Assembly (NCBI GenBank): GCA_027214385.1
Contig: JAPVXR010000003.1
Span: 372,001 to 436,000, forward strand
Source of the DNA: Cryomorphaceae bacterium 1068
GTDB lineage: Bacteria; Bacteroidota; Bacteroidia; Flavobacteriales_D; Cryomorphaceae
Reading direction: 5' to 3'
DNA: 64,000 nt
Positions 1-64,000 of this stretch are shown here, one piece after another. Under the pieces are notes generated by a model, which saw only the letters and a list, made by a program, of their open reading frames with translations, did no database searches and was not told the origin of the DNA. Within the stretch, counting starts at the first letter, position 1. Each line of letters begins with the position of its first letter. Made by a program: the position numbers and the translations under genes.

Positions 1-86
1 TCTAATGTATTGGAGCCAAATTTTTCCCTTGCGTGAATGACCTCCTTGCTGCTCAGGCCTTCTATGTTAACGTGATTTGCAGGCAT
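1..86 (-). CDS. P-type cation-transporting ATPase, N-terminal fragment
   Basis: The minus strand opens at an ATG (complement of 84-86) and reads without a stop to the left edge, giving about 28 residues. They contain G-L-S-S-K-E-V, then A-R-E-K-F-G-S-N-T-L, the pattern of the N-terminal cytoplasmic domain of P2-type (calcium-type) ATPases in Bacteroidota. The rest of the protein lies outside the window. The gene diverges from the redox cluster at 327. The call rests on this short motif only. Confidence 0.55.
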   Translation of the reverse strand, partial: MPANHVNIEGLSSKEVIHAREKFGSNTL

Positions 87-240
87 ATTTAAAGGTAGTT
101 GTTAATATATGATAGCCGATAAAAGTATATCCAACATTTAGCTGATTTAGTTAAAGGCTCATTTATTCCCTTCACCTATAAAACAGGCATTTACTCATGA
201 TTTCTACGCGAAATATTTGACGATGCAAATGGGTCAAAAA

Positions 241-254
241 CTGATAAGAATCAT
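241..254. promoter_or_regulatory. CRP/FNR-type palindrome upstream of the redox cluster
   Basis: The sequence CTGATAAGAATCAT contains TGAT and ATCA half-sites separated by four bases. This matches the core of the FNR-family consensus TTGAT-N4-ATCAA. It lies 73 bases before the ATG of the cytochrome b gene, in the divergent region shared with the ATPase gene. Control by an oxygen- or redox-sensing CRP/FNR regulator would fit the genes downstream. The site is short and could occur by chance. Confidence 0.4.
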
Positions 255-326
255 GTTTGATAATTGTGTCATGCTCCTTTTGAATGGCTAACTTCCCCTT
301 GTCTATTACTCACCCGACCAGACTAA

Positions 327-1139
327 ATGACAAAAACCGTACACGGAATATACATCGGCACCATGGCTACTATAGTGGTGGCGGTGACCGCGTATTTGTC
401 TTACGTTGGCTATTCTTATTATGAATTACCGATTGAGGAGCGTTTTTACCACCCTCAGTACGATTGGTTTAAACCGTCCGGAGCATTTGGCCACTGCCTC
501 GGCATAGTGGGCACATTAATGATTCTCTTCGGCGTGGTCATTTACATTGCTCGAAAGAACCATGGCTTCATGGAGCGATTTATCCGTATCAAATACCTCT
601 TGGAATTCCACATTTTCCTTTGCACGCTAGGACCAATATTAGTGCTGTTTCACACCTCCTTTAAGTTTGGAGGGATTGTGAGCATAGCTTTCTGGAGTAT
701 GGTGGCCGTAGTGGCCAGCGGCGTTGTCGGACGGTTCATTTACAATCAGATCCCGCGCAATATTCAAGGTAAAGAGCTCGGCCGCGACCAACTTTTGGAA
801 ATGCGTGCTGAGATGGTTAAAGGTCTCCGTAAGGCAGAATTGTTTTCGCAAGAAGAGTTGGACGCCTTGTTCAAGATTCCTGAAAAGGGCAATGCCAGAG
901 TCAAGGGTGCCAAGAAAATGCTAAGCGAAAAATCCGCCGCGAGGGATCAGCGAAAAAAAGTCTTAAAAGTGATGAAAGACGAGCGCACGCTCAACCGCAG
1001 GATTCGCAACTTGAACCAAATGCAGAAATTATTTGGCTATTGGCACGTAGCACATAAACCCTTTGCCCTAATAATGCTCGTGGTAGTAATAGTCCACGTC
1101 ATTGTAACCCTAGCCCTAGGCTACAAATGGATTTTCTGA
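327..1139 (+). CDS. Membrane cytochrome b-like protein of the redox cluster
   Basis: A 270-residue integral membrane protein with about five hydrophobic segments (roughly residues 8-30, 53-75, 92-110, 117-140 and 246-266). A basic cytoplasmic loop of about 90 residues lies between the fourth and fifth. Histidines in or next to membrane segments (H56, H95, H109, H243, H257) are candidate heme b ligands. The stretch around residues 95-145 (H-x13-H, then F-G-G, then G-R-F-I-Y) resembles a cytochrome b family seen in Deltaproteobacteria and Bacteroidota. The last 13 bases overlap the ferredoxin-FAD gene, so the two products probably work together, passing electrons between a flavoprotein and quinol or periplasmic cytochromes. 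The electron direction is inferred. Confidence 0.6.
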   Translation: MTKTVHGIYIGTMATIVVAVTAYLSYVGYSYYELPIEERFYHPQYDWFKPSGAFGHCLGIVGTLMILFGVVIYIARKNHGFMERFIRIKYLLEFHIFLCTLGPILVLFHTSFKFGGIVSIAFWSMVAVVASGVVGRFIYNQIPRNIQGKELGRDQLLEMRAEMVKGLRKAELFSQEELDALFKIPEKGNARVKGAKKMLSEKSAARDQRKKVLKVMKDERTLNRRIRNLNQMQKLFGYWHVAHKPFALIMLVVVIVHVIVTLALGYKWIF

Positions 1140-2476
1140 TGGGAGTGCTCTGGGAAGAAATACTGATTTACGGAATTACGGGGCTCTTCTGCATCGCTGC
1201 CGTGGTGTTTTACATCCGCAGCGAAAAGAAAAAGTCAAGCGCCATAGCCGAAAAAGTAGCTACCGCCAAAGAAGAAGGTCGGTTTGAACCCGTATCACTT
1301 CACCCTTACATCGATGTAAACCTTTGCATTGGCAGCGGCGCCTGCATAAAAGCCTGCCCCGAGAAAGATATTCTAGGTATTGTCAACGGTATTGCCACCG
1401 TCATCAATGCTACAAGCTGTGTGGGCCACGGTGCTTGTTTCCACGCCTGCCCTGTAGAAGCCATCAGTCTGCGCATTGGCACCGAGAAACGCGGGGTAGA
1501 CTTACCTCACGTAAAGCCCAACTACGAGACCAATGTTCACGGTATTTATATCGCCGGTGAACTCGGAGGCATGGGGCTTATAAAGAACAGTGCCGAGCAA
1601 GGAAAGCAAGCCATCGACAGTATCATGAAAAGCAAAAAGGTCGGAAAGGAAGGTATTCTCGACGTAGCCATTATCGGCGCAGGGCCTGCCGGTATCACTG
1701 CGGCGCTTAGCGCAAAGAAGAACAAACTGAATTTTAAGGTACTCGAGCAAGACTCACTCGGTGGTACCGTTTTTACCTTTCCTCGTGATAAGGTTGTGAT
1801 GACCCAGCCAATGGATCTGCCATTACACGGCAAAATCAAACTTCGCGATACCAGTAAACAAGAATTGCTGGGAATATGGCAAGGTGTGCTGAAAGAGAAC
1901 AACATCATCATAAAGGAGCACGCAAAAGTTGAGGAGGTTGAACCCTTAGAAAATGGGGATTTCAGATTAAAGATTGCCAACGGCGAGGAAGTCATCGCGC
2001 AAAACGTATTAATAGCCATAGGTCGTCGGGGTTCACCGCGCAAGCTGAATGTCCCAGGCGAAGAGTCGACGAAAGTGGCTTACCGCTTGCTCGAGCCCGA
2101 GCGCATCTCAGGAGAAAAGGTATTAGTTGTCGGTGGAGGTGATTCGGCTGTTGAGTCGGCCATGCTGTTGATGGACGATAACGACGTGATCATTTCTTAC
2201 CGTAAGGATCAATTTTCTCGGATCAAGCCCAAAAACCGAGAAAAGATCGATGCCGCCATCGCCGATGGTCACATTGAAGTGATGTACGACTCTAACGTGC
2301 TGGAGATCAAAAATGAAACCGTGACAATGTCATTTAATGATGATCGCCAAGACATAGAAATACCGAATAATCGCGTTTACATATTTGCGGGAGGTGAGCT
2401 GCCGATTCAGTTTTTGAAGAGTGCAGGAATCGAAGTGGAGAAGAAGTTTGGGAAAATAGTTAAGAAATATCGTTAG
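1127..2476 (+). CDS. Membrane-anchored ferredoxin/FAD-NAD(P) oxidoreductase
   Basis: 449 residues. An N-terminal transmembrane helix (about 12-30) is followed by a double iron-sulfur domain (C67, C73, C77 and C98, C104, C108). A thioredoxin-reductase-like flavoprotein follows, with an FAD-binding G-A-G-P-A-G at 184-189 and a second Rossmann motif G-G-G-D-S-A at 336-341. There is no CxxC redox pair in the flavoprotein part, so it is not a disulfide reductase. In both iron-sulfur motifs the usual second cysteine is replaced (S70 and H101). The start overlaps the cytochrome b gene by 13 bases; an ATG at 1139 is an alternative. The likely role is electron transfer between NAD(P)H and the membrane cytochrome b. 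The substrate is unknown. Confidence 0.7.
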   Translation: MDFLMGVLWEEILIYGITGLFCIAAVVFYIRSEKKKSSAIAEKVATAKEEGRFEPVSLHPYIDVNLCIGSGACIKACPEKDILGIVNGIATVINATSCVGHGACFHACPVEAISLRIGTEKRGVDLPHVKPNYETNVHGIYIAGELGGMGLIKNSAEQGKQAIDSIMKSKKVGKEGILDVAIIGAGPAGITAALSAKKNKLNFKVLEQDSLGGTVFTFPRDKVVMTQPMDLPLHGKIKLRDTSKQELLGIWQGVLKENNIIIKEHAKVEEVEPLENGDFRLKIANGEEVIAQNVLIAIGRRGSPRKLNVPGEESTKVAYRLLEPERISGEKVLVVGGGDSAVESAMLLMDDNDVIISYRKDQFSRIKPKNREKIDAAIADGHIEVMYDSNVLEIKNETVTMSFNDDRQDIEIPNNRVYIFAGGELPIQFLKSAGIEVEKKFGKIVKKYR

Positions 2477-2482
2477 CCCTTG

Positions 2483-4081
2483 ATGAAGAACATCTTCATA
2501 TCAGTTTGTTGTGTGTTAGTGGCCCACCTTGCAGTGGCGCAACTTTCACCGGGCGATCTGTCGGAGGCACACAAGCACCTCGAGGGAATTAGCAACTGCA
2601 CGGAGTGCCACTCCATCGGCAAAAAGGTGCCCGATCAAAAATGCCTCGACTGCCACAAAGAAGTTCAAACGCTGATCTCCGCAGACCGCGGCTATCATGC
2701 GTCGAAAGAAGTGCAGGCTAAAACTTGTATCGATTGCCACAGCGAACACCACGGCCGTAAGTTCGAAATGGATCGATTTGACCAAGACGCTTTTGACCAC
2801 CAGCTCACGGGTTATCTGCTCGAAGGCAAACACGAAGTGATCGACTGTCGCGATTGCCATAAGCCTGATAACATTACCATTGCCGATTTGCGGAAGCGCG
2901 ATGGCACTTTTTTAGGACTCGAGAAGGCCTGTTTGAATTGCCACGACGATTTTCACCAAGGTACCCTCGAAAAAGATTGTGCTCAATGTCACGACTTCGA
3001 TAAATGGCGGCCTGCATCAGGATTTGACCACGATCAGGCAGACTTTAAGCTAAAAGGGGCTCACCGCGAAGTAGATTGCATAGAATGTCACAAGGAAACA
3101 ACCCGCAACGGAAAGGAATTCCAAGAGTTCACGGATCTGGAATTCGCCAATTGCACCGACTGTCATAACGATCCGCACGACGGTAGTTTCGGTGCCAAAT
3201 GCACCGATTGCCATGGCGAAAACGACTGGCATGTGCTTAAATCGGGGATTAAGTTTGACCACAACCTCACCGATTACCCTCTGGAAGGAATGCATGTCAG
3301 TTTAGATTGCCGTAAGTGCCACACATCGGGCTCATACACGAAGAACATTGATCACAGCAAGTGCAAGAGTTGCCACAAAGATTATCACCGTGGACAATTG
3401 ACGGATGACAATCCCACTGCCGATTGTCAAGACTGCCATACACTGGAATCTCCGTTTTCATATACCCTTTACGGCCTCTCTGAGCACCAAGAATCTTCTT
3501 TTCTTCTGGAAGGTGCACACATTGCGACCCCTTGCTTTGCCTGCCATGTGAGCGAAGACCGATGGGAATTTGAAGGAATTGGCGAAAGCTGCGTCGATTG
3601 CCACGACGATATACACGATGGAGTTATCAGCGAGAAGTATTACCCTGATGATGACTGTACCCAATGCCACAATTCGGACACGTGGAAAGAAGTAATCTTT
3701 GATCACGGCACAACGAATTACGAGTTGGAGGGCAGGCACAACGAGATTTCCTGCCGCGCGTGTCACCTCGATTTTTCCGAATCAGGAGAGCTGTTAAATC
3801 AAGAGTTTAGTGGATTGGATAATGCATGCATCACTTGCCACGAAAACGTGCACGGTTCGCAGTTCGAAGTGGATGGTGTAACCGATTGCACGCGTTGCCA
3901 TACGGTAGCAAAAACGTGGAACGCTGATGGATTCGATCACAGCAGTACGCGTTTCCCCTTGGAAGGAAAGCATCTTGAAATTGACTGTAAGGCTTGCCAC
4001 AAGGCAAAAATATTTGAAGACAATGTAGAGCGAACTGATTATAAGATTGAAAAATTTGAATGTATAGACTGTCATTCATAA
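2483..4081 (+). CDS. Secreted 20-heme c-type cytochrome
   Basis: About 532 residues with a signal peptide (hydrophobic stretch ending A-V-A-Q near residue 20) and twenty CxxCH heme-binding motifs spread to the last residues (C-I-D-C-H-S then stop). Six of the motifs sit in a recurring unit of the form F-D-H, then L-E-G-x-H, then CxxCH. This repeat is typical of very large multiheme cytochromes of anaerobic respirers. The ATG at 2483 is preferred to the TTG at 2480. It lies 6 bases after the flavoprotein gene and its 3' end overlaps the next start by 22 bases. Probable role: a periplasmic or surface electron wire fed by the upstream cytochrome b. Confidence 0.85.
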   Translation: MKNIFISVCCVLVAHLAVAQLSPGDLSEAHKHLEGISNCTECHSIGKKVPDQKCLDCHKEVQTLISADRGYHASKEVQAKTCIDCHSEHHGRKFEMDRFDQDAFDHQLTGYLLEGKHEVIDCRDCHKPDNITIADLRKRDGTFLGLEKACLNCHDDFHQGTLEKDCAQCHDFDKWRPASGFDHDQADFKLKGAHREVDCIECHKETTRNGKEFQEFTDLEFANCTDCHNDPHDGSFGAKCTDCHGENDWHVLKSGIKFDHNLTDYPLEGMHVSLDCRKCHTSGSYTKNIDHSKCKSCHKDYHRGQLTDDNPTADCQDCHTLESPFSYTLYGLSEHQESSFLLEGAHIATPCFACHVSEDRWEFEGIGESCVDCHDDIHDGVISEKYYPDDDCTQCHNSDTWKEVIFDHGTTNYELEGRHNEISCRACHLDFSESGELLNQEFSGLDNACITCHENVHGSQFEVDGVTDCTRCHTVAKTWNADGFDHSSTRFPLEGKHLEIDCKACHKAKIFEDNVERTDYKIEKFECIDCHS

Positions 4082-4248
4082 TCGTGCTCCTACTGGTTTA
4101 TGTAGGTTCGGCATCGGCGCAAAATCCGCATGGTGAAGGGATGATTTTGGAATGTAAAGACTGCCATGCGACGCCTGAGAATTATGGTTTTTTAGTTGTA
4201 TTGATTGTCATCCAACCGGCTCAGATTAGTCTAAATGAAAATGAATGA
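4060..4248 (+). pseudogene. Collapsed, frameshifted copy of the 19-heme cytochrome
   Basis: The start overlaps the last heme motif of the 20-heme gene. The first 36 codons (signal peptide, then N-P-H-G and one C-K-D-C-H) match the start of the 19-heme cytochrome at 10018. The middle of the gene is missing. After codon 43 the open frame turns to unrelated residues (L-V-V-L-I-V-I). One extra T in the T6 run near 4187-4192 would instead give F-F-S-C-I-D-C-H-P-T-G-S-D and a stop, matching the C-terminal part of the 19-heme protein. It is therefore an internally deleted paralogue with a one-base frameshift, either a pseudogene or a two-heme mini-cytochrome with a sequencing error. Confidence 0.7.
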
Positions 4249-5882
4249 AGCGAATAGGTCTTAACGAACACTGGATTCGGATAGCAACATTGCTGACCAC
4301 AGTTTTGATGTTTCCTAGTGCGGAATTGATCGCACAGGAGGAAGCGCTTTATGGTACCGTGAGTTTCATTACTTCACAAAATGTCTATTTGCGCTTTGAC
4401 AATACAGACCTACTTCAACTCAACGACACCATCTATCAAAATGTAGGAGGAAAGAATCAGCCTTGCCTCGTACTAAAGCAGAAATCATCTGTTTCTTGCA
4501 TTGCTGAGCCTATTTCAGACTGTAAATTTGAAAAAGGCGATAAAGTGGTGTATTTCTATACTCCTTCCGTGAAGAAGGACGATAAAGAAGAAATCGAGCA
4601 AGCCTCGGACTTTGTCAAAGATTCTCTAGCAGTGGATACGAACTCCGTGAAGGTGAATGCCCCTCCTAAAAAAGTCCTTACAGATCATATCGACGGGCGA
4701 ATTTCTTTGGCAAACAATACTACTGCGGGAAACGGCGATCTCAATAGCCGCACGTTGGGTCGACTAGCTCTGGATGCAGAAAATATCGGCGGATCGAAGT
4801 TTTCGTTTTACAGCTATTCACGCTTTCGCTACAATAAAATTGAACGCAACGGCCTCCGGAGTAATGACAGCCGTATGAGTATTTACGAGTTGGCCCTGCA
4901 GTACGATGCTGACTCCAGTCTGACGGTAAGTATCGGTAGACAGATCAATAACCGAATGTTATCGGTAGGTGCAATGGATGGCCTGAACGCAGAAAAGCGA
5001 TTTCGCAACTCCTATGTCGGCGCAGTGGTAGGTTCCCGAACGGATCCCAGGACCTATGGCGTCAACCCGGACTTATTTCAATACGGTGCATACGTCGGCC
5101 TCTACCACGACAAGAAAAAGATAAGTAGCACAACCTTCGGAGTAATCGACCAACGCAACACGGGAGCCACCGACCGTCGCTATGTTTTTGCCCAGCACCG
5201 CAACCGAATTGGCGATAATATCAATTTATTTGCTACCGCTGAGATGGACATTTACAAAACAGACGTTATCGGTAACGAGGAAAGCGGAGTTAGACCTACC
5301 TCTTTTTACGTCATGGCCAATTACAGGGTATCACGCAAACTGCGTATTACAGCTTCTTACGATATGCGTCGAAACCGAATCTTGTACGCATCCTATTCTG
5401 AAAGCCTCAACCGCCTGATCACTAATGACCCGTATCGAAATGGTTATCGGCTTCGAGTGAATTACAATCTTTCTCGCAGCATTTATACAGGAGCAGGTTT
5501 TAGTCAGCGCACACAAAGCGACAACCACAACACTTTTACCAGCATCAACGTGTTTTTAAGCTTTGCAAGAATTCCAATCATTGGTGGACGCTGGTCGAAT
5601 GTTTTTACCACAAATCAGAACACTTACTACACATACAACTCATTTTCTACTCGGTATACCCGGGATTTTTTCAAAGGGAAACTATCGGTATCCCCTAACG
5701 CCAGACTTGTCTCTTACAACTACATCAACTTCGATGGGGCTGCCTTCAATCAGACATACCTCTCTCTGGATTTGGATTACGACATTGCGAAAAACCTGAG
5801 TATCGGAGCTGATTACGAATATTCGCAAAGAGGCGATTTTATATACCATCGATTCAACACAAACTTGATTAAGAGATTCTAA
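4245..5882 (+). CDS. Outer-membrane beta-barrel protein of the cytochrome cluster
   Basis: 545 residues. A signal peptide (ending near A-E-L-I-A-Q, residue 31) is followed by a small soluble N-terminal part of about 100 residues, a charged linker, and from about residue 150 onward alternating amphipathic strands rich in Y, R, N and S. The chain ends in phenylalanine (K-R-F), as outer-membrane barrels usually do. I recognise no specific family. Its place between multiheme cytochromes suggests a porin that houses or supports a cytochrome, comparable in role (not shown in sequence) to MtrB-type proteins. It overlaps the broken mini-cytochrome by 4 bases (ATGA) and precedes the OB-fold lipoprotein by 2 bases. 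Confidence 0.65.
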   Translation: MKRIGLNEHWIRIATLLTTVLMFPSAELIAQEEALYGTVSFITSQNVYLRFDNTDLLQLNDTIYQNVGGKNQPCLVLKQKSSVSCIAEPISDCKFEKGDKVVYFYTPSVKKDDKEEIEQASDFVKDSLAVDTNSVKVNAPPKKVLTDHIDGRISLANNTTAGNGDLNSRTLGRLALDAENIGGSKFSFYSYSRFRYNKIERNGLRSNDSRMSIYELALQYDADSSLTVSIGRQINNRMLSVGAMDGLNAEKRFRNSYVGAVVGSRTDPRTYGVNPDLFQYGAYVGLYHDKKKISSTTFGVIDQRNTGATDRRYVFAQHRNRIGDNINLFATAEMDIYKTDVIGNEESGVRPTSFYVMANYRVSRKLRITASYDMRRNRILYASYSESLNRLITNDPYRNGYRLRVNYNLSRSIYTGAGFSQRTQSDNHNTFTSINVFLSFARIPIIGGRWSNVFTTNQNTYYTYNSFSTRYTRDFFKGKLSVSPNARLVSYNYINFDGAAFNQTYLSLDLDYDIAKNLSIGADYEYSQRGDFIYHRFNTNLIKRF

Positions 5883-5884
5883 TA

Positions 5885-6658
5885 ATGAAACACACTTCAC
5901 TCATTCGTCATTCTTTCATTCTCCTGATGTTTTTAGCTGCTTGCTCGGGGGAACAAAGGGTAGAACCAGAAAACAAAAGTAGCAGCGGATCTTCATCGAC
6001 CGGCATCTTTGGTGACTCTCCCGGAAATGGAGCCATCACACCTGATGAATTGTCCAATAACAACATCCACGAGGTAGAGATCGTGGAAGTTTTGAAAACC
6101 TCGAAGTACTCCTACTTGCGCGTGCGGAAAGGCGAAGAAGAACCTTATTGGATCGCATCGATGAAATCAGAATTTCAAGAAGGTCAGAAAATCATTTACG
6201 AAGGAGGCCTTTTAAAGACCAATTTTAAAAGTACGGAATACGACCGCGTCTTTGATAGGCTCTACCTTGTCTCGAAGATCAGACTACTCGACGGGCAGGC
6301 AGTCCCTTTGACCAAGAGCGCTGATGAAGCTCCTAAAACAGTTGGAAATCAATTTAAGAAGCCCGATCAGGAAGATATCGTAGATCTTGCTGAAGTGGTA
6401 AATGATCCCGAGAAATACAAGGACCAAAAGATTAAAGTTTATGGGGAAGTGGTAAAAGTCAACGCCAATATCATGGACCGCAATTGGCTGCACATAAAGG
6501 ATGGGACAGCCGATGAATTCGATTTTGTGCTCACCTCTCAAACATCCGTTCCTGTCGGTCACTCCATGATATTTGAAGGAACCATATCGCTAAGCCGCGA
6601 CTTTGGTGCCGGCTATGTTTACGACCTCATCATGGAAAACGCTCAACCGCAACCCTAA
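5885..6658 (+). CDS. Lipoprotein with two OB-fold-like domains
   Basis: 257 residues with a lipobox L-A-A-C (C20) after a short hydrophobic signal. A first domain at about 58-137 (V-E-I-V-E-V, Y-L-R-V-R-K-G, P-Y-W-I-A, Y-D-R-V-F-D-R-L-Y) resembles small periplasmic proteins often coded beside nitrite-reductase or multiheme cytochrome genes, sometimes labelled NrfJ-like. A second domain at about 164-252 has an OB-fold pattern (K-V-Y-G-E-V-V, then R-N-W-L-H-I-K-D-G). It lies directly before the ResB-CcsA gene. A role in cytochrome maturation or scaffolding is inferred from position. Confidence 0.55.
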   Translation: MKHTSLIRHSFILLMFLAACSGEQRVEPENKSSSGSSSTGIFGDSPGNGAITPDELSNNNIHEVEIVEVLKTSKYSYLRVRKGEEEPYWIASMKSEFQEGQKIIYEGGLLKTNFKSTEYDRVFDRLYLVSKIRLLDGQAVPLTKSADEAPKTVGNQFKKPDQEDIVDLAEVVNDPEKYKDQKIKVYGEVVKVNANIMDRNWLHIKDGTADEFDFVLTSQTSVPVGHSMIFEGTISLSRDFGAGYVYDLIMENAQPQP

Positions 6659-9600
6659 ATGGCAAAAGCAAAAAGTTCCTTTTCCAAAATTTTGTTGACG
6701 CTCTTCAACACAAAGGCTGCGGGAGCCTATCTCATTATTTTTGCAGCAGCTATAGGAACGGCCACCTTTATCGAAAACGACTTTGGCACTTCTGCTGCAC
6801 AAAAACTGATTTATCAATCTACGTGGTTTGAGGTTTTGTTGGTGTTGTTCTGCATTACCCTAATCGTCAATGTGATTCAATTCAGGTTCGTTCAAAGACG
6901 CAAATGGGCTTTGTTGATATTCCATTCGGCTATGGTTGTGATCATTATTGGAGCCGGTATCACGAGGTATTTCGGTTATGAGGGTGTGATGCACATTCGA
7001 GAGACCGAGTCCTCCAATGTGATCTATTCAAATGACACCTACCTGAATTACAAGGCTCAATACAAAGGGCAGGATTTTCAATTTTATGAATCTGTCCTTT
7101 TCGCGTCTATAGGTGACAATGAAATGGATGAAACTTACCTCGTCGGAGACCAGAAGGTAAACGTAGTCGTAAGAGAAGTGATTCCCAATCCCGTTCAGTC
7201 AATGGTGTCTGACCCGAAAGGGCCGGCAACCTTGAAGGTAGTTTTCGGGAGTGAGATGGGCCGCGAGGAATACTTTTTACATCCGGGCGACAAACAACAG
7301 CTGCAAGGAGTGAAATTCAACTTTACGGAAGAAGACATTCCCGGTGCTGTTAATATTCGATTGATTGATGGTCAACTCTCTTTACAAACTGACCGCGATT
7401 TGGTGCAGATGGTTATGGCAGATCGCAGCGTTGATACACTTGCGGCCTTCGTCCGCCATCCGCTTAAACTGAGGTCGCTTTATAACAATGGTTCTCAAGC
7501 TTTCGTATTCGGCGATTTTCTGCCCGCGGCGAAGGTTCAAATGAAAGCGGGAGACCAAAAGATCGAAAACTCGAGCACGATAGCCATTTTATTGAAAGTA
7601 TCGATTGGCGATCAAAACTTTGAGCGTTACGTAATGGGATCAAAGGGAACACTCGGTCGACCGGAAGTATTTGCCGGTGAAGGCTTGCTTCTATCGGTTT
7701 CTTATGGCTCCAGGATAATCGAGCTGCCGTTTAGTATTTATTTAAACGACTTCATCATTGATCGCTACCCCGGAACCAATAGCCCTGCTTCCTTTGCATC
7801 AGAAGTCACACTGACAGATTCTCGCGCCGGTCTTGAGGAGGATTACCGTATTTACATGAATAATGTCTTGGACTATGCGGGCTATCGCTTCTTTCAATCA
7901 TCTTACGACCGCGATGAGCTAGGCTCCTACCTGAGTGTAAACTACGACGCGCCCGGAACGGTGGTGACCTACATTGGATACATCCTACTGACGCTTGGCT
8001 TGGTGCTGGTATTCTTCAGCAAAAACACGCGTTTTCATCAATTAACGCAAAATATTAAGAAACTAAGAGGTGCTGCCGTTTTACTTCCACTGTTCCTTTT
8101 CATGGGTCTGACTTCTGCAGATTTAAACGCTCAACAAGCAGTTGCGCCTCAATTGAAGGTCGTTGACGCCAGTCATGCAGAATTGGCAAGTCGAATTGTG
8201 GTGCAAGACTTTCGAGGCAGGATGAAGCCTTTGCATACGCTTAACCGTGAGCTGCTCAGAAAAATTTCAGGAAGTGAAAGTTACAGGGGCTTTAACGCCG
8301 ATCAAGTGGTTCTGTCGATGTATGCCGACAAAACATCTTGGTATGCCGTACCTCTAATTTCAATAGGTGCCCACAATGGAGTGAGTGAATTGATCGGTAT
8401 AAAAGACGGAGAGAAGGCAGCTTACCGCGATTTCTTTAGTCGGGATGGCAAGTATAAGCTGGGAAATGCAGTCCAAGAAGCAAACAATACGAAACCCGCG
8501 GAGCGCGGGATATTTGAAAAACAAATCATAAAGGTTGACGAGCGATTGAATATTGTCACCATGGTTTTTTCAGGTAGCTTCTTTCGAGTCATCCCGTTGG
8601 AAAATGATCCCAATAACACGTGGGTATCAGAACGCTTCCAGGGCCATCAAGAACAGGATCGTTCCGTAGCAACCAAATTCTTTAAAGAATACCGTCAATC
8701 CCTGCATTCGGCTCTTCATGAAGGCAATTACAACTATCCCAATCAGATCCTTGCAGAATTGAAAGATTATCAAAACACCTATGGTAAAGCCGTAATACCT
8801 TCATCTGCAAAATTGAAAACAGAGATCATCCTGAATAAATCGAAGGTCTTTAATCGCCTAGCGCTTTATTACTTTTCTCTGGGTCTCCTATTCCTCGTAT
8901 TGCTTTTTTACACGGTTTTCCGTCCGAACTCGGGCATTTCACGCATGCAGAATATTTTCCTCGCGCTGGTGGTCATTGGTTTTGTGGCTCACACCGCAGG
9001 ATTAGGCTTGCGCTGGTATGTTTCGGGACGAGCACCGTGGAGCAACGGATACGAGTCCATGATCTACATTGGCTGGACGGCCACCTTGGCAGGATTGTTA
9101 TTCACCCGACGTTCATTGGGCGGAATGGCAGCTACCTTGGTGCTGTCAGGAACTGTTTTGCTAATAGCGCTTTTAAGTTACCTCGACCCAGAAATCACCC
9201 CATTGGTTCCCGTTCTACGCTCGTACTGGCTTACCATTCACGTGAGCCTGGAGGCGGGTAGCTATGGGTTCCTCATGCTCGGAGCCATTATCGGATTGAT
9301 CAACCTGATGCTTTACGCGGTAATGCGTAAAGCCAGCAAAAAGCGAATACTTCGCATGATTAAAGAAATGTCTTATATCAGCGAAATGACCCTGATCGGA
9401 GGCATTGTAATGCTTAGTGTGGGAACTTATCTCGGTGGAGTGTGGGCCAACGAATCATGGGGACGCTATTGGGGCTGGGACGCCAAAGAAACCTGGGCTC
9501 TCGTTTCGATTCTGGTCTATGCATTCATTTTGCACATGCGGCTGATTCCCGGATTGAAGAGTCTTTTCGCTTATAATTTCGCCACGCTTTTCGGTTTGTC

Positions 9601-9766
9601 CTCGGTCATTATGACCTACTTCGGGGTAAACTACTACCTCTCGGGATTGCACTCGTATGCCGCGGGAGATCCCGTTCCGATTCCCGACTGGGTATACTTA
9701 GCCGTAACGATCGTGGCGGTAATTAGCGCTTTCGCCTATTGGCGCAAAAAAGCTGTTGGGGCATGA
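6659..9766 (+). CDS. Fused ResB-CcsA cytochrome c maturation protein (system II)
   Basis: 1035 residues. The N-terminal half has transmembrane segments near 15-35, 55-75 and 85-105, a large periplasmic region (about 110-430) and a further helix, as in ResB/Ccs1. The C-terminal part from about residue 735 is a multi-helix CcsA unit with the tryptophan-rich heme-handling motif W-G-R-Y-W-G-W-D-A-K-E-T-W starting near residue 936, plus histidines in T-I-H-V-S-L and I-L-H-M-R-L. System II proteins attach heme to CxxCH motifs, so this gene serves the neighbouring cytochromes, which together need 39 hemes. The start ATG follows the stop of the lipoprotein directly. Confidence 0.9.
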   Translation: MAKAKSSFSKILLTLFNTKAAGAYLIIFAAAIGTATFIENDFGTSAAQKLIYQSTWFEVLLVLFCITLIVNVIQFRFVQRRKWALLIFHSAMVVIIIGAGITRYFGYEGVMHIRETESSNVIYSNDTYLNYKAQYKGQDFQFYESVLFASIGDNEMDETYLVGDQKVNVVVREVIPNPVQSMVSDPKGPATLKVVFGSEMGREEYFLHPGDKQQLQGVKFNFTEEDIPGAVNIRLIDGQLSLQTDRDLVQMVMADRSVDTLAAFVRHPLKLRSLYNNGSQAFVFGDFLPAAKVQMKAGDQKIENSSTIAILLKVSIGDQNFERYVMGSKGTLGRPEVFAGEGLLLSVSYGSRIIELPFSIYLNDFIIDRYPGTNSPASFASEVTLTDSRAGLEEDYRIYMNNVLDYAGYRFFQSSYDRDELGSYLSVNYDAPGTVVTYIGYILLTLGLVLVFFSKNTRFHQLTQNIKKLRGAAVLLPLFLFMGLTSADLNAQQAVAPQLKVVDASHAELASRIVVQDFRGRMKPLHTLNRELLRKISGSESYRGFNADQVVLSMYADKTSWYAVPLISIGAHNGVSELIGIKDGEKAAYRDFFSRDGKYKLGNAVQEANNTKPAERGIFEKQIIKVDERLNIVTMVFSGSFFRVIPLENDPNNTWVSERFQGHQEQDRSVATKFFKEYRQSLHSALHEGNYNYPNQILAELKDYQNTYGKAVIPSSAKLKTEIILNKSKVFNRLALYYFSLGLLFLVLLFYTVFRPNSGISRMQNIFLALVVIGFVAHTAGLGLRWYVSGRAPWSNGYESMIYIGWTATLAGLLFTRRSLGGMAATLVLSGTVLLIALLSYLDPEITPLVPVLRSYWLTIHVSLEAGSYGFLMLGAIIGLINLMLYAVMRKASKKRILRMIKEMSYISEMTLIGGIVMLSVGTYLGGVWANESWGRYWGWDAKETWALVSILVYAFILHMRLIPGLKSLFAYNFATLFGLSSVIMTYFGVNYYLSGLHSYAAGDPVPIPDWVYLAVTIVAVISAFAYWRKKAVGA

Positions 9767-10035
9767 GGTCTATTGTTCTATTACTAAGAATGAAGGCAGT
9801 ACTTAAAATGTATGCTAATGCAAAGAGAATTGACAGGATTCATTCGGGCTTGAGATTTATCGGGTTCAGGTTTTATTCTCTTCAAAAATTGCCACGAAGA
9901 CATTCACGATGGAATTATCAGTGAGAAATATTACCTTGATGATTGCCGTTTACACCTTTGGTCGAAAAAGTTTGAAAACAACATGGTGCAAATAAATTAC
10001 AAATGTGAAAAATTCGAATGCTAAGACTATCATTC
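9767..10035 (+). pseudogene. Remnant of a second copy of the 20-heme cytochrome gene
   Basis: Within this 250-base stretch after ccsA, 9887-9949 resembles 3596-3658 of the 20-heme gene (both read C-H-x-D-I-H-D-G, then I-S-E-K-Y-Y). 9960-10035 resembles 4003-4083, the end of the same gene. About 345 bases in between are absent. The terminal heme motif is destroyed: TGTATAGACTGTCAT in the intact copy corresponds to TGCTAAGACTATCAT here, giving a stop and a Cys-to-Tyr change. I see no similarity in 9767-9886. The remnant ends inside the start of the 19-heme gene, just as the intact 20-heme gene overlaps the broken copy at 4060. Confidence 0.7.
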
Positions 10036-11472
10036 ATAGCACTCCTAGTTTTAGTGGTCGCAGGTTCTGTTTCGGCGCAGAACCCTCACGGTAATGATTT
10101 TATCGTAGACTGTAAAGACTGCCATAACCCGGGCGGTTGGTCTGTGGATTTAGAGACTATGACCTTTTCACACGACTCGGTTGGTTTTGAGCTGGAAGGT
10201 CGTCACGAAGAAATTACCTGCAAAGACTGCCATACCACCTTGGTATTCGACGAAGTTGGCAATGATTGTGTGGACTGTCACACCGATATCCACAACATGT
10301 CGGTAGGAAATGATTGCGTACGCTGCCACGATTCAGAAAGTTGGTTGGTCAATAACATACCCGAATTGCATGAGCAAAATGGTTTCCCGCTTTTGGGACA
10401 ACACCGGGTAGCCGACTGCACGGACTGCCACCTCGATGAGAGTGAACTCGAATGGAGTCGAATAGGCAACGAATGCGTGTCTTGTCACATGGAAGACTAC
10501 ATGGCTGCTTTGGAGCCCAACCACCAATTGGCGGGATTCTCGACCGAGTGCACCGAATGTCATGCACCCTTGGCACAAGACTGGATGGTCGATGATTTCC
10601 ACGTTTTCTTCCCGCTGGAAGGAGGTCACGATATTGACGACTGTGCCGCATGCCACCTGGACGACAATTACGCCAATACATCACCCGAGTGCGTGTCTTG
10701 CCACCAAGATGACTTTGACGCTACCTCTGAGCCCAATCATCAAGATGCCGGTTTCTCAACTGACTGCGCGCAATGCCATGATCCCTTTACACCGGGTTGG
10801 GGCGGAACCGGTGATTTTCATATGTTCTTTCCGCTCGAAGGGGGCCACGATATCCAGGATTGCAATGAATGCCACGAGGGTACTGACTATGCTGCGGCCT
10901 CACCGGAATGTGTATCATGCCACCTTGACGATTTTCAATCCACCGACGAACCTGACCATGAAGCTGCAGGTTTCTCAACGGATTGTCTCGAATGCCACAG
11001 CCCGACCGCTGAGAACTGGGGATCTGAAAGCTTCCACTTATTCTTCCCGCTAGAAGGAGGACACGATATTCAGGATTGCAATCAATGTCACGATGGAAAT
11101 GATTATGCTGCGGCTTCGCCGGAATGCATCTCGTGTCACGAGGACGACTTTAACAATGTAGATTCTCCGGATCACATAGATGCGGGTTTCGGCACAAACT
11201 GCCTCGAGTGCCACACCACCAATAATTGGGAGTCGGCTATTTTCGACCAACACGATGGGATGTACTTCCCTATTTTCTCCGGGAAACACGATGAAGAATG
11301 GAACACCTGCGACGAATGCCACACCACACCTGGCAATTACAGTCTTTTCAGCTGCATCCAATGCCACGAACACGATAACCCGGGCGACTTAGCGGATGAT
11401 CACGATGAAGTGTCCGGCTATGTCTACGAAAGTAACGCTTGTTACAGCTGTCACCCGAACGGATCAGAATAA
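10018..11472 (+). CDS. Secreted 19-heme c-type cytochrome with tandem tri-heme repeats
   Basis: 484 residues with a signal peptide (ending S-V-S-A-Q near residue 21) and nineteen CxxCH motifs. The middle is built from four tandem units of 72-75 residues (starting near 10384, 10609, 10828 and 11044). Each has a F-P-L-x-G-x-H entry, then three heme motifs, the second usually E-C-V-S-C-H. The protein is rich in Asp and Glu and therefore very acidic. A location in the periplasm or at the cell surface is expected; no sorting domain is visible. It shares its N-terminus with the broken gene at 4060. Confidence 0.85.
   Translation: MLRLSFIALLVLVVAGSVSAQNPHGNDFIVDCKDCHNPGGWSVDLETMTFSHDSVGFELEGRHEEITCKDCHTTLVFDEVGNDCVDCHTDIHNMSVGNDCVRCHDSESWLVNNIPELHEQNGFPLLGQHRVADCTDCHLDESELEWSRIGNECVSCHMEDYMAALEPNHQLAGFSTECTECHAPLAQDWMVDDFHVFFPLEGGHDIDDCAACHLDDNYANTSPECVSCHQDDFDATSEPNHQDAGFSTDCAQCHDPFTPGWGGTGDFHMFFPLEGGHDIQDCNECHEGTDYAAASPECVSCHLDDFQSTDEPDHEAAGFSTDCLECHSPTAENWGSESFHLFFPLEGGHDIQDCNQCHDGNDYAAASPECISCHEDDFNNVDSPDHIDAGFGTNCLECHTTNNWESAIFDQHDGMYFPIFSGKHDEEWNTCDECHTTPGNYSLFSCIQCHEHDNPGDLADDHDEVSGYVYESNACYSCHPNGSE
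10384..11265 (+). repeat. Four tandem tri-heme coding repeats
   Basis: Within the 19-heme gene the F-P-L entry motif recurs at 10384, 10609, 10828 and 11044, with a fifth partial entry (F-P-I-F-S-G-K-H) at 11266. The spacing is 225, 219, 216 and 222 bases. Units 2 to 4 are most alike (L-E-G-G-H-D-I, S-P-E-C, D-A-G-F or A-A-G-F). This suggests growth of the cytochrome by recent in-frame duplication of a three-heme block. Confidence 0.75.
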
Positions 11473-11544
11473 CAGTTTTATGGAATAAGAAGGATGCGAA
11501 TTATTAGTGGGCCGTTATTGAAGGCCAGAGTGCTCTAGCTTTAC

Positions 11545-12456
11545 TTAATAAAAAATGGTGTACGCCTCATCCTTCTTCTCATTCGATTTGAGATATAAGT
11601 ACTCCCTATCGGTATCTATAATTATGTCGAATCTCTTGATTAAATCTCCTCCCATCAAGCTTACTTTTTGCTGATCAAGGGATCCTTCAAAAAAACCAAC
11701 CGGAATATTTTTAAAAGACACCTCCCCAAGCCTAAATTCGGGTAGACTTCCTTTCTTAGTCAACAGAGTATTTCCATAAGAATCCTGTAGCTTTTGCTCG
11801 GAGGTAATTTCAATTCGACTGCTTAGGTCGTTGTCCTTAGCAAAACCATCATCGAAAAGAATGGCTCCTCCATAACCCGAATGAATTAAAAATTGATTTT
11901 GATACACTTGATGGTTCAATACGGCAGAAGCTGTCAAAAATATCATCCCATCTACATAATCTGTCGGTATTTTGGTATACCCTTGAGGCAAAGTAGGTGT
12001 GACGGGATGTATGACCAGAATCTGCTTCGTGAAATTTATCTCGACCGCTTTCCCGAAAAAAAAATCCAAACCGACCTTACCATCTGACTCAGGACCTGAA
12101 TTTGTCGTTTCCCTTAGGTGGAGACTATCAACAACCATCGCACCGATTGTGAATGAATTGTTCTCACTGACTCGAGATTGACTCTGCCCACCCCAGCTAT
12201 ATACCTCTTGATCGGAGGTCCATGCAATGGACTTTAGTTTTGAAGCTCCCTCCTTCGTTAAAGAGACGGAGCCCCCGGCAGTATGAAACATTAGCGTTAG
12301 AGAATCTTCAGTATTTACTATCGCCTCAACCAAAATATTATTGTGGTTCGTCAACCGAAAAGGAATGGTATCATTCTGTCCCGAACAAAGTTGACTCAAA
12401 ACAAGTCCAAGAATTAACAAAAAGACATTGCAATTGTAAGAAGCAGTAATTTTCAA
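11545..12456 (-). CDS. Secreted aspartic-protease-like protein lacking catalytic aspartates
   Basis: 303 residues with a signal peptide (hydrophobic 10-25, ending C-S-G-Q). Two repeats of a retropepsin/pepsin-like fold are recognisable. The first active-site region reads M-F-H-T-A-G-G and the second F-L-I-H-S-G-Y-G-G, where active enzymes have D-T/S-G. Both catalytic aspartates are thus replaced by histidine. A C-terminal L-M-G-G-D-L-I-K-R-F-D-I-I-I-D resembles the end of aspartyl protease family proteins of Bacteroidota. It is probably a non-proteolytic member or one with altered chemistry. The gene converges on the 19-heme cytochrome gene with 72 bases between them. Confidence 0.6.
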   Translation of the reverse strand: MKITASYNCNVFLLILGLVLSQLCSGQNDTIPFRLTNHNNILVEAIVNTEDSLTLMFHTAGGSVSLTKEGASKLKSIAWTSDQEVYSWGGQSQSRVSENNSFTIGAMVVDSLHLRETTNSGPESDGKVGLDFFFGKAVEINFTKQILVIHPVTPTLPQGYTKIPTDYVDGMIFLTASAVLNHQVYQNQFLIHSGYGGAILFDDGFAKDNDLSSRIEITSEQKLQDSYGNTLLTKKGSLPEFRLGEVSFKNIPVGFFEGSLDQQKVSLMGGDLIKRFDIIIDTDREYLYLKSNEKKDEAYTIFY

Positions 12457-12912
12457 TTTATCTGGATTTAAACCAACTCGAGAATCCGGATTTCGGAAAA
12501 CCAGCGTACGGGTATTAAGCGGAAATATAGATTGAAAAATAATGCCTCTGTTAACTTAGTTCCAGCTTTACCGCTTTTTAACAACTGATGGTGTAGAAGC
12601 ATCATCTTAATTATTGATCTCTAGGAATCGACATTCTTTTTTTAGACATGAAACGAGTCTTTCTTGAATTTCTACTTTAGAAAGTTCCCACCCACGAAGA
12701 CATAAGTAAGTTTTATATATCGAGCAATCTGATTTGAATTAATGACTCAATCCTATAAGATTCACATCAATTAATATCAAGAAATGCCAATTGTGATGAT
12801 TGATATTGCTTATCTCGAATCGAAATATCTTCATTCTCTTTAAAATCACCTAGACCAATTTTAACTGCAAAACCTTCCGATTCCCACTTTTAGGATTTTT
12901 TTCTTGTTCTCC
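12457..12912. other. AT-rich intergenic stretch
   Basis: No convincing coding frame, repeat or RNA is visible between the aspartic-protease-like gene and the candidate small RNA. The first part should hold the promoter of the minus-strand gene. Confidence 0.5.
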
Positions 12913-12944
12913 TTGCATAAATGCAAGAGATATTACTACCTTAG
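12913..12944 (+). promoter_or_regulatory. Candidate promoter of the small RNA
   Basis: TTG at 12913-12915 and TACCTTAG at 12937-12944 are 21 bases apart. This fits the Bacteroidota pattern TTTG, N17-23, TAnnTTTG with one mismatch in the second box. It lies 5-8 bases before the structured region described next. Confidence 0.4.
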
Positions 12945-12948
12945 CATC

Positions 12949-13083
12949 ATGCTTGGAAAACAGCACTGTGGGATATCATTCTTTCATCGTCTCACTCTAA
13001 ATCGTCTCACGGTGTTCCAAGATAGTTTTTCTGTTTCATAGCCTCGAAAGCCCTTCAAACGTGAAGGGCTTTCGAGATTTTAT
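12949..13083 (+). ncRNA. Candidate structured small RNA of unknown family
   Basis: About 135 bases without a coding frame. CTTGGAA (12952-12958) pairs perfectly with TTCCAAG (13015-13021). CACTGTGGGA (12964-12973) pairs with TCTCACGGTG (13005-13014) over ten pairs, two of them G-U. The strands are joined by a five-base bulge AACAG on the 5' side only. The roughly 31-base apical loop holds a first copy of ATCGTCTCAC (12986-12995), repeated at 13001-13010, so the second helix could switch register. A strong terminator hairpin follows. A 6S-like RNA (the 6S-Flavo motif) is one possibility I cannot test; I do not recognise the family. Confidence 0.5.
13043..13081 (+). terminator. Strong intrinsic terminator after the small RNA
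   Basis: A perfect 15-base-pair stem joins 13043-13057 (CTCGAAAGCCCTTCA) to 13062-13076, with a four-base AACG loop, followed by ATTTTATA. No protein gene ends nearby on the plus strand, so it most likely ends a non-coding transcript. Confidence 0.65.
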
Positions 13084-13492
13084 ACCCTACCCATTTTCTT
13101 GAGCCTTTTCTGATCATAAGTTTCTCTTATCTTTTTAGACTTACCTGAGCTTTGACTGCAAGTAAAAGAAACTACAAAATGAGCAATCATTGGAATGTTA
13201 AGCAGACATCAATTTTGTGTTTGTCTTGTTCGTCGAAAACCGGGAATTCTAAAGGAATAAGCTCGTCCCGTGATTTGATACTTATTAAAATAGAACCTCT
13301 ATTATTCAAAATCACTTGATATAACCAGACTAGTCAGGTCATTACTTTAATTCAATATTGACTTGTCCGAATCTGATGTCCTTAAAGGGATAGTTTACAT
13401 CTTTTGTTGATTTAAGAGTCTTATTCAGTTGGACTTTCTGTTTACCGCTAAGAAGAGAAATATTGCATATTTGCGTTCTAAAATATGTGTTG
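13084..13492. other. Intergenic stretch with a possible decayed gene end
   Basis: No gene is supported. On the minus strand, from about 13470 down to 13342, one frame reads protein-like sequence ending F-G-Q-V-N-I-E-L-K and a stop. This might be the tail of a decayed secreted protein. It has no start of its own and overlaps the signal-peptide region of the plus-strand nuclease in reverse. Confidence 0.25.
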
Positions 13493-14683
13493 ATGACTAC
13501 TATGATACGTGCTGCAAGCCTCAGTTTCTTTTTATTTTTTACTTGTTTCATTTCCAATGCTCAATCCAATGACTTGATTGACTTGGAGTTTGGAACGGTA
13601 AACCATTTTGATGTTGCCACCTGGAATATTGAATGGTTTCCAAAAAACGGAGAAACGACCATTGAATATGTGGTTGAAATCATCGAAGAGCTCGAATTAG
13701 ACGTCATCGCCATTCAGGAAATAGATGAGCCGGAACAATTTGAATATCTCCTGAGTCTTCTGCAAGGTTACGACGGCTATTACCAAGACGGTGAATACGC
13801 CCGACTAGGATTTATATACAACACCCAATCCGTAACGGTAAACGAGCAATACGAGATTTTCGATAACGGTAGCTATGGCAATCCATTTCCTCGCCCACCT
13901 TTGGTCATGGAATTGACGTTTATGGGTGAGCATGATTTTGTGGTTATCAATAATCACTTTAAATGTTGCGGCAATACAATTTTGGATCCCGATGATTTTT
14001 GGGACGAAGAAACCCGAAGAGCTTATGCTTCGGAATTGCTTAAGGATTATATGGACTTCCATTTTGGTGAGGAAAACCTAATAATGTTAGGTGACTTGAA
14101 TGATCTCTTGACCGATGCACCGCAAAACAATGTTTTTCAGGTATACATTGATGATCCTACCAATTATCGCTTTGCAGATATGGATATAGCTATGGCTAGC
14201 CCATCTCAATGGTCTTACCCAAGCTGGCCTTCTCACCTCGATCATATTTTGGTAAGTGATGAACTCTTTGCTGCTTTGGAGGATCCCGAATCACAAATTA
14301 CTACCATACAAATCGATGATTTATTTCCAGGCGGGTTCAATGGATATGACAGTAACGTTTCTGATCACCTGCCTGTTGGGTTTGGATTTGATCCCTCGAC
14401 CACTACCCTTTCTGATGGTCTGAATAACTCAGATGCAAACATCTTTTCAGTTTACCCCAACCCCAGTAAAGGTTTAGTGCAGGTGAGCTCAAAAGGGTCA
14501 TCGCCTATCGAAGCAATCCGCGTATTTGACCAAATGGGAAGAATGGTATTTGCAAACACGAATCAAGGTAGCGCCAAAAATAGCTCTTTTGATTTGAGCC
14601 AATTACCTGCAGGTATCTACAGCATTAGCCTGACTACTGCCTCAGGAGACACCGCTACAAAAAAGCTGGTACTCTCTCGCTAA
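13493..14683 (+). CDS. Secreted endonuclease/exonuclease/phosphatase-family protein with T9SS sorting domain
   Basis: About 396 residues. The start is taken at M-T-T-M-I-R; ATG at 13502 is also possible, and either gives a signal peptide ending I-S-N-A-Q. The catalytic domain shows the family series W-N-I-E-W-F, Q-E-I, N-N-H-F-K, G-D-L-N-D and S-D-H-L-P-V, which hold the metal-binding and catalytic residues of DNase I-like phosphodiesterases. The last 80 residues (Y-P-N-P-S-K-G, D-Q-M-G-R, L-P-A-G-I-Y, K-K-L-V-L) form a type A T9SS sorting domain. It is probably an exported nuclease or phosphatase used to scavenge nucleic acid or phosphate. Confidence 0.85.
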   Translation: MTTMIRAASLSFFLFFTCFISNAQSNDLIDLEFGTVNHFDVATWNIEWFPKNGETTIEYVVEIIEELELDVIAIQEIDEPEQFEYLLSLLQGYDGYYQDGEYARLGFIYNTQSVTVNEQYEIFDNGSYGNPFPRPPLVMELTFMGEHDFVVINNHFKCCGNTILDPDDFWDEETRRAYASELLKDYMDFHFGEENLIMLGDLNDLLTDAPQNNVFQVYIDDPTNYRFADMDIAMASPSQWSYPSWPSHLDHILVSDELFAALEDPESQITTIQIDDLFPGGFNGYDSNVSDHLPVGFGFDPSTTTLSDGLNNSDANIFSVYPNPSKGLVQVSSKGSSPIEAIRVFDQMGRMVFANTNQGSAKNSSFDLSQLPAGIYSISLTTASGDTATKKLVLSR

Positions 14684-14711
14684 GTCCTTGCGCCAACAAC
14701 GGTCTGCTTTC

Positions 14712-14742
14712 TTTGTTATGAATGTGTAATGCGTTATTTTTA
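14712..14742 (+). promoter_or_regulatory. Promoter of the paa operon
   Basis: TTTG at 14712-14715 and TATTTTTA at 14735-14742 are spaced by 19 bases, matching the Bacteroidota TTTG / TAnnTTTG promoter with one mismatch. The second box lies 29 bases before the ATG of paaA. Confidence 0.5.
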
Positions 14743-14763
14743 CGCCACCATCAAACTGATATT

Positions 14764-15708
14764 ATGAATTTAGCAGAACGCGAAGAATTGTTTCAAGAGA
14801 AGATCGACAAAGGGCAGAAGATTGAAGCAAAAGAGTGGATGCCCGAAAACTACCGAAAGCAACTTATCCGGATGATTTCCCAGCACGCCCACAGTGAGAT
14901 TGTGGGGATGCTCCCTGAAGGAAACTGGATAACACGCGCCCCAAGCCTTCGCCGAAAGGCAGTACTACTGGCCAAGGTCCAAGACGAAGCCGGTCATGGC
15001 CTCTACCTATACAGTGCCGCTGAAACGTTGGGAGTGGATCGTCAAACAATGATCGATCAATTGCTCTCGGGAAAAGCAAAGTACTCCAGTATTTTCAACT
15101 ACCCCACCCTTTCCTGGGCCGACATTGGCGCCATCGGTTGGTTGGTAGACGGAGCAGCCATTGTAAACCAGACCATGCTTGCACGAGGTTCCTACGGACC
15201 CTACTCGCGTGCGATGGTTCGTATCTGCAAAGAAGAAAGTTTCCACAACAGACAAGGGTATGAAATCATATACCAACTGGCCAATGGAACAGCAGAGCAG
15301 AAAAAAATGGCTCAAGACGCCTTGAACCGCTGGTGGTGGCCTTCCATTCAAATGCTGGGTCCATCTGATGCACAGTCGAAAAACAGCGCCGAAACCATGA
15401 AGTGGAACATTAAAGTGGAGAGCAATGACACCATTCGTCAGCGCTTCATTGATCGCACGGTTCCACAGGCAGAAGCCGCAGGTTTGACTATTCCCGATCC
15501 AGATTTGAAATTCAATGAGGAAACACAACACTGGGAAATAGGAGAAATCGAATGGGAAGAATTTTTCCAAGTAATAAAAGGAAATGGCCCTTGCAACCAC
15601 AAAAGAATGGAAGCCAGAAAAAAGGCAGAAGGAGAAGGTAAGTGGGTGAGAGATGCCATGAAAGCTTATGCTGAAAAACAAAAAGCACGCAAATCAACTG
15701 CGGCTTAA
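14764..15708 (+). CDS. paaA: Phenylacetyl-CoA 1,2-epoxidase catalytic subunit PaaA
   Basis: 314 residues, the usual length. The ATG at 14764 (M-N-L-A-E-R-E) is chosen over upstream in-frame codons. Diiron ligand motifs are E75-A-G-H78 and E158-S-F-H161, and the R-W-W-W-P stretch is typical of PaaA. With PaaC as structural partner it forms the oxygenase that epoxidises the aromatic ring of phenylacetyl-CoA, the committed step of aerobic phenylacetate breakdown. It is the first gene of paaABCD. Confidence 0.95.
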
Positions 15709-15743
15709 CCAACATACCATCAACTACCTACTACTCTAACACC

Positions 15744-16049
15744 ATGTCTGAAGAACAAACGAATCAAAGCGAACAAGGCATCCTTTGGGAAGTCTTTATT
15801 CAATCAAAACCGGGAATACCACACAAGCACGCAGGAAGCGTTCATGCGCACGATGCAGAAATGGCATTGAAAGCAGCTCGAGACGTCTACACACGTAGAA
15901 GAGAAGGCGTCAGCCTTTGGGTAGTTCCTTCCAACATGATTCACGCCACGACTGAAGAAGAGGCGGAATCATTCTTTGATCCTGCCGATGACAAAGCCTA
16001 TCGACATCCTACTTTCTACACCATTCCTGAAGGAGTGAAATATTTGTAA
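15744..16049 (+). CDS. paaB: Phenylacetyl-CoA epoxidase subunit PaaB
   Basis: 101 residues. The pattern W-E-V-F-I-Q, then G-S-V-H-A-H-D-A-E-M-A-L, then R-R-E-G-V-S-L-W-V is characteristic of PaaB. This small subunit bridges or stabilises the PaaA-PaaC complex. It starts 35 bases after paaA and ends one base before the paaC start. Confidence 0.93.
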   Translation: MSEEQTNQSEQGILWEVFIQSKPGIPHKHAGSVHAHDAEMALKAARDVYTRRREGVSLWVVPSNMIHATTEEEAESFFDPADDKAYRHPTFYTIPEGVKYL

Positions 16050-16050
16050 G

Positions 16051-16812
16051 ATGACTAAAGAAGAAGCTTTATACGAATACCTGATCCGATTGGGCGACAA
16101 CGCCCTGATTTTGGGTCAGCGCTTGGGAGAATGGTGCGGACACGCTCACCAATTGGAAAGCGATATAGCCATGACCAATGTTTCATTGGATTTAATCGGA
16201 CAAGCGCGAATGCTGCTCACCGAAGCGGGAGTTGTAGAAGGAAAAGGCAGAACGGAAGATGATCTCGCTTTTCACAGAAATGAGTTTGATTTCAGAAACA
16301 ACCTTTTGGTAGAAATGGCGAATGGCGATTTCGCACAAACTATCACTCGGCAGTTCTTTTTTGATGGGTTCTACTATCACCTGCTGCAGGCTCTAAAGAC
16401 AAGCAAAAGCGAATTCCTGCAAGCCTTTGCTCTGAAGAGCATTAAAGAAGTGACGTATCATCGGGAGCTGAGCGCCGACTTTGTGGTAAGACTTGGAGAC
16501 GGCACGGAAGTAAGTCATGATAAAATGCAAAATGCCGTTGACCTCTTGTGGGAATACACAGGTGAGCTATTTGAAATGACAGAAGCTGACGAGATTCTGA
16601 TGGCGGAAGGAATGGTTCCCGACCTGAATGAAATAAAAGCGCTTTGGGAAAAAGACATGATTGCCGCATTAGAAAAGGCGACACTGTCTATTCCCGACAC
16701 CAAAGGATATATGGCTTCCGGAAGTCGGAAAGGAAATCACACAGAATACTTGGGGTACATCTTGGCAGAAATGCAATACTACCCACGAATGATGCCCGAC
16801 GCAAAGTGGTAA
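16051..16812 (+). CDS. paaC: Phenylacetyl-CoA epoxidase subunit PaaC
   Basis: 253 residues of the ferritin-like PaaC family: L-G-D-N-A-L-I-L-G-Q-R-L at about 11-22, and a helix with D-L-I-G-Q-A-R. PaaC is the structural subunit paired with PaaA and does not itself hold the working diiron site. It is one base downstream of paaB and three bases upstream of paaD, so translation is probably coupled. Confidence 0.93.
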   Translation: MTKEEALYEYLIRLGDNALILGQRLGEWCGHAHQLESDIAMTNVSLDLIGQARMLLTEAGVVEGKGRTEDDLAFHRNEFDFRNNLLVEMANGDFAQTITRQFFFDGFYYHLLQALKTSKSEFLQAFALKSIKEVTYHRELSADFVVRLGDGTEVSHDKMQNAVDLLWEYTGELFEMTEADEILMAEGMVPDLNEIKALWEKDMIAALEKATLSIPDTKGYMASGSRKGNHTEYLGYILAEMQYYPRMMPDAKW

Positions 16813-16815
16813 TCA

Positions 16816-17310
16816 ATGCCAGTTGAACGAACCATAGAAAATATCTACACACTTCTAGAAGATGTGAAAGATCCTGAAATTCCCGTTCTTTCAGTTCGAG
16901 ATTTAGGAATACTTAGAGATGTTACCATTTCTCCGGAAGGCAAAGTAGCCGTGACCATTACTCCTACTTATTCAGGTTGTCCGGCCATGGATACAATCGA
17001 AAGAGAAGTCAAGGAAAAACTGATCGGAGAAGGACTTGATGTGGAAGTCATTACCAAGATTTCGCCCGCTTGGACTACAGACTGGATGACGGAAGAAGGG
17101 CGACAAAAGCTTGAAGATTATGGCATCGCACCCCCTGCGGAAACTACTGCGGATAAAGCGTCTTTATTCGCTAAAGCAAAAGTAGTGCGCTGTCCGCGCT
17201 GCAAAAGCGAAGAAACGTCATTGATTTCTCAGTTTGGAAGTACGGCGTGTAAGGCGCTTTATCGCTGCGATGATTGCTTAGAGACTTTCGACTATTTCAA
17301 GTGTATTTAA
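16816..17310 (+). CDS. paaD: Phenylacetate degradation protein PaaD
   Basis: 164 residues. An N-terminal MIP18/DUF59-like domain (V-K-D-P-E-I-P at about 16-22, T-P-T-Y-S-G-C-P-A-M) is followed by a C-terminal zinc-ribbon-like part with C-P-R-C and C-D-D-C pairs near 124-158. PaaD is thought to help assemble iron-sulfur or diiron centres of the epoxidase. No paaE reductase follows: a minus-strand gene converges after 16 bases. Confidence 0.93.
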   Translation: MPVERTIENIYTLLEDVKDPEIPVLSVRDLGILRDVTISPEGKVAVTITPTYSGCPAMDTIEREVKEKLIGEGLDVEVITKISPAWTTDWMTEEGRQKLEDYGIAPPAETTADKASLFAKAKVVRCPRCKSEETSLISQFGSTACKALYRCDDCLETFDYFKCI

Positions 17311-17326
17311 CCTTCCCGAAGCAATT

Positions 17327-18376
17327 TCACTTTGCAGATAACTGCTCAATAAGAAAATCAGCGGCTGATTGATTCGGTTTATTGCCTTCCGCAGGGATAA
17401 ATATCTGACGAGATACGCCCGCTTCTGTCAGAACCTTTCTGAGAGCTACCGCATGATAAGGCGAGTGAAGTAGATTCCCCACTCGATTTCCATTGTCGGG
17501 CTTGAAGTCTTTCTTGTTCAAGATGTAAACAGGAGGATCTCCGGAATCGACCATTGAAAGCATGTCCACCTCTTTTCGGTATTTCACAATTTGGTCACTT
17601 TCCAGTTGATTAAAATCGTCAACGCCGTAAAACACCATCAATCGATTTCCCAAAGCTGTTCCTCTGATTTTATCCATTGTGAATATTCCATTCGGAAAAA
17701 CATCTTCCGACCATCTCAAGATATCATAAGTGCTCTGGGTTTCTTGCGCTGCTATAGCCTGTACTCGGCTCGATTGTTGAGTAACGGGATCATCGCTTCC
17801 CGCTTCAGCCATTTCATCATGAAAGCCAATCCACAAAGCCGTTCCAGCTCCCGCCGATGTTCCGACCAACCCAATTGATTCAGCATTAATATTCAACTCG
17901 GAAGAATGATACCGTAAAAATTGAATGGCTCGTTTGCTGTCGTTCAGGCATTTCAGAACTCCCTCCTTATCTGTCTTCTGGAGGAGGCGATAATTAATCG
18001 AAGCAAAAGAGAAGCCTTGTTCCAGAAAGTCGTTGATCTGTTCGGGGCCAATCCCATATTTCGAAGGTTGGTTCCAAGCAGAACTTTTATCGCCGCCTTG
18101 GAATCCCCCTCCATGAATATAGACAATCAAGGGTCTCTGCTCATCTGATTCAGACACCCACAAATCCAACACATTTCGCTCCTCATTTCCGTAAGGAATG
18201 TTTGAATAATACTTATGGTTTGACTCAACAGAAATAGGACTTCCGTCAATGTATTTATCAAACGATTCACTTGCAGGAACAGAACCTTCAGCAATTTTCC
18301 AATCTGATGAACATCCCGACATTAGGCCACTCACGAAAACCAAAGTGAGCAGAGCGATTACTTTTTTAGGGAGCAT
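17327..18376 (-). CDS. Alpha/beta-hydrolase lipoprotein (carboxylesterase-like)
   Basis: 349 residues with a lipobox L-M-S-G-C (C22). The oxyanion-hole motif H-G-G-G-F lies near residue 90, and the nucleophile elbow G-T-S174-A-G gives the catalytic serine. Together these mark the hormone-sensitive-lipase or carboxylesterase type of alpha/beta hydrolase. A histidine in H-A-V-A-L-R near the C-terminus may complete the triad. It is anchored in the envelope and probably hydrolyses esters; the substrate is unknown. It lies 14 bases after the MltF-like gene on the same strand, so the two may share a transcript. Confidence 0.75.
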   Translation of the reverse strand: MLPKKVIALLTLVFVSGLMSGCSSDWKIAEGSVPASESFDKYIDGSPISVESNHKYYSNIPYGNEERNVLDLWVSESDEQRPLIVYIHGGGFQGGDKSSAWNQPSKYGIGPEQINDFLEQGFSFASINYRLLQKTDKEGVLKCLNDSKRAIQFLRYHSSELNINAESIGLVGTSAGAGTALWIGFHDEMAEAGSDDPVTQQSSRVQAIAAQETQSTYDILRWSEDVFPNGIFTMDKIRGTALGNRLMVFYGVDDFNQLESDQIVKYRKEVDMLSMVDSGDPPVYILNKKDFKPDNGNRVGNLLHSPYHAVALRKVLTEAGVSRQIFIPAEGNKPNQSAADFLIEQLSAK

Positions 18377-18390
18377 ATGGTGTATTATTG

Positions 18391-19872
18391 TTATTCAATG
18401 AAGGCAAGAGAACTTTCCACGTCTTGATTAATGAATTGGACGTAATGCCTATAGCGCTCCATTATCTGAGAAATATAGGTATACGGTTCAATACCTCGCA
18501 AATAACCGTGCCTCACAACGGGATCATTGAAACTTTTAGGGTAACTCAAGGCGAGAATCATCTCTGCCACATTTCGTTCCCAAACATTCGGGTTTAAACC
18601 CCTTTTCTCGGCCAATCTTCTTGCATCTTCCACATGGCCCAAACCTGCATTAAATGAAGCCATTGTAAACTTGATTCGCTCCAAAGAATCAGGCACTTCT
18701 TCAAAATTTGAATACAGCTGGTACAAATACCTCGTACCTCCACTTATACTTTGCTCAGGATCTGATCGATCGTCTATTCCCAATTCTTCCGCTGTGGAAG
18801 GCATGATTTGCATCAATCCTTCAGCTTCAGCCCATGAGGATGCTTCGGGTTTAAATCTGGATTCTTGGTAGACCAGTGAAGCCAGTAGCCTCCAGTCCCA
18901 ACCTATCTCGTTTGCATACTTTTGAATTAAAGGATCGTACTCGCTGATTCGGTTGTTATTGATGCTGTAAAACTCGCTCTTCACCCGTCGCCGGAAATCT
19001 CGCTTATTCTTGAAATACTTGTCGTAGATCACGTAGTAGTCGGTTTCTTTTTTCATTTCACCGATCCATTCATTCATAGAGGTCAATAACTCATCCGAAT
19101 TTTTATCGACAGCCCAAGCAATTCGTTGTGAAAAGCTTATAGGTACAGTGATATCGAGGATGGGGTAATATGATGCATTTATAGCCGCGATGTTATTGTC
19201 TGCAATGGTATATTCAATGTCCCCGTTTACGACCATCTGAATTATTTCATCCGTAGATAGTCTTCCCGGCAATGTGTCAATGTGAATCTCTCCACCAATC
19301 TCATCTGATAGATTTTTAATTCGAGCGAAATAGGAGGTGTTTTTTCTAACTGAAACGGTATCTTCAATCAATTCTATCGGATCTTTGATCAAATCACGTT
19401 CGATTCTGCTCCACCTCATTTTTCGCCAGTTTTCGGGCTTTCGCTGAACCAAGACTTGATTCACCAAATAGAGGTAATCGCTAAAGCTCACATCTTCCTT
19501 CCGTTCTTGAGTAATCGTGAGTCCGTGAGCTATCAGATCTATCTCACCATTGTTAAGATGGTAAAACATCGAGTCAATATTGTCACTTACCACGATTTCC
19601 AAGTCCACCTCCAAGTAGTCGGCAAATCGCTCCAGAAGCTCATACTCATATCCCATTGGCTCTCCTCGGTATAGGAAATAACTGGTCGCGCTATAAGTAG
19701 TCATTGCTCTCAGCACGCCGCGATTCTTAATCTCAGACAAATCAGCAACAGGCTTCTTAGAAGAGTGCTTTTTATTTTCGGTCTTTGAAGAATCTACCTT
19801 TTCGGTGCACCCTAAGACGAGTATAGCGAGAACTAAAAAAAAGAAAAGAGAAAATACCCGCGGTTGTCTCAT
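18391..19872 (-). CDS. MltF-like membrane-bound lytic transglycosylase
   Basis: 493 residues. A lipoprotein signal with C22 (L-V-L-G-C) is followed by a family 3 solute-binding-protein domain (about 45-290; R-G-V-L-R-A-M, G-Y-E-Y-E-L-L) and a C-terminal SLT domain with catalytic E337 in Y-Q-E-S-R-F and the G-L-M-Q-I-M-P motif. This order is that of MltF, a transglycosylase that cleaves peptidoglycan glycan strands and whose binding domain senses muropeptides in relatives. It may share a transcript with the esterase downstream. Confidence 0.88.
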   Translation of the reverse strand: MRQPRVFSLFFFLVLAILVLGCTEKVDSSKTENKKHSSKKPVADLSEIKNRGVLRAMTTYSATSYFLYRGEPMGYEYELLERFADYLEVDLEIVVSDNIDSMFYHLNNGEIDLIAHGLTITQERKEDVSFSDYLYLVNQVLVQRKPENWRKMRWSRIERDLIKDPIELIEDTVSVRKNTSYFARIKNLSDEIGGEIHIDTLPGRLSTDEIIQMVVNGDIEYTIADNNIAAINASYYPILDITVPISFSQRIAWAVDKNSDELLTSMNEWIGEMKKETDYYVIYDKYFKNKRDFRRRVKSEFYSINNNRISEYDPLIQKYANEIGWDWRLLASLVYQESRFKPEASSWAEAEGLMQIMPSTAEELGIDDRSDPEQSISGGTRYLYQLYSNFEEVPDSLERIKFTMASFNAGLGHVEDARRLAEKRGLNPNVWERNVAEMILALSYPKSFNDPVVRHGYLRGIEPYTYISQIMERYRHYVQFINQDVESSLAFIE

Positions 19873-20288
19873 CTCCCGAAGATAGGGAATCTACTTATAG
19901 TCTATAAAACAAAGTAGGAAAAAGAAAAAACCTCACCGGAAGGCGAGGCTTTTGCATCTCAAGATTACAGGATACTCAGGCACCTATGTGGCTAACCAAA
20001 ACCTCTTGATTTGCCAGATAAATTGAACTATTAACCAAAAACAATTCTTTATCTGTGAGAGTAACGTCGCATTTACATTAGTGGTTGTCTGAAAACTGCT
20101 TTCTATCTGGTTTTTATTTTTTCGAATAAATTCAAATTAGCAGATATCGCTTTGATATAGAGCACTTACATGTTTTGAGCATGCCCTTAGCTTTCCAAAG
20201 CTCTTATACATAATCACTCCGCTAGTGAAAACGAAAGAAGGGAAATCAAAGCGAAGATTGTCTATAAAATGCCCTTAACCAAAAACCA
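19873..20288. other. Divergent intergenic region with an unexplained terminator
   Basis: 416 bases between the minus-strand MltF-like gene and the plus-strand receiver-like gene. No coding frame is supported. A terminator-shaped hairpin faces the minus strand at 19931-19948, which could mark a small minus-strand RNA or an attenuated mltF leader. Confidence 0.4.
19923..19950 (-). terminator. Intrinsic terminator on the minus strand upstream of the MltF-like gene
   Basis: Read on the minus strand, CCTCGCC pairs with GGTGAGG (seven pairs, one G-U) around a TTCC loop and is followed by six Ts. It sits about 55 bases before the MltF-like start, where no minus-strand protein gene ends. It therefore ends an upstream non-coding RNA or acts as a leader attenuator. 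Confidence 0.55.
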
Positions 20289-20726
20289 ATGCTTATGAAA
20301 CATGAAATCTCAGTACTCGTTATTTCTCCCAATAAAAGTCTATTCCGTTCTGTATCACAAGCAGTAGCGTCAATTGGTAGCAATATCAAAGTCCATCACA
20401 CGAGCAATGTTCGTGAGGCCATTTTGTTATTGAATCAAATTGGAATAAAACCAGACACTCTGCAGATCTATCTGGATAGCACCTGCTCTTCAGTGGAAGC
20501 CAATAAATTTGTTCGATTACTCGATCAAGATTTCAGACGCAGTTCTCGGAACTCTGTTGTATTGATTGATGACGCTTCGAGCGTTTCCGGTATTGTACGT
20601 TTGGCTATGGCTCGATGTGTATGGGATGTTTTGAACTTACCGGTTCTGCCTATCGAAGTAGAGACAGCTATTCGAAAACGATTTCGTCAAAACCATTCCG
20701 CTGCCCAATCCAACTCGGTGGTTTAA
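20289..20726 (+). CDS. Degenerate response-regulator receiver-like protein
   Basis: 145 residues; an ATG at 20295 is an alternative start. The N-terminal I-S-V-L-V-I-S-P-N-K, a following helix, and later V-V-L-I-D-D-A have the alternating strand-helix layout of a receiver domain. The paired acidic residues normally found after the first strand are absent (S-P-N-K). The only candidate phosphoacceptor is the aspartate in Y-L-D-S-T. No output domain is present. It may be a non-phosphorylated signalling adaptor. The call is tentative. Confidence 0.4.
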   Translation: MLMKHEISVLVISPNKSLFRSVSQAVASIGSNIKVHHTSNVREAILLLNQIGIKPDTLQIYLDSTCSSVEANKFVRLLDQDFRRSSRNSVVLIDDASSVSGIVRLAMARCVWDVLNLPVLPIEVETAIRKRFRQNHSAAQSNSVV

Positions 20727-20836
20727 ACCACATTTTTCAGCTTTTTTTCTTCAATGAACGTCCTGTGATTGTCTACTTTTGGCTGACCAGCTAAATCAAA
20801 ACGAGTGTTACTCACTTAGCAAATCATTCACTGTAA

Positions 20837-21856
20837 ATGGACATTCAAAGAATCACCGTTCACCAAGTCGGCAATAAGTACAAAGAAGAAGAACTTACCC
20901 TTTCGGATAAGGTACTTGATGTTTCAGAAGAAGCACTGGAAAGTTTAACAGTATATTTCACTAAGCCTTTCGGCGAAAGGGATTTTCACCGTTTGAGTCA
21001 TGTGAATGAGCTGGAGATGAATGAGGTTTACCAATACGTTACGAAGATATTTGAGAACTCCGATTCGCTTCAAGAACAATCGGTAAAGCTCGCAAAGCAT
21101 CTCTATGATATCAGTGAACACCCCAAGATAAAGAGCGGCGAATTCTACGTGGTTTACTTTACGAATTGCCAAGTAGAAGGTAATGTAATAGACGCTGTAG
21201 GCCTTTTCAAATCAGAGAGCAAGGACAAGTTTATCAAAGTAAAAAGACATGCGGGTAGTTTTGTGATCGAGAGCCAAGAAGGCGTGAATATCAATAAGCT
21301 CGACAAAGGCTGCATGATCTACAATATGGAGCGCGAAGAGGGATATGTCGTTTCGGTGGTAGACAATACCAATAAAAACACGGAAGCTCGATACTGGATG
21401 GATGATTTCTTACAACTCAAAGAGCGAAAAGATGAGTTCCACCAGACCAAGAATGCGATGGATCTCTGCCAGAACTTCATCAAGGAAGGAATGAATCGGG
21501 AGTTTGAAGTTTCAAAGGCCGAACAAGCAGAACTACTCGCCAACTCGATGAAATTCTTCAAGACGAACGACAATTTCAACGTGAACAATTTCAGCGAAGA
21601 AGTGATCGCTCAGCCCGAGGTGATCGAAGAGTTTAACTCCTTTAGAAACAAAGCAGCTGAAGAAAGAGGACTCAGCTTTGAAGATGATTTTGATATTTCG
21701 CCACGTGCGGTTAAAAAGTCAACGAAGAACTTCAAGAGTATCATCAAACTCGACAAGAACTTCCACATTTACGTTCACGGAAATCCGAACCTAATTACCC
21801 GAGATGAGGATGAAAACGGGAAGTTTTACAAGGTCTACTTCAGGGAAGAGAGCTGA
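20837..21856 (+). CDS. Nucleoid-associated protein (NdpA/YejK family)
   Basis: 339 residues. The opening I-T-V-H-Q-V-G-N-K, the central P-K-I-K-S-G-E-F-Y-V-V-Y-F and the C-terminal F-K-S-I-I-K-L-D-K-N-F-H-I-Y fit the 37-kDa nucleoid-associated protein family found in many Bacteroidota. The protein is predicted cytoplasmic, without membrane segments. Its exact role in Bacteroidota is not established. It converges on tex with 23 bases between stops. Confidence 0.75.
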   Translation: MDIQRITVHQVGNKYKEEELTLSDKVLDVSEEALESLTVYFTKPFGERDFHRLSHVNELEMNEVYQYVTKIFENSDSLQEQSVKLAKHLYDISEHPKIKSGEFYVVYFTNCQVEGNVIDAVGLFKSESKDKFIKVKRHAGSFVIESQEGVNINKLDKGCMIYNMEREEGYVVSVVDNTNKNTEARYWMDDFLQLKERKDEFHQTKNAMDLCQNFIKEGMNREFEVSKAEQAELLANSMKFFKTNDNFNVNNFSEEVIAQPEVIEEFNSFRNKAAEERGLSFEDDFDISPRAVKKSTKNFKSIIKLDKNFHIYVHGNPNLITRDEDENGKFYKVYFREES

Positions 21857-21879
21857 TTTCTTATCATCAGTTGGCTATG

Positions 21880-23997
21880 TTAAAACTTTAGCGACAACTG
21901 AATCCTCTTCCTTTTCACATCCACTTCTACCACCTTCACTTCAAGCTGCTGCTGCAGCTTGACGATCTCATTCGGATCGCTGATAAATCGATCGGCCATT
22001 TGACTCACATGGATCAGCCCATCTTGCTTCACACCCACATCCACAAATGCGCCGAACTTGGCGATGTTGGTAACGATACCGGGCACTTTCATACCAACTT
22101 CCAGATCTTCAATCTTCCGCAACCTCGGATCAAACTGAAACATCTTCGGCTTGCCCCTTGGGTCTCGACCTATTTTACCGAGCTCTTCGATAATGGAGGT
22201 AACGGTCGGAAGACCTGCTTTCTCATCGGTGTATTTTTTCGGATCAAGGCTGTTGAGCACCTCCCTTGCTCCCACCAAAGCGGAAACGGGCTGACCGAGA
22301 TCCTTGGCGATTCGTTTTACTACGTGATAACTCTCGGGATGCACGGCGGAATTGTCAAGCGGATTCTTCGCGTCTCCTATTCTTAAAAAGCCCGCAGCTT
22401 GCTCAAATGCCTTTGGACCCATTCCTTTCACATTTTTCAAGTCAGTCCTACTGGAAAAGGCACCGTTTTGACTTCGATACTCAATGATGTTTTCGGCTAG
22501 CTTAGGCCCGAGCCCCGATACATAAGCCAGTAAATGCTCACTGGCCGTGTTGAGCTCAACTCCTACCCGATTCACCACACTTTCCACTGTTCTGTCCAGC
22601 GCCTCCTTGAGTTTATTCTGATCCACATCGTGCTGGTACTGACCTACGCCAATGCTCTTTGGGTCAATCTTCACCAATTCGGCCAAAGGATCCATCAATC
22701 TCCTTCCAATACTCACCGCACCTCTAACCGTTACGTCGTAATCGGGAAACTCCTTCCGCGCCACCGAAGAGGCTGAATAGATGGAAGCACCTGCCTCATT
22801 GACTACATACACTTCTACATCCTTCCGAAATCGCACCCGACTCTTGATGAAGTCCTCCGTTTCTCTCCCAGCCGTACCGTTGCCAATGGCGATAGCGTCG
22901 ATTCGATAAGATTCTACCAATTGACCAATCTTAGCTGCGGCCTTTGCCTTATCGTTTTGCGGTGGATGGGGATAAATGTTTTCGTTGTGAAGCAGTGTTC
23001 CTTGCTCATCGAGGCATACCGTCTTGCAGCCACTTTTAAATCCAGGATCAATTCCCAAGGTTCGCTTCTGCCCTACTGGTGGCGTTAGCAGAAGCTGGCG
23101 CAGGTTCTCGACAAATATTCGAATGGCCTCGTCATCCGCTTTTTCCTTACTGTTATTTTTGAACTCGGTTTCGATTGACGGCTTGATCAGTCGCTTGTAG
23201 GCATCTTTCACAGCCAAGGCTACCTGAGCGGAAGACTCACTCGTCCCTTTTACGAAAATTCGTTCAAGCGATTCCATTGCTTCCTCTTTTGATGGCTCGA
23301 TCGAGACGCGTAAGAAGCCCTCGGTCTCGGCCCGACGTATGGCCAGCAATCTATGGCCAGGAATGCGTCTCAACAATTCAGAGAAAGCAAAATAGTCTCG
23401 GTACTTCTGAGCCTCTTCTTCTCTACCCTTAATCAACTTTGATCTGATCTCAGCCTTTTTGGCAAATAGAATTCTAATAGCGTTTCTGGCTCGCGGGCGC
23501 TCGTTCATCCACTCAGCCATGATGTAGCGCGCTCCTTCCAGCGCTTCTTCGGTATTCTTCACTTGGCCTTTGACGAAACGCCTAGCCGTCGATTCAACGT
23601 CATTGACATCCTGCTTCATGATAACGGCAGCTAAGACTTCAAGTCCCTTTTCCCTCGCTTCGCTGGCCTTGGTTTTTCGCTTTTGCTTAAAGGGAAGGTA
23701 GATATCTTCGAGCGCATTCAGATCTCTTGCTCGGGCAATACTCTCCTTTAATTCATCGGTGAGTTTTCCTTGATCCGCAATAGCTTCAAGGATGGTTTTC
23801 TTGCGCTTCTCAAACTCGACCAATTGGCTGTTTGATTTCTGAATGGCTTCGATTTGAACTTCATCCAGCCCTCCCGTCATTTCCTTTCGGTACCGCGAAA
23901 TAAAAGGAATGGTCGCACCACCTTCCAATAAAGTAAGTGTTCTGGCAACGTTTCGCTCAGCTAAGTTGAGCGTTTTAGAAATCACGGTAGCATTCAT
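21880..23997 (-). CDS. tex: Tex-family RNA-binding transcription accessory protein
   Basis: 705 residues. An N-terminal helical Tex domain (I-P-F-I-S-R-Y-R-K-E near residue 33) is followed by a YqgF/RNase H-like domain starting G-I-D-P-G-F-K-S-G, helix-hairpin-helix motifs (V-K-G-M-G-P-K-A-F-E-Q) and a C-terminal S1 domain (G-A-F-V-D-V-G-V, H-V-S-Q-M). Tex binds nucleic acid and is linked to transcription and stress tolerance. The length and order of domains are normal. Confidence 0.93.
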   Translation of the reverse strand: MNATVISKTLNLAERNVARTLTLLEGGATIPFISRYRKEMTGGLDEVQIEAIQKSNSQLVEFEKRKKTILEAIADQGKLTDELKESIARARDLNALEDIYLPFKQKRKTKASEAREKGLEVLAAVIMKQDVNDVESTARRFVKGQVKNTEEALEGARYIMAEWMNERPRARNAIRILFAKKAEIRSKLIKGREEEAQKYRDYFAFSELLRRIPGHRLLAIRRAETEGFLRVSIEPSKEEAMESLERIFVKGTSESSAQVALAVKDAYKRLIKPSIETEFKNNSKEKADDEAIRIFVENLRQLLLTPPVGQKRTLGIDPGFKSGCKTVCLDEQGTLLHNENIYPHPPQNDKAKAAAKIGQLVESYRIDAIAIGNGTAGRETEDFIKSRVRFRKDVEVYVVNEAGASIYSASSVARKEFPDYDVTVRGAVSIGRRLMDPLAELVKIDPKSIGVGQYQHDVDQNKLKEALDRTVESVVNRVGVELNTASEHLLAYVSGLGPKLAENIIEYRSQNGAFSSRTDLKNVKGMGPKAFEQAAGFLRIGDAKNPLDNSAVHPESYHVVKRIAKDLGQPVSALVGAREVLNSLDPKKYTDEKAGLPTVTSIIEELGKIGRDPRGKPKMFQFDPRLRKIEDLEVGMKVPGIVTNIAKFGAFVDVGVKQDGLIHVSQMADRFISDPNEIVKLQQQLEVKVVEVDVKRKRIQLSLKF

Positions 23998-24104
23998 CGT
24001 GGCGAATATAATGCGATTTTGATCTCGATTGCTGCCTACAATAGGGGGAATGCACTAAGGAATCAAAAGAACATTGGGTTGACAAATGAAATCTGAAAGC
24101 GAAA

Positions 24105-25325
24105 TCACTCAGGATTTTTCAAGCTCTCAAGCTTTTCGCGTGTATGCGCTGCCTCTTCTATGTCCAGTGCTTTTTGAAAGCTTTCAATGGCCTTTTCATT
24201 TTTGCCGACAGCCGAATAATAATCGCCTAATGAGTCATATACATTCCCGCTTTTCGGGTAATTTTTTACATTGAGAAGAAACGCGGTCTCAGCCAGTTCA
24301 AACTTCTCCTCCTGCAGGTAACCGTATCCCATTCCGTTTATCATTACTTCGGAAGGCGTTACGTCATACCCCATGTTTTTCGAAACGACCTTGTTGTGCA
24401 CGATGAAATTCTCAAGCGTAGAATCATTAAATTCTGACGGATAGAATCGATAAAAATCAAAGATGAAACGAAAGGCATCGTATTCAGTGATCAAGGGTAC
24501 TGATCCATGGTCTTCTTGAGGATAGTATTTACTGCCATACTTCAAGTCATTCTCGGGGTGTGCTTTAAAGAATTCATCGGTTGCGATAATCGCTCGAATG
24601 TGTCCGCTATCCATAGATGTATCGGCCTTGGCAGATTCAATGGAAGTTCCACGACTTAGGGTATTGGCTATTCCCAAATACATCGACTTCCCCTTGTACA
24701 TGCCCTTTTTGTTTTGAGCTTCCAATTCCTTGAGAAGAGATTGATCACTCCACCACATCGACGGGTCTATTGAAATAAATGCGTCGAACAGATCCGTGTA
24801 ATGGAGCAATGCATCCATGGTGGTTAAGCCACCCAATGAGTGACCAATAAACATGCGATAAGGCGCTGTAGGATAATTGCTTTCGATGTAAGGAAACAAT
24901 TCTGTCTCAATAAACTTCATGAAAGCAGGCCCCCCACCTGCTGTAGCAAAACGGCCACCGGCTGAATAAGGATGTGTGGTATCTGCCTTGGTCGGACTCA
25001 AATCTCTACTTCTATCGGTGTTTTCTATTCCCACAACGATCATAGGTGGACACAAATCATTGCCAGCCATATAATCTACTAGTGCGCTTACCGACTGAAA
25101 ATGCGCAGACCCATCTAGCAAATAGACTACGGGAATCTCTGAATTTTCAGCCATTCCCATTGGTGTGTGAATCCACAGGAATCTTTCTTCACCGAGTACC
25201 TCTGAGTTGATGCTAATCCTTTCCCCAATGGCCACCGTATTGTCGGACTGGGCCGAAACAGCCAATACCAAAAACGAAAGAAATAAAATGAAACCGCTTC
25301 TTAGACAGGTTAGAGCAAAGGTCAT
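24105..25325 (-). CDS. Secreted esterase D-like hydrolase with C-terminal TPR
   Basis: 406 residues with a signal peptide (ending V-S-A-Q, about residue 25). The body is a putative esterase of the Fes/esterase D type: V-V-Y-L-L-D-G-S and a nucleophile elbow G-H-S-L-G-G. The aspartate in S-I-D-P-S and the histidine in E-D-H-G-S-V probably complete the triad. The last 70 residues form one or two TPR units (G-Y-L-Q-E-E-K-F-E-L-A, A-I-E-S-F-Q-K-A-L). This architecture is common in Bacteroidota. The substrate is unknown. Confidence 0.8.
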   Translation of the reverse strand: MTFALTCLRSGFILFLSFLVLAVSAQSDNTVAIGERISINSEVLGEERFLWIHTPMGMAENSEIPVVYLLDGSAHFQSVSALVDYMAGNDLCPPMIVVGIENTDRSRDLSPTKADTTHPYSAGGRFATAGGGPAFMKFIETELFPYIESNYPTAPYRMFIGHSLGGLTTMDALLHYTDLFDAFISIDPSMWWSDQSLLKELEAQNKKGMYKGKSMYLGIANTLSRGTSIESAKADTSMDSGHIRAIIATDEFFKAHPENDLKYGSKYYPQEDHGSVPLITEYDAFRFIFDFYRFYPSEFNDSTLENFIVHNKVVSKNMGYDVTPSEVMINGMGYGYLQEEKFELAETAFLLNVKNYPKSGNVYDSLGDYYSAVGKNEKAIESFQKALDIEEAAHTREKLESLKNPE

Positions 25326-25437
25326 AGCTTGAGTGTTGGGTTAAATTCTACGTTATATCGAGAAATGTATTGATAATTTGCGAGTGAGCCGTTTAGCCTT
25401 GGTCATTTTTAACAGCTCATAGCAAAAGACTTCTCTC

Positions 25438-26981
25438 TTATAGCTTGGAAATCTTTGTGCTGACCATTCCTGAATCACCAGAAAAAAGGAGGATGTACAT
25501 CCCAGATGGAAAATCGGCAATATCAAGCTGATTCATGCCTATGCTTACATTCACTTGATCGATTTTCTTCCCATCGATCGAATAGATTTCCAACTTGTCG
25601 TAACCCGATGGAATGATCAATTGAACCCTATCCTGCGCTGGATTCGGGAATACTTCGACTGGAATCTCAACATATTCTTTTGTGGAAACGACCTCGGAGC
25701 AGATCTCTGATTCGTCGATTTCCCATGGTATCACCTCGATGGGCAGTTCGGTTGTAAATGCCTTGACCAAGTCAAACTCTAAGGGACTGTTTATTACCAT
25801 TGGAGTGATTTCCTCCAAATCTATATCCACGGACACTTCATTGCAAGGAGCTTGTCCATCACTGGCACGGGCATTCAACCTTACTTGACCAATTAAGTTG
25901 CGACCAACCGTTAGTAATCTGTTGTCTTCCAACGTCAACCGAAAGGAAAACGATGTTCCTCCTCCACTTTCAATCGCTGACGACCAATTGAGTATTGCGT
26001 CAAGGTTGATTTCTGCAAGAATAGGAAGAAAGCCATTTTCAGATAAAAAGTTTAATCCCACTACTACACTTCCGTTGTCCCTTATTTCTATTCCAGAAGT
26101 ACTCTCGTTGAATCCATTCCCTTCTCGGTAAATTCTAACTGCATCGTAAACAACACCGTCGACATCAGTTCTTAAAATCAGACCGTTGACACTCTTTCCT
26201 GAAGATTCAGGATCAAACCTGGTCCCGGCAATAGATATGTCGCTATTCTCATTTACAGAAATCGAATAAGCCGCACTCGTTTCTCCGACGTCGTATTTCT
26301 TGAACCACAACGCTTCCGTTTCTGTAAAGGCCAAAATGAACGGTACATTTCTGCTAACTGAATTATCGAATATTTCACCGGTGGCATAGAAGGTATCGCT
26401 GTCGGATTTGACTACATCTTCTATTTGAACTCCTGTCCCATCGTCAAAAAGCTCATAGCGGGCTTGGAGACTTCCCTCTGAATCGGTTACCAATACTGAG
26501 GATGGTTGACTAGAAACGCCATAGCGAATCACAGAGACAATATTGCCTGAAGCCATTTCTGATGTGTGAAAATCCGTTCATCAAAAGATCCATTGTACAT
26601 CTTTTGCCAAATTACAGCACCGTCAGGATCGATCTTGATTAGGCCTCCTCCAACATCAAAGGCAAATTCTTGCCGCATCGTCCCGCCAAGGAGAATATTT
26701 CCATCGGCGAGCACTTCAATGCTTCCCAAATCATCTCTTCGAAGCGTGCGGTACCAATTTGCCCAGGCTACCTCAAAGTCAGCATTTACTTTAACGACCA
26801 CCGACATTGTGGAGTCAATGAACATATTGTTGCCGGAACAGGCAAAATAACTATTACTCATGCCATCCGTAGCCACATCACTGACGGTCAATGAATATGG
26901 AGAATTCCATGATTTTTCGAAAATAGTTTGGGCTGAAACAGTGAGATTCAGCAGAAAGAGAATAGCCAGCAGTTTTTTCAT
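25438..26981 (-). pseudogene. Secreted T9SS-sorted protein interrupted by a one-base frameshift
   Basis: Two overlapping minus-strand frames form one gene. The first (26981 to 26529) has a signal peptide (L-T-V-S-A-Q) and repeat-like segments (G-S-I-E-V-L-A-D-G-N-I-L-L-G-G) and stops early. The second (from 26556 to 25438) continues the same repeat style and ends with a T9SS sorting domain (V-F-P-N-P-A, G-M-Y-I-L-L-F). Adding one base in the A4 run at 26569-26572 (T4 on the coding strand) would join them as R-I-F-H-T-S-E-M-A-S-G. The intact product would be about 514 residues of a beta-propeller-like secreted protein. It is either a fresh pseudogene or a sequencing error. Confidence 0.7.
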
Positions 26982-27139
26982 GATTGGTTCAGTTTAACGG
27001 TCAGTGAAAAGTAATCAATCTTTCCGAAAGCATGGAGCTTGATAGCAAGGCCGCTAAGATCTAAAAGCGCAAAAGGACAGTTAACTTGAATAAGCAACCT
27101 TTTAGATTTTGCTGTTCACCTTTTTGATTTTTTTTCGAT

Positions 27140-27157
27140 ATTCATGTAAACATGAAT
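27140..27157. promoter_or_regulatory. 18-base palindrome directly before the T9SS propeller gene
   Basis: ATTCATGT, two As, then ACATGAAT form an inverted repeat with perfect eight-base arms, ending one base before the ATG at 27159. As DNA it could be an operator for a dimeric repressor. As RNA it would hide the start region. Confidence 0.4.
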
Positions 27158-27158
27158 T

Positions 27159-29381
27159 ATGAGGTACCTATACTTAGCACTCTTGATGCTCTTCGCCCAT
27201 GCGCTTCTTGCACAGAACGTAACCATTATTCAAATTCAAACTGTACCAGAAGGTGGCGGAGATGCATCCACTCTTCTGGGCCAGACTGTCACAACCAGCG
27301 GTATTGTTACCTCAACAATAGGCGGGGACAATTTGGGAGCAGTTTATATTCAACAAGCATTTGCAGCTGCATGGGGCGGATTACGTTTGTTTAGTGGTGA
27401 GGGTTTGGAGGCACTGAATATAGGCGACTCTATTCGTGTTGACGGAATGGTAAGTGAGGTAGATGGTGAAACTGTTTTAGAATCTGTATCCAATATTGAA
27501 GTTCTTTCGGAAGATGCTTCACACTTCGTAAATCCTCAATATCCAGACCCTGCAATTTTTGAAAGTTGGAATTATGAAGCAGAACAATACGAGGGCATGG
27601 TAGTGGTCTTTCAAAACTTACCCGACCCACTCTTGGTTACCGAACAAAATGCAGATGGAAGTTCCAATTTTGGAGAGTGGCGCGTAGGTCGCTCATTGGA
27701 TAATCCTCAAGAAGGTTGTCGCGTGCTTTCGGGTAGGGTGACATCCTCATTGCTATCCTCACTCAACGTTTCCTATGTGAACGATGAGCTTTGGTTTAAC
27801 AATTCAGGGCAAATGCAAGTAGATCCCATAGTAGTCAATGCAGGCGATTCTTTTGACTTTGTTCAAGGTATTCTAAGTGAATCATTTTCAAATCATAAAT
27901 TATTACCTCGAAACAATATGGATTTTGAGGAGGAGACAGTCGACTCTTTTGAAGGTGATGATGTTGTCCTCACTGCGTTGGGAGTCTTTTCCACGGAAAC
28001 TACAGAAGCCCGGTTGATACTTGGTAATGATATTGTGACAGCGATTCATCAACTCTCTTTCGAGCCTGCAGTGAATGATCCCGGAATTGTCATATACAAC
28101 TTGGATGGAACCAGAAATACGAATTTCGGGGATGACGGAATTTTCATGATCGAAGGAGATGAAAGCTTCGCCCCTAAAGGCATAGCTATGACGAGTGATG
28201 GGAATTACTTGATGGCTGCCCAGACTTCTTTCAATGACGGTACGGCTGGTATAGTTTACGAGGTCTTGGCGGATGGAAGTGGGTTAAACCCTTCGTTTGG
28301 AGAAAATGGAAAAGTCTTCATCGACGCAGCTACCGACTTTATGACGATCGAAAAAATGCTGTTAAACGACGATGGGGAAATATTCTTGGCAGGTGGAGAT
28401 TTTAGTGATCTCTTCGTTGTAAAGTTGAATCCAGACGGAACCTTGGCCGATGAGTATGGTGAAGGTGGTGTTGTCACAATTGACCATTTCGACAATGATA
28501 ATTTCATGAACGCTACTTTGCATCCGAATGGAGACATTTCTTTGGCGTTTTACGTTTTCACTGATTTCAAACTAACAAGGATAGATGCTCAAGGTCAACT
28601 AATAACCGATTTTGGCACTGACGGAGTATCATCCATAGTATTCGAGGGTCAAATGGCACCACAATTTGATATGGTTCCCGAAGAAGCAGAGCTTCTTATC
28701 GCAGGTTTCCAAACTGTAGAAGGTGCAGCAAAGCACACTATATTCAGGGTTGACAATGATGGAGAGATCATTGAAGATTTTGGCGATGATGGTTTTGTTT
28801 TGGGCTCCATCTCTCCAACTGAGCGCGAAGCATTTTTTGCCGTGACTAGATTAGCAGACGGTAACATCGCAGTCGGAGGCGTTATCTCAGATACGGTAGA
28901 CGTCATTACATGGTCAAGAGGTATTATGGTGGCCGTCTTTGATCCAAATGGATTATTGCTTGGTTCTGAGATTCGGTACACGAACAATAATTCAGAGGCA
29001 AATGCTATTTTCGAAGATGAGAACGGAATGCTCTACGTCGCGGGTCAGCTGGAAGGTCTGGACTTTCCACCTTCGGCGGGAGCCCTAGTTCGTTTTGATC
29101 CTTTTGAATTTCTTAGTTCAAGCTCTACTGAGCCAATATTGAATTTTCATGTCTTTCCAAATCCGACTATGGGCGCATTCAATATCGAATTGGGTGAAGA
29201 GTCCATTAGCGAGATCAGGGTTTACGATATAACGGGAAGATTAATTGATTCGAAAAGCATGAACTCCCACTCGGAAATAATTTCATACCATTTGAATGCT
29301 CCGGCAGGAATGTACATTCTCCAAATCAGTACGGAATCCGGTAAATCGGCTACCCAAAAAATTCAAATAGAGAATAATTAG
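27159..29381 (+). CDS. Secreted OB-fold and delta-60-repeat protein with T9SS sorting domain
   Basis: 740 residues. A signal peptide (ending A-L-L-A-Q near 19) is followed by an OB-fold-like domain (about 30-200: G-I-V-T-S, Y-I-Q-Q, V-D-G-M-V). A run of delta-60 or propeller repeats comes next (about 310-650), of the form L-N-P-D-G-T-L, then F-G-x-D-G. A type A T9SS sorting domain closes the chain (F-P-N-P-T-M-G, D-I-T-G-R, A-G-M-Y-I-L-Q-I). It is exported to the surface or medium; the ligand is unknown. The propeller part resembles the frameshifted gene upstream. Confidence 0.75.
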   Translation: MRYLYLALLMLFAHALLAQNVTIIQIQTVPEGGGDASTLLGQTVTTSGIVTSTIGGDNLGAVYIQQAFAAAWGGLRLFSGEGLEALNIGDSIRVDGMVSEVDGETVLESVSNIEVLSEDASHFVNPQYPDPAIFESWNYEAEQYEGMVVVFQNLPDPLLVTEQNADGSSNFGEWRVGRSLDNPQEGCRVLSGRVTSSLLSSLNVSYVNDELWFNNSGQMQVDPIVVNAGDSFDFVQGILSESFSNHKLLPRNNMDFEEETVDSFEGDDVVLTALGVFSTETTEARLILGNDIVTAIHQLSFEPAVNDPGIVIYNLDGTRNTNFGDDGIFMIEGDESFAPKGIAMTSDGNYLMAAQTSFNDGTAGIVYEVLADGSGLNPSFGENGKVFIDAATDFMTIEKMLLNDDGEIFLAGGDFSDLFVVKLNPDGTLADEYGEGGVVTIDHFDNDNFMNATLHPNGDISLAFYVFTDFKLTRIDAQGQLITDFGTDGVSSIVFEGQMAPQFDMVPEEAELLIAGFQTVEGAAKHTIFRVDNDGEIIEDFGDDGFVLGSISPTEREAFFAVTRLADGNIAVGGVISDTVDVITWSRGIMVAVFDPNGLLLGSEIRYTNNNSEANAIFEDENGMLYVAGQLEGLDFPPSAGALVRFDPFEFLSSSSTEPILNFHVFPNPTMGAFNIELGEESISEIRVYDITGRLIDSKSMNSHSEIISYHLNAPAGMYILQISTESGKSATQKIQIENN

Positions 29382-29388
29382 AAAACAG

Positions 29389-29439
29389 CCCCGACTTAGC
29401 GAATTGATTCTTGGACATACTCTTTATCCGGGGTTTTTA
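29389..29439 (+). terminator. Possible terminator after the propeller gene
   Basis: CCCCG (29389-29393) can pair with CGGGG (29429-29433), which is followed by five Ts. The loop of about 35 bases is long for an intrinsic terminator, so the call is weak. Confidence 0.3.
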
Positions 29440-29453
29440 GGATAGAAAATCCA

Positions 29454-29461
29454 TACCTTTG
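29454..29461 (+). promoter_or_regulatory. Promoter -7 box of mnmA
   Basis: TACCTTTG is a perfect match to the Bacteroidota TAnnTTTG element, 20 bases before the ATG of mnmA. Confidence 0.55.
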
Positions 29462-29480
29462 CCCGTCCATTTTATTCACT

Positions 29481-30647
29481 ATGAAAAGAGTAGTTGTAGG
29501 CCTTTCGGGCGGTGTTGATTCCAGTGTTACGGCATACTTGCTTAAAGAGCAGGGCTACGATGTGGTGGGGCTTTTCATGAAGAATTGGCACGACGAATCA
29601 GTTATCATAGCCAATGAGTGCCCGTGGATTGAGGACAGCAACGACGCCATGCTGGTGGCACAATCGCTGGGTATTCCCTTTCAGGTAATTGACCTAAGCG
29701 AGCAATACAAAGAGCGGATCGTCGACTACATGTTTGCCGAGTATCAGGCAGGACGCACACCAAATCCTGATGTGCTCTGCAACAGAGAAATAAAATTTGA
29801 CGTGTTTCTAAAAACGGCTTTGAGTCTTGGAGCAGACTATGTCGCAACGGGTCACTATTGCCGAAAGGCCGAAACAGAAGTGGACGGAAAGCCTGTGTAC
29901 CGACTTCTTGCGGGGAAAGATGACAACAAAGACCAAAGCTATTTTCTCTGCCAGGTATCGCAAGATCAATTGGCGAAAGCCCTCTTCCCTATTGGCGAAA
30001 TGGAGAAATCGGAGGTGCGCAAGATCGCGGCTGAGCAAGGGTTGGCTACCGCCGAAAAGAAAGATTCTCAGGGGCTATGCTTTATCGGGAAAGTAAAACT
30101 CCCTGACTTCCTTCAGCAACAGTTAGAGCCGAAAACCGGAGAGATTGTCGAGATTCCTTCGGAAGCTGTGCACCAAACCAATGGTTCGGCTACCGTTGAG
30201 GCAATGATTGCTCCCCATGAATTTAAGCCGGAAATGGGTAAGGTAGTCGGTGAGCACAGCGGAGCGCACTACTTCACAGTAGGTCAGCGCAGAGGCTTGA
30301 AGGTGGGCGGCACACCGAAACCACTATTTGTAATTGGCACCGATGTGGAAAGCAATCGCATCTATACAGGCCAAGGAGATGACCATCCAGGACTTTACCG
30401 AAAGGGACTTTCTATTAAGAATGACGAGGTTCACTGGATACGGGAAGATCTCAAAATGACAAAGGGAGAAGAGCGAATGTATTTGGCTAGAATCCGCTAC
30501 CGACAAGCGTTGGAAGAAGCCACCCTAATTCAGACTGCTGACGAGATGCGGGTTATTTTCAAAGACGCCCAACGAGGTGTAGCTCCGGGACAGTTTGTGG
30601 CGTGGTATGAGGGTGAGGAGCTGATTGGCTCGGGAGTTATTGCGTAA
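29481..30647 (+). CDS. mnmA: tRNA-specific 2-thiouridylase MnmA
   Basis: 388 residues. The PP-loop S-G-G-V-D-S-S-V lies at the N-terminus. The catalytic cysteines are C100 in P-N-P-D-V-L-C-N and C200 in D-S-Q-G-L-C-F-I-G, and T-G-H-Y lies near 121. MnmA adds sulfur to position 2 of the wobble uridine of tRNAs for Lys, Glu and Gln. It is cytoplasmic and of full length. Its 3' end overlaps the convergent glycosyltransferase gene by 11 bases. Confidence 0.96.
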
Positions 30648-31599
30648 AACCTACCTTCTCTTCTACCACATACCGATTTCGATCAGGTGAAATACTTCTG
30701 GTCAATTCCGCCAAAAAGCCTCCTATGAAAAGCTGAGTCCCAATGATCATTGCCGTTAAGGCGACGTAGAATAGTGACATGTCGGCAATGTTTCTGGCGA
30801 GAATACCCTGCGACAAAGCCCAAAGCTTGTAGGCGCCCAGATAAGCGAATACGCCAAATCCAATCAAGAACATCAATGCGCCATAAGTTCCGAAAAGGTG
30901 CATGGGCCTTTTTCCGTAGCGGGAAACAAAACTGACGGTGAGCAAATCGAGCGGGCCATTGATAAAACGGGAGATCCCGAATTTGGTCGTTCCGTATTGA
31001 CGAGCGCGGTGTTCGACCACCTTCTCTCCTATTTTGGTGTAGCCTGCTCTTTTCGCCAATACGGGAATGTAGCGGTGCATATCGCCGTAGAGCTCCACGT
31101 TTTTGACCACCTTCTTTTTATAGGCTTTCAGTCCACAATTGAAATCATGAAGGTAAATACCCGACATCTTGCGGGTAGCCCAATTGTAAAGCTTCGTAGG
31201 AACGGTCTTGGTAATGGGATCGTAGCGTTTCTTTTTCCATCCCGATACCAGATCGTAATCATCTTCCCGAATCATGCGCACCAACTCTGGAATCTCATCA
31301 GGAGAATCCTGAAGGTCAGCATCCATGGTGATGACCACATCTCCGGTGGCGGCTTGAAAAGCTGTCTGGAGGCCTGCGGCTTTACCGTAGTTCCGCGCAA
31401 AGCGAATGCCTCTAACTTCAGGAAATTGTTCCGAAAGTTTCAGGATGACCTCCCAACTCTCGTCGGTACTGCCATCATCAAGCAAAATAATTTCCCCTTC
31501 GAGCGAATTTTCTTTAAAAACCCGATCTATCCAACTCACCAACTCAGGCAGGGACTCGGCTTCATTTAGAAGCGGAATACAAATGGAAATTTTCTTCAA
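30637..31599 (-). CDS. Membrane glycosyltransferase family 2 (DPM1/GtrB-like)
   Basis: 320 residues. The GT-A domain has D41-D-G-S-T and M-D93-A-D95-L-Q-D-S-P, the nucleotide-sugar and metal site, as in dolichyl or undecaprenyl phosphate glycosyltransferases. Two C-terminal transmembrane helices (about 235-258 and 272-298) anchor it. It probably moves a sugar to a lipid carrier for envelope polysaccharide. It lies four bases after the DUF4199 gene in one operon, an arrangement familiar in Bacteroidota. Confidence 0.88.
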
Positions 31600-31602
31600 T
31601 AC

Positions 31603-32136
31603 CTATCCGTCAAGTGTTTCTGCGCCTCCTTCGGGGTTGCGCTTTAGAATGGCTGACAATATGAGACTAATCACCGCGTAAAAAATCAAAGCGATACCAA
31701 AACTCTTGATTTGACCCAAAACTGTGTATCTCTCAAGTGAATCAGCTTCTGCATCACGCAAAACCTGTTCACGCATTTCATCATCCATCCCTCCCATAAA
31801 GTTATTGGTCATTTCAAGCGTTTGAGCAGTCATTCTCTCAGGAAATTCAGTGTCGATAACCTGAATGTAAAGCAACTGAAAAATCACTCCAATTGCACCA
31901 CCAATTAACAACCCAACGAAGCTCAGCTTGAATGCCTCTCCAAAAGTGATAAATCCACCGTTGCCTTCTCTCTCTTTTCGAATAAAAATAACAGGAAGAA
32001 TTATGGCAATCAGAAATCCTACGATGCCGATGATTGAAAGAACAACCATTCCAGGCTCTAAAACTACCATTAACAAGAAGAGGAGTATGCCAAGTACTCC
32101 CATTGTAATCCCTAGGTTAAGCGCATTTTTATTCAT
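31603..32136 (-). CDS. DUF4199 membrane protein
   Basis: 177 residues with four hydrophobic segments (about 8-26, 30-50, 67-90 and 146-166) and the F-I-T-F-G-E-A-F-K region typical of DUF4199 proteins of Bacteroidota. The function is unknown. It is co-transcribed with the glycosyltransferase downstream. Its start lies about 90 bases from the SRP RNA gene on the other strand. Confidence 0.75.
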   Translation of the reverse strand: MNKNALNLGITMGVLGILLFLLMVVLEPGMVVLSIIGIVGFLIAIILPVIFIRKEREGNGGFITFGEAFKLSFVGLLIGGAIGVIFQLLYIQVIDTEFPERMTAQTLEMTNNFMGGMDDEMREQVLRDAEADSLERYTVLGQIKSFGIALIFYAVISLILSAILKRNPEGGAETLDG

Positions 32137-32216
32137 GATCTGTTTAGTTTAGTTCTCGACAAATATAGAAACGCACAGGAAAATTAAGTTTTTTATGGTG
32201 AAGCAATTTTGTTTTA

Positions 32217-32224
32217 TACATTTG
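32217..32224 (+). promoter_or_regulatory. Promoter -7 box of the SRP RNA gene
   Basis: TACATTTG matches TAnnTTTG exactly and ends five bases before the first base of the SRP RNA, as expected for this promoter class. Confidence 0.65.
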
Positions 32225-32228
32225 CGGC

Positions 32229-32325
32229 GGGCAAGTCTCATGCGACCAGCTCCTGCGGAACTCCCCCAGGCCCGGAAGGGAGCAAGGGTACGTGGTCGTA
32301 GCGGTGCGACATGAGTAGCTTGCCC
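32229..32325 (+). ncRNA. ffs: Signal recognition particle RNA (4.5S type)
   Basis: 97 bases. The ends GGGCAAG and CTTGCCC pair perfectly. The centre holds the conserved SRP domain IV hallmark CAGGCCCGGAAGGGAGCA, with its GGAA tetraloop and the flanking internal loops that bind Ffh. A run of eight Ts follows at 32328-32335 as terminator. The RNA scaffolds protein targeting to the membrane. Confidence 0.93.
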
Positions 32326-32338
32326 ACTTTTTTTTGCC

Positions 32339-33157
32339 ATGAATCGAAAAGTAGTACTCGTCACGGGAGGCTCATCGGGAATAGGGCTCTCCATCTGCAA
32401 ACATCTCTCCCACCAAGGATTCACGGTATACGGAACCAGTAGAAAGGTAACTAACGGTGATCGTCCCCACGGTTTCGACATGGTTCAGATGGAAATCACC
32501 GACCGCACCTCAATCCAAACAGCCATAGATTTTATTCTAGAAAAAGAAGACACTATTGATGTCTTGGTCAATAACGCCGGTACAGGTATGGCAGGTGCCG
32601 TAGAAGATGCTACGACCGAAGAAATAGACTACATTTTCAGATTGATCGTGTTCGGTGCCCTCGATGTTTCGAGAGCAGTAATCCCAACAATGAGAAAAAA
32701 TAGTTCGGGGAAAATTATCAACATATCCAGTATTGGTGGTGAATTTGGCCTACCCTTTCGGGGAATATACTCAGCGGCCAAAAGCGCCTTGGATCGATTC
32801 TCAGAAACCCTGCGAATGGAATTGAGCCCTTGGAATATTTACGTGAGCACTATTCAGCCGGGCGACATCAAAACCAATATTAACAATACCCGAATTACTG
32901 CCGCCAAGAGCCACTCTGAAGATTCTCCATATCACAAGATTTTCTCCAAACTCTACAAACAAATCAGCGAAGAGGTTGCTACCGCTAAAGATCCGATCAT
33001 CGTAGCCAAAATCGTAGAGAAGATCATCAAGTCCGATTCGCCCAAGATGCGTTATCCCGCTGCCACTTTCGTACAAAGGCTTTCCATCTCATTGAATCGT
33101 GTTCTCCCCACCGAAGTTTTTCAAAAGATGCTCCAGTGGAGGTATCCGGTGAAGTAG
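32339..33157 (+). CDS. Short-chain dehydrogenase/reductase
   Basis: 272 residues with the classical SDR motifs: T-G-G-S-S-G-I-G at 9-16 (cofactor), N78-N-A-G81, the serine in N-I-S-S-I, and catalytic Y144-S-A-A-K148. The substrate is unknown. The ATG lies 13 bases after the end of SRP RNA and overlaps the trailing part of its T-run, so there is no room for a separate promoter close to the gene. Translation may depend on readthrough of the SRP terminator or on a promoter inside the SRP gene. Confidence 0.9.
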   Translation: MNRKVVLVTGGSSGIGLSICKHLSHQGFTVYGTSRKVTNGDRPHGFDMVQMEITDRTSIQTAIDFILEKEDTIDVLVNNAGTGMAGAVEDATTEEIDYIFRLIVFGALDVSRAVIPTMRKNSSGKIINISSIGGEFGLPFRGIYSAAKSALDRFSETLRMELSPWNIYVSTIQPGDIKTNINNTRITAAKSHSEDSPYHKIFSKLYKQISEEVATAKDPIIVAKIVEKIIKSDSPKMRYPAATFVQRLSISLNRVLPTEVFQKMLQWRYPVK

Positions 33158-33310
33158 TATTAAGACAGAAGTATCAAGTATTAAGACGGTAGTATTAAGT
33201 ACTAAGAGGATTTACGAGTTCTTAATACTTTGTAATTAATACCGCTAAATTATTAAGACGGCAGTATTAAGAAGATGTACAAGGCTTAATACTTTGTACT
33301 TAATACTTCA
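33155..33310. repeat. Cluster of short direct and inverted AGTATTAAG repeats
   Basis: The nine-base word AGTATTAAG and its complement CTTAATACT recur between the SDR gene and ndk: AGTATTAAG at 33156-33164, 33191-33199 and 33263-33271, and CTTAATACT at 33221-33229, 33285-33293 and 33299-33307. The copies can form hairpins 33191-33229 and 33263-33293. A longer word ATTAAGACGG with T or C next is also repeated. The origin is unknown; it may be a slippage-expanded terminator. Confidence 0.6.
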
Positions 33311-33328
33311 TACAATCCTTCAAATCCC

Positions 33329-33336
33329 TACCTTCG
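33329..33336 (+). promoter_or_regulatory. Promoter -7 box of ndk
   Basis: TACCTTCG is one base from TAnnTTTG and lies 40 bases before the ndk ATG. Confidence 0.45.
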
Positions 33337-33376
33337 CGCCGAATTTTCAAAGAAATCACAATAAAGACCTCGAAAA

Positions 33377-33799
33377 ATGGCAACGAATAGAACATTTACA
33401 ATGCTTAAGCCCGATGCGGTTGAAGCGAAAAACACAGGTAAAATCATCGACATGATCATCGAAGCAGGATTCGAAATCAAAGCAATGAAATTGACTCACC
33501 TCAACGAAAGCGAGGCGAAAGAATTCTACGCGGTTCACAGCGAGCGTCCGTTTTACGGCGAATTGGTAGAGTATATGACAAGTGGTCCTATCATCGCTGC
33601 TATCTTGGAAAAAGACAATGCCGTAGCCGACTTCCGCAAATTGATCGGAGCTACTGACCCTACTGAAGCTGAAGAAGGAACGATCCGTAAGAAATACGCA
33701 GAATCTAAAGCAAAGAATGCCGTTCACGGTTCTGACAGCGACGAAAACGCAGAAATAGAAAGCAACTTCCACTTCTCCGGAAGAGAGATGGTGGGTTAG
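33377..33799 (+). CDS. ndk: Nucleoside diphosphate kinase
   Basis: 140 residues. M-L-K-P-D-A-V near the start and the active-site N-A-V-H117-G-S-D-S mark the family; H117 carries the phosphate. It equalises nucleoside triphosphate pools. The length is normal and the gene stands alone between the repeat cluster and a clear terminator. Confidence 0.96.
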
Positions 33800-33877
33800 T
33801 AAATAGCAGCTAGTCTTTAGTCGCTAGCTATTATTTGTAGCATTCTAGATACCAGCTTCTATCGACTAGGAGCTAAT

Positions 33878-33910
33878 AAAAGCCACTTGAGAGATCGGGT
33901 GGCTTTTTTT
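33878..33910 (+). terminator. Terminator of ndk
   Basis: GCCAC (33882-33886) pairs with GTGGC (33899-33903). The stem is extended by flanking A/T pairs and followed by seven Ts, about 80 bases after the ndk stop. Confidence 0.6.
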
Positions 33911-33984
33911 GCTTTAGGACAGACTGTGCTTTCAAGAATATCAAATAGTTAAAAACAGCGAAAGCATATTCGAAGATTTGTTGA

Positions 33985-33992
33985 TTATATTT
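33985..33992 (+). promoter_or_regulatory. Promoter -7 box of the T9SS protein gene
   Basis: TATATTTG matches TAnnTTTG exactly and lies 16 to 22 bases before the two candidate ATG starts. Confidence 0.45.
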
Positions 33993-34008
33993 GAGAATAC
34001 TAAAGCTT

Positions 34009-34857
34009 ATGGCTATGAAACTGATACTATTCTTGTTCTTCTGTGCTTTTATCAATTTTTCTTTTGCCCAAACCAGCATTACCTATGGAGAAGCGTTCAA
34101 TTTTGATGTTGGTGATGAATTTCACTACACTGGTTCATATCTTGCTACTAATTGGTACGGGTCACAATATTATGTCTTCACCTCACGTAAATTCACCATT
34201 GTATCAAAGACATTCTCAGCTGACGGTGATACAGTCTTTTATCACAGGGAAGGACTCAAGCTTAATGAATCTACAGAAGAAGTTCTCCTCAACGAGATTA
34301 ACGAAACATTCTACTCTACCAATCTAGACGATTATATTCTTGGAGCTGACAGCACGTATATTGATCCTGAAAGATATTTAGGAAAGACAATTCATTTGCT
34401 TTACGATTCTACTATATCGGAAGATGGTGAACTAACTAGCTTGAATAAAGCCGAGTATGTTCTAGGGTTAGGCGCCCCGAAATATATCAACTATGAAAAC
34501 TACGGTCTGGTCTATGATGATATCAGTAGTAGTTTAGTTTATTTCTATAAATCTGAAACTGGCGAAGAATGGGGAACACAATTGGTTCTCTCTACTTCGA
34601 ATGTCATGGACGAGTCAGAAATAGCCTTATACCCGAATCCGTCTAATGGCCTTTTGAATTGGGACTCAAAATCAGACTTAGACTCTCCAATTGCTATAGA
34701 GATTCTTGATTTGACAGGAAGAACGGTGATGTCAATAATCGGAGGAATCTCGATCAATCAAGTCGATACCTCCGAATTGCCAGAAGGCACATACCTGTTA
34801 AGAATGGAATTTGAAAAGGGAACCTTAACCAAGCGGTTTGTATTACAAGGGAATTAG
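34009..34857 (+). CDS. Secreted protein with T9SS sorting domain, function unknown
   Basis: About 282 residues, starting at ATG 34009 or 34015. The signal peptide ends near N-F-S-F-A-Q. The middle (about 20-195) has no family I recognise; it is rich in Y, T and D and looks all-beta. The last 80 residues carry a T9SS domain: L-Y-P-N-P-S-N-G, D-L-T-G-R and L-P-E-G-T-Y-L-L-R. The export route is clear and the function is not. Confidence 0.7.
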   Translation: MAMKLILFLFFCAFINFSFAQTSITYGEAFNFDVGDEFHYTGSYLATNWYGSQYYVFTSRKFTIVSKTFSADGDTVFYHREGLKLNESTEEVLLNEINETFYSTNLDDYILGADSTYIDPERYLGKTIHLLYDSTISEDGELTSLNKAEYVLGLGAPKYINYENYGLVYDDISSSLVYFYKSETGEEWGTQLVLSTSNVMDESEIALYPNPSNGLLNWDSKSDLDSPIAIEILDLTGRTVMSIIGGISINQVDTSELPEGTYLLRMEFEKGTLTKRFVLQGN

Positions 34858-34898
34858 CTGTTCTCTACAAATCTCAATTCCCACTACCCCGTAGCATC

Positions 34899-35192
34899 TC
34901 AATGAATCTCCACCCCGGTAATCAATCGATGTCCAATCTCCTTGTTGATGGTCCGTACGATATTCTCCTTGTCGTAACTCAACTCCTGACGTAATGCAGC
35001 CGAGGTCACCTGCACTTTTAATATCCCCTTTTCAATCTTGATTTTTCCAGTATGGCGAGCCACAGCAGGGCCCATCAGCTTTTCCCAATAGGTCGTGACG
35101 GCGGCGGTGTAGTAGCCTTCTTCCAGTCCGTAAGCCTTCAGCAGTCGGTTGATTACGTCACCCAGTTCTTCCTCGTTTTTGTCTCTACGCAT
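34899..35192 (-). CDS. DUF721 protein coded with recF
   Basis: 97 residues from the ATG at 35192 (M-R-R-D-K-N), which overlaps the recF stop by eight bases; a longer in-frame start at 35246 would sit inside recF. The pattern G-D-V-I-N-R-L, W-E-K-L-M-G-P-A-V-A-R-H-T and L-R-Q-E-L fits DUF721 (DciA-related) proteins. These usually follow recF and are linked to replication or helicase loading. Confidence 0.8.
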   Translation of the reverse strand: MRRDKNEEELGDVINRLLKAYGLEEGYYTAAVTTYWEKLMGPAVARHTGKIKIEKGILKVQVTSAALRQELSYDKENIVRTINKEIGHRLITGVEIH

Positions 35193-36288
35193 TGACTTCC
35201 CCTTTTTCGATGTGAAATACTTTAACGCTATCGGTGATTTCTTCAAATATACGCTCTATCCGCTCCGAGTGAGTATCCGTTATGAAAATCTGTCCGAAGT
35301 TGTGATCGCTTACCAATTGCATCAAGTGTTGTACGCGCACATCGTCTATCTTATCGAAGATATCGTCGAGTAAGAGCACCGGGACTTTATTCGTCACCTC
35401 TTTTACCAAGTCGAATTGGGCCAGCTTCAGCGCAATCAAGAATGTCTTCTGCTGACCTTGAGATCCAAATTTTTTCAGAGGGTGTCCCCCACCGATACCA
35501 AATTTCAAATCGTCTTTGTGTGCACCCACGTTGGTGTAGTGCGAACGTCGATCTTTATCAAGGCTTTCTTTTAGCACTTCCGTGAAATCACCTTCGCTCA
35601 AATGCGATCGGTACCGAATATCCACCTCCTCAGCTTTTCCGCTGATAGCGGCGTAATGTTCTTGGAATATTGGCTCAAAGGACTCGACAAACTTTTTCCT
35701 TTCAGCGAAAATACGACTAGCCAGTTCAGCTAATTGCATACTCCACACCTCCAGATTATCGGCATCGAAAGTTCGGTTTTCCCAAAAATACTTGAGCAGA
35801 CTATTGCGCTGACGCAAAACCTGGTTGTACGAAATCAAGTCATCGAGGTAAGGTCGATTGTATTGGGATATAATGCTATCCATAAACTTTCGGCGCACCT
35901 CACTCCCTTCGCTTATTAAGTCCTTATCGTAAGGCGAAATCACCACCGAAGGAAACTGACCAATATGCTCTGCCAATCGCTCGTACTCTGTTTTGTTTTT
36001 CTTGAAGGTCTTCTTCTGCCCTTTCTTAACACCGCAGTAAATCTTATCCTTATCGCCGTGTTGGGCGAAAACACCTTCTACCACAAAGAAGTCTTCACCA
36101 TGTCGGATATTCTGACTGTCAATGGGATTGAAATAGCTCTTGCAAAAAGAGAGGTAATGAATCGCGTCGAGAAGATTGGTTTTTCCCTGTCCGTTCAATC
36201 CTGTGAAGATATTGACATGCGGATCGGGATAAATGGTTGCTTCTCCGTAGTTCTTGAAATTCAGTACACTTAGCTGGTCTAACGTCAT
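35185..36288 (-). CDS. recF: DNA replication and repair protein RecF
   Basis: 367 residues. Walker A G30-L-N-G-Q-G-K-T37, signature G-S-Q-G-Q-Q-K-T and Walker B V-L-L-L-D-D-I-F-D-K are present. RecF is an SMC-like ATPase that loads RecA through RecO and RecR at gaps. It is followed by DUF721 with an eight-base overlap. Confidence 0.95.
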   Translation of the reverse strand: MTLDQLSVLNFKNYGEATIYPDPHVNIFTGLNGQGKTNLLDAIHYLSFCKSYFNPIDSQNIRHGEDFFVVEGVFAQHGDKDKIYCGVKKGQKKTFKKNKTEYERLAEHIGQFPSVVISPYDKDLISEGSEVRRKFMDSIISQYNRPYLDDLISYNQVLRQRNSLLKYFWENRTFDADNLEVWSMQLAELASRIFAERKKFVESFEPIFQEHYAAISGKAEEVDIRYRSHLSEGDFTEVLKESLDKDRRSHYTNVGAHKDDLKFGIGGGHPLKKFGSQGQQKTFLIALKLAQFDLVKEVTNKVPVLLLDDIFDKIDDVRVQHLMQLVSDHNFGQIFITDTHSERIERIFEEITDSVKVFHIEKGEVNA

Positions 36289-36298
36289 ATTGAACCCC

Positions 36299-36306
36299 CA
36301 AAATTA
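36299..36306 (-). promoter_or_regulatory. Promoter -7 box of recF
   Basis: On the minus strand TAATTTTG matches TAnnTTTG, ten bases upstream of the recF ATG. No clear -33 box is seen. Confidence 0.35.
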
Positions 36307-36348
36307 CCAATTCCTTGGGGGGCATATGCATTGGCAATTAAAAAAGTC

Positions 36349-36356
36349 TATTTTTG
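36349..36356 (+). promoter_or_regulatory. Promoter -7 box of the TPR-ribH operon
   Basis: TATTTTTG matches TAnnTTTG exactly, 25 bases before the ATG at 36381. A possible TTG -33 box lies at 36331-36333. Confidence 0.5.
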
Positions 36357-36380
36357 CACCTGCAATAAAAAAAGCCCGTA

Positions 36381-37058
36381 ATGGCGAAGAAGAAAAATCA
36401 AAGCGAAGAAACGATAGTAGACGTACAAGAAGTATACTCTAAAACAGAGCGATACGTCGACGAAAACCGCAACACGATCATCATCGTTGCCGCCCTTTTA
36501 GTGGCATTGTTTGCGGGATATTTTGCATTTACCCGTCTCTACCTCATGCCTAAAAACGAGGAGGGAATGAACCTGCTCTGGAAAGCTGAGTATTGGTATG
36601 AAATCGATTCATTGGATAAAGCACTCGTAGGAAACGAGTCTTACTACGGTTTCGAATACCTGGCTGATGAGTACGACGGAACACAAGCCGGAGAACTTGC
36701 GTCTTACTACACAGGCATTATTTATATGAATCAAGGAGATTTTGGTCTAGCCATTGAATTCTTGAAGGATGCTGACTTGGATGATGACCTTACGTCGGCT
36801 GTGGCCAAAGGGGCCATAGGAGACTGCTACGTAGAATTGGGAAACATCGGTGACGCCTTGAATTATTATGAAGATGCTATTGAGACTTCTGCTAACTTAC
36901 TCACTACACCGATCTACTTGAAAAAGGCAGCTTTGGTTCAAATTGAAAAAGGAGATTTTAAAGATGCCTTGGCCAAATTTGAGCGAATCAAAGAAGACTT
37001 CCCAAGCAGCTCTGAGGCGCGTACCATAGATTCATACATCGCCAAATACGGCGGATAG
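36381..37058 (+). CDS. Membrane-anchored TPR protein
   Basis: 225 residues. A short cytoplasmic N-terminus rich in K and E is followed by one transmembrane helix (about 34-56) and TPR units from about 90 to 220 (A-S-Y-Y-T-G-I-I-Y, G-D-A-L-N-Y-Y-E-D-A, D-A-L-A-K-F-E-R-I). The layout resembles YfgM-type or tetratricopeptide envelope proteins of Bacteroidota. It precedes ribH by two bases, so the two are co-transcribed, an arrangement I recall as frequent in the phylum. Confidence 0.8.
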   Translation: MAKKKNQSEETIVDVQEVYSKTERYVDENRNTIIIVAALLVALFAGYFAFTRLYLMPKNEEGMNLLWKAEYWYEIDSLDKALVGNESYYGFEYLADEYDGTQAGELASYYTGIIYMNQGDFGLAIEFLKDADLDDDLTSAVAKGAIGDCYVELGNIGDALNYYEDAIETSANLLTTPIYLKKAALVQIEKGDFKDALAKFERIKEDFPSSSEARTIDSYIAKYGG

Positions 37059-37060
37059 TT

Positions 37061-37576
37061 ATGGCCACAGCTGGTAAAAATCTTTCTGAATTAGATAAAA
37101 GGAGCACGCCCTCAGCGGCTCCTTTTCGTTTTGGTATAGTTTCGGCAGAATGGAATGCCGAGATTACAGACCCTTTGACTCAAGGCGCAGGCGAAACGCT
37201 TATTGAACTCGGAGCGCGACGTTACCACGTAGATGTGAAAAAAGTGCCCGGTAGTTTCGAATTGCCTATCGCTGCCAAGCTATTGATCGAATCCGCACAA
37301 TACGATGCGGTAATCGCCATCGGATCGGTAATCCAAGGAGAAACGCGTCATTTTGAATTTGTTTGCCAAGCAGTGGCCCAAGGTATCAAAGACGTTAGCC
37401 TACAAACAGGTGTTCCCGTTATCTTCTGTGTTCTGACTGATGACACTGTAGCACAAGCCAAAGCTCGTAGCGGTGGTAAGCACGGCAACAAGGGAGTGGA
37501 ATCAGCTATTGCCGCAGTGAAGATGGCGTATTTGAAAAGTCAGTTGTCTAAGTCTTTTACGGACGAGAACGAGTAG
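37061..37576 (+). CDS. ribH: 6,7-dimethyl-8-ribityllumazine synthase
   Basis: 171 residues. F-G-I-V-S-A-E-W-N, V-P-G-S-F-E-L-P, G-S-V-I-Q-G-E-T-R-H-F and P-V-I-F-C-V-L-T-D-D are the family motifs, including the catalytic histidine. The enzyme joins the ribityl-amino pyrimidine and the butanone phosphate to give lumazine, the next-to-last step of riboflavin synthesis. It lies two bases after the TPR gene. Confidence 0.95.
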   Translation: MATAGKNLSELDKRSTPSAAPFRFGIVSAEWNAEITDPLTQGAGETLIELGARRYHVDVKKVPGSFELPIAAKLLIESAQYDAVIAIGSVIQGETRHFEFVCQAVAQGIKDVSLQTGVPVIFCVLTDDTVAQAKARSGGKHGNKGVESAIAAVKMAYLKSQLSKSFTDENE

Positions 37577-37709
37577 ATTTCCCATTTATTTATTTGGTAT
37601 GTGAGAAGGTTGGCACTTTTACATAGCACTTGTATTGATTTTATACAGTGCATGACGTGTTCTCTAATGACTACAGAAAATCTTTTCCTAAAATATTAGC
37701 AACCCTCTC

Positions 37710-38102
37710 TCAATTCCCTAATATTGACTCCAAGTCAGGCTTAAAGTACAAATCGCTTTTGAGCACCTTTCCATCTTCTCGGTATATAGGCTTTCCATCC
37801 TTGTCGAGCTTGCTCATATTGCTTCGCTGAATCTCTTCAAAGACTTCAGCTATCTTTCCTTCAAGACCGTGAGAAAGAATCGTTCCGCAAAGAATGTAGA
37901 GCATATCGCCCAAGGCATCAGCAATCTCAACTAAATCCCCTTGCTCTGCCGCTTCAAGGTATTCTTCATTTTCTTCACGCATCAACTTGTAGCGCAGAAT
38001 GATATCCAATTCAGAAAGTTGAGCAGTTGGCTTCTCGGCGTTCTTAATTCCGAAGGCATCGTGGAATTCACGCACCTTCTCTATGGCATCGTTTAGGGTC
38101 AT
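37710..38102 (-). CDS. MazG-like nucleotide pyrophosphohydrolase
   Basis: 130 residues of the all-alpha NTP pyrophosphatase fold. The acidic metal-binding residues E43-E-N-E-E47 are followed by E59-I-A-D62 and D66. The family hydrolyses nucleoside triphosphates to monophosphates, often for housecleaning. The C-terminal D-K-D-G-K-P-I-Y-R-E-D-G-K-V is typical of this subgroup in Bacteroidota. It converges with ribH. Confidence 0.8.
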   Translation of the reverse strand: MTLNDAIEKVREFHDAFGIKNAEKPTAQLSELDIILRYKLMREENEEYLEAAEQGDLVEIADALGDMLYILCGTILSHGLEGKIAEVFEEIQRSNMSKLDKDGKPIYREDGKVLKSDLYFKPDLESILGN

Positions 38103-38253
38103 ATCAACTCGTTTTCACGAAAATATAAATTCACCCATTCCATTTTACTCCATGTGGATAACTATCTATTTTTGCTCAAAGCCCCGTCAATACTAGAATG
38201 CTTAACATCTTTTAACTGCGGTATCTTGCTCCAAGAAAGGCATTACTCTCATT

Positions 38254-38286
38254 TTTGCGTTGTTCAAAAGTCGCTTCTTAACTTTG
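38254..38286 (+). promoter_or_regulatory. Promoter of the moxR-bat operon
   Basis: TTTG at 38254-38257 and TAACTTTG at 38279-38286 are separated by 21 bases, an exact match to the Bacteroidota consensus. The -7 box ends 45 bases before the moxR ATG. Confidence 0.65.
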
Positions 38287-38331
38287 CGGCGGAAAACCTA
38301 AATTTTCATTGCTGAAACTTAAATTCGCGGT

Positions 38332-39384
38332 ATGAACACCGAAGAAATGAACGACACTACTGAGACTCCTTTAAATCAAGGAGCTACCACAGGGACAGTT
38401 GACATTAAAGCGTTGAACGAAAAGATCCAAAGAGAGAGTGCCTTTGTCAAGTTAGTTACTCTCGAAATGGAAAAAGTCATTATCGGTCAGCACGATATGG
38501 TAGACAAGCTACTGATCGCACTATTGGCTGATGGCCACATTCTACTGGAAGGAGTGCCCGGACTAGCAAAAACACTTGCCATCAAAGCCTTGGCGGGTTG
38601 TATAAACGTTGACTTTAGTCGCGTTCAGTTTACACCAGACCTTCTTCCTGCCGATGTAGTTGGGACTATGGTTTACAGCCCAAAAGATCAAGGCTTCAGT
38701 GTAAAGAAAGGGCCTGTCTTCGCCAACTTCGTTTTGGCAGATGAAATCAACCGAGCCCCTGCTAAAGTACAGAGTGCCTTACTTGAAGCCATGCAGGAGC
38801 GCCAGGTCACCATTGGTGGCGAAACGTTTAAATTGCCCGAGCCATTCTTGGTATTGGCCACACAAAACCCGATTGAGCAAGAAGGTACCTACCCTCTCCC
38901 TGAGGCGCAGGTAGACCGATTCATGCTTAAGGTGGTATTGGATTACCCGAAAAAGGAAGAGGAAAGCATGATCATTCGAAACAACGTTTCGCTAGCACCT
39001 TTCCCGAAAACCAAGAATGTGGTAAACCCCGATCAAATCATTCGAGCAAGGAATATCGTTAGGGAAGTCTATATGGACGAGAAAATCGAGAGATACATTG
39101 TAGACTTGGTTTACGCTACGCGAAACCCGGAAGACTACAATTTGAAGAACCTTAAAGAACTGATCGGATTCGGAGCTTCACCACGCGCCAGCATCAGCAT
39201 GGCAATGGCGGCTAAAGCGTTTGCTTTCATGAACCAACGTGGATTTGTAATTCCTGAGGATGTCCGCGCCGTAGCGCCGGACGTGATGCGCCACCGCATC
39301 GGACTCACCTATGAGGCTGAAGCCGAAAACGTGAGTGTAGACGAAGTTATTCAACAAGTACTGAACACAGTAGAAGTACCGTAG
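38332..39384 (+). CDS. MoxR-family AAA ATPase
   Basis: 350 residues. Walker A G74-V-P-G-L-A-K-T81, Walker B L-A-D-E-I-N-R, and S-A-L-L-E-A-M-Q-E with sensor motifs A-T-Q-N-P. MoxR ATPases act as chaperones that mature or activate partner complexes with von Willebrand A domains, here BatA and BatB. It is the first gene of an eight-gene operon and is followed directly by the DUF58 gene. Confidence 0.93.
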   Translation: MNTEEMNDTTETPLNQGATTGTVDIKALNEKIQRESAFVKLVTLEMEKVIIGQHDMVDKLLIALLADGHILLEGVPGLAKTLAIKALAGCINVDFSRVQFTPDLLPADVVGTMVYSPKDQGFSVKKGPVFANFVLADEINRAPAKVQSALLEAMQERQVTIGGETFKLPEPFLVLATQNPIEQEGTYPLPEAQVDRFMLKVVLDYPKKEEESMIIRNNVSLAPFPKTKNVVNPDQIIRARNIVREVYMDEKIERYIVDLVYATRNPEDYNLKNLKELIGFGASPRASISMAMAAKAFAFMNQRGFVIPEDVRAVAPDVMRHRIGLTYEAEAENVSVDEVIQQVLNTVEVP

Positions 39385-40257
39385 ATGGCCACAGATACCG
39401 CAGAGCTTCTTAAAAAAGTTAGGCGCATCGAGCTGAAGACCAAAGGTCTCTCCAATCAGATATTCTCAGGAGAGTACCACTCGGCGTTTAAAGGACGAGG
39501 AATGGCTTTTAGCGAAGTGCGTGAATACGCTGTGGGCGATGAAGTACGAACCATCGATTGGAACGTAACTGCTCGCTTCGGTCATCCCTACGTCAAAATT
39601 TTTGAAGAAGAACGGGAGCTCACGGTAATCTTAGTGGTAGACGTATCGGCCAGTGATAGCTTTGGAAGCACTTCTCAAATCAAGAAATCTCTCATTACCG
39701 AGATCTGCGCGGTTTTGGCCTTTTCGGCAATAACCAATAACGATAAGATCGGAGTCATCTTTTTCAGCAATAAGGTGGAGAAATTCATCACGCCGAAAAA
39801 AGGGAAATCTCATATCCTTCGGATCATTCGGGAATTGATTGAGTTCAAGCCTGAGGAGAGTGGAACCAATATCAGTGAGGCGCTGCGCTATTTGAATAAT
39901 GTCGTAAAAAAACGAAGCATCGCTTTCCTCATCTCCGACTTCATGGATACGGAATACGAAGACGCATTAAAGTTGGCAAATAAGAAGCACGACATGGTCG
40001 CCCTTCGCATTCATGACAAGCGAGAAGCCGAAATGCCCAATGTCGGCATGGCTCAGTTCACTGATCCTGAAACGGGTGAAGTGAGATGGGTGAATACCTC
40101 CTCCCGAAAAGTTCGTGAAGCATACCACCAAGCGGCTTTGAACCGCGAATCAAAAGCCGACAATGCGCTGCGTAGAGCAGGAATAGACACCGCAGCCATT
40201 GCTACTGACGAATCATACATTCAACCCTTAAGAAACCTTTTTAGCAAACGATCATAG
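39385..40257 (+). CDS. DUF58 protein of the bat operon
   Basis: 290 residues. F-K-G-R-G-M-A-F-S-E-V-R-E-Y, then G-D-E-V-R-T-I-D-W-N, is the DUF58 hallmark. A VWA-like fold follows with V-V-D-V-S-A-S-D. It has no membrane segment. It starts directly after the moxR stop and its stop shares a base with the next start. It probably works with MoxR in the same assembly. Confidence 0.9.
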   Translation: MATDTAELLKKVRRIELKTKGLSNQIFSGEYHSAFKGRGMAFSEVREYAVGDEVRTIDWNVTARFGHPYVKIFEEERELTVILVVDVSASDSFGSTSQIKKSLITEICAVLAFSAITNNDKIGVIFFSNKVEKFITPKKGKSHILRIIRELIEFKPEESGTNISEALRYLNNVVKKRSIAFLISDFMDTEYEDALKLANKKHDMVALRIHDKREAEMPNVGMAQFTDPETGEVRWVNTSSRKVREAYHQAALNRESKADNALRRAGIDTAAIATDESYIQPLRNLFSKRS

Positions 40258-41219
40258 TGTTGCGATTCAAACACATATCGATTTTAATGCTGGCCACTCT
40301 GATGGCCATCGGGCTTAAGGCTCAAAAGGCTGATGCCACCCTTACGCCAAAAGAAATCCTAATCGGAGAGCAGGCGGTAATGACCCTCAGCGTGAGCTAT
40401 CAGAAAGATCAAATGCCTCAAGTGGTATTTCCGCTTTTTGGAGATACCCTGATCACTAATGTGGAGATTGTTCGCGCAACGGATGTGGATACACTAGCTA
40501 CGGCGGATGACGTAACTGAAACGCGACTGGAGAAGAAACTCTACCTCACCTCTTGGGATACAGGATTCTATGCCATTCCGCCTGTCGAGATCACCATCAA
40601 CGGCGAGAAGCAAAGTACCGAGGCTTTTCTGCTCACAGTGAAGACAGTAGAAATTGATACCACCGCAGGTATTAAACCACCCGCTGAAATTTACGAAGTA
40701 GAAGTTGGTTGGCAGGACTACGCACAGGCTTACTGGTATTACCCTGCCGGTGCTTTAGCATTGGCTGGCCTCTTGGTGGCAGTCATTCTATTGGTTCGGG
40801 CTCAACGCAAAAAGAGATTGGCAAGACCCGTGATCGAGAAGTCTGAGCCCACAAGGCCTGCAGACGAGCTCGCGAAAGAAGCATTGCTCGCTATTCAAAG
40901 CGAAAAGATTTATCAAAAGGGTAAAATCAAACAGTACCATACGGAGATTACCGATGTACTTCGCGACTACTTGGAGATTATTTATGAAATCCCTGCTCAT
41001 GAGCTCACCTCCAATGAGATCTTGACCAGGCTGAAGTACGTGGGCCTTACAGATCAGGAATCGCTGCAATTGCGAGTAGTCTTGAACCGAGCTGATATGG
41101 TAAAGTTTGCCAAGGATCGCCCCGATAATAATGAGAATGAGGAAGCAGCAGCACAAGCATTAAGCTTCGTAACTACCACTGCTGCCAGAATGTTAATGGA
41201 CAAAGAGATCAATGAATAG
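40257..41219 (+). CDS. BatD-like membrane protein of the bat operon
   Basis: 320 residues. The start is GTG at 40257 (sharing a base with the previous TAG) or TTG at 40260; no ATG is near. The signal peptide ends near G-L-K-A-Q, a beta-sandwich domain spans about 25-140, one transmembrane helix lies at about 160-182, and a cytoplasmic helical tail completes the chain (Y-H-T-E-I-T-D-V-L-R-D-Y-L). It resembles a shortened BatD or DUF4381-like protein. A role in envelope stress or aerotolerance is inferred from its operon. Confidence 0.7.
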   Translation: MLRFKHISILMLATLMAIGLKAQKADATLTPKEILIGEQAVMTLSVSYQKDQMPQVVFPLFGDTLITNVEIVRATDVDTLATADDVTETRLEKKLYLTSWDTGFYAIPPVEITINGEKQSTEAFLLTVKTVEIDTTAGIKPPAEIYEVEVGWQDYAQAYWYYPAGALALAGLLVAVILLVRAQRKKRLARPVIEKSEPTRPADELAKEALLAIQSEKIYQKGKIKQYHTEITDVLRDYLEIIYEIPAHELTSNEILTRLKYVGLTDQESLQLRVVLNRADMVKFAKDRPDNNENEEAAAQALSFVTTTAARMLMDKEINE

Positions 41220-42288
41220 AAGTCAGCAAATAGGGTTGGTATTCGCCGTGCTGTCTACAATCGGCGCAGGAGCGCTATGGTTTTACTTCCGCGGAGAGTA
41301 TACTTACGCCTTTCCTATTGTGTTCTGGTTACTTTTAATCATTCCCGTACTTGGCTTTTATCACGTATTCTCCCTTCCGGGGAAATCGCCCAAAGTCACA
41401 CTTTCGTCCTTGAGTCAGTTCCCGACAGACGGAGCTTTCACGAATGAATTATTAATTCATACACCACTGCTGTTAAGAAGCTTGGGGCTAGCCATGGTAA
41501 TTATTGCTTTAGCAAGACCACAATCCAGTTTGAGCTGGCAAAACACCAGCACCGAGGGAATTGATATCGTAGTGGCCATGGACATTTCGGCTTCGATGCT
41601 GGCTCAGGATTTTAAGCCCAATCGACTCGAGAGTTCAAAACAAGTAGCCATCGACTTTATCGAAGCACGACCAAACGACCGCATGGGATTGGTCGTTTAC
41701 GAAGGAGAGAGTTTTACGCAAAGTCCACTTACCACTGATCACCGAGTGTTGGTCAATCTTTTTAAGGATATCAAAACGGGAATGGTGCAAGGTGGTACCG
41801 CTATTGGAATGGGTTTGGCCACAGCTGTTAACCGTCTTCGCGACAGCGATGCCAAGAGCAAGGTCATCATACTACTTACTGATGGAGACAATAATGCGGG
41901 CTCAATCGCCCCGCTTACCGCTGCAGAAATTGCGAAGAGCTTTGGAATCCGAGTATACACCATAGGTGTCGGCTCGGAAGGTCGAGCCCTCTCCCCTGTT
42001 GCTGTATACCCAGACGGGCGATACAAATATGATTATGTAGAAGTCAAAATTGACGAACCCACATTGAAAGAAATCGCCAAGATGACCGACGGCGCTTACT
42101 TCCGTGCCACGGATGAAAAAGCTTTGGCAAAGATCTACGCACAAATTGACCGACTGGAGAAAACAAAAATTAACGTTACTGAGCATAGCCGCAAAGCTGA
42201 AGAGTACTACTTTATCGCTCTCATTGGCAGCCTACTCTTATTGTCTGAATTCTTTTTTAGAAAAACTATTTTACAAATGCTACCATAG
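41212..42288 (+). CDS. batA: BatA, von Willebrand A membrane protein
   Basis: 358 residues with N-terminal helices (about 8-26, 32-50), a VWA domain with a metal-site motif D124-I-S-A-S128 and T-D-G-D, and a C-terminal helix (about 328-345). This is the classical BatA/BatB form of the Bacteroides aerotolerance operon. It overlaps the preceding gene by 8 bases and abuts batB. MoxR probably acts on it. Confidence 0.9.
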   Translation: MNRSQQIGLVFAVLSTIGAGALWFYFRGEYTYAFPIVFWLLLIIPVLGFYHVFSLPGKSPKVTLSSLSQFPTDGAFTNELLIHTPLLLRSLGLAMVIIALARPQSSLSWQNTSTEGIDIVVAMDISASMLAQDFKPNRLESSKQVAIDFIEARPNDRMGLVVYEGESFTQSPLTTDHRVLVNLFKDIKTGMVQGGTAIGMGLATAVNRLRDSDAKSKVIILLTDGDNNAGSIAPLTAAEIAKSFGIRVYTIGVGSEGRALSPVAVYPDGRYKYDYVEVKIDEPTLKEIAKMTDGAYFRATDEKALAKIYAQIDRLEKTKINVTEHSRKAEEYYFIALIGSLLLLSEFFFRKTILQMLP

Positions 42289-43437
42289 TTGAAAAACACA
42301 GCAAAATACAACCTCACGGGAATCCTGATTGCCGCTTCTATTTTAGAAGTTGTGTTCTGGCTGATCTTTGGTGTGGTGTATTTGGTGGTAATGGACGCCG
42401 TACCCGGATTGCGCATCGGCCGACCTGAACTATGGTGGCTATTTTTACTGGGCCCCGTGATGTTTCTCTTCTTTTGGATCTCGATTTGGTCCAAGAACCG
42501 AAGACTTGACCGCTTTGGTGACAGCAGCTTGCTGAGTTCTTTGGTGACAGAATTATCCAGCGTCAACACAGGAATTAAGTACATCTTATGGCGATTGGCG
42601 GCAGGCTTTCTGGTGCTGGCTTTAATCAATCCACAACTCGGCTCAAAGATGGCTGAAGCCAAGGTGAAGGGAATAGACATCATCGTAGCACTTGACGTGA
42701 GCAATAGTATGATGGCCGAAGATCTTAGCCCCAACCGACTGGTAGCCGCCAATAGAGCCATTTCTAAAATGCTCGAGAAGCTTCAGGGAGATCGCGTTGG
42801 TATCATCGTCTTTGCAGGCCAAGCCTTTGTGCAATTGCCTATCACCAGCGATTATTCAGCAGGAAAGCTGTTTCTCTCAACCATTGATACCGATGTGGTA
42901 CCCGTTCAGGGAACTGATATTGGCGCGGCCATTGACCTATCGATGAAGAGCTTCAGCGATGACAGCCCTGCACAGAAAGCCATCGTAGTCATCACCGACG
43001 GAGAGAATCACGAGGCTGATGCTGTAGTGGCCGCCCAAGAAGCAGCCAAGGAAGGGATTCGCGTGTTTACCATTGGAATGGGTTCTCCCGACGGTACGCC
43101 TATTCCGCAGTACAATGGAAAGACCAGAACCGGATTCAAAAAAGACCAAGAAGGAAATATCGTAGTTACTAAGCTCAACGAGCAAATGCTGCGTGAAATC
43201 GCAAAAGCAGGAAATGGCGCTTATATCCGTGCATCGAATGCCGAAGTTGGCCTTGAGCCACTGCTCGCCGAACTTAATCAGATCGAGAAAACCGATATGG
43301 GCACAGTAGCTTACGCCGAATACGAAGATCGCTTTCAGATCTTTCTGGCCTTAGCTTTGGCTTGTCTGATTTTGGAATTTTTCTTGGGCAATCAAAAAGG
43401 AAGAGTGGCCAAACGCTTAAAACTATTCGACAGATGA
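42289..43437 (+). CDS. batB: BatB, von Willebrand A membrane protein
   Basis: 382 residues starting with TTG at 42289, directly after the batA stop; no ATG fits the N-terminal membrane helices (about 8-32, 42-60). The VWA metal site is D136-V-S-N-S140, with I-T-D-G-E-N-H later. A C-terminal helix lies near 345-362. It is a paralogue of BatA. Its stop overlaps the batC start by four bases (ATGA). Confidence 0.9.
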   Translation: MKNTAKYNLTGILIAASILEVVFWLIFGVVYLVVMDAVPGLRIGRPELWWLFLLGPVMFLFFWISIWSKNRRLDRFGDSSLLSSLVTELSSVNTGIKYILWRLAAGFLVLALINPQLGSKMAEAKVKGIDIIVALDVSNSMMAEDLSPNRLVAANRAISKMLEKLQGDRVGIIVFAGQAFVQLPITSDYSAGKLFLSTIDTDVVPVQGTDIGAAIDLSMKSFSDDSPAQKAIVVITDGENHEADAVVAAQEAAKEGIRVFTIGMGSPDGTPIPQYNGKTRTGFKKDQEGNIVVTKLNEQMLREIAKAGNGAYIRASNAEVGLEPLLAELNQIEKTDMGTVAYAEYEDRFQIFLALALACLILEFFLGNQKGRVAKRLKLFDR

Positions 43438-44201
43438 GGATAAAACTGAGCATATTGATTTGCCTTCTTCTTCCCTTTTCGGCTTGGAGCCAAAAGGAGA
43501 AGATCAACACCAAAGAGGGAAACGAAGATTACGCGAGTGGACGCTACGAAGAAGCCATTCAGGACTACACTGAGGCATTGGAAAATGATCCCGAATACAT
43601 GGAGGCGCTGTTCAATACGGGCAACGCATTGCAGCAAATGTCGAGACGTCTTCAGGAGCAAGCTCAAAATACTCAGTCGGAAGAAGAAAAGAAGAAACTC
43701 ATGGAAGGTGCCAAAACGGCCAGCGACAAGGCTGCTTCACAATTTGCCTCTGTAGCCAAAATGGCGAAAACCAATGAGGAGATTAACAAAGCACAGTACA
43801 ATTTGGGTAACTCTCGCCTAATGAGCGGAGAACTCGAAGCGAGCATTGAGGCTTACAAAGAAGCGCTGAGAAAGGTGCCGAGCGACGATGATGCACGCTA
43901 CAATCTGGCTTACGCACAACATTTGAAGAAACAGCAAGAGCAGCAGCAACAACAGCAGCAACAAGATCAGAAGCAGGACCAACAGCAAGATCAAGAGAAA
44001 AAGGAACAAGAGCAGAATCAGGAGCAACAAAAACAGGATCAGCAGGAACAACAAGAGCAACAGCAGCCTCAGCAGCTCTCAAAAGAAGAGGCCGAGCAAT
44101 TGCTCCAAGCTCTGATGAAACAGGAAAAAGACTTGCAAGAGGATTTGAAAAAGAAGAAAAAACAAAAAGCGCAAAGGGTAAAAATTGAAAAGGACTGGTA
44201 G
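43434..44201 (+). CDS. batC: BatC, TPR protein with glutamine-rich tail
   Basis: 255 residues from the ATG at 43434. The signal peptide ends F-S-A-W-S-Q. Two or three TPR units follow (Y-A-S-G-R-Y-E-E-A-I, A-L-F-N-T-G-N-A-L, A-R-Y-N-L-A-Y-A), then a low-complexity tail of Q, E, D and K (about 163-216) and a basic end. TPR-bearing Bat proteins form periplasmic complexes with BatA, BatB and BatD. Confidence 0.88.
   Translation: MRIKLSILICLLLPFSAWSQKEKINTKEGNEDYASGRYEEAIQDYTEALENDPEYMEALFNTGNALQQMSRRLQEQAQNTQSEEEKKKLMEGAKTASDKAASQFASVAKMAKTNEEINKAQYNLGNSRLMSGELEASIEAYKEALRKVPSDDDARYNLAYAQHLKKQQEQQQQQQQQDQKQDQQQDQEKKEQEQNQEQQKQDQQEQQEQQQPQQLSKEEAEQLLQALMKQEKDLQEDLKKKKKQKAQRVKIEKDW
43926..44080 (+). 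repeat. Glutamine-codon low-complexity tract in batC
   Basis: About 155 bases dominated by CAG, CAA and GAG/GAA codons coding mostly Q and E. It is prone to slippage and length change. Confidence 0.7.
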
Positions 44202-45960
44202 ATATAATTGGGTCGTATTACTTTCATTGTTTCTCCTCCCGCTATTTTCATGGGGGCAGACGGCTTCGTTAGTAGCTACCGTTGACAAAAACCCCGTCTC
44301 CGTTAGCGATGTCTTCACGTTGAAAATAACCCTCACCAATGGGAAGGGAAATATCGAATCACCTGACTTGAACGACTTCAGAGTAGTATTCGGACCATCG
44401 CGTTCGTCAAGCTACCGCATCGTGAACGGGCAGCAGTCGAGTTCCATCACTTTTTCGTACACTTTAAAGCCTAAGGAAACGGGAACTTTTGAAATAGGCG
44501 TGGCCAAAGCCAATGTAGACGGAAAAGTACTCACCTCCTCTCCCATTAAGATTCAGGTGGTGAAGGGCGCCAGCACTTCATCTTCATCGGGACAGAATCA
44601 AAGAGGAAGCACACAATCTACCCAAACGCCTAGTACCAATCAGAACCTTTTGGTAAAAACCCAACTCTCCAAAAGCACGGTTTACAAAGGTGAGCAAGTC
44701 GTGATTTCATTTGTTCTGCTTAGCCGCTACAACAATATTGATCTGGGAGAAATGGACTTTCCAACTCTTAACGGATTTTGGACCGAGGATTTCCCCGAGC
44801 GACAAACTTCCTGGGAGCCCAATTTAGAGATCATCAACGGAGTCCAATACCGAAAAGCCATTCTCAAGCAGCAAGTTATTTTCCCTCAAAGGACCGGAAG
44901 ACTCCAAATAGAACCCTTGACCCTTTCGGCCAATGTGAATCGCTCTTTCTTTAATCCGGGTGAAAACATAACCGTAAGAAGTAACTCACCTACCATAACG
45001 GTAAAGGAACTGCCCGATGGGGCACCTAAATCATTTAATGGCGCCGTAGGGACTTTTGACTTCACGGCTACGGTAGACAAGTCAGAAGCGAAGGCCAATG
45101 AGCCCATCAACCTCAAAGTGAAAGTAACGGGAGCGGGAAACCTGAGATTGATAGACGAGCCTCAATTTAAATTCCCCGAGGATTTTGAAGTTTACGACCC
45201 TGAAACCGATGACCGTGTTTCCGTCTCGACAGGTGGTGTGAGAGGTTCTCGAAGCTTTCAGTATCTCATCATTCCGCGGTATCCCGGCGAGTATAGCATT
45301 CCCCAATTGGAATTCTCTTTCTTCAATACGAACACGGGTAAATTCCAAACGGCAACGGCAGGTCCTTTCGATTTCACGATTTCTGATGATGACGGTAATG
45401 TACCAACAGCGGGTGTGCCAAGGGCAAAGAATATCGTAGAGCTATCGGGATTGGATGTACGCTACATCATTACAGACGAGAATTTGCTTTCTGCCACACG
45501 GAGTCAGTTTTTCGGCACTCCTCTTTTCTGGTCAGGTACGGCAGGTCCTTTTGCGCTGCTGCTTATCTTCTTGATTTACCGAAGAAGAAAAGAAGCCTTG
45601 GACAAAGATGTAAGAGGTAGAAAGAAACGAGGTGCAAGCCGGATGGCACATAAGCGACTAAAAGCAGCTGAGGCCGCTCTTAAAAGCGGAGACTCCCCTG
45701 TTTTCTATCAAGAAATTTTCAAAGCGCTTTACGGTTACCTTGGCGATAAGCTAGGCATCCCAATCGGGGCTTTATCGCGTCAAAAGATCCTCTCTGAGCT
45801 TCAGCGCAACGGGGTCAAAGAGGCCACTGTAAATGATGTGACTTATGTGATTGACACGTGCGAAATGGCTCGTTTTGCTCCGGTAACAGAAACAAGCGAC
45901 GAAGTATTTTACAAGCGTACGGCAGAACTCATTGAAAACTTGGAGGGAAGATTAAAATGA
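44185..45960 (+). CDS. batD: BatD, large beta-rich membrane protein
   Basis: 591 residues, starting at TTG 44185, which overlaps batC by 17 bases and gives a clean signal peptide (hydrophobic 9-22, ending S-W-G-Q). Several beta-sandwich domains follow to about residue 430 (Y-T-L-K-P-K-E-T-G-T-F, K-G-E-Q-V-V-I-S-F, Y-P-G-E-Y-S-I-P). A transmembrane helix lies at about 451-467 and a cytoplasmic helical tail follows. This is the BatD/oxygen-tolerance family. Its stop overlaps batE (ATGA). Confidence 0.9.
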   Translation: MKRTGRYNWVVLLSLFLLPLFSWGQTASLVATVDKNPVSVSDVFTLKITLTNGKGNIESPDLNDFRVVFGPSRSSSYRIVNGQQSSSITFSYTLKPKETGTFEIGVAKANVDGKVLTSSPIKIQVVKGASTSSSSGQNQRGSTQSTQTPSTNQNLLVKTQLSKSTVYKGEQVVISFVLLSRYNNIDLGEMDFPTLNGFWTEDFPERQTSWEPNLEIINGVQYRKAILKQQVIFPQRTGRLQIEPLTLSANVNRSFFNPGENITVRSNSPTITVKELPDGAPKSFNGAVGTFDFTATVDKSEAKANEPINLKVKVTGAGNLRLIDEPQFKFPEDFEVYDPETDDRVSVSTGGVRGSRSFQYLIIPRYPGEYSIPQLEFSFFNTNTGKFQTATAGPFDFTISDDDGNVPTAGVPRAKNIVELSGLDVRYIITDENLLSATRSQFFGTPLFWSGTAGPFALLLIFLIYRRRKEALDKDVRGRKKRGASRMAHKRLKAAEAALKSGDSPVFYQEIFKALYGYLGDKLGIPIGALSRQKILSELQRNGVKEATVNDVTYVIDTCEMARFAPVTETSDEVFYKRTAELIENLEGRLK

Positions 45961-46718
45961 AAAAGCTCATCCTTTTCTTTTCAGTCTTGATTTTAGCGGC
46001 AACAGGCAAAGGCCAAAGCTTGGATTATGCCCGCGATCAATTCACGCTGGGTAACGAAGCCTACATGAAAGGTGATTACGAAACCGCTTTGAATCACTTT
46101 CTGGAAGCAGAGCCTAGTACCGAAGGATTAGCCATCAACTACAACCTCGGTAACGCCTATTTCAAATTAGGCGAAATACCCGAGAGCATCCTTCATTATG
46201 AACGTGCTTTGCGGTTTGATCCGTCCAATGAGGATGTGCAGTACAATCTGAGCATAGCCAATGACATGATTGCCGACAAGATCGAGGTATTGCCAAAAAG
46301 CAAGCTGCAGATTTGGTGGAAGACTTTCCGCTACAGTCTGGGCCCTGATGGATGGGCAGAGATTTGCATTGCATTGGCCTTTGTATCCGTTCTGCTCTTT
46401 TTACTCTACTACTTCAGTCATTCCACCGGTCTTCGCCGCTTTGGGTTCTTTGGCAGTATACTGACCTTTATCTTCTTGGTGCTGACTTACACTTTGGCCG
46501 TATCGGCTGAGAACTATCGCTATGCAGAAAAATCGGCGATCGTATTTACCGATAAGGTAGACGTGAAGAGCGAGCCACGCGGCGGTAGTGTCAATGTATT
46601 TGTTTTACACGCAGGCACCAAAGTTGAAATCTTGAGCCAAGAAGGCGAATGGTATGAAGTGGAGATTGGCAGCGGCGCTCAAGGATGGATTTATCAAGAT
46701 GAGTTGAGGCTGGTGTAG
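45957..46718 (+). CDS. batE: BatE, TPR and SH3-like membrane protein
   Basis: 253 residues. The signal peptide ends G-K-G-Q. TPR units span about 25-105 (Y-M-K-G-D-Y-E-T-A-L, Y-N-L-G-N-A-Y-F-K-L-G), two transmembrane helices lie at about 133-150 and 160-180, and a bacterial SH3-like domain follows (V-K-S-E-P, L-H-A-G-T-K-V-E-I, G-W-I-Y). It is the last gene of the moxR-bat operon; a minus-strand operon converges 89 bases later. Confidence 0.9.
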   Translation: MKKLILFFSVLILAATGKGQSLDYARDQFTLGNEAYMKGDYETALNHFLEAEPSTEGLAINYNLGNAYFKLGEIPESILHYERALRFDPSNEDVQYNLSIANDMIADKIEVLPKSKLQIWWKTFRYSLGPDGWAEICIALAFVSVLLFLLYYFSHSTGLRRFGFFGSILTFIFLVLTYTLAVSAENYRYAEKSAIVFTDKVDVKSEPRGGSVNVFVLHAGTKVEILSQEGEWYEVEIGSGAQGWIYQDELRLV

Positions 46719-46807
46719 AAACAAAATGTATCGTTGTACTCGAAATATGACTTTTCTCCGTTTGCAAACTGATTTTTGAATCTTCACACCTATTGTTAAT
46801 CAACTCG

Positions 46808-47344
46808 CTAAGACTCGCGCATGGCATTAGATTGGTTGCGGATTTCCTTTTGAAAATAGCACACCTCTCCTTCTTTGTAATGATCGAGAAGACCTGCGTT
46901 ATTTGCGAGCTTTCTCATACCTAAAAATTCAAAACCTACTTTTTCGTAATGGCTAATCAAGGCTTGGTTATAACCTACTGTGTCTATACGGATATACTTT
47001 AAGTCTAGGCTATGTCCAAAATCATTGGCCCATCTTGCAAGTTCATTAACCAAGTTCTTGCCTCTAAAATCTGGATTCACAGCTATTCGATGGATGTAAA
47101 GCGCAGGATCCTTGGAATTATGCCCCCAAATTAGTTCGTCTTCTAGTGTAGTGGCCCATATACAGGCAATCTCTTGATCCATTACTAATTTCCACTGCCT
47201 ATGCTCATTGATCTCATGCATGATTAAATCGATTGAGAATTCGGGCCAATGCACTTGATTTTTTGATTTCATGTATGCAGTGGCTATTCGGTAGAATTCG
47301 AATATTCTAGGGATGTCTTCAAGTGTGCTATTTTCAATTTTCAT
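46808..47344 (-). CDS. GNAT-family N-acetyltransferase
   Basis: 178 residues from the ATG at 47344 (M-K-I-E-N-S-T). The acetyl-CoA site reads V-N-P-D-F-R-G-K-N-L-V, and the tail Y-E-K-V-G-F-E-F-L-G is typical of GNATs. The substrate is unknown. It is the last gene of the eleven-gene minus-strand operon, 22 bases after DUF1272. Confidence 0.8.
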   Translation of the reverse strand: MKIENSTLEDIPRIFEFYRIATAYMKSKNQVHWPEFSIDLIMHEINEHRQWKLVMDQEIACIWATTLEDELIWGHNSKDPALYIHRIAVNPDFRGKNLVNELARWANDFGHSLDLKYIRIDTVGYNQALISHYEKVGFEFLGMRKLANNAGLLDHYKEGEVCYFQKEIRNQSNAMRES

Positions 47345-47366
47345 GTGGTGAATAATTAAGTGAGAC

Positions 47367-47654
47367 CTATCTCTCGGAGGGGTGAACGTTCTCATACTCT
47401 ACAAGCATGGTTTGAAAAACTTCCATTCTTACAGGTTTCAATACCTTCTTCGCTGAAGGTGGATGAGCTTTGAGGAATGCTCGAGGCCTTGTGGGTCTTT
47501 TTTCAAATCCGCCTCCACAATTGGGGCAAACATTCTGTAGAATGTCCTCAACACACTCCTGACAAAAAGTGCAGTCGAACGAACAAATCATCGCTTCCGT
47601 GCTATCATTGAGAAGCGGTTTATCACAGTTTTCACAATTGAGTCTAATCTCCAT
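47367..47654 (-). CDS. DUF1272 zinc-binding protein
   Basis: 95 residues with eight cysteines in pairs (C7-C10, C24-C28, C31-C34, C43-C46), consistent with two zinc sites, and the DUF1272 end P-N-C-G-G-G-F-x-x-R-P-x-R-P. The function is unknown. It sits inside the minus-strand operon, 15 bases after the nitrilase-like gene. Confidence 0.85.
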   Translation of the reverse strand: MEIRLNCENCDKPLLNDSTEAMICSFDCTFCQECVEDILQNVCPNCGGGFEKRPTRPRAFLKAHPPSAKKVLKPVRMEVFQTMLVEYENVHPSER

Positions 47655-47669
47655 CCTATTTCCTGTTTT

Positions 47670-48401
47670 TTATAAATCTTGGATTATTTTCACTTCTTCC
47701 GTTTGCATGTCGTAGAACAATAACCCTTGACTTTCCCCATCGAGCTGTCCCATGAGGTCACCTTGCTGATTCCAAACAGCCGATTGGCCTGAGCTCACAA
47801 AATCATCGGAATTACCAACACAATTTGACATCAACACGGGTACATTGTAAACTCGAGCAATTTCTGGGAACTGGGCATACGCGCATTCGACCCCTTCGAT
47901 TGATTTAGCGACGCTCGCTATGTACATTTCGGCATGATTCTCCAACACTTTTTCATAGAAGGCTCTTTTTAAGCTCTCGTAGCAGATCCCAAAAGCGGCC
48001 TTTTTAGCAATGTCCAAAAGAAGAGGCTGATTTTTACCTTCTGAAAAAAAGCCAAGTTCATCTTCATGGAGCAGTGTCTTTAAATAGAGTAATCGGTCTT
48101 TCCCAGGTAGGAAGAAAACCGCACTGATATGTACTTCTTCGAACTGACGTATGGGCAATCCTATCGAAACGATCACTTTGTGAAAATCTGCTATGTCTTG
48201 AAATGGTTTTAGCCGTTGATCTTCCACGCCAAAAGCTAGCTCTTCTGCCATTTGAGGTTCGTATCCAGTGAGAGAAAGTTCTGGAAACACAATCAAATCG
48301 GGCTTTGACTGAAGAGCAACTTGGATAAGATTTATGTGATTCTGAATGTTAAAATCTATTTCTCCTGGTCGTGATTGCGATTGGACGAGACATACTTTCA
48401 T
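47670..48401 (-). CDS. Carbon-nitrogen hydrolase (nitrilase family)
   Basis: 243 residues with the full catalytic set: E41 in F-P-E-L-S, K108 in Y-L-K-T-L-L and C140 in G-I-C-Y-E-S. The family hydrolyses amides or nitriles; the length fits an amidase-type member. The substrate is unknown. It overlaps the preceding gene by four bases (ATGA). Confidence 0.88.
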   Translation of the reverse strand: MKVCLVQSQSRPGEIDFNIQNHINLIQVALQSKPDLIVFPELSLTGYEPQMAEELAFGVEDQRLKPFQDIADFHKVIVSIGLPIRQFEEVHISAVFFLPGKDRLLYLKTLLHEDELGFFSEGKNQPLLLDIAKKAAFGICYESLKRAFYEKVLENHAEMYIASVAKSIEGVECAYAQFPEIARVYNVPVLMSNCVGNSDDFVSSGQSAVWNQQGDLMGQLDGESQGLLFYDMQTEEVKIIQDL

Positions 48402-48748
48402 TTGATTTCAGTTTGTATTTCTTCCAGAACCGACATCCCTTTAGATTTATCGCCCGATGTCCATTCCCAGTTTTCGTGAAGTCTAATTCTTCCATCAGTC
48501 ATCCTTTCTGGTCTTGAATAACACCTCCCAGTCATCAAATTTCCTTTTGTGTTTACCTGATGATACCGCATATCAATGCTGCCGTCTTCAGCCACTAAGC
48601 CAATAAGATGACCTTTTAAAATTTGACCACCACTGTATTCAGAAGTCAGAATATTACCTATCTGCCGATACTCAAAAGTGGTTTCTGCTGAAGTCTCTCC
48701 ATTTTCGGTATTCTGTACTGGCCTGAATTTTTTTCCGTCGTAATTCAT
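48398..48748 (-). CDS. Small conserved protein, often mislabelled N-acetylglutamate synthase
   Basis: 116 residues from the ATG at 48748 (M-N-Y-D-G-K-K-F). It looks like a small beta-barrel (F-E-Y-R-Q, G-H-L-I-G-L-V, R-Y-H-Q-V-N, G-R-C-Y-S, W-E-W-T-S-G). Similar proteins in Bacteroidota are annotated as N-acetylglutamate synthase, but I see no acetyltransferase motif. Its function is unknown. Confidence 0.6.
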   Translation of the reverse strand: MNYDGKKFRPVQNTENGETSAETTFEYRQIGNILTSEYSGGQILKGHLIGLVAEDGSIDMRYHQVNTKGNLMTGRCYSRPERMTDGRIRLHENWEWTSGDKSKGMSVLEEIQTEIK

Positions 48749-48806
48749 TCTTGTCTTAATTATGTGCCCTACTCTTGTGAGGTTCCATTTCACTATTGCA
48801 AACTAT

Positions 48807-49625
48807 TCACACCCGCATTTCGCCTTTGAGAACGATTTGAGCTTCACTCCTGATCAGTAGTTTGGATCCACTAACCAGTTCTACTTCCATAAATCCCGAT
48901 CTTGCCGAACATTGGTATGACCTCATTTTGTACTTGTTTAATCGCTCTCCCCAGTACTTCGCCAAGAAAGTATGGGTTCCACCCGTTACAGGATCTTCGT
49001 TGGTGCCGCTCCACGGCCAAAAGTATCTCGACTCAAAATCATAATCCGTTCTTTGCGAAGGAGCGGTAACCAAAACTCCATTTATAGAATCATGAGCGCG
49101 TTTTAGCTTCTCAAAATCAGGTGCCAACCCCTCTAAGACCGAGCTGCTCTCAATTTCCAATAAAAGGATATTTGTTTCTCTATTGAAGGCAGAATTTACA
49201 AGGACTTTGATCCCCAAGGCTCTCAGCAGTTCATCTGGAGCCCCTTGAGGGCTCGTAGAATAAACGGGAAATTCCATTTCAATGATTTCTCGATCCTTCA
49301 CTATCAACAAGTCTAAACCATCCAGATTTTGAAAGTGGATTCTGTCCATCTCGGATTCAATCTCAAAGAGCACTTTTGCCGAAGCCAAGGTTGCATGACC
49401 ACAGAGTGGAATTTCCATCTTAGGAGAAAAATAGCGAATCGAAAATGCCTCTTTTCCTGTGATGGGTTTTACGAAAGCCGTTTCGGAAAGGCCCAATTCC
49501 CTAGCAATGGTTTGCATTTTTTCATCCGACAGAGGCGTATCTAATACACAAACTCCCGCAGGATTTCCTTTGAAGGCTTGATCGGTAAAAGAGTCGACGA
49601 TATAGGTTTCTATTTTCTTACTCAT
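48807..49625 (-). CDS. PhzF-family isomerase-like protein
   Basis: 272 residues from the ATG at 49625. The family start V-D-S-F-T, then F-K-G-N-P-A-G-V-C, the glutamate in L-S-E-T-A-F, and G-H-A-T-L-A, with G-T-N-E-D-P-V-T-G in the second half, identify the PhzF fold. Members are isomerases, mostly of unknown substrate. It lies mid-operon with a 45-base gap on the upstream side. Confidence 0.88.
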   Translation of the reverse strand: MSKKIETYIVDSFTDQAFKGNPAGVCVLDTPLSDEKMQTIARELGLSETAFVKPITGKEAFSIRYFSPKMEIPLCGHATLASAKVLFEIESEMDRIHFQNLDGLDLLIVKDREIIEMEFPVYSTSPQGAPDELLRALGIKVLVNSAFNRETNILLLEIESSSVLEGLAPDFEKLKRAHDSINGVLVTAPSQRTDYDFESRYFWPWSGTNEDPVTGGTHTFLAKYWGERLNKYKMRSYQCSARSGFMEVELVSGSKLLIRSEAQIVLKGEMRV

Positions 49626-49670
49626 TGCATTTATAGAGGTGTACATTCATATTCCGTAAGCTTTTCTCTC

Positions 49671-50117
49671 TTAGTTCCATTGCTGCAATTCAATACTATT
49701 TCCTTCTGAATCTCGAGCATAAACAAAGGTGAGTTCCCCCACTCCATTTACTTCTCTTTTCACGATTTCGCCAATAGTCTGGCCTCCATTTTTGATCAAC
49801 TTTTCAAGCATCATTTCTACATCACTTACCTCAAAGGCAATGTGTCCAAAGCCGCGTTTATTTGGAGAAACGAACTCTTGGCTTTCCATATGTTGGTACT
49901 GATAAATCTCCAAAGTGGGGCCATTCTCACCATGACCAGGAAGGCGTAAATGAGCACCTTCTATATGAGCATTTCGCAGCCCGGTGCCTTTATCGAGCCA
50001 GTCACCTGACTGATTTCGAACAGGAGGGACGAGCTTACAACCGAAGGTTTTTATGTAGAAGTCGGCAAGCTTCTTCCAGTCGCTGCTGACGATGTTGGTA
50101 TGGGCAAATCGTATCAT
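49671..50117 (-). CDS. VOC/glyoxalase-family protein
   Basis: 148 residues with two beta-alpha-beta-beta-beta units. The metal-ligand positions look like H6 (R-F-A-H-T-N), E90 in G-H-I-A-F-E, and E143 in N-S-I-E-L-Q. It could be a lyase, dioxygenase or binding protein; the substrate is unknown. It lies five bases after the cupin gene. Confidence 0.8.
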   Translation of the reverse strand: MIRFAHTNIVSSDWKKLADFYIKTFGCKLVPPVRNQSGDWLDKGTGLRNAHIEGAHLRLPGHGENGPTLEIYQYQHMESQEFVSPNKRGFGHIAFEVSDVEMMLEKLIKNGGQTIGEIVKREVNGVGELTFVYARDSEGNSIELQQWN

Positions 50118-50122
50118 TGATT

Positions 50123-50488
50123 TTACAGTCTATCTAGAGCTCGTTGGGTCTTCTCATTTTCAATATTCCCTGTATTGAGCGTCGATGCAGGCTCGAAAAG
50201 CATGACGTGGACTTCTTCTGGAGCGTATGGCTTGTGCGCCATTCCTTTGGGAATGATTACAAACTCTCCCGTTCTCAAGTGCAGCGTTTTGTTCTCGAGC
50301 TCAATAAATAGTTCCCCCCCGATCACATAAAAGAGTTCATCCTCATGTTCATGATGATGCATGGTAAAATTGCCCTTAAACTTGGCCACTTTTACATGCT
50401 GGTTGTTGAGTTCTCCAATGATTTTTGGCGACCAATGATCGGTGAAGGTGCTTAGTTTTTCGGAAAGATTGACTTTCTTGATTTCCAT
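50123..50488 (-). CDS. Small cupin-domain protein
   Basis: 121 residues with one conserved cupin barrel. The first motif M-H-H-H-E-H-E-D-E and the later P-K-G-M-A-H-K-P-Y provide the histidines and glutamate for a metal. It lies eight bases after the OsmC gene and five before the VOC gene. The substrate is unknown. Confidence 0.85.
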   Translation of the reverse strand: MEIKKVNLSEKLSTFTDHWSPKIIGELNNQHVKVAKFKGNFTMHHHEHEDELFYVIGGELFIELENKTLHLRTGEFVIIPKGMAHKPYAPEEVHVMLFEPASTLNTGNIENEKTQRALDRL

Positions 50489-50496
50489 GATTCGCT

Positions 50497-50967
50497 TTAG
50501 TTAACCAATGTCTTTGGCTTGTGACCAATTTTGAAATTGCAGGAATTGGCAATAAAACACATTTTGTTGGCTTCTTTATGAAGTTCCTGAGCTTTATGGA
50601 TCATTCCCGATTCCGCTACTTTCACTTTGGGGTAGAGTGTCACTTCCATAAATTGGCCACTTCCACGCTCGTCTTCTTCCATTATTCCTGTCGCCTGATC
50701 TAAATACTCAGTAACGATGATTTTATGAACTGAGCACAAATGCAAATACCAAAGCATGTGACATGAGGAAATGGAGGAGAGAAACAATTCCTCAGGGTTG
50801 TATCGAGACCGATCTCCCGAAAATGAAGGATCGGAAGAACCCATTATTGGATGCTGCTTTCCGTCAATACAAATCACGTGATTTCTATTGTATGAACGAT
50901 AGCTCTTCGTGCCCTCACCTTCATTTCCAGTCCACTCGAGTGAATTCGTGTAATGATGCTTCTTCAT
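50497..50967 (-). CDS. OsmC-family peroxide-reducing protein
   Basis: 156 residues. C69 in I-S-S-C-H-M and C137 in K-M-C-F-I-A-N-S match the two reactive cysteines of the OsmC/Ohr peroxiredoxin-like fold. It probably reduces organic hydroperoxides. Its start overlaps the stop of the flavin-binding gene (ATGA). Confidence 0.85.
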   Translation of the reverse strand: MKKHHYTNSLEWTGNEGEGTKSYRSYNRNHVICIDGKQHPIMGSSDPSFSGDRSRYNPEELFLSSISSCHMLWYLHLCSVHKIIVTEYLDQATGIMEEDERGSGQFMEVTLYPKVKVAESGMIHKAQELHKEANKMCFIANSCNFKIGHKPKTLVN

Positions 50968-51638
50968 GATGTCTCTCCGTATTTGCGTTCGTGATAATAG
51001 TCCAAAACATGATTCGGAATATCCATATTCTTTGGTAAACCATCATCAGCAATAGGGTATTGAGCTACCTGCTTTAAGGGAACCAACCCCGCCCAAACAT
51101 CTAAATCGTAATCTTCAGGCTCATCGGCAACGCCCACGTCTCGAATTTTAGCTGAGGCAGTTTCAATGGTCATTTCTACCACCAAAGTTCTATCGAGTTC
51201 CGCCTTATGCATGGATCTGATTCCTTCCCAGCGACCCTTCATCATATGATCCATAAAACATTTTAGTGCTGACTCCTTCTCTTCATCGGACTCAATTTTC
51301 TTGACACTACCAAACAAGGTAGCCGAACGGTAATTTACAGAATGGTGCAGTCCCGACCGTGCCAAAACCAAGGCATCAAGGTGCATTACTGTCATACTCA
51401 TCTCTTGGGATTCGAGAAGGGCCGAAAACATTCTATTGCCTTGAGAACCGTGCAAGTAGATTTTGTTTTCTGACCGTCCATACGCCATTGGCAAGTTAAG
51501 AGCTCTTCCTTCATAGACGTATGCCACGTGGCCAATAAAACCAGCATCCAGAATGCCATTGATGCTCTCTACATCGTAAGTGGCTCTTTTTTGGCCTCGT
51601 TTTACTCTGTTCAATTTCGATTTTGGATAATCTCTCAT
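50964..51638 (-). CDS. Pyridoxamine-phosphate-oxidase-like flavin-binding protein
   Basis: 224 residues of the split-barrel fold: I-L-D-A-G-F-I-G-H-V-A-Y-V, N-L-P-M-A-Y-G and Y-L-H-G-S-Q-G-N-R fit the NimA-like subgroup that binds FMN. It is probably a flavin reductase or oxidoreductase and not true PdxH. The start overlaps the preceding GNAT stop by four bases (ATGA). The link to vitamin B6 enzymes is of interest because the divergent regulator carries a PLP-binding domain. Confidence 0.82.
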   Translation of the reverse strand: MRDYPKSKLNRVKRGQKRATYDVESINGILDAGFIGHVAYVYEGRALNLPMAYGRSENKIYLHGSQGNRMFSALLESQEMSMTVMHLDALVLARSGLHHSVNYRSATLFGSVKKIESDEEKESALKCFMDHMMKGRWEGIRSMHKAELDRTLVVEMTIETASAKIRDVGVADEPEDYDLDVWAGLVPLKQVAQYPIADDGLPKNMDIPNHVLDYYHERKYGETS

Positions 51639-52156
51639 AGCAGTATTCTTTTTGAGAAAACGATGGTTTCATAAGGGGTGCCATTGACTAAAAAGTCCTG
51701 CCTACCCGTGGGAACAAAAGCGTTTTTTTGATAAAATCGAATTGCTCGATAGTTCTGAAGATAAACATCGAGCCAAATGGTATCGCAATCAAAACGCCTT
51801 ATTTCTCCTTCGAGAAAATCAAACAAAACTTGGCCGATTTTTAAAGGAATAAATTCATTCAAAACATAAATTTTATCGAGTAAACATGTGTTTTTAGAAT
51901 CAACACTTTCGTGGAATTCATTTAAAATCAACTTCGCAAATGCGACAGGAAAATCATCTGCATAAGCGATATAAAAAAGATTCTTTTTATTTCTCAGATC
52001 CTCTTTAATTTTCGAAACTGCAAAAGCCTTTTTGTTGTATTCTAATAAATCGTTTCTATCGTGAATAAAAGCACCGTGAGACTCTGAATAAGTGATTCGT
52101 CCAAGGAGTGCTAAAATCTCAATATCCTCTTCTGTGGCAGATCTGATCTTTATCAT
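51635..52156 (-). CDS. GNAT-family N-acetyltransferase
   Basis: 173 residues from the ATG at 52156 (M-I-K-I-R-S-A-T), which overlaps the stop of the small membrane protein gene. N-terminal GNAT motif A-T-E-E-D-I, central I-Y-V-L and the end N-Y-R-A-I-R-F-Y-Q-K-N-A-F are typical. The substrate is unknown. Confidence 0.8.
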   Translation of the reverse strand: MIKIRSATEEDIEILALLGRITYSESHGAFIHDRNDLLEYNKKAFAVSKIKEDLRNKKNLFYIAYADDFPVAFAKLILNEFHESVDSKNTCLLDKIYVLNEFIPLKIGQVLFDFLEGEIRRFDCDTIWLDVYLQNYRAIRFYQKNAFVPTGRQDFLVNGTPYETIVFSKRILL

Positions 52157-52383
52157 TCCTCCTTTTTTAACCGCAACCTCCGTAGATGGTAGCCATGAAG
52201 AAATACGGCTATGGTGCATCCTACAATGATGGGTGTCGCACTAATTAATGATCCGTAAAAAATGTAAATCACGTTTGCGATTAATGAGACCGCCCGCAGT
52301 TTAAACTCGCCTTTGGTAGACATAGAGTAAAGATTGAGCGCCAGACCGAAGTACCCTATTACATCTATTATAATCGCATTCAT
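52153..52383 (-). CDS. Small membrane protein, first gene of the minus-strand operon
   Basis: 76 residues with three hydrophobic segments (about 3-21, 31-47, 50-67) and a basic tail (R-R-L-R-L-K-K-E-E). It resembles YgjV-like or SemiSWEET-sized inner-membrane proteins, but I cannot assign it. The stop overlaps the GNAT start by four bases. Confidence 0.6.
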   Translation of the reverse strand: MNAIIIDVIGYFGLALNLYSMSTKGEFKLRAVSLIANVIYIFYGSLISATPIIVGCTIAVFLHGYHLRRLRLKKEE

Positions 52384-52561
52384 AATTGATCTGGTTTTTC
52401 GAAAAGTAGGTGATAAATCAATGATTTCAGCTTTGAAAAAGAGATCTCATTTACTGAGAAAACTCCTCCTACAAGAAGTAAAAATCCTGATTATCCAATT
52501 CGAAATTACTACATTGCTGGATGTCTCCAATAACCCAGAATTAATATAACCAGTAGTCCAG
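52384..52561. promoter_or_regulatory. Divergent control region between the operon and its MocR regulator
   Basis: 178 bases separate the minus-strand operon from the MocR gene. MocR-type regulators usually bind such shared regions. I see no clear long direct repeat of the kind MocR proteins use; no firm operator can be named. Confidence 0.4.
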
Positions 52562-54067
52562 ATGTTCCCTTATAAAACAAGTATTCGGCTTGACAGAGCG
52601 AGTAAACAGCCACTGTATCTTCAATTGTCCAATCAATTTATAGACTTAATTAAAGACCGAACCTTGCCACCTGAAACGAAGCTCCCAGGTAGCCGAACGC
52701 TTGCTGAACAACTGAATCTACATCGAAAAACTATTGTCGCCTGTTATGAGGATTTACTGCAGCAAGGCTGGATTGAAAGCATTCCCAAAAAAGGAACTTT
52801 TATTAAAAGAGATCTCCCAGAACTGAGTACACAGAAAATTAGTGACGAGGGTTGTCTTCAACTCAAGGCAAATGCGGGGTTTCACTTTGATAAGAACTCT
52901 TTGCTCAACGAAAAACTAAAAAGAGACAAAGAAGACTTCATATACATCGATGATGGGGTTTCAGATGGAAGGCTCACACCGATCGAAGAAATCGCACGGA
53001 CGTACCGAAGAATTTCAGCTCGAAAAAATGTGTATGACCACCTCTCCTATGGCTCTACCTATGGAAATGATACGCTTCGGGATGTCTTGGTCAAGTATCT
53101 CAATGCGACGAGAGGATTGCACATCACCAAAGACAGTATTTTGATCACCCGCGGAAGCCAGATGGGTATCTGGATTTCATCTCAGATCGTCCTACACAAA
53201 GGGGAAAATATTGTTGTAGGAAATACCAATTACGGCTCTGCAGACACTACGTTTTTACACCATGGCGCCAATCTAAAGCGGGTTTCGGTAGATGAAGATG
53301 GATTGGTCACTGATGAGATTGAGAAGCTTTGTAAAAAGCAAAAAGTCAAAGCGGTTTACGTCACATCTCATCACCACCACCCCACCACAGTAACACTTTC
53401 GGCAAAAAGAAGGCTCCACCTTTTAAATCTTGCGAAGCAGCACAATTTTGCTATTATCGAGGACGACTACGATTACGATTTCCATTACAACCACGCTCCG
53501 ATCCTACCGCTGGCAAGTCACGATGCTAATGGAAATGTCATTTACATCGGATCGATTTGTAAAACCGTGGCACCCGTTTTTAGAATTGGGTATTTGATTG
53601 CCCCAAAAGAGTTTGTAGATGAGGCCTCGAAGCTAAGAGGCTTAATAGATCGGCAAGGAGATGCCTTGTTGGAACTAACCTTTGCCGATTTCATCAAATC
53701 AGGTGATTTGGACAGGCATATCCGCAGGGTGATGAAGATTTACAAGCAACGTCGGGATCTATTCTGTGCACTGCTGAAAGATCAACTGAGTGATTTCTTT
53801 GAATTTGAAATACCAAAAGGAGGCATGGCCGTTTGGGTAAAATTGCATTCAAAATACTCTTGGGATGATGTTGCTGAAATCGCTCGAAAGCAGAAGCTCG
53901 AAATAGGGCAATGGCAGCGCTACGACAGTGCCAACATAGGACACAATGCCATTCGGGTTGGTTTTGCTGCTCATAATGAATTTGAAATCGAAGAATTGGT
54001 GGGTAGATTAAAGAAAACGCTTGAGAAGATTAAAGACAGCGCTCTCAAGATTGAAGCAGTTGACTAA
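52562..54067 (+). CDS. MocR-type regulator (GntR helix-turn-helix fused to PLP aminotransferase fold)
   Basis: 501 residues. A GntR winged helix spans about 12-80 (Y-L-Q-L-S-N-Q-F, L-P-G-S-R-T-L-A-E-Q-L, H-R-K-T-I-V). A class I aminotransferase-like domain spans about 110-490 with the PLP lysine K334 in G-S-I-C-K-T and R-I-G-Y after it. Such proteins sense PLP or an amine through the aminotransferase domain. The divergent position points to the eleven-gene operon as target. Confidence 0.9.
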   Translation: MFPYKTSIRLDRASKQPLYLQLSNQFIDLIKDRTLPPETKLPGSRTLAEQLNLHRKTIVACYEDLLQQGWIESIPKKGTFIKRDLPELSTQKISDEGCLQLKANAGFHFDKNSLLNEKLKRDKEDFIYIDDGVSDGRLTPIEEIARTYRRISARKNVYDHLSYGSTYGNDTLRDVLVKYLNATRGLHITKDSILITRGSQMGIWISSQIVLHKGENIVVGNTNYGSADTTFLHHGANLKRVSVDEDGLVTDEIEKLCKKQKVKAVYVTSHHHHPTTVTLSAKRRLHLLNLAKQHNFAIIEDDYDYDFHYNHAPILPLASHDANGNVIYIGSICKTVAPVFRIGYLIAPKEFVDEASKLRGLIDRQGDALLELTFADFIKSGDLDRHIRRVMKIYKQRRDLFCALLKDQLSDFFEFEIPKGGMAVWVKLHSKYSWDDVAEIARKQKLEIGQWQRYDSANIGHNAIRVGFAAHNEFEIEELVGRLKKTLEKIKDSALKIEAVD

Positions 54068-54233
54068 GATCAATTCATATTGAGAGTGGCTAATCAGCCA
54101 CCTGATTGATAAATTCACAACTTGATTTTTTTTTTATTTAATAAACTCATTATTAAATTACTAACCGTATTTTGATCGGATTATTCTAACATTGATCTGA
54201 ACCGACATTTCATTTGATAAAATCCTTGCATTA

Positions 54234-55712
54234 ATGAGAATATATCTGCTTCGTTCCTTTGTCTTCTTATTCCAGCTTCTTTACGGTCTTTCCTTGGCTG
54301 GACAAGAGATCGATATAAAGGGTCTGGACAGTTTGATTATGTCGTGGGATGAGCCTGACAGTCCCGGAGGATACCTAGCCATTTTCAAGGGTGAGGAGAC
54401 CATCTATTCCAGGGGATTCGGCTATGCCGATATTGAAACGCAACAGCAATTTACTACAGGCACGCTATTCCCAATCTCCTCCATGACGAAGCACATGACA
54501 GCCATATGTGTGTTGAAATTGGTCGAAGAAGGACGCTTGAAACTCGATGACGAATTGGTTGAGTATTTCCCCGAACTCGAATCATACGCTCATGGAGTGT
54601 TGATTAAAGATCTACTAAATCATACGAGTGGAATTGCGAGCTGGCCTTCTGCTGCTACCATGAGGGGATACCGCATTTATAAATTTGAAAAATCGCCGCT
54701 TGGGTGGCTTGTCGACCATGGCCATTTGGAATACGAACCGGGTCATTACTTTCGATACTCCAACACCTCTTTTAGGCTGGCAGGTGAACTTGTAAGTCGA
54801 GTGAGCGGACAGTCCCTTCCTGATTTTGCGGAAGCGGAACTCTTCTCTAAGCTCGGCATGTCCAATACTTTTTATCGACCCGATCCGAATAAGCCCATTG
54901 CCAACATGGCCTCTGGCTATGTCTACAACCACGATGGCGAATTTGAAAAGAGGAACAGCCAAGTCACTCACTTGGGCCCTGTGGGAGTTTACACGACGGT
55001 TGATGATTTCCAGAAATGGGATCAGGCTATGCAAAACGAGACCATTTTGACGGCTGAGCATCACAAACTTTTGCAAACCTCGTATGCATTGCGAAACGGC
55101 GCCGAAACCAGTTATGCCTATGGCCAAGTATTGGGCGAGTATGAGGGTATTAGAGAAGAAAGCCACGGCGGCCTCGATTATGACTGGGGCTATGAATCTT
55201 TTTATGCTAGATTTCCCGAATACAATCTCACTTACGTTTTTTTCAAAAACAATCCAGAGTTGGATCGCAAGGCATCTCTTCTCGCTATTTCTTCTATGAT
55301 CTTCAAAAAAGAGATTGCGAGCAGGCCGTCCTCACAAAACAATGAAAAGACCGAGCATCGAGAAAGCATTTATCCCGAATCACTGATTAATAGCCCGTCC
55401 AAATACAAGAGATCGAAAAAGCTGGCGGCTTTCGTAGGAACATACTACAGCGAGACCATCGACGCCACTTACTTCCTATCGCTTGATGACAATAATAGCC
55501 TGATGCTGAATGCAGGCAATTTAGATGAGATGGAACTCTCGTGGATCGATAAAACTACGGCCAAGGCACCACTCTACCATATCAATAGCTTGCAGCTATC
55601 CGGTCGCACTCCGGTGTTGAAATTCCGTGTAGAAAACAAAGAAGCAACTGGATTTCTTCTAGACTCAGGCGGTGCCAACAATATTGAATTCAGTAGGATA
55701 GTGCCAGATTAA
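54234..55712 (+). CDS. Secreted serine hydrolase (class C beta-lactamase family)
   Basis: 492 residues with a signal peptide (ending S-L-A-G-Q). The active-site S83-M-T-K86, the Y-S-N triplet and an H-G-G in place of K-T-G mark the penicillin-binding-protein-like fold of class C beta-lactamases, peptidases and esterases. A C-terminal domain of about 110 residues follows (G-T-Y-Y-S-E, Y-F-L-S-L). It probably acts on D-amino-acid peptides or esters in the periplasm. Confidence 0.88.
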   Translation: MRIYLLRSFVFLFQLLYGLSLAGQEIDIKGLDSLIMSWDEPDSPGGYLAIFKGEETIYSRGFGYADIETQQQFTTGTLFPISSMTKHMTAICVLKLVEEGRLKLDDELVEYFPELESYAHGVLIKDLLNHTSGIASWPSAATMRGYRIYKFEKSPLGWLVDHGHLEYEPGHYFRYSNTSFRLAGELVSRVSGQSLPDFAEAELFSKLGMSNTFYRPDPNKPIANMASGYVYNHDGEFEKRNSQVTHLGPVGVYTTVDDFQKWDQAMQNETILTAEHHKLLQTSYALRNGAETSYAYGQVLGEYEGIREESHGGLDYDWGYESFYARFPEYNLTYVFFKNNPELDRKASLLAISSMIFKKEIASRPSSQNNEKTEHRESIYPESLINSPSKYKRSKKLAAFVGTYYSETIDATYFLSLDDNNSLMLNAGNLDEMELSWIDKTTAKAPLYHINSLQLSGRTPVLKFRVENKEATGFLLDSGGANNIEFSRIVPD

Positions 55713-55849
55713 GGCAAAAAGTCAAAGGGTACAACCCGAGTTCGACCTATCCTGCATCGCGCCAAGACGAAGCTTTGTTCATTCGAAAACAGTAAATGAA
55801 ACCCAAGTTTGTCTCACACGTATGTTACTTAACCCCTTAACTAGTAATC

Positions 55850-56128
55850 GTGTGCAGAATACCTCCTAGAGTAGAAGTACTCATCGACAACGGACATCCA
55901 CCTTACTCCCTTTGCTGCGGTACGGACAAGCAACTCACTTTTGATCATGTATACCCTAAAAGCAAGGGTGGTCCTGATTGCAATAGCAACGGACAGATTC
56001 TTTGCCGCAGGTGCAATGGTACCAAAGGAAGTATGATTCTTTCCATTCCCGAATTGCACGAGTATATGTTTATTCGCAAAGAAGCCAAGGCTATACCGTG
56101 GTATGAGCCATATCGTTTGACGGCATAG
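55850..56128 (+). CDS. Small HNH-like endonuclease
   Basis: 92 residues starting at GTG 55850. L-T-F-D-H-V-Y-P-K-S-K-G-G, then N-x-Q-I-L-C-R-R-C-N, fits an HNH motif with a zinc-binding cysteine set (C22-C23 and C51/C54). It is shorter than most HNH proteins and has no partner domain. The role is unknown; no toxin-antitoxin or phage genes are adjacent. Confidence 0.65.
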   Translation: MCRIPPRVEVLIDNGHPPYSLCCGTDKQLTFDHVYPKSKGGPDCNSNGQILCRRCNGTKGSMILSIPELHEYMFIRKEAKAIPWYEPYRLTA

Positions 56129-56225
56129 GTATACTCGACCTTTCTATTTTCGCTTTGCTCTGAGCAGGAGCCTAAAAACTTGTGCGCTTTTATCTAATCT
56201 TAACAGAGACTGAATTGAGCCCGAG

Positions 56226-56250
56226 GGCTATTTGGTACCTTGCGATACCT
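56226..56250 (+). promoter_or_regulatory. Recurring promoter-like element, copy 1
   Basis: GGCTATTTGGTACCTTGCGATACC, read in two parts: GGCTATTTGG and TACCTTGCGATACC. It lies about 41 bases before the DinB gene. Its TACCTTGC is close to TAnnTTTG. Confidence 0.4.
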
Positions 56251-56276
56251 TCCTATAAAAGAGGAAGGAGAACTCA

Positions 56277-56852
56277 ATGGAACGAATCATACAGTTTAGA
56301 GATAAAGCCGCGAAACCGACCTTCATTCTCACCTTAGCTCTTCTCTTCTGCTTTGGCTCTTCGCCTGCATTGGCGCAGCAAAATGACTTTATAAAAGACT
56401 ATTTGGAGCGGTTGGAAAACTCACGGGAGTATATGATTCTGGTGGCGGAAAAAATGCCGGAAGACGAGTTCTCCTTTAAGGCCACACCAGAGTCGATGAG
56501 CTTTGCCGAAAACTTGATGCACATAGCCTGGGCCATGGATTGGCACAGTCAAACTTTGCTTGGCGATCGCCCTGCAAGAGATTGGGAAACAGACACCACA
56601 TTGAAAGTGGACCATAAATCCAAAAAGGAAATGATTGCGGCGGTTGACCATGCTTTCGATGAAACCATCAAACTCATCTCCGCATTTGATACGACCACCT
56701 TCAACGACAGGCTGAACTATCTGGGCTTGGATCGCACGAAAAGACAAATTTTCCTACTGCTCGCCGATCACATCACCCATCACAGAGGACAAATGCTTGT
56801 TTACCTGCGGCTCAATGGAATCAAGCCACCTAGGTATGTTTTGTATCAGTAG
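56277..56852 (+). CDS. Secreted DinB-family protein
   Basis: 191 residues with a signal peptide (A-L-A-Q-Q near 35). The DinB four-helix bundle has its histidine ligands in M-H-I-A-W-A and D-H-I-T-H-H-R-G-Q. A secreted form is common in Bacteroidota. Enzyme activity is unknown; some DinB relatives are thiol transferases. Confidence 0.82.
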   Translation: MERIIQFRDKAAKPTFILTLALLFCFGSSPALAQQNDFIKDYLERLENSREYMILVAEKMPEDEFSFKATPESMSFAENLMHIAWAMDWHSQTLLGDRPARDWETDTTLKVDHKSKKEMIAAVDHAFDETIKLISAFDTTTFNDRLNYLGLDRTKRQIFLLLADHITHHRGQMLVYLRLNGIKPPRYVLYQ

Positions 56853-56950
56853 GCAGACATGACCACGGCATGAGCAGAGACCATGGTTGTGGACGCAAAC
56901 CACAATTCAACGTCTATTTCAAGTAATGATAGAGATTGCCCGTGACGTGC

Positions 56951-56980
56951 GAAACTCTATCTTGCGCTACCGACCAAGGG
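56951..56980 (+). promoter_or_regulatory. Recurring promoter-like element, copy 2
   Basis: TATCTTGCGCTACCGACCAA (56958-56977) follows the same pattern, about 109 bases before the serine hydrolase ATG at 57067. Confidence 0.4.
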
Positions 56981-57066
56981 ATGTGGCGTGTAAGCCAGAA
57001 GAGATGCAAAAGCACTTTTAAACGGTGGAAGCGACCCTTTGCAGCAACGCAACCAAAAGACCCAAA

Positions 57067-58218
57067 ATGAAAAAAATACTCAAGTACATTGGAGGTGCAG
57101 TATTGCTAATACTCGTACTTCTGGGAATCTTTATTGCGTTCAACTATACGCTATTAAAAAGGGGTGCCACCTACCCTGCTACCAATGAGATTTCGAATAG
57201 CGAATGGTATACACCTAAAGGGATCATCGAGGGCAACGATGCCACAAATTACGTATTGACAGATAGTTTGAGTATTGATCCATCCGTTTTGGAAGACATC
57301 AGCCATTACGCTGAAACCCGAAATAGTAACGCATTGCTGGTACTACACAAGGGCCAATTGCAATTGGAACACTACTGGAATGAAACGACCAAAGAATCTA
57401 CGTCGAATTCCATGTCGATGGCAAAAACAATTACGGCCCTTCTAATTGGAATAGCCATAGACGAAGGTCATATGAAGAGTGAAACAGAACCCGCCTCTGC
57501 GTATCTTTCCGAGTGGGCAAATGATGAAAGAAAGAACATTACCATCGAAGACCTTTTGTTGATGCAATCGGGTTTGCTAAACGACGACAATACGGAGAAT
57601 TTATTTTCAGATATCGTCAGCTTGTATATGGGTACGGAAGTAGAGAAAACCGCCCTCAACATACCCCTGGAAAAAGAGCCTGCCACCGTCTTTGAGTACA
57701 ATAATGCCAATACACAACTATTAGGAATCATACTGGAACGGGCCACGGGACAATCTGTAGAAAGCTATGCTTCGTCAAAACTATGGAAACCCATAGGAGC
57801 GGCTAATGCGGGATGGTGGCTCGATCGCGAAGGAGGCATGCCCAGGACTTTTTGCTGCTACTTTGCCCAAGCAGAGGATTGGATGATCCTAGGGCAGTTA
57901 TTCTTACAGAAGGGATCGTGGAACGGGCAACAAGTAGTCTCTGAAAGCTGGATCAATAAAATGCTGACCCAAAGTTCTTTAGAAAAAGATTATGGCTACC
58001 AAATCTGGTTGAATTACGAAGACGGCGGGGCCCGCGAGAAGGAACGAACCACGCCTTTTCTAGCCAAAAACGCCGCGATAGATGGAACACACCACCAGGT
58101 GGTATACATTGTACCTGAATTTGAGCTTGTGCTGGTGCGCATTGGCGAAAGGCCTGACGATTGGGACGAGTCGTATATGGTCAATAAAGTGGTCGGAGCT
58201 TTGATGGATCCCGATTGA
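57067..58218 (+). CDS. Membrane-anchored serine hydrolase (class C beta-lactamase family)
   Basis: 383 residues from the ATG at 57067 (M-K-K-I-L-K-Y). An N-terminal transmembrane helix (about 8-28) anchors a periplasmic domain with S117-M-A-K120 and the Y-N-N triplet; H-H in the third motif region replaces K-T-G. It is related in fold to the gene at 54234 but not close. The substrate is unknown. Confidence 0.85.
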   Translation: MKKILKYIGGAVLLILVLLGIFIAFNYTLLKRGATYPATNEISNSEWYTPKGIIEGNDATNYVLTDSLSIDPSVLEDISHYAETRNSNALLVLHKGQLQLEHYWNETTKESTSNSMSMAKTITALLIGIAIDEGHMKSETEPASAYLSEWANDERKNITIEDLLLMQSGLLNDDNTENLFSDIVSLYMGTEVEKTALNIPLEKEPATVFEYNNANTQLLGIILERATGQSVESYASSKLWKPIGAANAGWWLDREGGMPRTFCCYFAQAEDWMILGQLFLQKGSWNGQQVVSESWINKMLTQSSLEKDYGYQIWLNYEDGGAREKERTTPFLAKNAAIDGTHHQVVYIVPEFELVLVRIGERPDDWDESYMVNKVVGALMDPD

Positions 58219-58317
58219 TTAAAAGGAACACGATCAACACATCCAAACAAAATGAGGCAGTAATATCTCAATTTCCCTTAAGGAATTGTGGTTAGCAAAC
58301 TTTTCTTTACGCAGTAT

Positions 58318-58353
58318 GCGCTATTTTCTATCTTGCATTGCCGATAAACCAAA
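58318..58353 (+). promoter_or_regulatory. Recurring promoter-like element, copy 3
   Basis: GCGCTATTTTC, then TATCTTGCATTGCCGATAAA, about 40 bases before the cupin ATG. Upstream GTTAGCAAACTTTTC also has a counterpart before copy 4. Confidence 0.45.
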
Positions 58354-58368
58354 ATACCTAGCAATAGC

Positions 58369-58839
58369 ATGTCGAATACTGTTAAAACAAAAAGTGGAGA
58401 AAATACCGAACCCAAGATTGTCAAAAGCGACCAAGGGAAAATGCTCAATGTTTTGGGCGACCATCAAAACATCAAATTGACTGGTGAAGACACCGACGGG
58501 CAATACACCTTGATAGAACAGTACAACGATCCGGGTATCGGAATTCCGCCCCACGTTCACGAAAATGAGGACGAAGTGTTTCAAGTCCTGGAAGGGGAAG
58601 TAGAGATGAGCATTGGCGATCAACTGACGACGCTCCATCCGGGCGATCTGATATTTTGCCCGAAAGGAGTGCCCCATTCTTGGAAAGTAGTGGGAAAAGA
58701 AAAGGCCCGAGCTATGCTAAGTATTTTTCCTGCCGGATTGGAAGGAATGTTTGGTGAATTGGCTGCGCTCCCTGCAGGACCACCCGATATGCAAAAGGTG
58801 AGTGAGATATGCGGGAAGTACAAGTTGAGGTTTGTTTAG
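58369..58839 (+). CDS. Cupin-domain protein
   Basis: 156 residues with one conserved cupin fold. H-V-H-E-N-E-D-E-V-F, G-D-L-I-F-C-P-K-G-V-P-H give the metal ligands. An N-terminal tail of about 25 residues is charged. It is not related closely to the cupin at 50123. The substrate is unknown. Confidence 0.85.
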   Translation: MSNTVKTKSGENTEPKIVKSDQGKMLNVLGDHQNIKLTGEDTDGQYTLIEQYNDPGIGIPPHVHENEDEVFQVLEGEVEMSIGDQLTTLHPGDLIFCPKGVPHSWKVVGKEKARAMLSIFPAGLEGMFGELAALPAGPPDMQKVSEICGKYKLRFV

Positions 58840-58891
58840 CCGAAGTGGCGTAAATTTTGGAAGTCGGATGATCAGCGCTTAAAATAGACAT

Positions 58892-59623
58892 ATGAAAACC
58901 CTCTTTTTGCTTTCATTACTGTTCGGATCACTCCATGCCCAAGATGCCCAAACGGGGCCCGATGAATATCTCAACGTGGAGGCCGAATATATCTGCTTAC
59001 GAATTGCAGAGAGTGAGATCCCGATAGAATCCTTAACAGCGAGGGGGGCAGGCACGTTGCGAGCAAAGCAAGGCCAAGGCTTGGAAGCGGCCAGTGCAGG
59101 GATGTACCATATGAAAAAACTCGAGGCAAAAGGCATTGAAGGCTTTGCCTACGACGGGTATGTCAATCTCTACCTCTCTCTACTCTGTCCCGATTACAAT
59201 CGTCTATTTGCAGTCGAGAATGTGAAATACATAGACGATAAGCTGAAGCATAAACGCTTTGTAGAGCTGCATAACTTCATGCGCGACCTGATGCTGGCAG
59301 ACAGCACCCAAGAGCTGCAGGATTATATCGCCCCGGCTTTTTGGGGCACCATAGAACCCCTACTCCATTCAGAACGAAGCAACTTACAAGAGTTGCGCTG
59401 GACAGGTTCCTTAGAGGTCATAGCCATTATGCGAGAAACGGGACATTTCCGGATACACCTGACCGACATTGATGATACCAATCATATTTTCGGGTTTGAC
59501 GTCCAATACGGTGCTGACAGAGATTCAAAGATTACCGAGCTCACCCTAAACGAATACACGAAAGAACGCCCCATTCCAAAGGATACCGTTGAGACGGAAG
59601 AAGTAGTCCCTTTCGGGTATTAA
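58892..59623 (+). CDS. Secreted protein of unknown function
   Basis: 243 residues with a signal peptide (L-H-A-Q near 17). No family is recognised. The first half is helical (Y-L-N-V-E-A-E-Y-I, A-A-S-A-G-M-Y-H-M), the second includes W-T-G-S-L-E-V and H-F-R-I-H-L. A clear start and normal codon use support a real gene. Confidence 0.6.
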   Translation: MKTLFLLSLLFGSLHAQDAQTGPDEYLNVEAEYICLRIAESEIPIESLTARGAGTLRAKQGQGLEAASAGMYHMKKLEAKGIEGFAYDGYVNLYLSLLCPDYNRLFAVENVKYIDDKLKHKRFVELHNFMRDLMLADSTQELQDYIAPAFWGTIEPLLHSERSNLQELRWTGSLEVIAIMRETGHFRIHLTDIDDTNHIFGFDVQYGADRDSKITELTLNEYTKERPIPKDTVETEEVVPFGY

Positions 59624-59945
59624 GGCTGGATAACTCGCATGCCTGCAAAGCATCTGCCTTGGGAGGTTTGTCATCTAGCCGGTAGCAAACTTTCCATGCT
59701 TAACAGTACCCGCTTCTCTCCCAACGGCTATTTCTTATCTTGTGATGCCGACCAAAGGCTGAATTAGAAAGGGTTAGGTTTTTCTGTTTGGTTTTGGGAA
59801 TATACAACGGTGGTACTGCCGAATTATAGAGCAGGGCAAAATCGAAAAAGCTGCTTGTGCTATTCGGGCTGAGGTAATTCCACAAGCGAAATAAGGCACA
59901 CTAGTGCGTGCCACCCTATTTGCTGTGGTAAATTGAATAAACGAA
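59624..59945. other. Intergenic region with promoter-like element and no gene
   Basis: About 320 bases with no supported coding frame. It contains the fourth recurring promoter-like element and, after it, a short inverted repeat GCACACTAGTGCGTGC-like stretch near 59900. Confidence 0.4.
59726..59758 (+). promoter_or_regulatory. Recurring promoter-like element, copy 4
   Basis: GGCTATTTCT, then TATCTTGTGATGCCGACCAA, which matches copies 1 to 3. It lies about 210 bases before the TlpA-like gene, further than the others, so a gene between may have been lost. Confidence 0.4.
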
Positions 59946-61448
59946 GTGAAACCATTTTTTATCCTACTTCTGCTTTGCCCTGTAATCTTAATCGCTCAGC
60001 ATTCCACTGCTGGCGATAAGACAAATCAAGATTCCATTCACATTAAACTGAATTTAATAAACGGATTCAGTGCATCTGTTAACATATCTACTCCCATAAG
60101 TGGCAGCTTTTTCGTTGGGAAATGGGCAAAACTGAAAACAGATAATAAGGGTAAACTAGACGTTACGCTATCACTGGACAGTGCAGGTTTCTGTCAAATT
60201 TGGCTCAATTATCTCCCTTGGATCGGTAGAAGCAATTGCATTCAATTCTTTGCACAGCCAGGCGATCAAATTGACATAACTCTCGAAAAAAACAGGGAGT
60301 TTGAATCGCTTATGTTCAAAGGGGACCATGTCGCTGAAAACGAACTATTAAGTGCGCTTAAAAGATATACTGTTGACTATTGGGGCGATTCCAAATTCCT
60401 ACAATCTTTAATGCATGGCAAAGATGCAGTCGCCTTATTTGACACACTTCAAATAATGGAGAAGGAAGAACTAGAAATAATACTAGCGTATGAGAAGAAA
60501 CATGCTTTGAAAAAACAGTTCTTGTCAATTCTGAGAGAGGACATCAGGTATTACCATGCCCAATTGTTTTTCATTGCCTGGAACGTAAATAACCTCACAT
60601 TAGATGAAGAAACGGATATAAGTATCGTTCGTCAATGGAACGAGCAGCTGGAAAACGTTTTTACGAATACTGAAATCGACAATTCTACAGCTTTAGGCTC
60701 GTACCGGTACAATGAGTACAAGAACGCCACATGGCCTATGTATTTTGAAGATGCCTTGACCACAATTAGAAACTGTGATCCTGATAAAAAAGACAGCTTA
60801 GTTTATGAACTGGTCTCTACGTATTTTACCGGTAAGGTGAAAGAACAACATCTGGCATACACGATAAAGAGCAATGGAATAAAGAACAAATTTTCAGCTT
60901 CAGTGCAAGACCAATTTATCAGGTTTCGATCAGATTATCCGGACAGTCCATTTTTACCGGAGTTAGAAGTTGAATTTGCCGAGATAGTGAAGTTTCAAGA
61001 TTTGAATACAAGTCTTCCATCAGTTTTTGAAAGCGAAGAATTTGCAGACTTGAATGAACTGACGAAAAAATATCCGAACAAACTATTGTATTTAGATATA
61101 TGGGCTAGCTGGTGTGGTCCATGCAAAGAGGAATTTGAAAATCAAAGCTCTGAGCTCAACCAATTCTTTCAAGAATCGGGAATCCAAAGAATCTATATCT
61201 CCATTGATGACCCTACAAAAATCGAAGATTGTGCTAAGATCATTAGATTCTATTCTTTGGAGGGTGATCACTATATGGTAAACAAACAACTGCTGGAATC
61301 AATGCAAAGTGAACTAAATAATGGGAAAAGCTTCGCAATTCCGAGATATCTTGTGATCGACCCAAGTGGACAAATCTTGGAAAGAGACGCGTATAGACCC
61401 AGTTTTGAAAAATCACTGATCGATCAGCTCAAACAACATCTCAAATAG
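59946..61448 (+). CDS. Secreted TlpA/thioredoxin-family protein
   Basis: 500 residues starting at GTG 59946; the signal peptide ends L-I-A-Q. A long helical-beta N-terminal region (about 30-370, typical of DUF4369-type proteins fused to TlpA domains in Bacteroidota) is followed by a thioredoxin fold with W-C390-G-P-C393-K. It is likely a periplasmic thiol-disulfide enzyme, possibly serving cytochrome maturation. Confidence 0.82.
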   Translation: MKPFFILLLLCPVILIAQHSTAGDKTNQDSIHIKLNLINGFSASVNISTPISGSFFVGKWAKLKTDNKGKLDVTLSLDSAGFCQIWLNYLPWIGRSNCIQFFAQPGDQIDITLEKNREFESLMFKGDHVAENELLSALKRYTVDYWGDSKFLQSLMHGKDAVALFDTLQIMEKEELEIILAYEKKHALKKQFLSILREDIRYYHAQLFFIAWNVNNLTLDEETDISIVRQWNEQLENVFTNTEIDNSTALGSYRYNEYKNATWPMYFEDALTTIRNCDPDKKDSLVYELVSTYFTGKVKEQHLAYTIKSNGIKNKFSASVQDQFIRFRSDYPDSPFLPELEVEFAEIVKFQDLNTSLPSVFESEEFADLNELTKKYPNKLLYLDIWASWCGPCKEEFENQSSELNQFFQESGIQRIYISIDDPTKIEDCAKIIRFYSLEGDHYMVNKQLLESMQSELNNGKSFAIPRYLVIDPSGQILERDAYRPSFEKSLIDQLKQHLK

Positions 61449-61532
61449 TGGATTAGTAACCTGCTTCTACAAGAAATAAAGCCAAAGTGAAAACAGAGTA
61501 TCTTTATTCTATGCGGAGTGCCAAATTAAAAA

Positions 61533-61997
61533 ATGAAAAGATTCCTCTCTATAGCGATTTTAACTTTGATGGTGCGGGTTGTATTTGCTCAAGATCAATC
61601 GACTTGGACTGAGATAGACACGCTTAAGCAGATTGTTGATAAGACATTGGTGGAATACAAGGCTTATTCTGACTCAAGTTTAAGCGAACACGCTCAAGCC
61701 TTTCTCCTTCCTATAGTGCAAGAGCGGCCGAAATACAGTATTCTTGGAAATGTATTCAAGACCGAAATACGGCTTGATAGTATCGTCTATCATGGAGACA
61801 GAACCTCTTACCTTGAAAATGGATACTACAAGACTGAAACGTTTGGACATGGAGACTTAATATCAACGAAATATTACGACTTTGAGGGCCAAAGAATATC
61901 GGAAGAAGAGTTTGATAAATTAAATAGCGTAATAGGTCCATGTGGAATAATTACAGGTCGCTATTTTTATCATGGGAAGAAAAAAAAGAAAAATTGA
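61533..61997 (+). CDS. Small secreted protein of unknown function
   Basis: 154 residues with a signal peptide (V-V-F-A-Q near 20) and a lysine-rich end (G-K-K-K-K-K-N). No family is recognised. It follows the TlpA-like gene by 84 bases, with a TATCTTTA box at 61500-61507. Confidence 0.5.
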   Translation: MKRFLSIAILTLMVRVVFAQDQSTWTEIDTLKQIVDKTLVEYKAYSDSSLSEHAQAFLLPIVQERPKYSILGNVFKTEIRLDSIVYHGDRTSYLENGYYKTETFGHGDLISTKYYDFEGQRISEEEFDKLNSVIGPCGIITGRYFYHGKKKKKN

Positions 61998-62073
61998 GAA
62001 CAACATTTCCCAGACATAATGCCCTCCGGGACAATGCACATAGCCATGCTATTGCGATGCATAGAATAAAATT

Positions 62074-62658
62074 ATGAGTGGAACGTTCTACAAAACTAAA
62101 GAGTCGGTTGAAGAATACATCAGATTAGCAAAGGGTGTTAATGGAGGGGAACTGATTAATAAGCTAAAGAATTTCCTACCATTAAATTCTTCCTTACTTG
62201 AAATCGGCACAGGCCCGGGAACTGACTGGAACATCCTCAACCTTGATTATGAAGTCGTAGGTTCTGATAATTCAGCCGAATTTCTATGTCATCTCGTTTC
62301 TGCTAATCCTAAAGGCAGATTCATTGAATTAGATGCTACCACACTGAGATTAGAAGAAAAGTTTGACGGTATTTATTCTAACAAGGTAATGCATCATTTG
62401 CACGATGACGAACTCAAGGATTCCATACAAAGACAGTTTGATGTTTTAAATACCAACGGAATCATCTGTCATTCTTTCTGGAAAGGAGAAGGTTCAGAAA
62501 TTTTCAAAGGACTCTTCGTGAACTATCACACTAAGAAATCATTGAAGGATCTCTTTGAGAACAACTTTGAAATTCTTTTGATTGAAGAATATGCAGAATT
62601 TGAAGATGGAGACTCATTGGTACTGATTGGAAAGAAAAAAGCCGATAGCAACGGTTAG
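62074..62658 (+). CDS. Class I SAM-dependent methyltransferase
   Basis: 194 residues. Motif I L-E-I-G-T-G-P-G-T, the acidic V-V-G-S-D and D-G-I-Y-S-N-K-V-M-H-H-L at motif IV match small-molecule methyltransferases. The acceptor is unknown. An ATG at 62074 follows an imperfect hairpin region (62030-62060). Confidence 0.82.
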   Translation: MSGTFYKTKESVEEYIRLAKGVNGGELINKLKNFLPLNSSLLEIGTGPGTDWNILNLDYEVVGSDNSAEFLCHLVSANPKGRFIELDATTLRLEEKFDGIYSNKVMHHLHDDELKDSIQRQFDVLNTNGIICHSFWKGEGSEIFKGLFVNYHTKKSLKDLFENNFEILLIEEYAEFEDGDSLVLIGKKKADSNG

Positions 62659-62669
62659 TTCATAAAAGG

Positions 62670-62708
62670 TCGATTTGGTATCTTAGGCCAATCGTGATCC
62701 CGACCTAA
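62670..62708 (+). promoter_or_regulatory. Recurring promoter-like element, copy 5
   Basis: CGATTTGG, then TATCTTAGGCCAATCGTGAT, then CCCGACC, about 57 bases before the VOC ATG. It is the most divergent copy. Confidence 0.3.
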
Positions 62709-62735
62709 GTGAGGGTTAAAACCAAAAACAGAACC

Positions 62736-63086
62736 ATGCTAACCGACATCAACCCAAAACTACCTATGCGCGATAAGTCTGCTACCAGACATTTCTACAT
62801 CAGCCAATTGGGTTTTAAAGAAATAGGCGACTATGAAGGGTATTTAATGGTTCGAAAGGATCATGTGGAAATCCACTTCTTTGAATTTAAAGAGCTAGAC
62901 CCCAAGGAGAATTATGGTCAAGTCTATGTTAGAACCGACAACATTGACGGCGTTTATCAATCGATGCTGGATAGTAAAACTAAAATTCATCCGAACGGCG
63001 CATTGCAAATCAAACCATGGGGACAAAAAGAATTTGCCTTGCTTGACCCTGACAATAACCTATTGACATTTGGACAAAGTATTTAG
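62736..63086 (+). CDS. VOC-family (bleomycin-resistance-like) protein
   Basis: 116 residues from the ATG at 62736; an upstream GTG at 62709 is less likely. P-M-R-D-K-S-A-T-R-H-F-Y, then H-V-E-I-H-F-F-E-F, and F-A-L-L-D-P-D-N-N fit the bleomycin-resistance branch of VOC proteins, which bind a ligand without metal. The ligand is unknown. Confidence 0.82.
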   Translation: MLTDINPKLPMRDKSATRHFYISQLGFKEIGDYEGYLMVRKDHVEIHFFEFKELDPKENYGQVYVRTDNIDGVYQSMLDSKTKIHPNGALQIKPWGQKEFALLDPDNNLLTFGQSI

Positions 63087-63185
63087 GACCTCAACAGAAG
63101 AACCGCTAAAGACGGCTACCCCCCATTCTCTTCGGTATGCTTTCTGTCGCCTAAGTCTACGTCTATATAATCACTCCGTCATCAT

Positions 63186-63779
63186 ATGAAATATACCATA
63201 CTCTTTTTGGCCACGGGCCTGTTGTACGCTTGTCAGAACCACAATCCATACGAGTGCAGCATAGATGATCAAATCCTCTTGGTCAATGACAGTCTATTGG
63301 CTCGAGAAGGCTTTAAGGAAAGTTACGAGAACTACCTGTATGCGGTTGATGAACCTGACATGAATCGGTGCAGCACAAAAACATATCGCCTGATGAATTC
63401 CTTCAGTTGGGAGAAAAAAATATGGTCTTACCGTTTTGAAAAGCAATCGGAAGGCGGATTACTTACCCTCAAAAAAACTTACACCAAAGCGTACAAAGAG
63501 TCTGAAGGGGTGAACGACACAACACTAATCAGAACGTTAACTTCTGACGAATGGAGTACTATAGAAAAGGCTTTCGATTCAAGTTGCTTTTGGACCATGC
63601 CCGTAAAAATAGACCGCAAAGGACTTGACGGCGGGCACTATTGGCTGGAGGCTTTTGACCCTTTGGCCCATAACCCCGTCAAAAGAGATTACTTCATAGC
63701 CGTAAGGTGGAGTCCTGAAAGAGGAACGGCATTTCGCCATATTTGTGAAACAATTTTAGAAGTTGCAGAAGCAGAATAA
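63186..63779 (+). CDS. Lipoprotein of unknown function
   Basis: 197 residues with a lipobox L-Y-A-C (C16). No family is recognised; the central part has a K-T-Y-R-L, W-S-Y-R-F and D-G-G-H-Y-W-L-E pattern suggestive of a beta-rich fold. It is anchored in the envelope. Confidence 0.6.
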   Translation: MKYTILFLATGLLYACQNHNPYECSIDDQILLVNDSLLAREGFKESYENYLYAVDEPDMNRCSTKTYRLMNSFSWEKKIWSYRFEKQSEGGLLTLKKTYTKAYKESEGVNDTTLIRTLTSDEWSTIEKAFDSSCFWTMPVKIDRKGLDGGHYWLEAFDPLAHNPVKRDYFIAVRWSPERGTAFRHICETILEVAEAE

Positions 63780-63939
63780 CACCACAGCCCTTTCTGCGAG
63801 CTCCTGCTTTTTGACCATTACATGATGACTGCAAAAGACCCTATGCTCAACAGATTTGCCCTCTGCCCTATTTCAAGAGATACCTATGGAGTTCCACTAT
63901 CTGCTGCGAAGTGTACAATACCATTGCAATGACGTTCAT

Positions 63940-64000
63940 CTATTTGGACTTCGTCTCAACGAGCGAATGCTCCTTGGCAAAAGTGAGTAAATGCGCGGTA
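63940..64000 (-). CDS. Possible C-terminal end of a gene entering from the right
   Basis: On the minus strand, from the right edge, one frame reads T-A-H-L-L-T-F-A-K-E-H-S-L-V-E-T-K-S-K and a stop at 63940-63942. The composition is protein-like, but 19 residues are too few to identify a family. 63780-63939 holds no supported gene. Confidence 0.25.
   Translation of the reverse strand, partial: TAHLLTFAKEHSLVETKSK

Follow-up and report, generated by a model that had tools for sequence, protein, structure and literature searches.

The gene cluster and its products

The window, i.e. the whole stretch of DNA analysed, comprises 64,000 nucleotides of Cryomorphaceae bacterium 1068 (assembly GCA_027214385.1, contig JAPVXR010000003.1, positions 372,001 to 436,000, forward strand). 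Seven plus-strand open reading frames (ORFs) were confirmed between positions 327 and 11472, all at the places listed below. They are near-contiguous, with intergenic gaps of -13, 6, 163, 2, 0 and 251 nt, and two of them encode multiheme cytochromes (MHCs) with 39 CxxCH motifs in total (20 + 19).

327..1139, plus strand: cytochrome b of the membrane, here cytB; five long helices predicted, two HX13H motifs, SGVVG
1127..2476, plus strand: flavoprotein; one N-terminal transmembrane (TM) helix, dicluster ferredoxin domain, FAD/NAD(P) domain
2483..4081, plus strand: multiheme cytochrome (20/23-heme class) with 20 CxxCH, at 26.6 aa per heme
4245..5882, plus strand: beta-barrel of outer-membrane type; beta domain at the N-terminus (33-105), then 22 predicted strands (148-544)
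5885..6658, plus strand: lipoprotein; Cys20, weak matches of GW and CcmE type; an optional part, not specific to the cluster
6659..9766, plus strand: fused ResB-CcsA System II cytochrome c maturase; both Pfam domains, WGRYWGWD motif
9887..9946, plus strand: decayed cytochrome fragment; resembles the 20-heme cytochrome at residues 373-393 (80% identity)
10018..11472, plus strand: second multiheme cytochrome, variable-length class; 19 CxxCH, 25.5 aa per heme, triheme repeat

The inventory given in a preliminary description made from the sequence alone (flavoprotein, cytochrome b, cytochromes with 20 and 19 CxxCH motifs, barrel, lipoprotein and ResB-CcsA protein) was confirmed; its "OB-fold" label for the lipoprotein is merely hinted at. 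The lipoprotein gave a weak match to Pfam GW (22.1 bits, cut-off 21) and one to CcmE below threshold (15.3 bits, cut-off 24.6).

The cytB protein (270 aa) carries HX13H on both TM3 and TM5 and SGVVG on TM4, which is followed by a loop of approximately 95 residues. Tryptophan is found at position -4 of the TM5 motif; the TM3 motif has leucine there in the window protein and tryptophan in 12 of 17 compared sequences. No Pfam family was matched (best DUF4405, 15.8 bits, cut-off 26.7), and the protein is identified as a cytochrome b by its pair of HX13H motifs (helices 3 and 5), not by a family match. A structural search with the cytB model gave unrelated helical proteins and nothing at E <= 0.001, and the cytB profile found no match among PDB sequences.

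The flavoprotein was matched by Pfam Pyr_redox and Fer4, its ferredoxin domain carrying CxxSxxCxxxCP and CxxHxxCxxxCP. The C-terminal part is an FAD/NAD(P) domain of the YpdA/TrxR-type ferredoxin-NADP reductase kind, from which the use of NAD(P)H is inferred. RSEKKK follows the TM anchor, so a cytoplasmic location is inferred by the positive-inside rule. The phylum search gave 38 flavoprotein matches, 30 of which were fetched. Two known enzyme identities were excluded. A YpdA bacillithiol disulfide reductase was rejected at 157.4 bits against a family cut-off of 339.9; the active-site cysteine of YpdA sits in a GxGPCG motif, and its position is occupied by alanine in 98 of 105 flavoprotein matches and by cysteine in none. 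A thioredoxin reductase was rejected for want of the redox-active CxxC: the window protein has no CxxC, and indeed no cysteine, after residue 170.

Both cytochromes were matched by Pfam Cytochrome_C7 and passed the MtrC/MtrF domain II/IV model PF22113 (34.6 and 45.4 bits, cut-off 30); the NCBIfam DmsE and OmcA/MtrC models remained far below cut-off (60.3 of 192.2 and 17.6 of 209.3, respectively). The listed start of the 20-heme ORF is TTG 2480, with ATG at 2483. By eye, both proteins have a signal-peptide-like N-terminus and the second lacks a lipobox. The 20-heme protein had no match in the PDB. The decayed fragment lies in the gap upstream of the second cytochrome.

The barrel had no Pfam or NCBIfam match. 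Its predicted model is good (mean pLDDT 84.5, 22 strands), and the structural matches inspected were generic barrels, with none of the MtrB type among them. MtrB has 26 strands, more than the 22 of the window barrel.

The maturase contains ResB and Cytochrom_C_asm domains, both above the Pfam cut-off, and the WWD motif; against TIGR03144 it scored 170.6 bits, below the cut-off of 187.6. Ccm-like System I genes are found elsewhere in the genome, all with matches below NCBIfam cut-offs, so that the CcsBA protein of the cluster looks like an extra maturase. A second CcsBA as general maturase of this genome was ruled out, the other locus being Ccm-like.

Conservation in the Bacteroidota

Gene order was surveyed at 80 loci from named genomes, the denominators being loci whose contig had room; alignments A5, A3 and A4 took 47, 39 and 29 of these loci, respectively. 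The order cytB-flavoprotein-MHC-variable MHC-barrel was found in most loci with room. The flavoprotein gene came next after cytB in 76/79, the 20/23-heme and variable MHCs were in position in 62/68 and 47/50, and the barrel lay downstream in 36/40. The commonest other family among nearby ORFs of >=130 aa recurred at just 4/80 loci (pairs of >90% identity left out). A chance neighbourhood was ruled out, because the same order recurs in many genomes while flanking families rarely do.

Co-occurrence was surveyed in 296 genomes of the phylum. The full-length flavoprotein was found in 28, all with cytB (28/28), and the claim that the flavoprotein-cytochrome b pair is the most distinctive part held. 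Barrel matches, which mostly adjoin a variable MHC, were found in 25 genomes, all among the 30 with a cytB match (25/25); the remaining 5/30 gave no barrel match, at most four candidates per genome having been scored. The preliminary description would have been refuted by a barrel without a conserved link to the cytochromes; the link is present, and the gene order that it proposed checking is conserved. Named hosts include Maribacter, Arenibacter, Ulvibacter and Flagellimonas, many being marine flavobacteria, and Emticicia oligotrophica. All seven gene kinds occur together on an Emticicia plasmid; searched against plasmids, the second cytochrome retrieved only this genus.

The lipoprotein was ruled out as a dedicated part of the cluster, because 10 of the 21 phylum genomes that carry it lack cytB. 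It lies in the cluster only in the window genome and in one other of the 21 (G134). Of the other 19 copies 17 were examined, and in none was a cluster gene present in the few flanking ORFs considered, as judged by size and position, not by sequence comparison. Cys20 is invariant in 30/30 aligned sequences.

The two cytochromes fall into classes of different behaviour. In the 20/23-heme class, 83 of 84 proteins counted have 20 or 23 hemes; in the variable class the heme number ranges from 9 to 73 and follows 3k+1 in 76/80, as do the 19 hemes of the window protein. Omitted from these counts were ORFs with <6 CxxCH, contig-cut ORFs, ORFs without a profile match, loci L064-L066 and L151-L155, and 20-heme-class ORFs of <500 bits (L038, 14 hemes; L077, 12 hemes). 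Exceptions retained were 9 (L061-L063) and 38 hemes (L059) in the variable class and 16 (L043) in the 20-heme class. The variable class shows a lag-3 spacing correlation of 0.91 and at least one spare histidine per heme, which suits an electron wire. No exact 40-mer DNA repeats were found in three long MHC genes, which makes the heme repeats either old or diverged. In the 20/23-heme class 24/74 proteins matched a rough lipobox pattern, as did 4/70 variable MHCs; it is a poor test, because it matched only 18/34 lipoprotein ORFs. For the lipobox and repeat survey just the first complete variable MHC per locus was used.

Comparison with known electron conduits

The preliminary description had regarded the sequences as not recognised. 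This is corrected here: the layout fits PCC3, a porin-cytochrome type reported from Proteobacteria (He et al. 2017, PMC5566968). The PCC3 inner-membrane protein has approximately 300 aa and five TM helices, with WX3HX13H on TM3 and TM5 and SGXXG on TM4 (PMC5566968). PCC3 and the cluster share this five-TM arrangement of HX13H and SGXXG, and each has a porin and a pair of MHCs, one with close to 21 hemes, the other highly variable, with approximately 26 aa per heme and internal repeats. The cluster meets the PCC3 criteria of a five-TM inner-membrane protein, an MHC near 21 hemes (its location being inferred), a variable MHC and an adjacent barrel. The match in layout, heme density and cytB motifs is by analogy, without direct sequence comparison with PCC3 proteins. 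In the published descriptions PCC3 consists of four genes, with no flavoprotein and no maturase among them (PMC5566968, PMC12442390), whereas the cluster has both; PCC3 porins are predicted to contain as many as 42 strands (PMC5566968) in contrast to 22; and the reported hosts are Proteobacteria, not Bacteroidota. New with respect to the published PCC3 descriptions consulted are a flavoprotein of the NAD(P)H type, an additional maturase, the spread in Bacteroidota and the 3k+1 heme rule.

Relatives of cytB were found on proteobacterial plasmids of Methylophaga, Acetobacter, Variovorax and Bradyrhizobium BTAi1 (profile E 3.8e-17 to 1.2e-21). There the homologous cytB gene is flanked on one side by an FAD/NAD/2Fe-2S reductase and on the other by a cytochrome with 7 CxxCH motifs, in contrast to the 20 and 19 of the cluster, and the annotation shows no porin beside these three genes. 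The reductase (FAD_binding_6/NAD_binding_1/Fer2 in three tested) is of a different kind from the flavoprotein. In Bradyrhizobium BTAi1, gnd and zwf adjoin the module and tal is close by.

These modules bear on a quinol-linked respiratory branch, in which cytB would take electrons from menaquinol and the flavoprotein would have another or a regulatory role. Quinone exchange is the role that He et al. put forward for the inner-membrane protein of PCC3 (PMC5566968), and known conduits such as CymA-Mtr are quinol-fed. This reading is considered unlikely, however, given the invariable pairing of full-length flavoprotein and cytB (28/28 genomes) and the different NAD(P)H-type reductase beside the same cytB family in Proteobacteria.

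MtrCAB, PioAB and OmbB-OmaB-OmcB follow the same principle of barrel, multiheme cytochromes and inner-membrane input; the inner-membrane part of the cluster differs in being a cytochrome b. Geobacter nanowires of the GSU1996 type share a chain of triheme c7-like units (PMC10138318; Cytochrome_C7 matches) but have one His-Met heme per domain (PMC10138318), whereas the variable class reaches 73 hemes, has at least one spare histidine for each, and lies beside a barrel. As long wires can be periplasmic (GSU1996, 12 hemes; GSU2210, 27 hemes; PMC10138318), the hemes might instead form a periplasmic electron store or sink, acting as a capacitor or feeding periplasmic reductases, with the barrel passing small molecules or a shuttle. 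The absence of the lipobox pattern from 66/70 variable MHCs, weak evidence from so rough a pattern, and the proteobacterial modules without an adjacent porin speak for this. The confinement of barrel matches to cytB genomes (25/25), mostly beside a variable MHC, speaks against it, and we regard it as improbable.

Proposed function and direction

The reading we slightly favour, at a probability of roughly 0.55, is a PCC3-type porin-cytochrome conduit of Bacteroidota, extended by a cytoplasmic NAD(P)H flavoprotein. In this flavoprotein, which is anchored in the membrane, NAD(P)H would reduce the FAD, and the Fe-S clusters would hand electrons to the two hemes b of cytB and so across the inner membrane. 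The 20-heme cytochrome would span the periplasm, and the variable cytochrome, in or beyond the 22-strand barrel, would deliver electrons to a surface acceptor; ResB-CcsA would attach the many hemes. The genes, motifs, heme counts, conserved order and co-occurrence are shown, and the barrel is predicted; topology, partner contacts, conduction, surface exposure and the acceptor are inferred from sequence alone.

The direction is likewise an inference. The preliminary description held that the set could equally work inward; this is corrected, export from NAD(P)H being favoured by the flavoprotein and by the different NAD(P)H-type reductase beside cytB relatives in Proteobacteria. In an inward conduit, Fe(II), another cell or a cathode would feed the variable cytochrome, and electrons would reach NAD(P)+ or quinone through cytB and the flavoprotein. 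He et al. drew the PCC3 direction inward, to quinone (PMC5566968), PCC3 is found in some iron oxidisers (PMC5566968; PMC10734462), iron-oxidising Sideroxydans CL21 showed a rise in the inner-membrane gene of one of its PCC3 copies (PMC12442390), and flavoproteins and wires are reversible in principle. However, transfer from a periplasmic cytochrome to NAD(P)+ opposes both membrane potential and redox potential, as is established in bioenergetics; both PCC3 clusters of S. lithotrophicus ES-1 (Slit_0867-0870 and Slit_1446-1449) were down-regulated on Fe(II) (PMC8788666); and many named hosts are marine flavobacteria, which are heterotrophs. Inward flow is therefore thought unlikely.

Against the conduit reading itself stand the absence of biochemical and expression data and of any proof that either cytochrome is at the surface, together with the 5/30 cytB genomes without a barrel match, a strand number below that of MtrB and the uninformative structural search with the cytB model. 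Two genes of the COX1 family (heme-copper oxidase or NO reductase) are also present in the window host, which is thus not obviously in need of an external acceptor. A bolder reading, which we would rather doubt than accept, is that quinone-independent, NAD(P)H-driven electron export is common in Bacteroidota that are grown as aerobes, with an invariant histidine (His101) replacing a cluster cysteine in an unusual ferredoxin domain and the length of the outer wire evolving rapidly in whole triheme steps, so that repeat number tunes its reach.

If the favoured reading is true, a large group of Bacteroidota, which are not usually thought electrically active, possesses an outlet dedicated to electrons. 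Undescribed Bacteroidota cytochromes with very many hemes were already reported in 2024 from activated sludge, in a survey that guessed at electron transfer (PMC11495043); to these the cluster adds an operon-like gene set with an input for electrons, a maturase, and hosts known by name for testing. The cluster would further illustrate a way of feeding PCC3-type systems, and from the triheme rule a natural length series of protein wires would follow.

Components of the gene cluster

Seven plus-strand genes had been placed at 327-11472 in the preliminary description; all seven ORFs were found at these positions, and this part of the description held.

327-1139, plus strand: membrane cytochrome b (cytB)
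1127-2476, plus strand: flavoprotein
2483-4081, plus strand: multiheme cytochrome (MHC) of the 20/23-heme class
4245-5882, plus strand: beta-barrel
5885-6658, plus strand: lipoprotein
6659-9766, plus strand: ResB-CcsA maturase
10018-11472, plus strand: MHC of the variable-length class

The intergenic gaps (-13, 6, 163, 2, 0 and 251 nt) would, from sequence alone, be operon-like. The two MHCs carry 20 and 19 CxxCH motifs, respectively; in Pfam, both matched Cytochrome_C7 and exceeded the cut-off of PF22113 (MtrC/MtrF domains). By using Pfam and NCBIfam, the fused ResB-CcsA was recognised, Fer4 motifs and Pyr_redox_3 were assigned to the flavoprotein (top NCBIfam match YpdA, far under cut-off), and weak family matches only were obtained for the lipoprotein; the barrel matched no family and cytB was named by no family model. 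The window is atypical in that the variable MHC follows the maturase. Between these two genes, a remnant resembling a 20-heme-cytochrome gene (9887-9946) was observed, which may be what is left of a gene copy that was lost or moved. A short distance past the cluster (14722-17310) lie genes resembling a phenylacetyl-CoA oxygenase (paa) set.

His95, His109, His243 and His257 of cytB were invariant in 16 aligned sequences. The HX13H spacing (helices 3 and 5) and SGxxG (helix 4) are common to cytB and the inner-membrane protein of PCC3, the porin-cytochrome complex type 3 of Proteobacteria (He et al. 2017, PMC5566968). The predicted cytB model has five long helices (mean pLDDT 80.8; five models, 68.6 to 80.8); comparison with solved structures gave no informative relative.

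The flavoprotein has one helix followed by RSEKKK, from which, by the positive-inside rule, a membrane-anchored protein with cytoplasmic redox domains is inferred. Its FAD/NAD(P) part, which is without CxxC, is closest to YpdA, thioredoxin-reductase-like proteins and TrxR-type ferredoxin-NADP reductases. The pattern SYR...F.R.K, conserved in 93/105 flavoproteins, resembles HRRxxxR, the NADPH-binding motif of thioredoxin reductase. In the first ferredoxin motif the second Cys was Ser in 90 of the 105 (Cys in 13, Val in one, Ala in one); in the second, His replaced the second Cys in all 105. Both motifs lie within residues 67-108 of the flavoprotein at 1127-2476. These motifs make an unusual or His-ligated cluster likely, albeit unproven.

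The barrel model (mean pLDDT 84.5, pTM 0.66) comprises a small beta domain and then 22 strands from residue 148. Its top Foldseek match was the PapC usher; in a second structural comparison the top rank went to a TonB-dependent receptor (357 residues, Z 19.1, rmsd 4.8), with an Occ-type porin level with it (273 residues, Z 19.0, rmsd 4.3). These matches of a predicted model support a barrel fold, not a function. ResB-CcsA is probably an additional maturase, since CcmC-, CcmE- and CcmF/NrfE-like genes, all under NCBIfam cut-offs, lie on another contig of the genome. The lipoprotein was found in 21/296 Bacteroidota genomes, ten of them without cytB, and no cluster gene adjoined any of the 17 copies examined outside the cluster; it is an optional passenger or helper.

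Conservation and hosts

A flavoprotein match (threshold 1e-40) was obtained in 36 of the 296 genomes. In 28 it started within the first 24 residues, thus covering the ferredoxin domain; in the other eight it began at residue 125 or 126, in frames of about 800-910 aa. All 28 full-length genomes fall within the 30 genomes matching cytB; the two further cytB genomes were weak or broken (in G097 the match is short, partial and contains a stop; G140 has internal stops). The barrel profile matched 25 genomes, all with a cytB match (that in G140 a remnant). Because five cytB genomes (G001, G016, G097, G219 and G290) gave no barrel match, and just four first-look candidates were scored per genome, the co-occurrence is strong but not exhaustive.

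Thirty loci were fetched around flavoproteins, and 26 contain MHCs; in L050 the flavoprotein sits at a contig end, and L064-L066 hold FAD-part homologues only, without the cluster. Two gene orders were found: cytB-flavoprotein-MHC-MHC-barrel and cytB-MHC-MHC-barrel-flavoprotein. In seven loci of the first order (L038, L040, L042, L045, L046, L047 and L049) a protein of ~200 aa, TPR-like by eye and with an N-terminal hydrophobic segment, lies between cytB and the flavoprotein; it may possibly be an assembly factor. In L045 (3127-4616) and L077 (7410-9022), a short cytB-like ORF is accompanied by an additional MHC of smaller size, with 10 and 12 CxxCH, respectively; this is conceivably a separate module resembling proteobacterial ones.

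A cytB profile scan of genome_contigs (one genome per species, 84,980 species as the database describes itself) confirmed at least 531 relatives, and the best 80 were retained for locus analysis. Bacteroidota titles were carried by 79 (L118 was titled merely "bacterium"); hosts include Maribacter, Arenibacter, Yeosuana, Flagellimonas, Ulvibacter, Marinirhabdus and many Saprospiraceae. Among loci with contig room, cytB was followed by the flavoprotein in 76/79, by the 20/23-heme MHC in 62/68, by the variable MHC in 47/50, by the barrel in 36/40 and by the lipoprotein in 30/40; ResB-CcsA occurred somewhere in 29/40. The commonest other ORF family (≥130 aa) near the cluster occurred in 4/80 loci (pairs >90% identity excluded). 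Plasmid pEMTOL02 of Emticicia oligotrophica carries all seven kinds of gene together.

Heme numbers

Over both data sets, 76/80 complete variable MHCs had 3k+1 hemes (range 10 to 73), and 83/84 proteins of the other class had 20 or 23. Heme spacing showed a period of three: over 72 proteins, the mean correlation was 0.91 at lag 3, against -0.50 and -0.44 at lags 1 and 2. Heme number differed in 27 of 32 nearest-neighbour pairs (by flavoprotein), and the difference was always a multiple of three; a pair at 97.5% identity still had 25 vs 16. These two counts are not independent, being drawn from related proteins and overlapping each other; nevertheless, the many whole-step changes point to a triheme building block. 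In every variable MHC counted, His residues outside CxxCH were no fewer than the hemes, a supply that would fit bis-His hemes. The variable MHCs of L085, L123 and L132 have 73, 64 and 67 hemes, and their genes contained no exact 40-mer DNA repeats. Periplasmic MHCs of Gallionellaceae PCC3 (21, 24 and 27 hemes) also go in steps of three, whereas the extracellular counts (such as 10, 11, 12, 26 and 33) are not 3k+1, unlike the variable MHCs here (PMC10734462).

Proposed electron flow and relation to known systems

Members of the cytB family were also identified on plasmids of Proteobacteria: four loci gave profile E values between 3.8e-17 and 1.2e-21, and a short Legionella anisa ORF matched at 1.7e-11. 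Beside the plasmid cytB lie a cytochrome with 7 CxxCH and a protein whose annotation is 2Fe-2S; in the three tested, the latter was a FAD_binding_6/NAD_binding_1/Fer2 reductase. As one cytB family thus has two different partners of NAD(P)H type, inferred by domain, cytB may take its electrons from NAD(P)H. On a Bradyrhizobium BTAi1 plasmid (L155, 2484-11130), gnd and zwf adjoin the reductase-cytB-7-heme-cytochrome module, with tal close by. Electrons exported from NAD(P)H run down both the redox and the membrane potential, which electrons taken up to NAD(P)+ do not. The scheme of He et al. for PCC3 runs inward, with quinone as the destination (PMC5566968). Both PCC3 clusters of Sideroxydans ES-1 fall on Fe(II) (PMC8788666); by contrast, an increase was seen for the inner-membrane gene of one PCC3 copy in Sideroxydans CL21 under conditions that allowed iron oxidation (PMC12442390).

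PCC3 has been described with four genes (PMC5566968; PMC12442390), OmbB-like and MtrB-like porin-cytochrome sets are known in Ignavibacteria (PMC7399161), and cytochromes of Bacteroidota that carry a very large number of hemes have been reported from activated sludge (PMC11495043). The literature searched (open-access text, without supplements or subscription papers) contained no description of such a cluster of flavoprotein, cytB and porin, nor of the 3k+1 rule; passages of PMC11475568, PMC8446621 and PMC13374861 likewise did not mention the cluster. By analogy, the cluster would resemble PCC3 in its working and fits the testable PCC3 features, a likeness of layout, heme density and cytB motifs rather than an established homology to PCC3 proteins. 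The trans-envelope electron conduit proposed in the preliminary description remains a candidate role only; the cluster itself is real, conserved and widespread.
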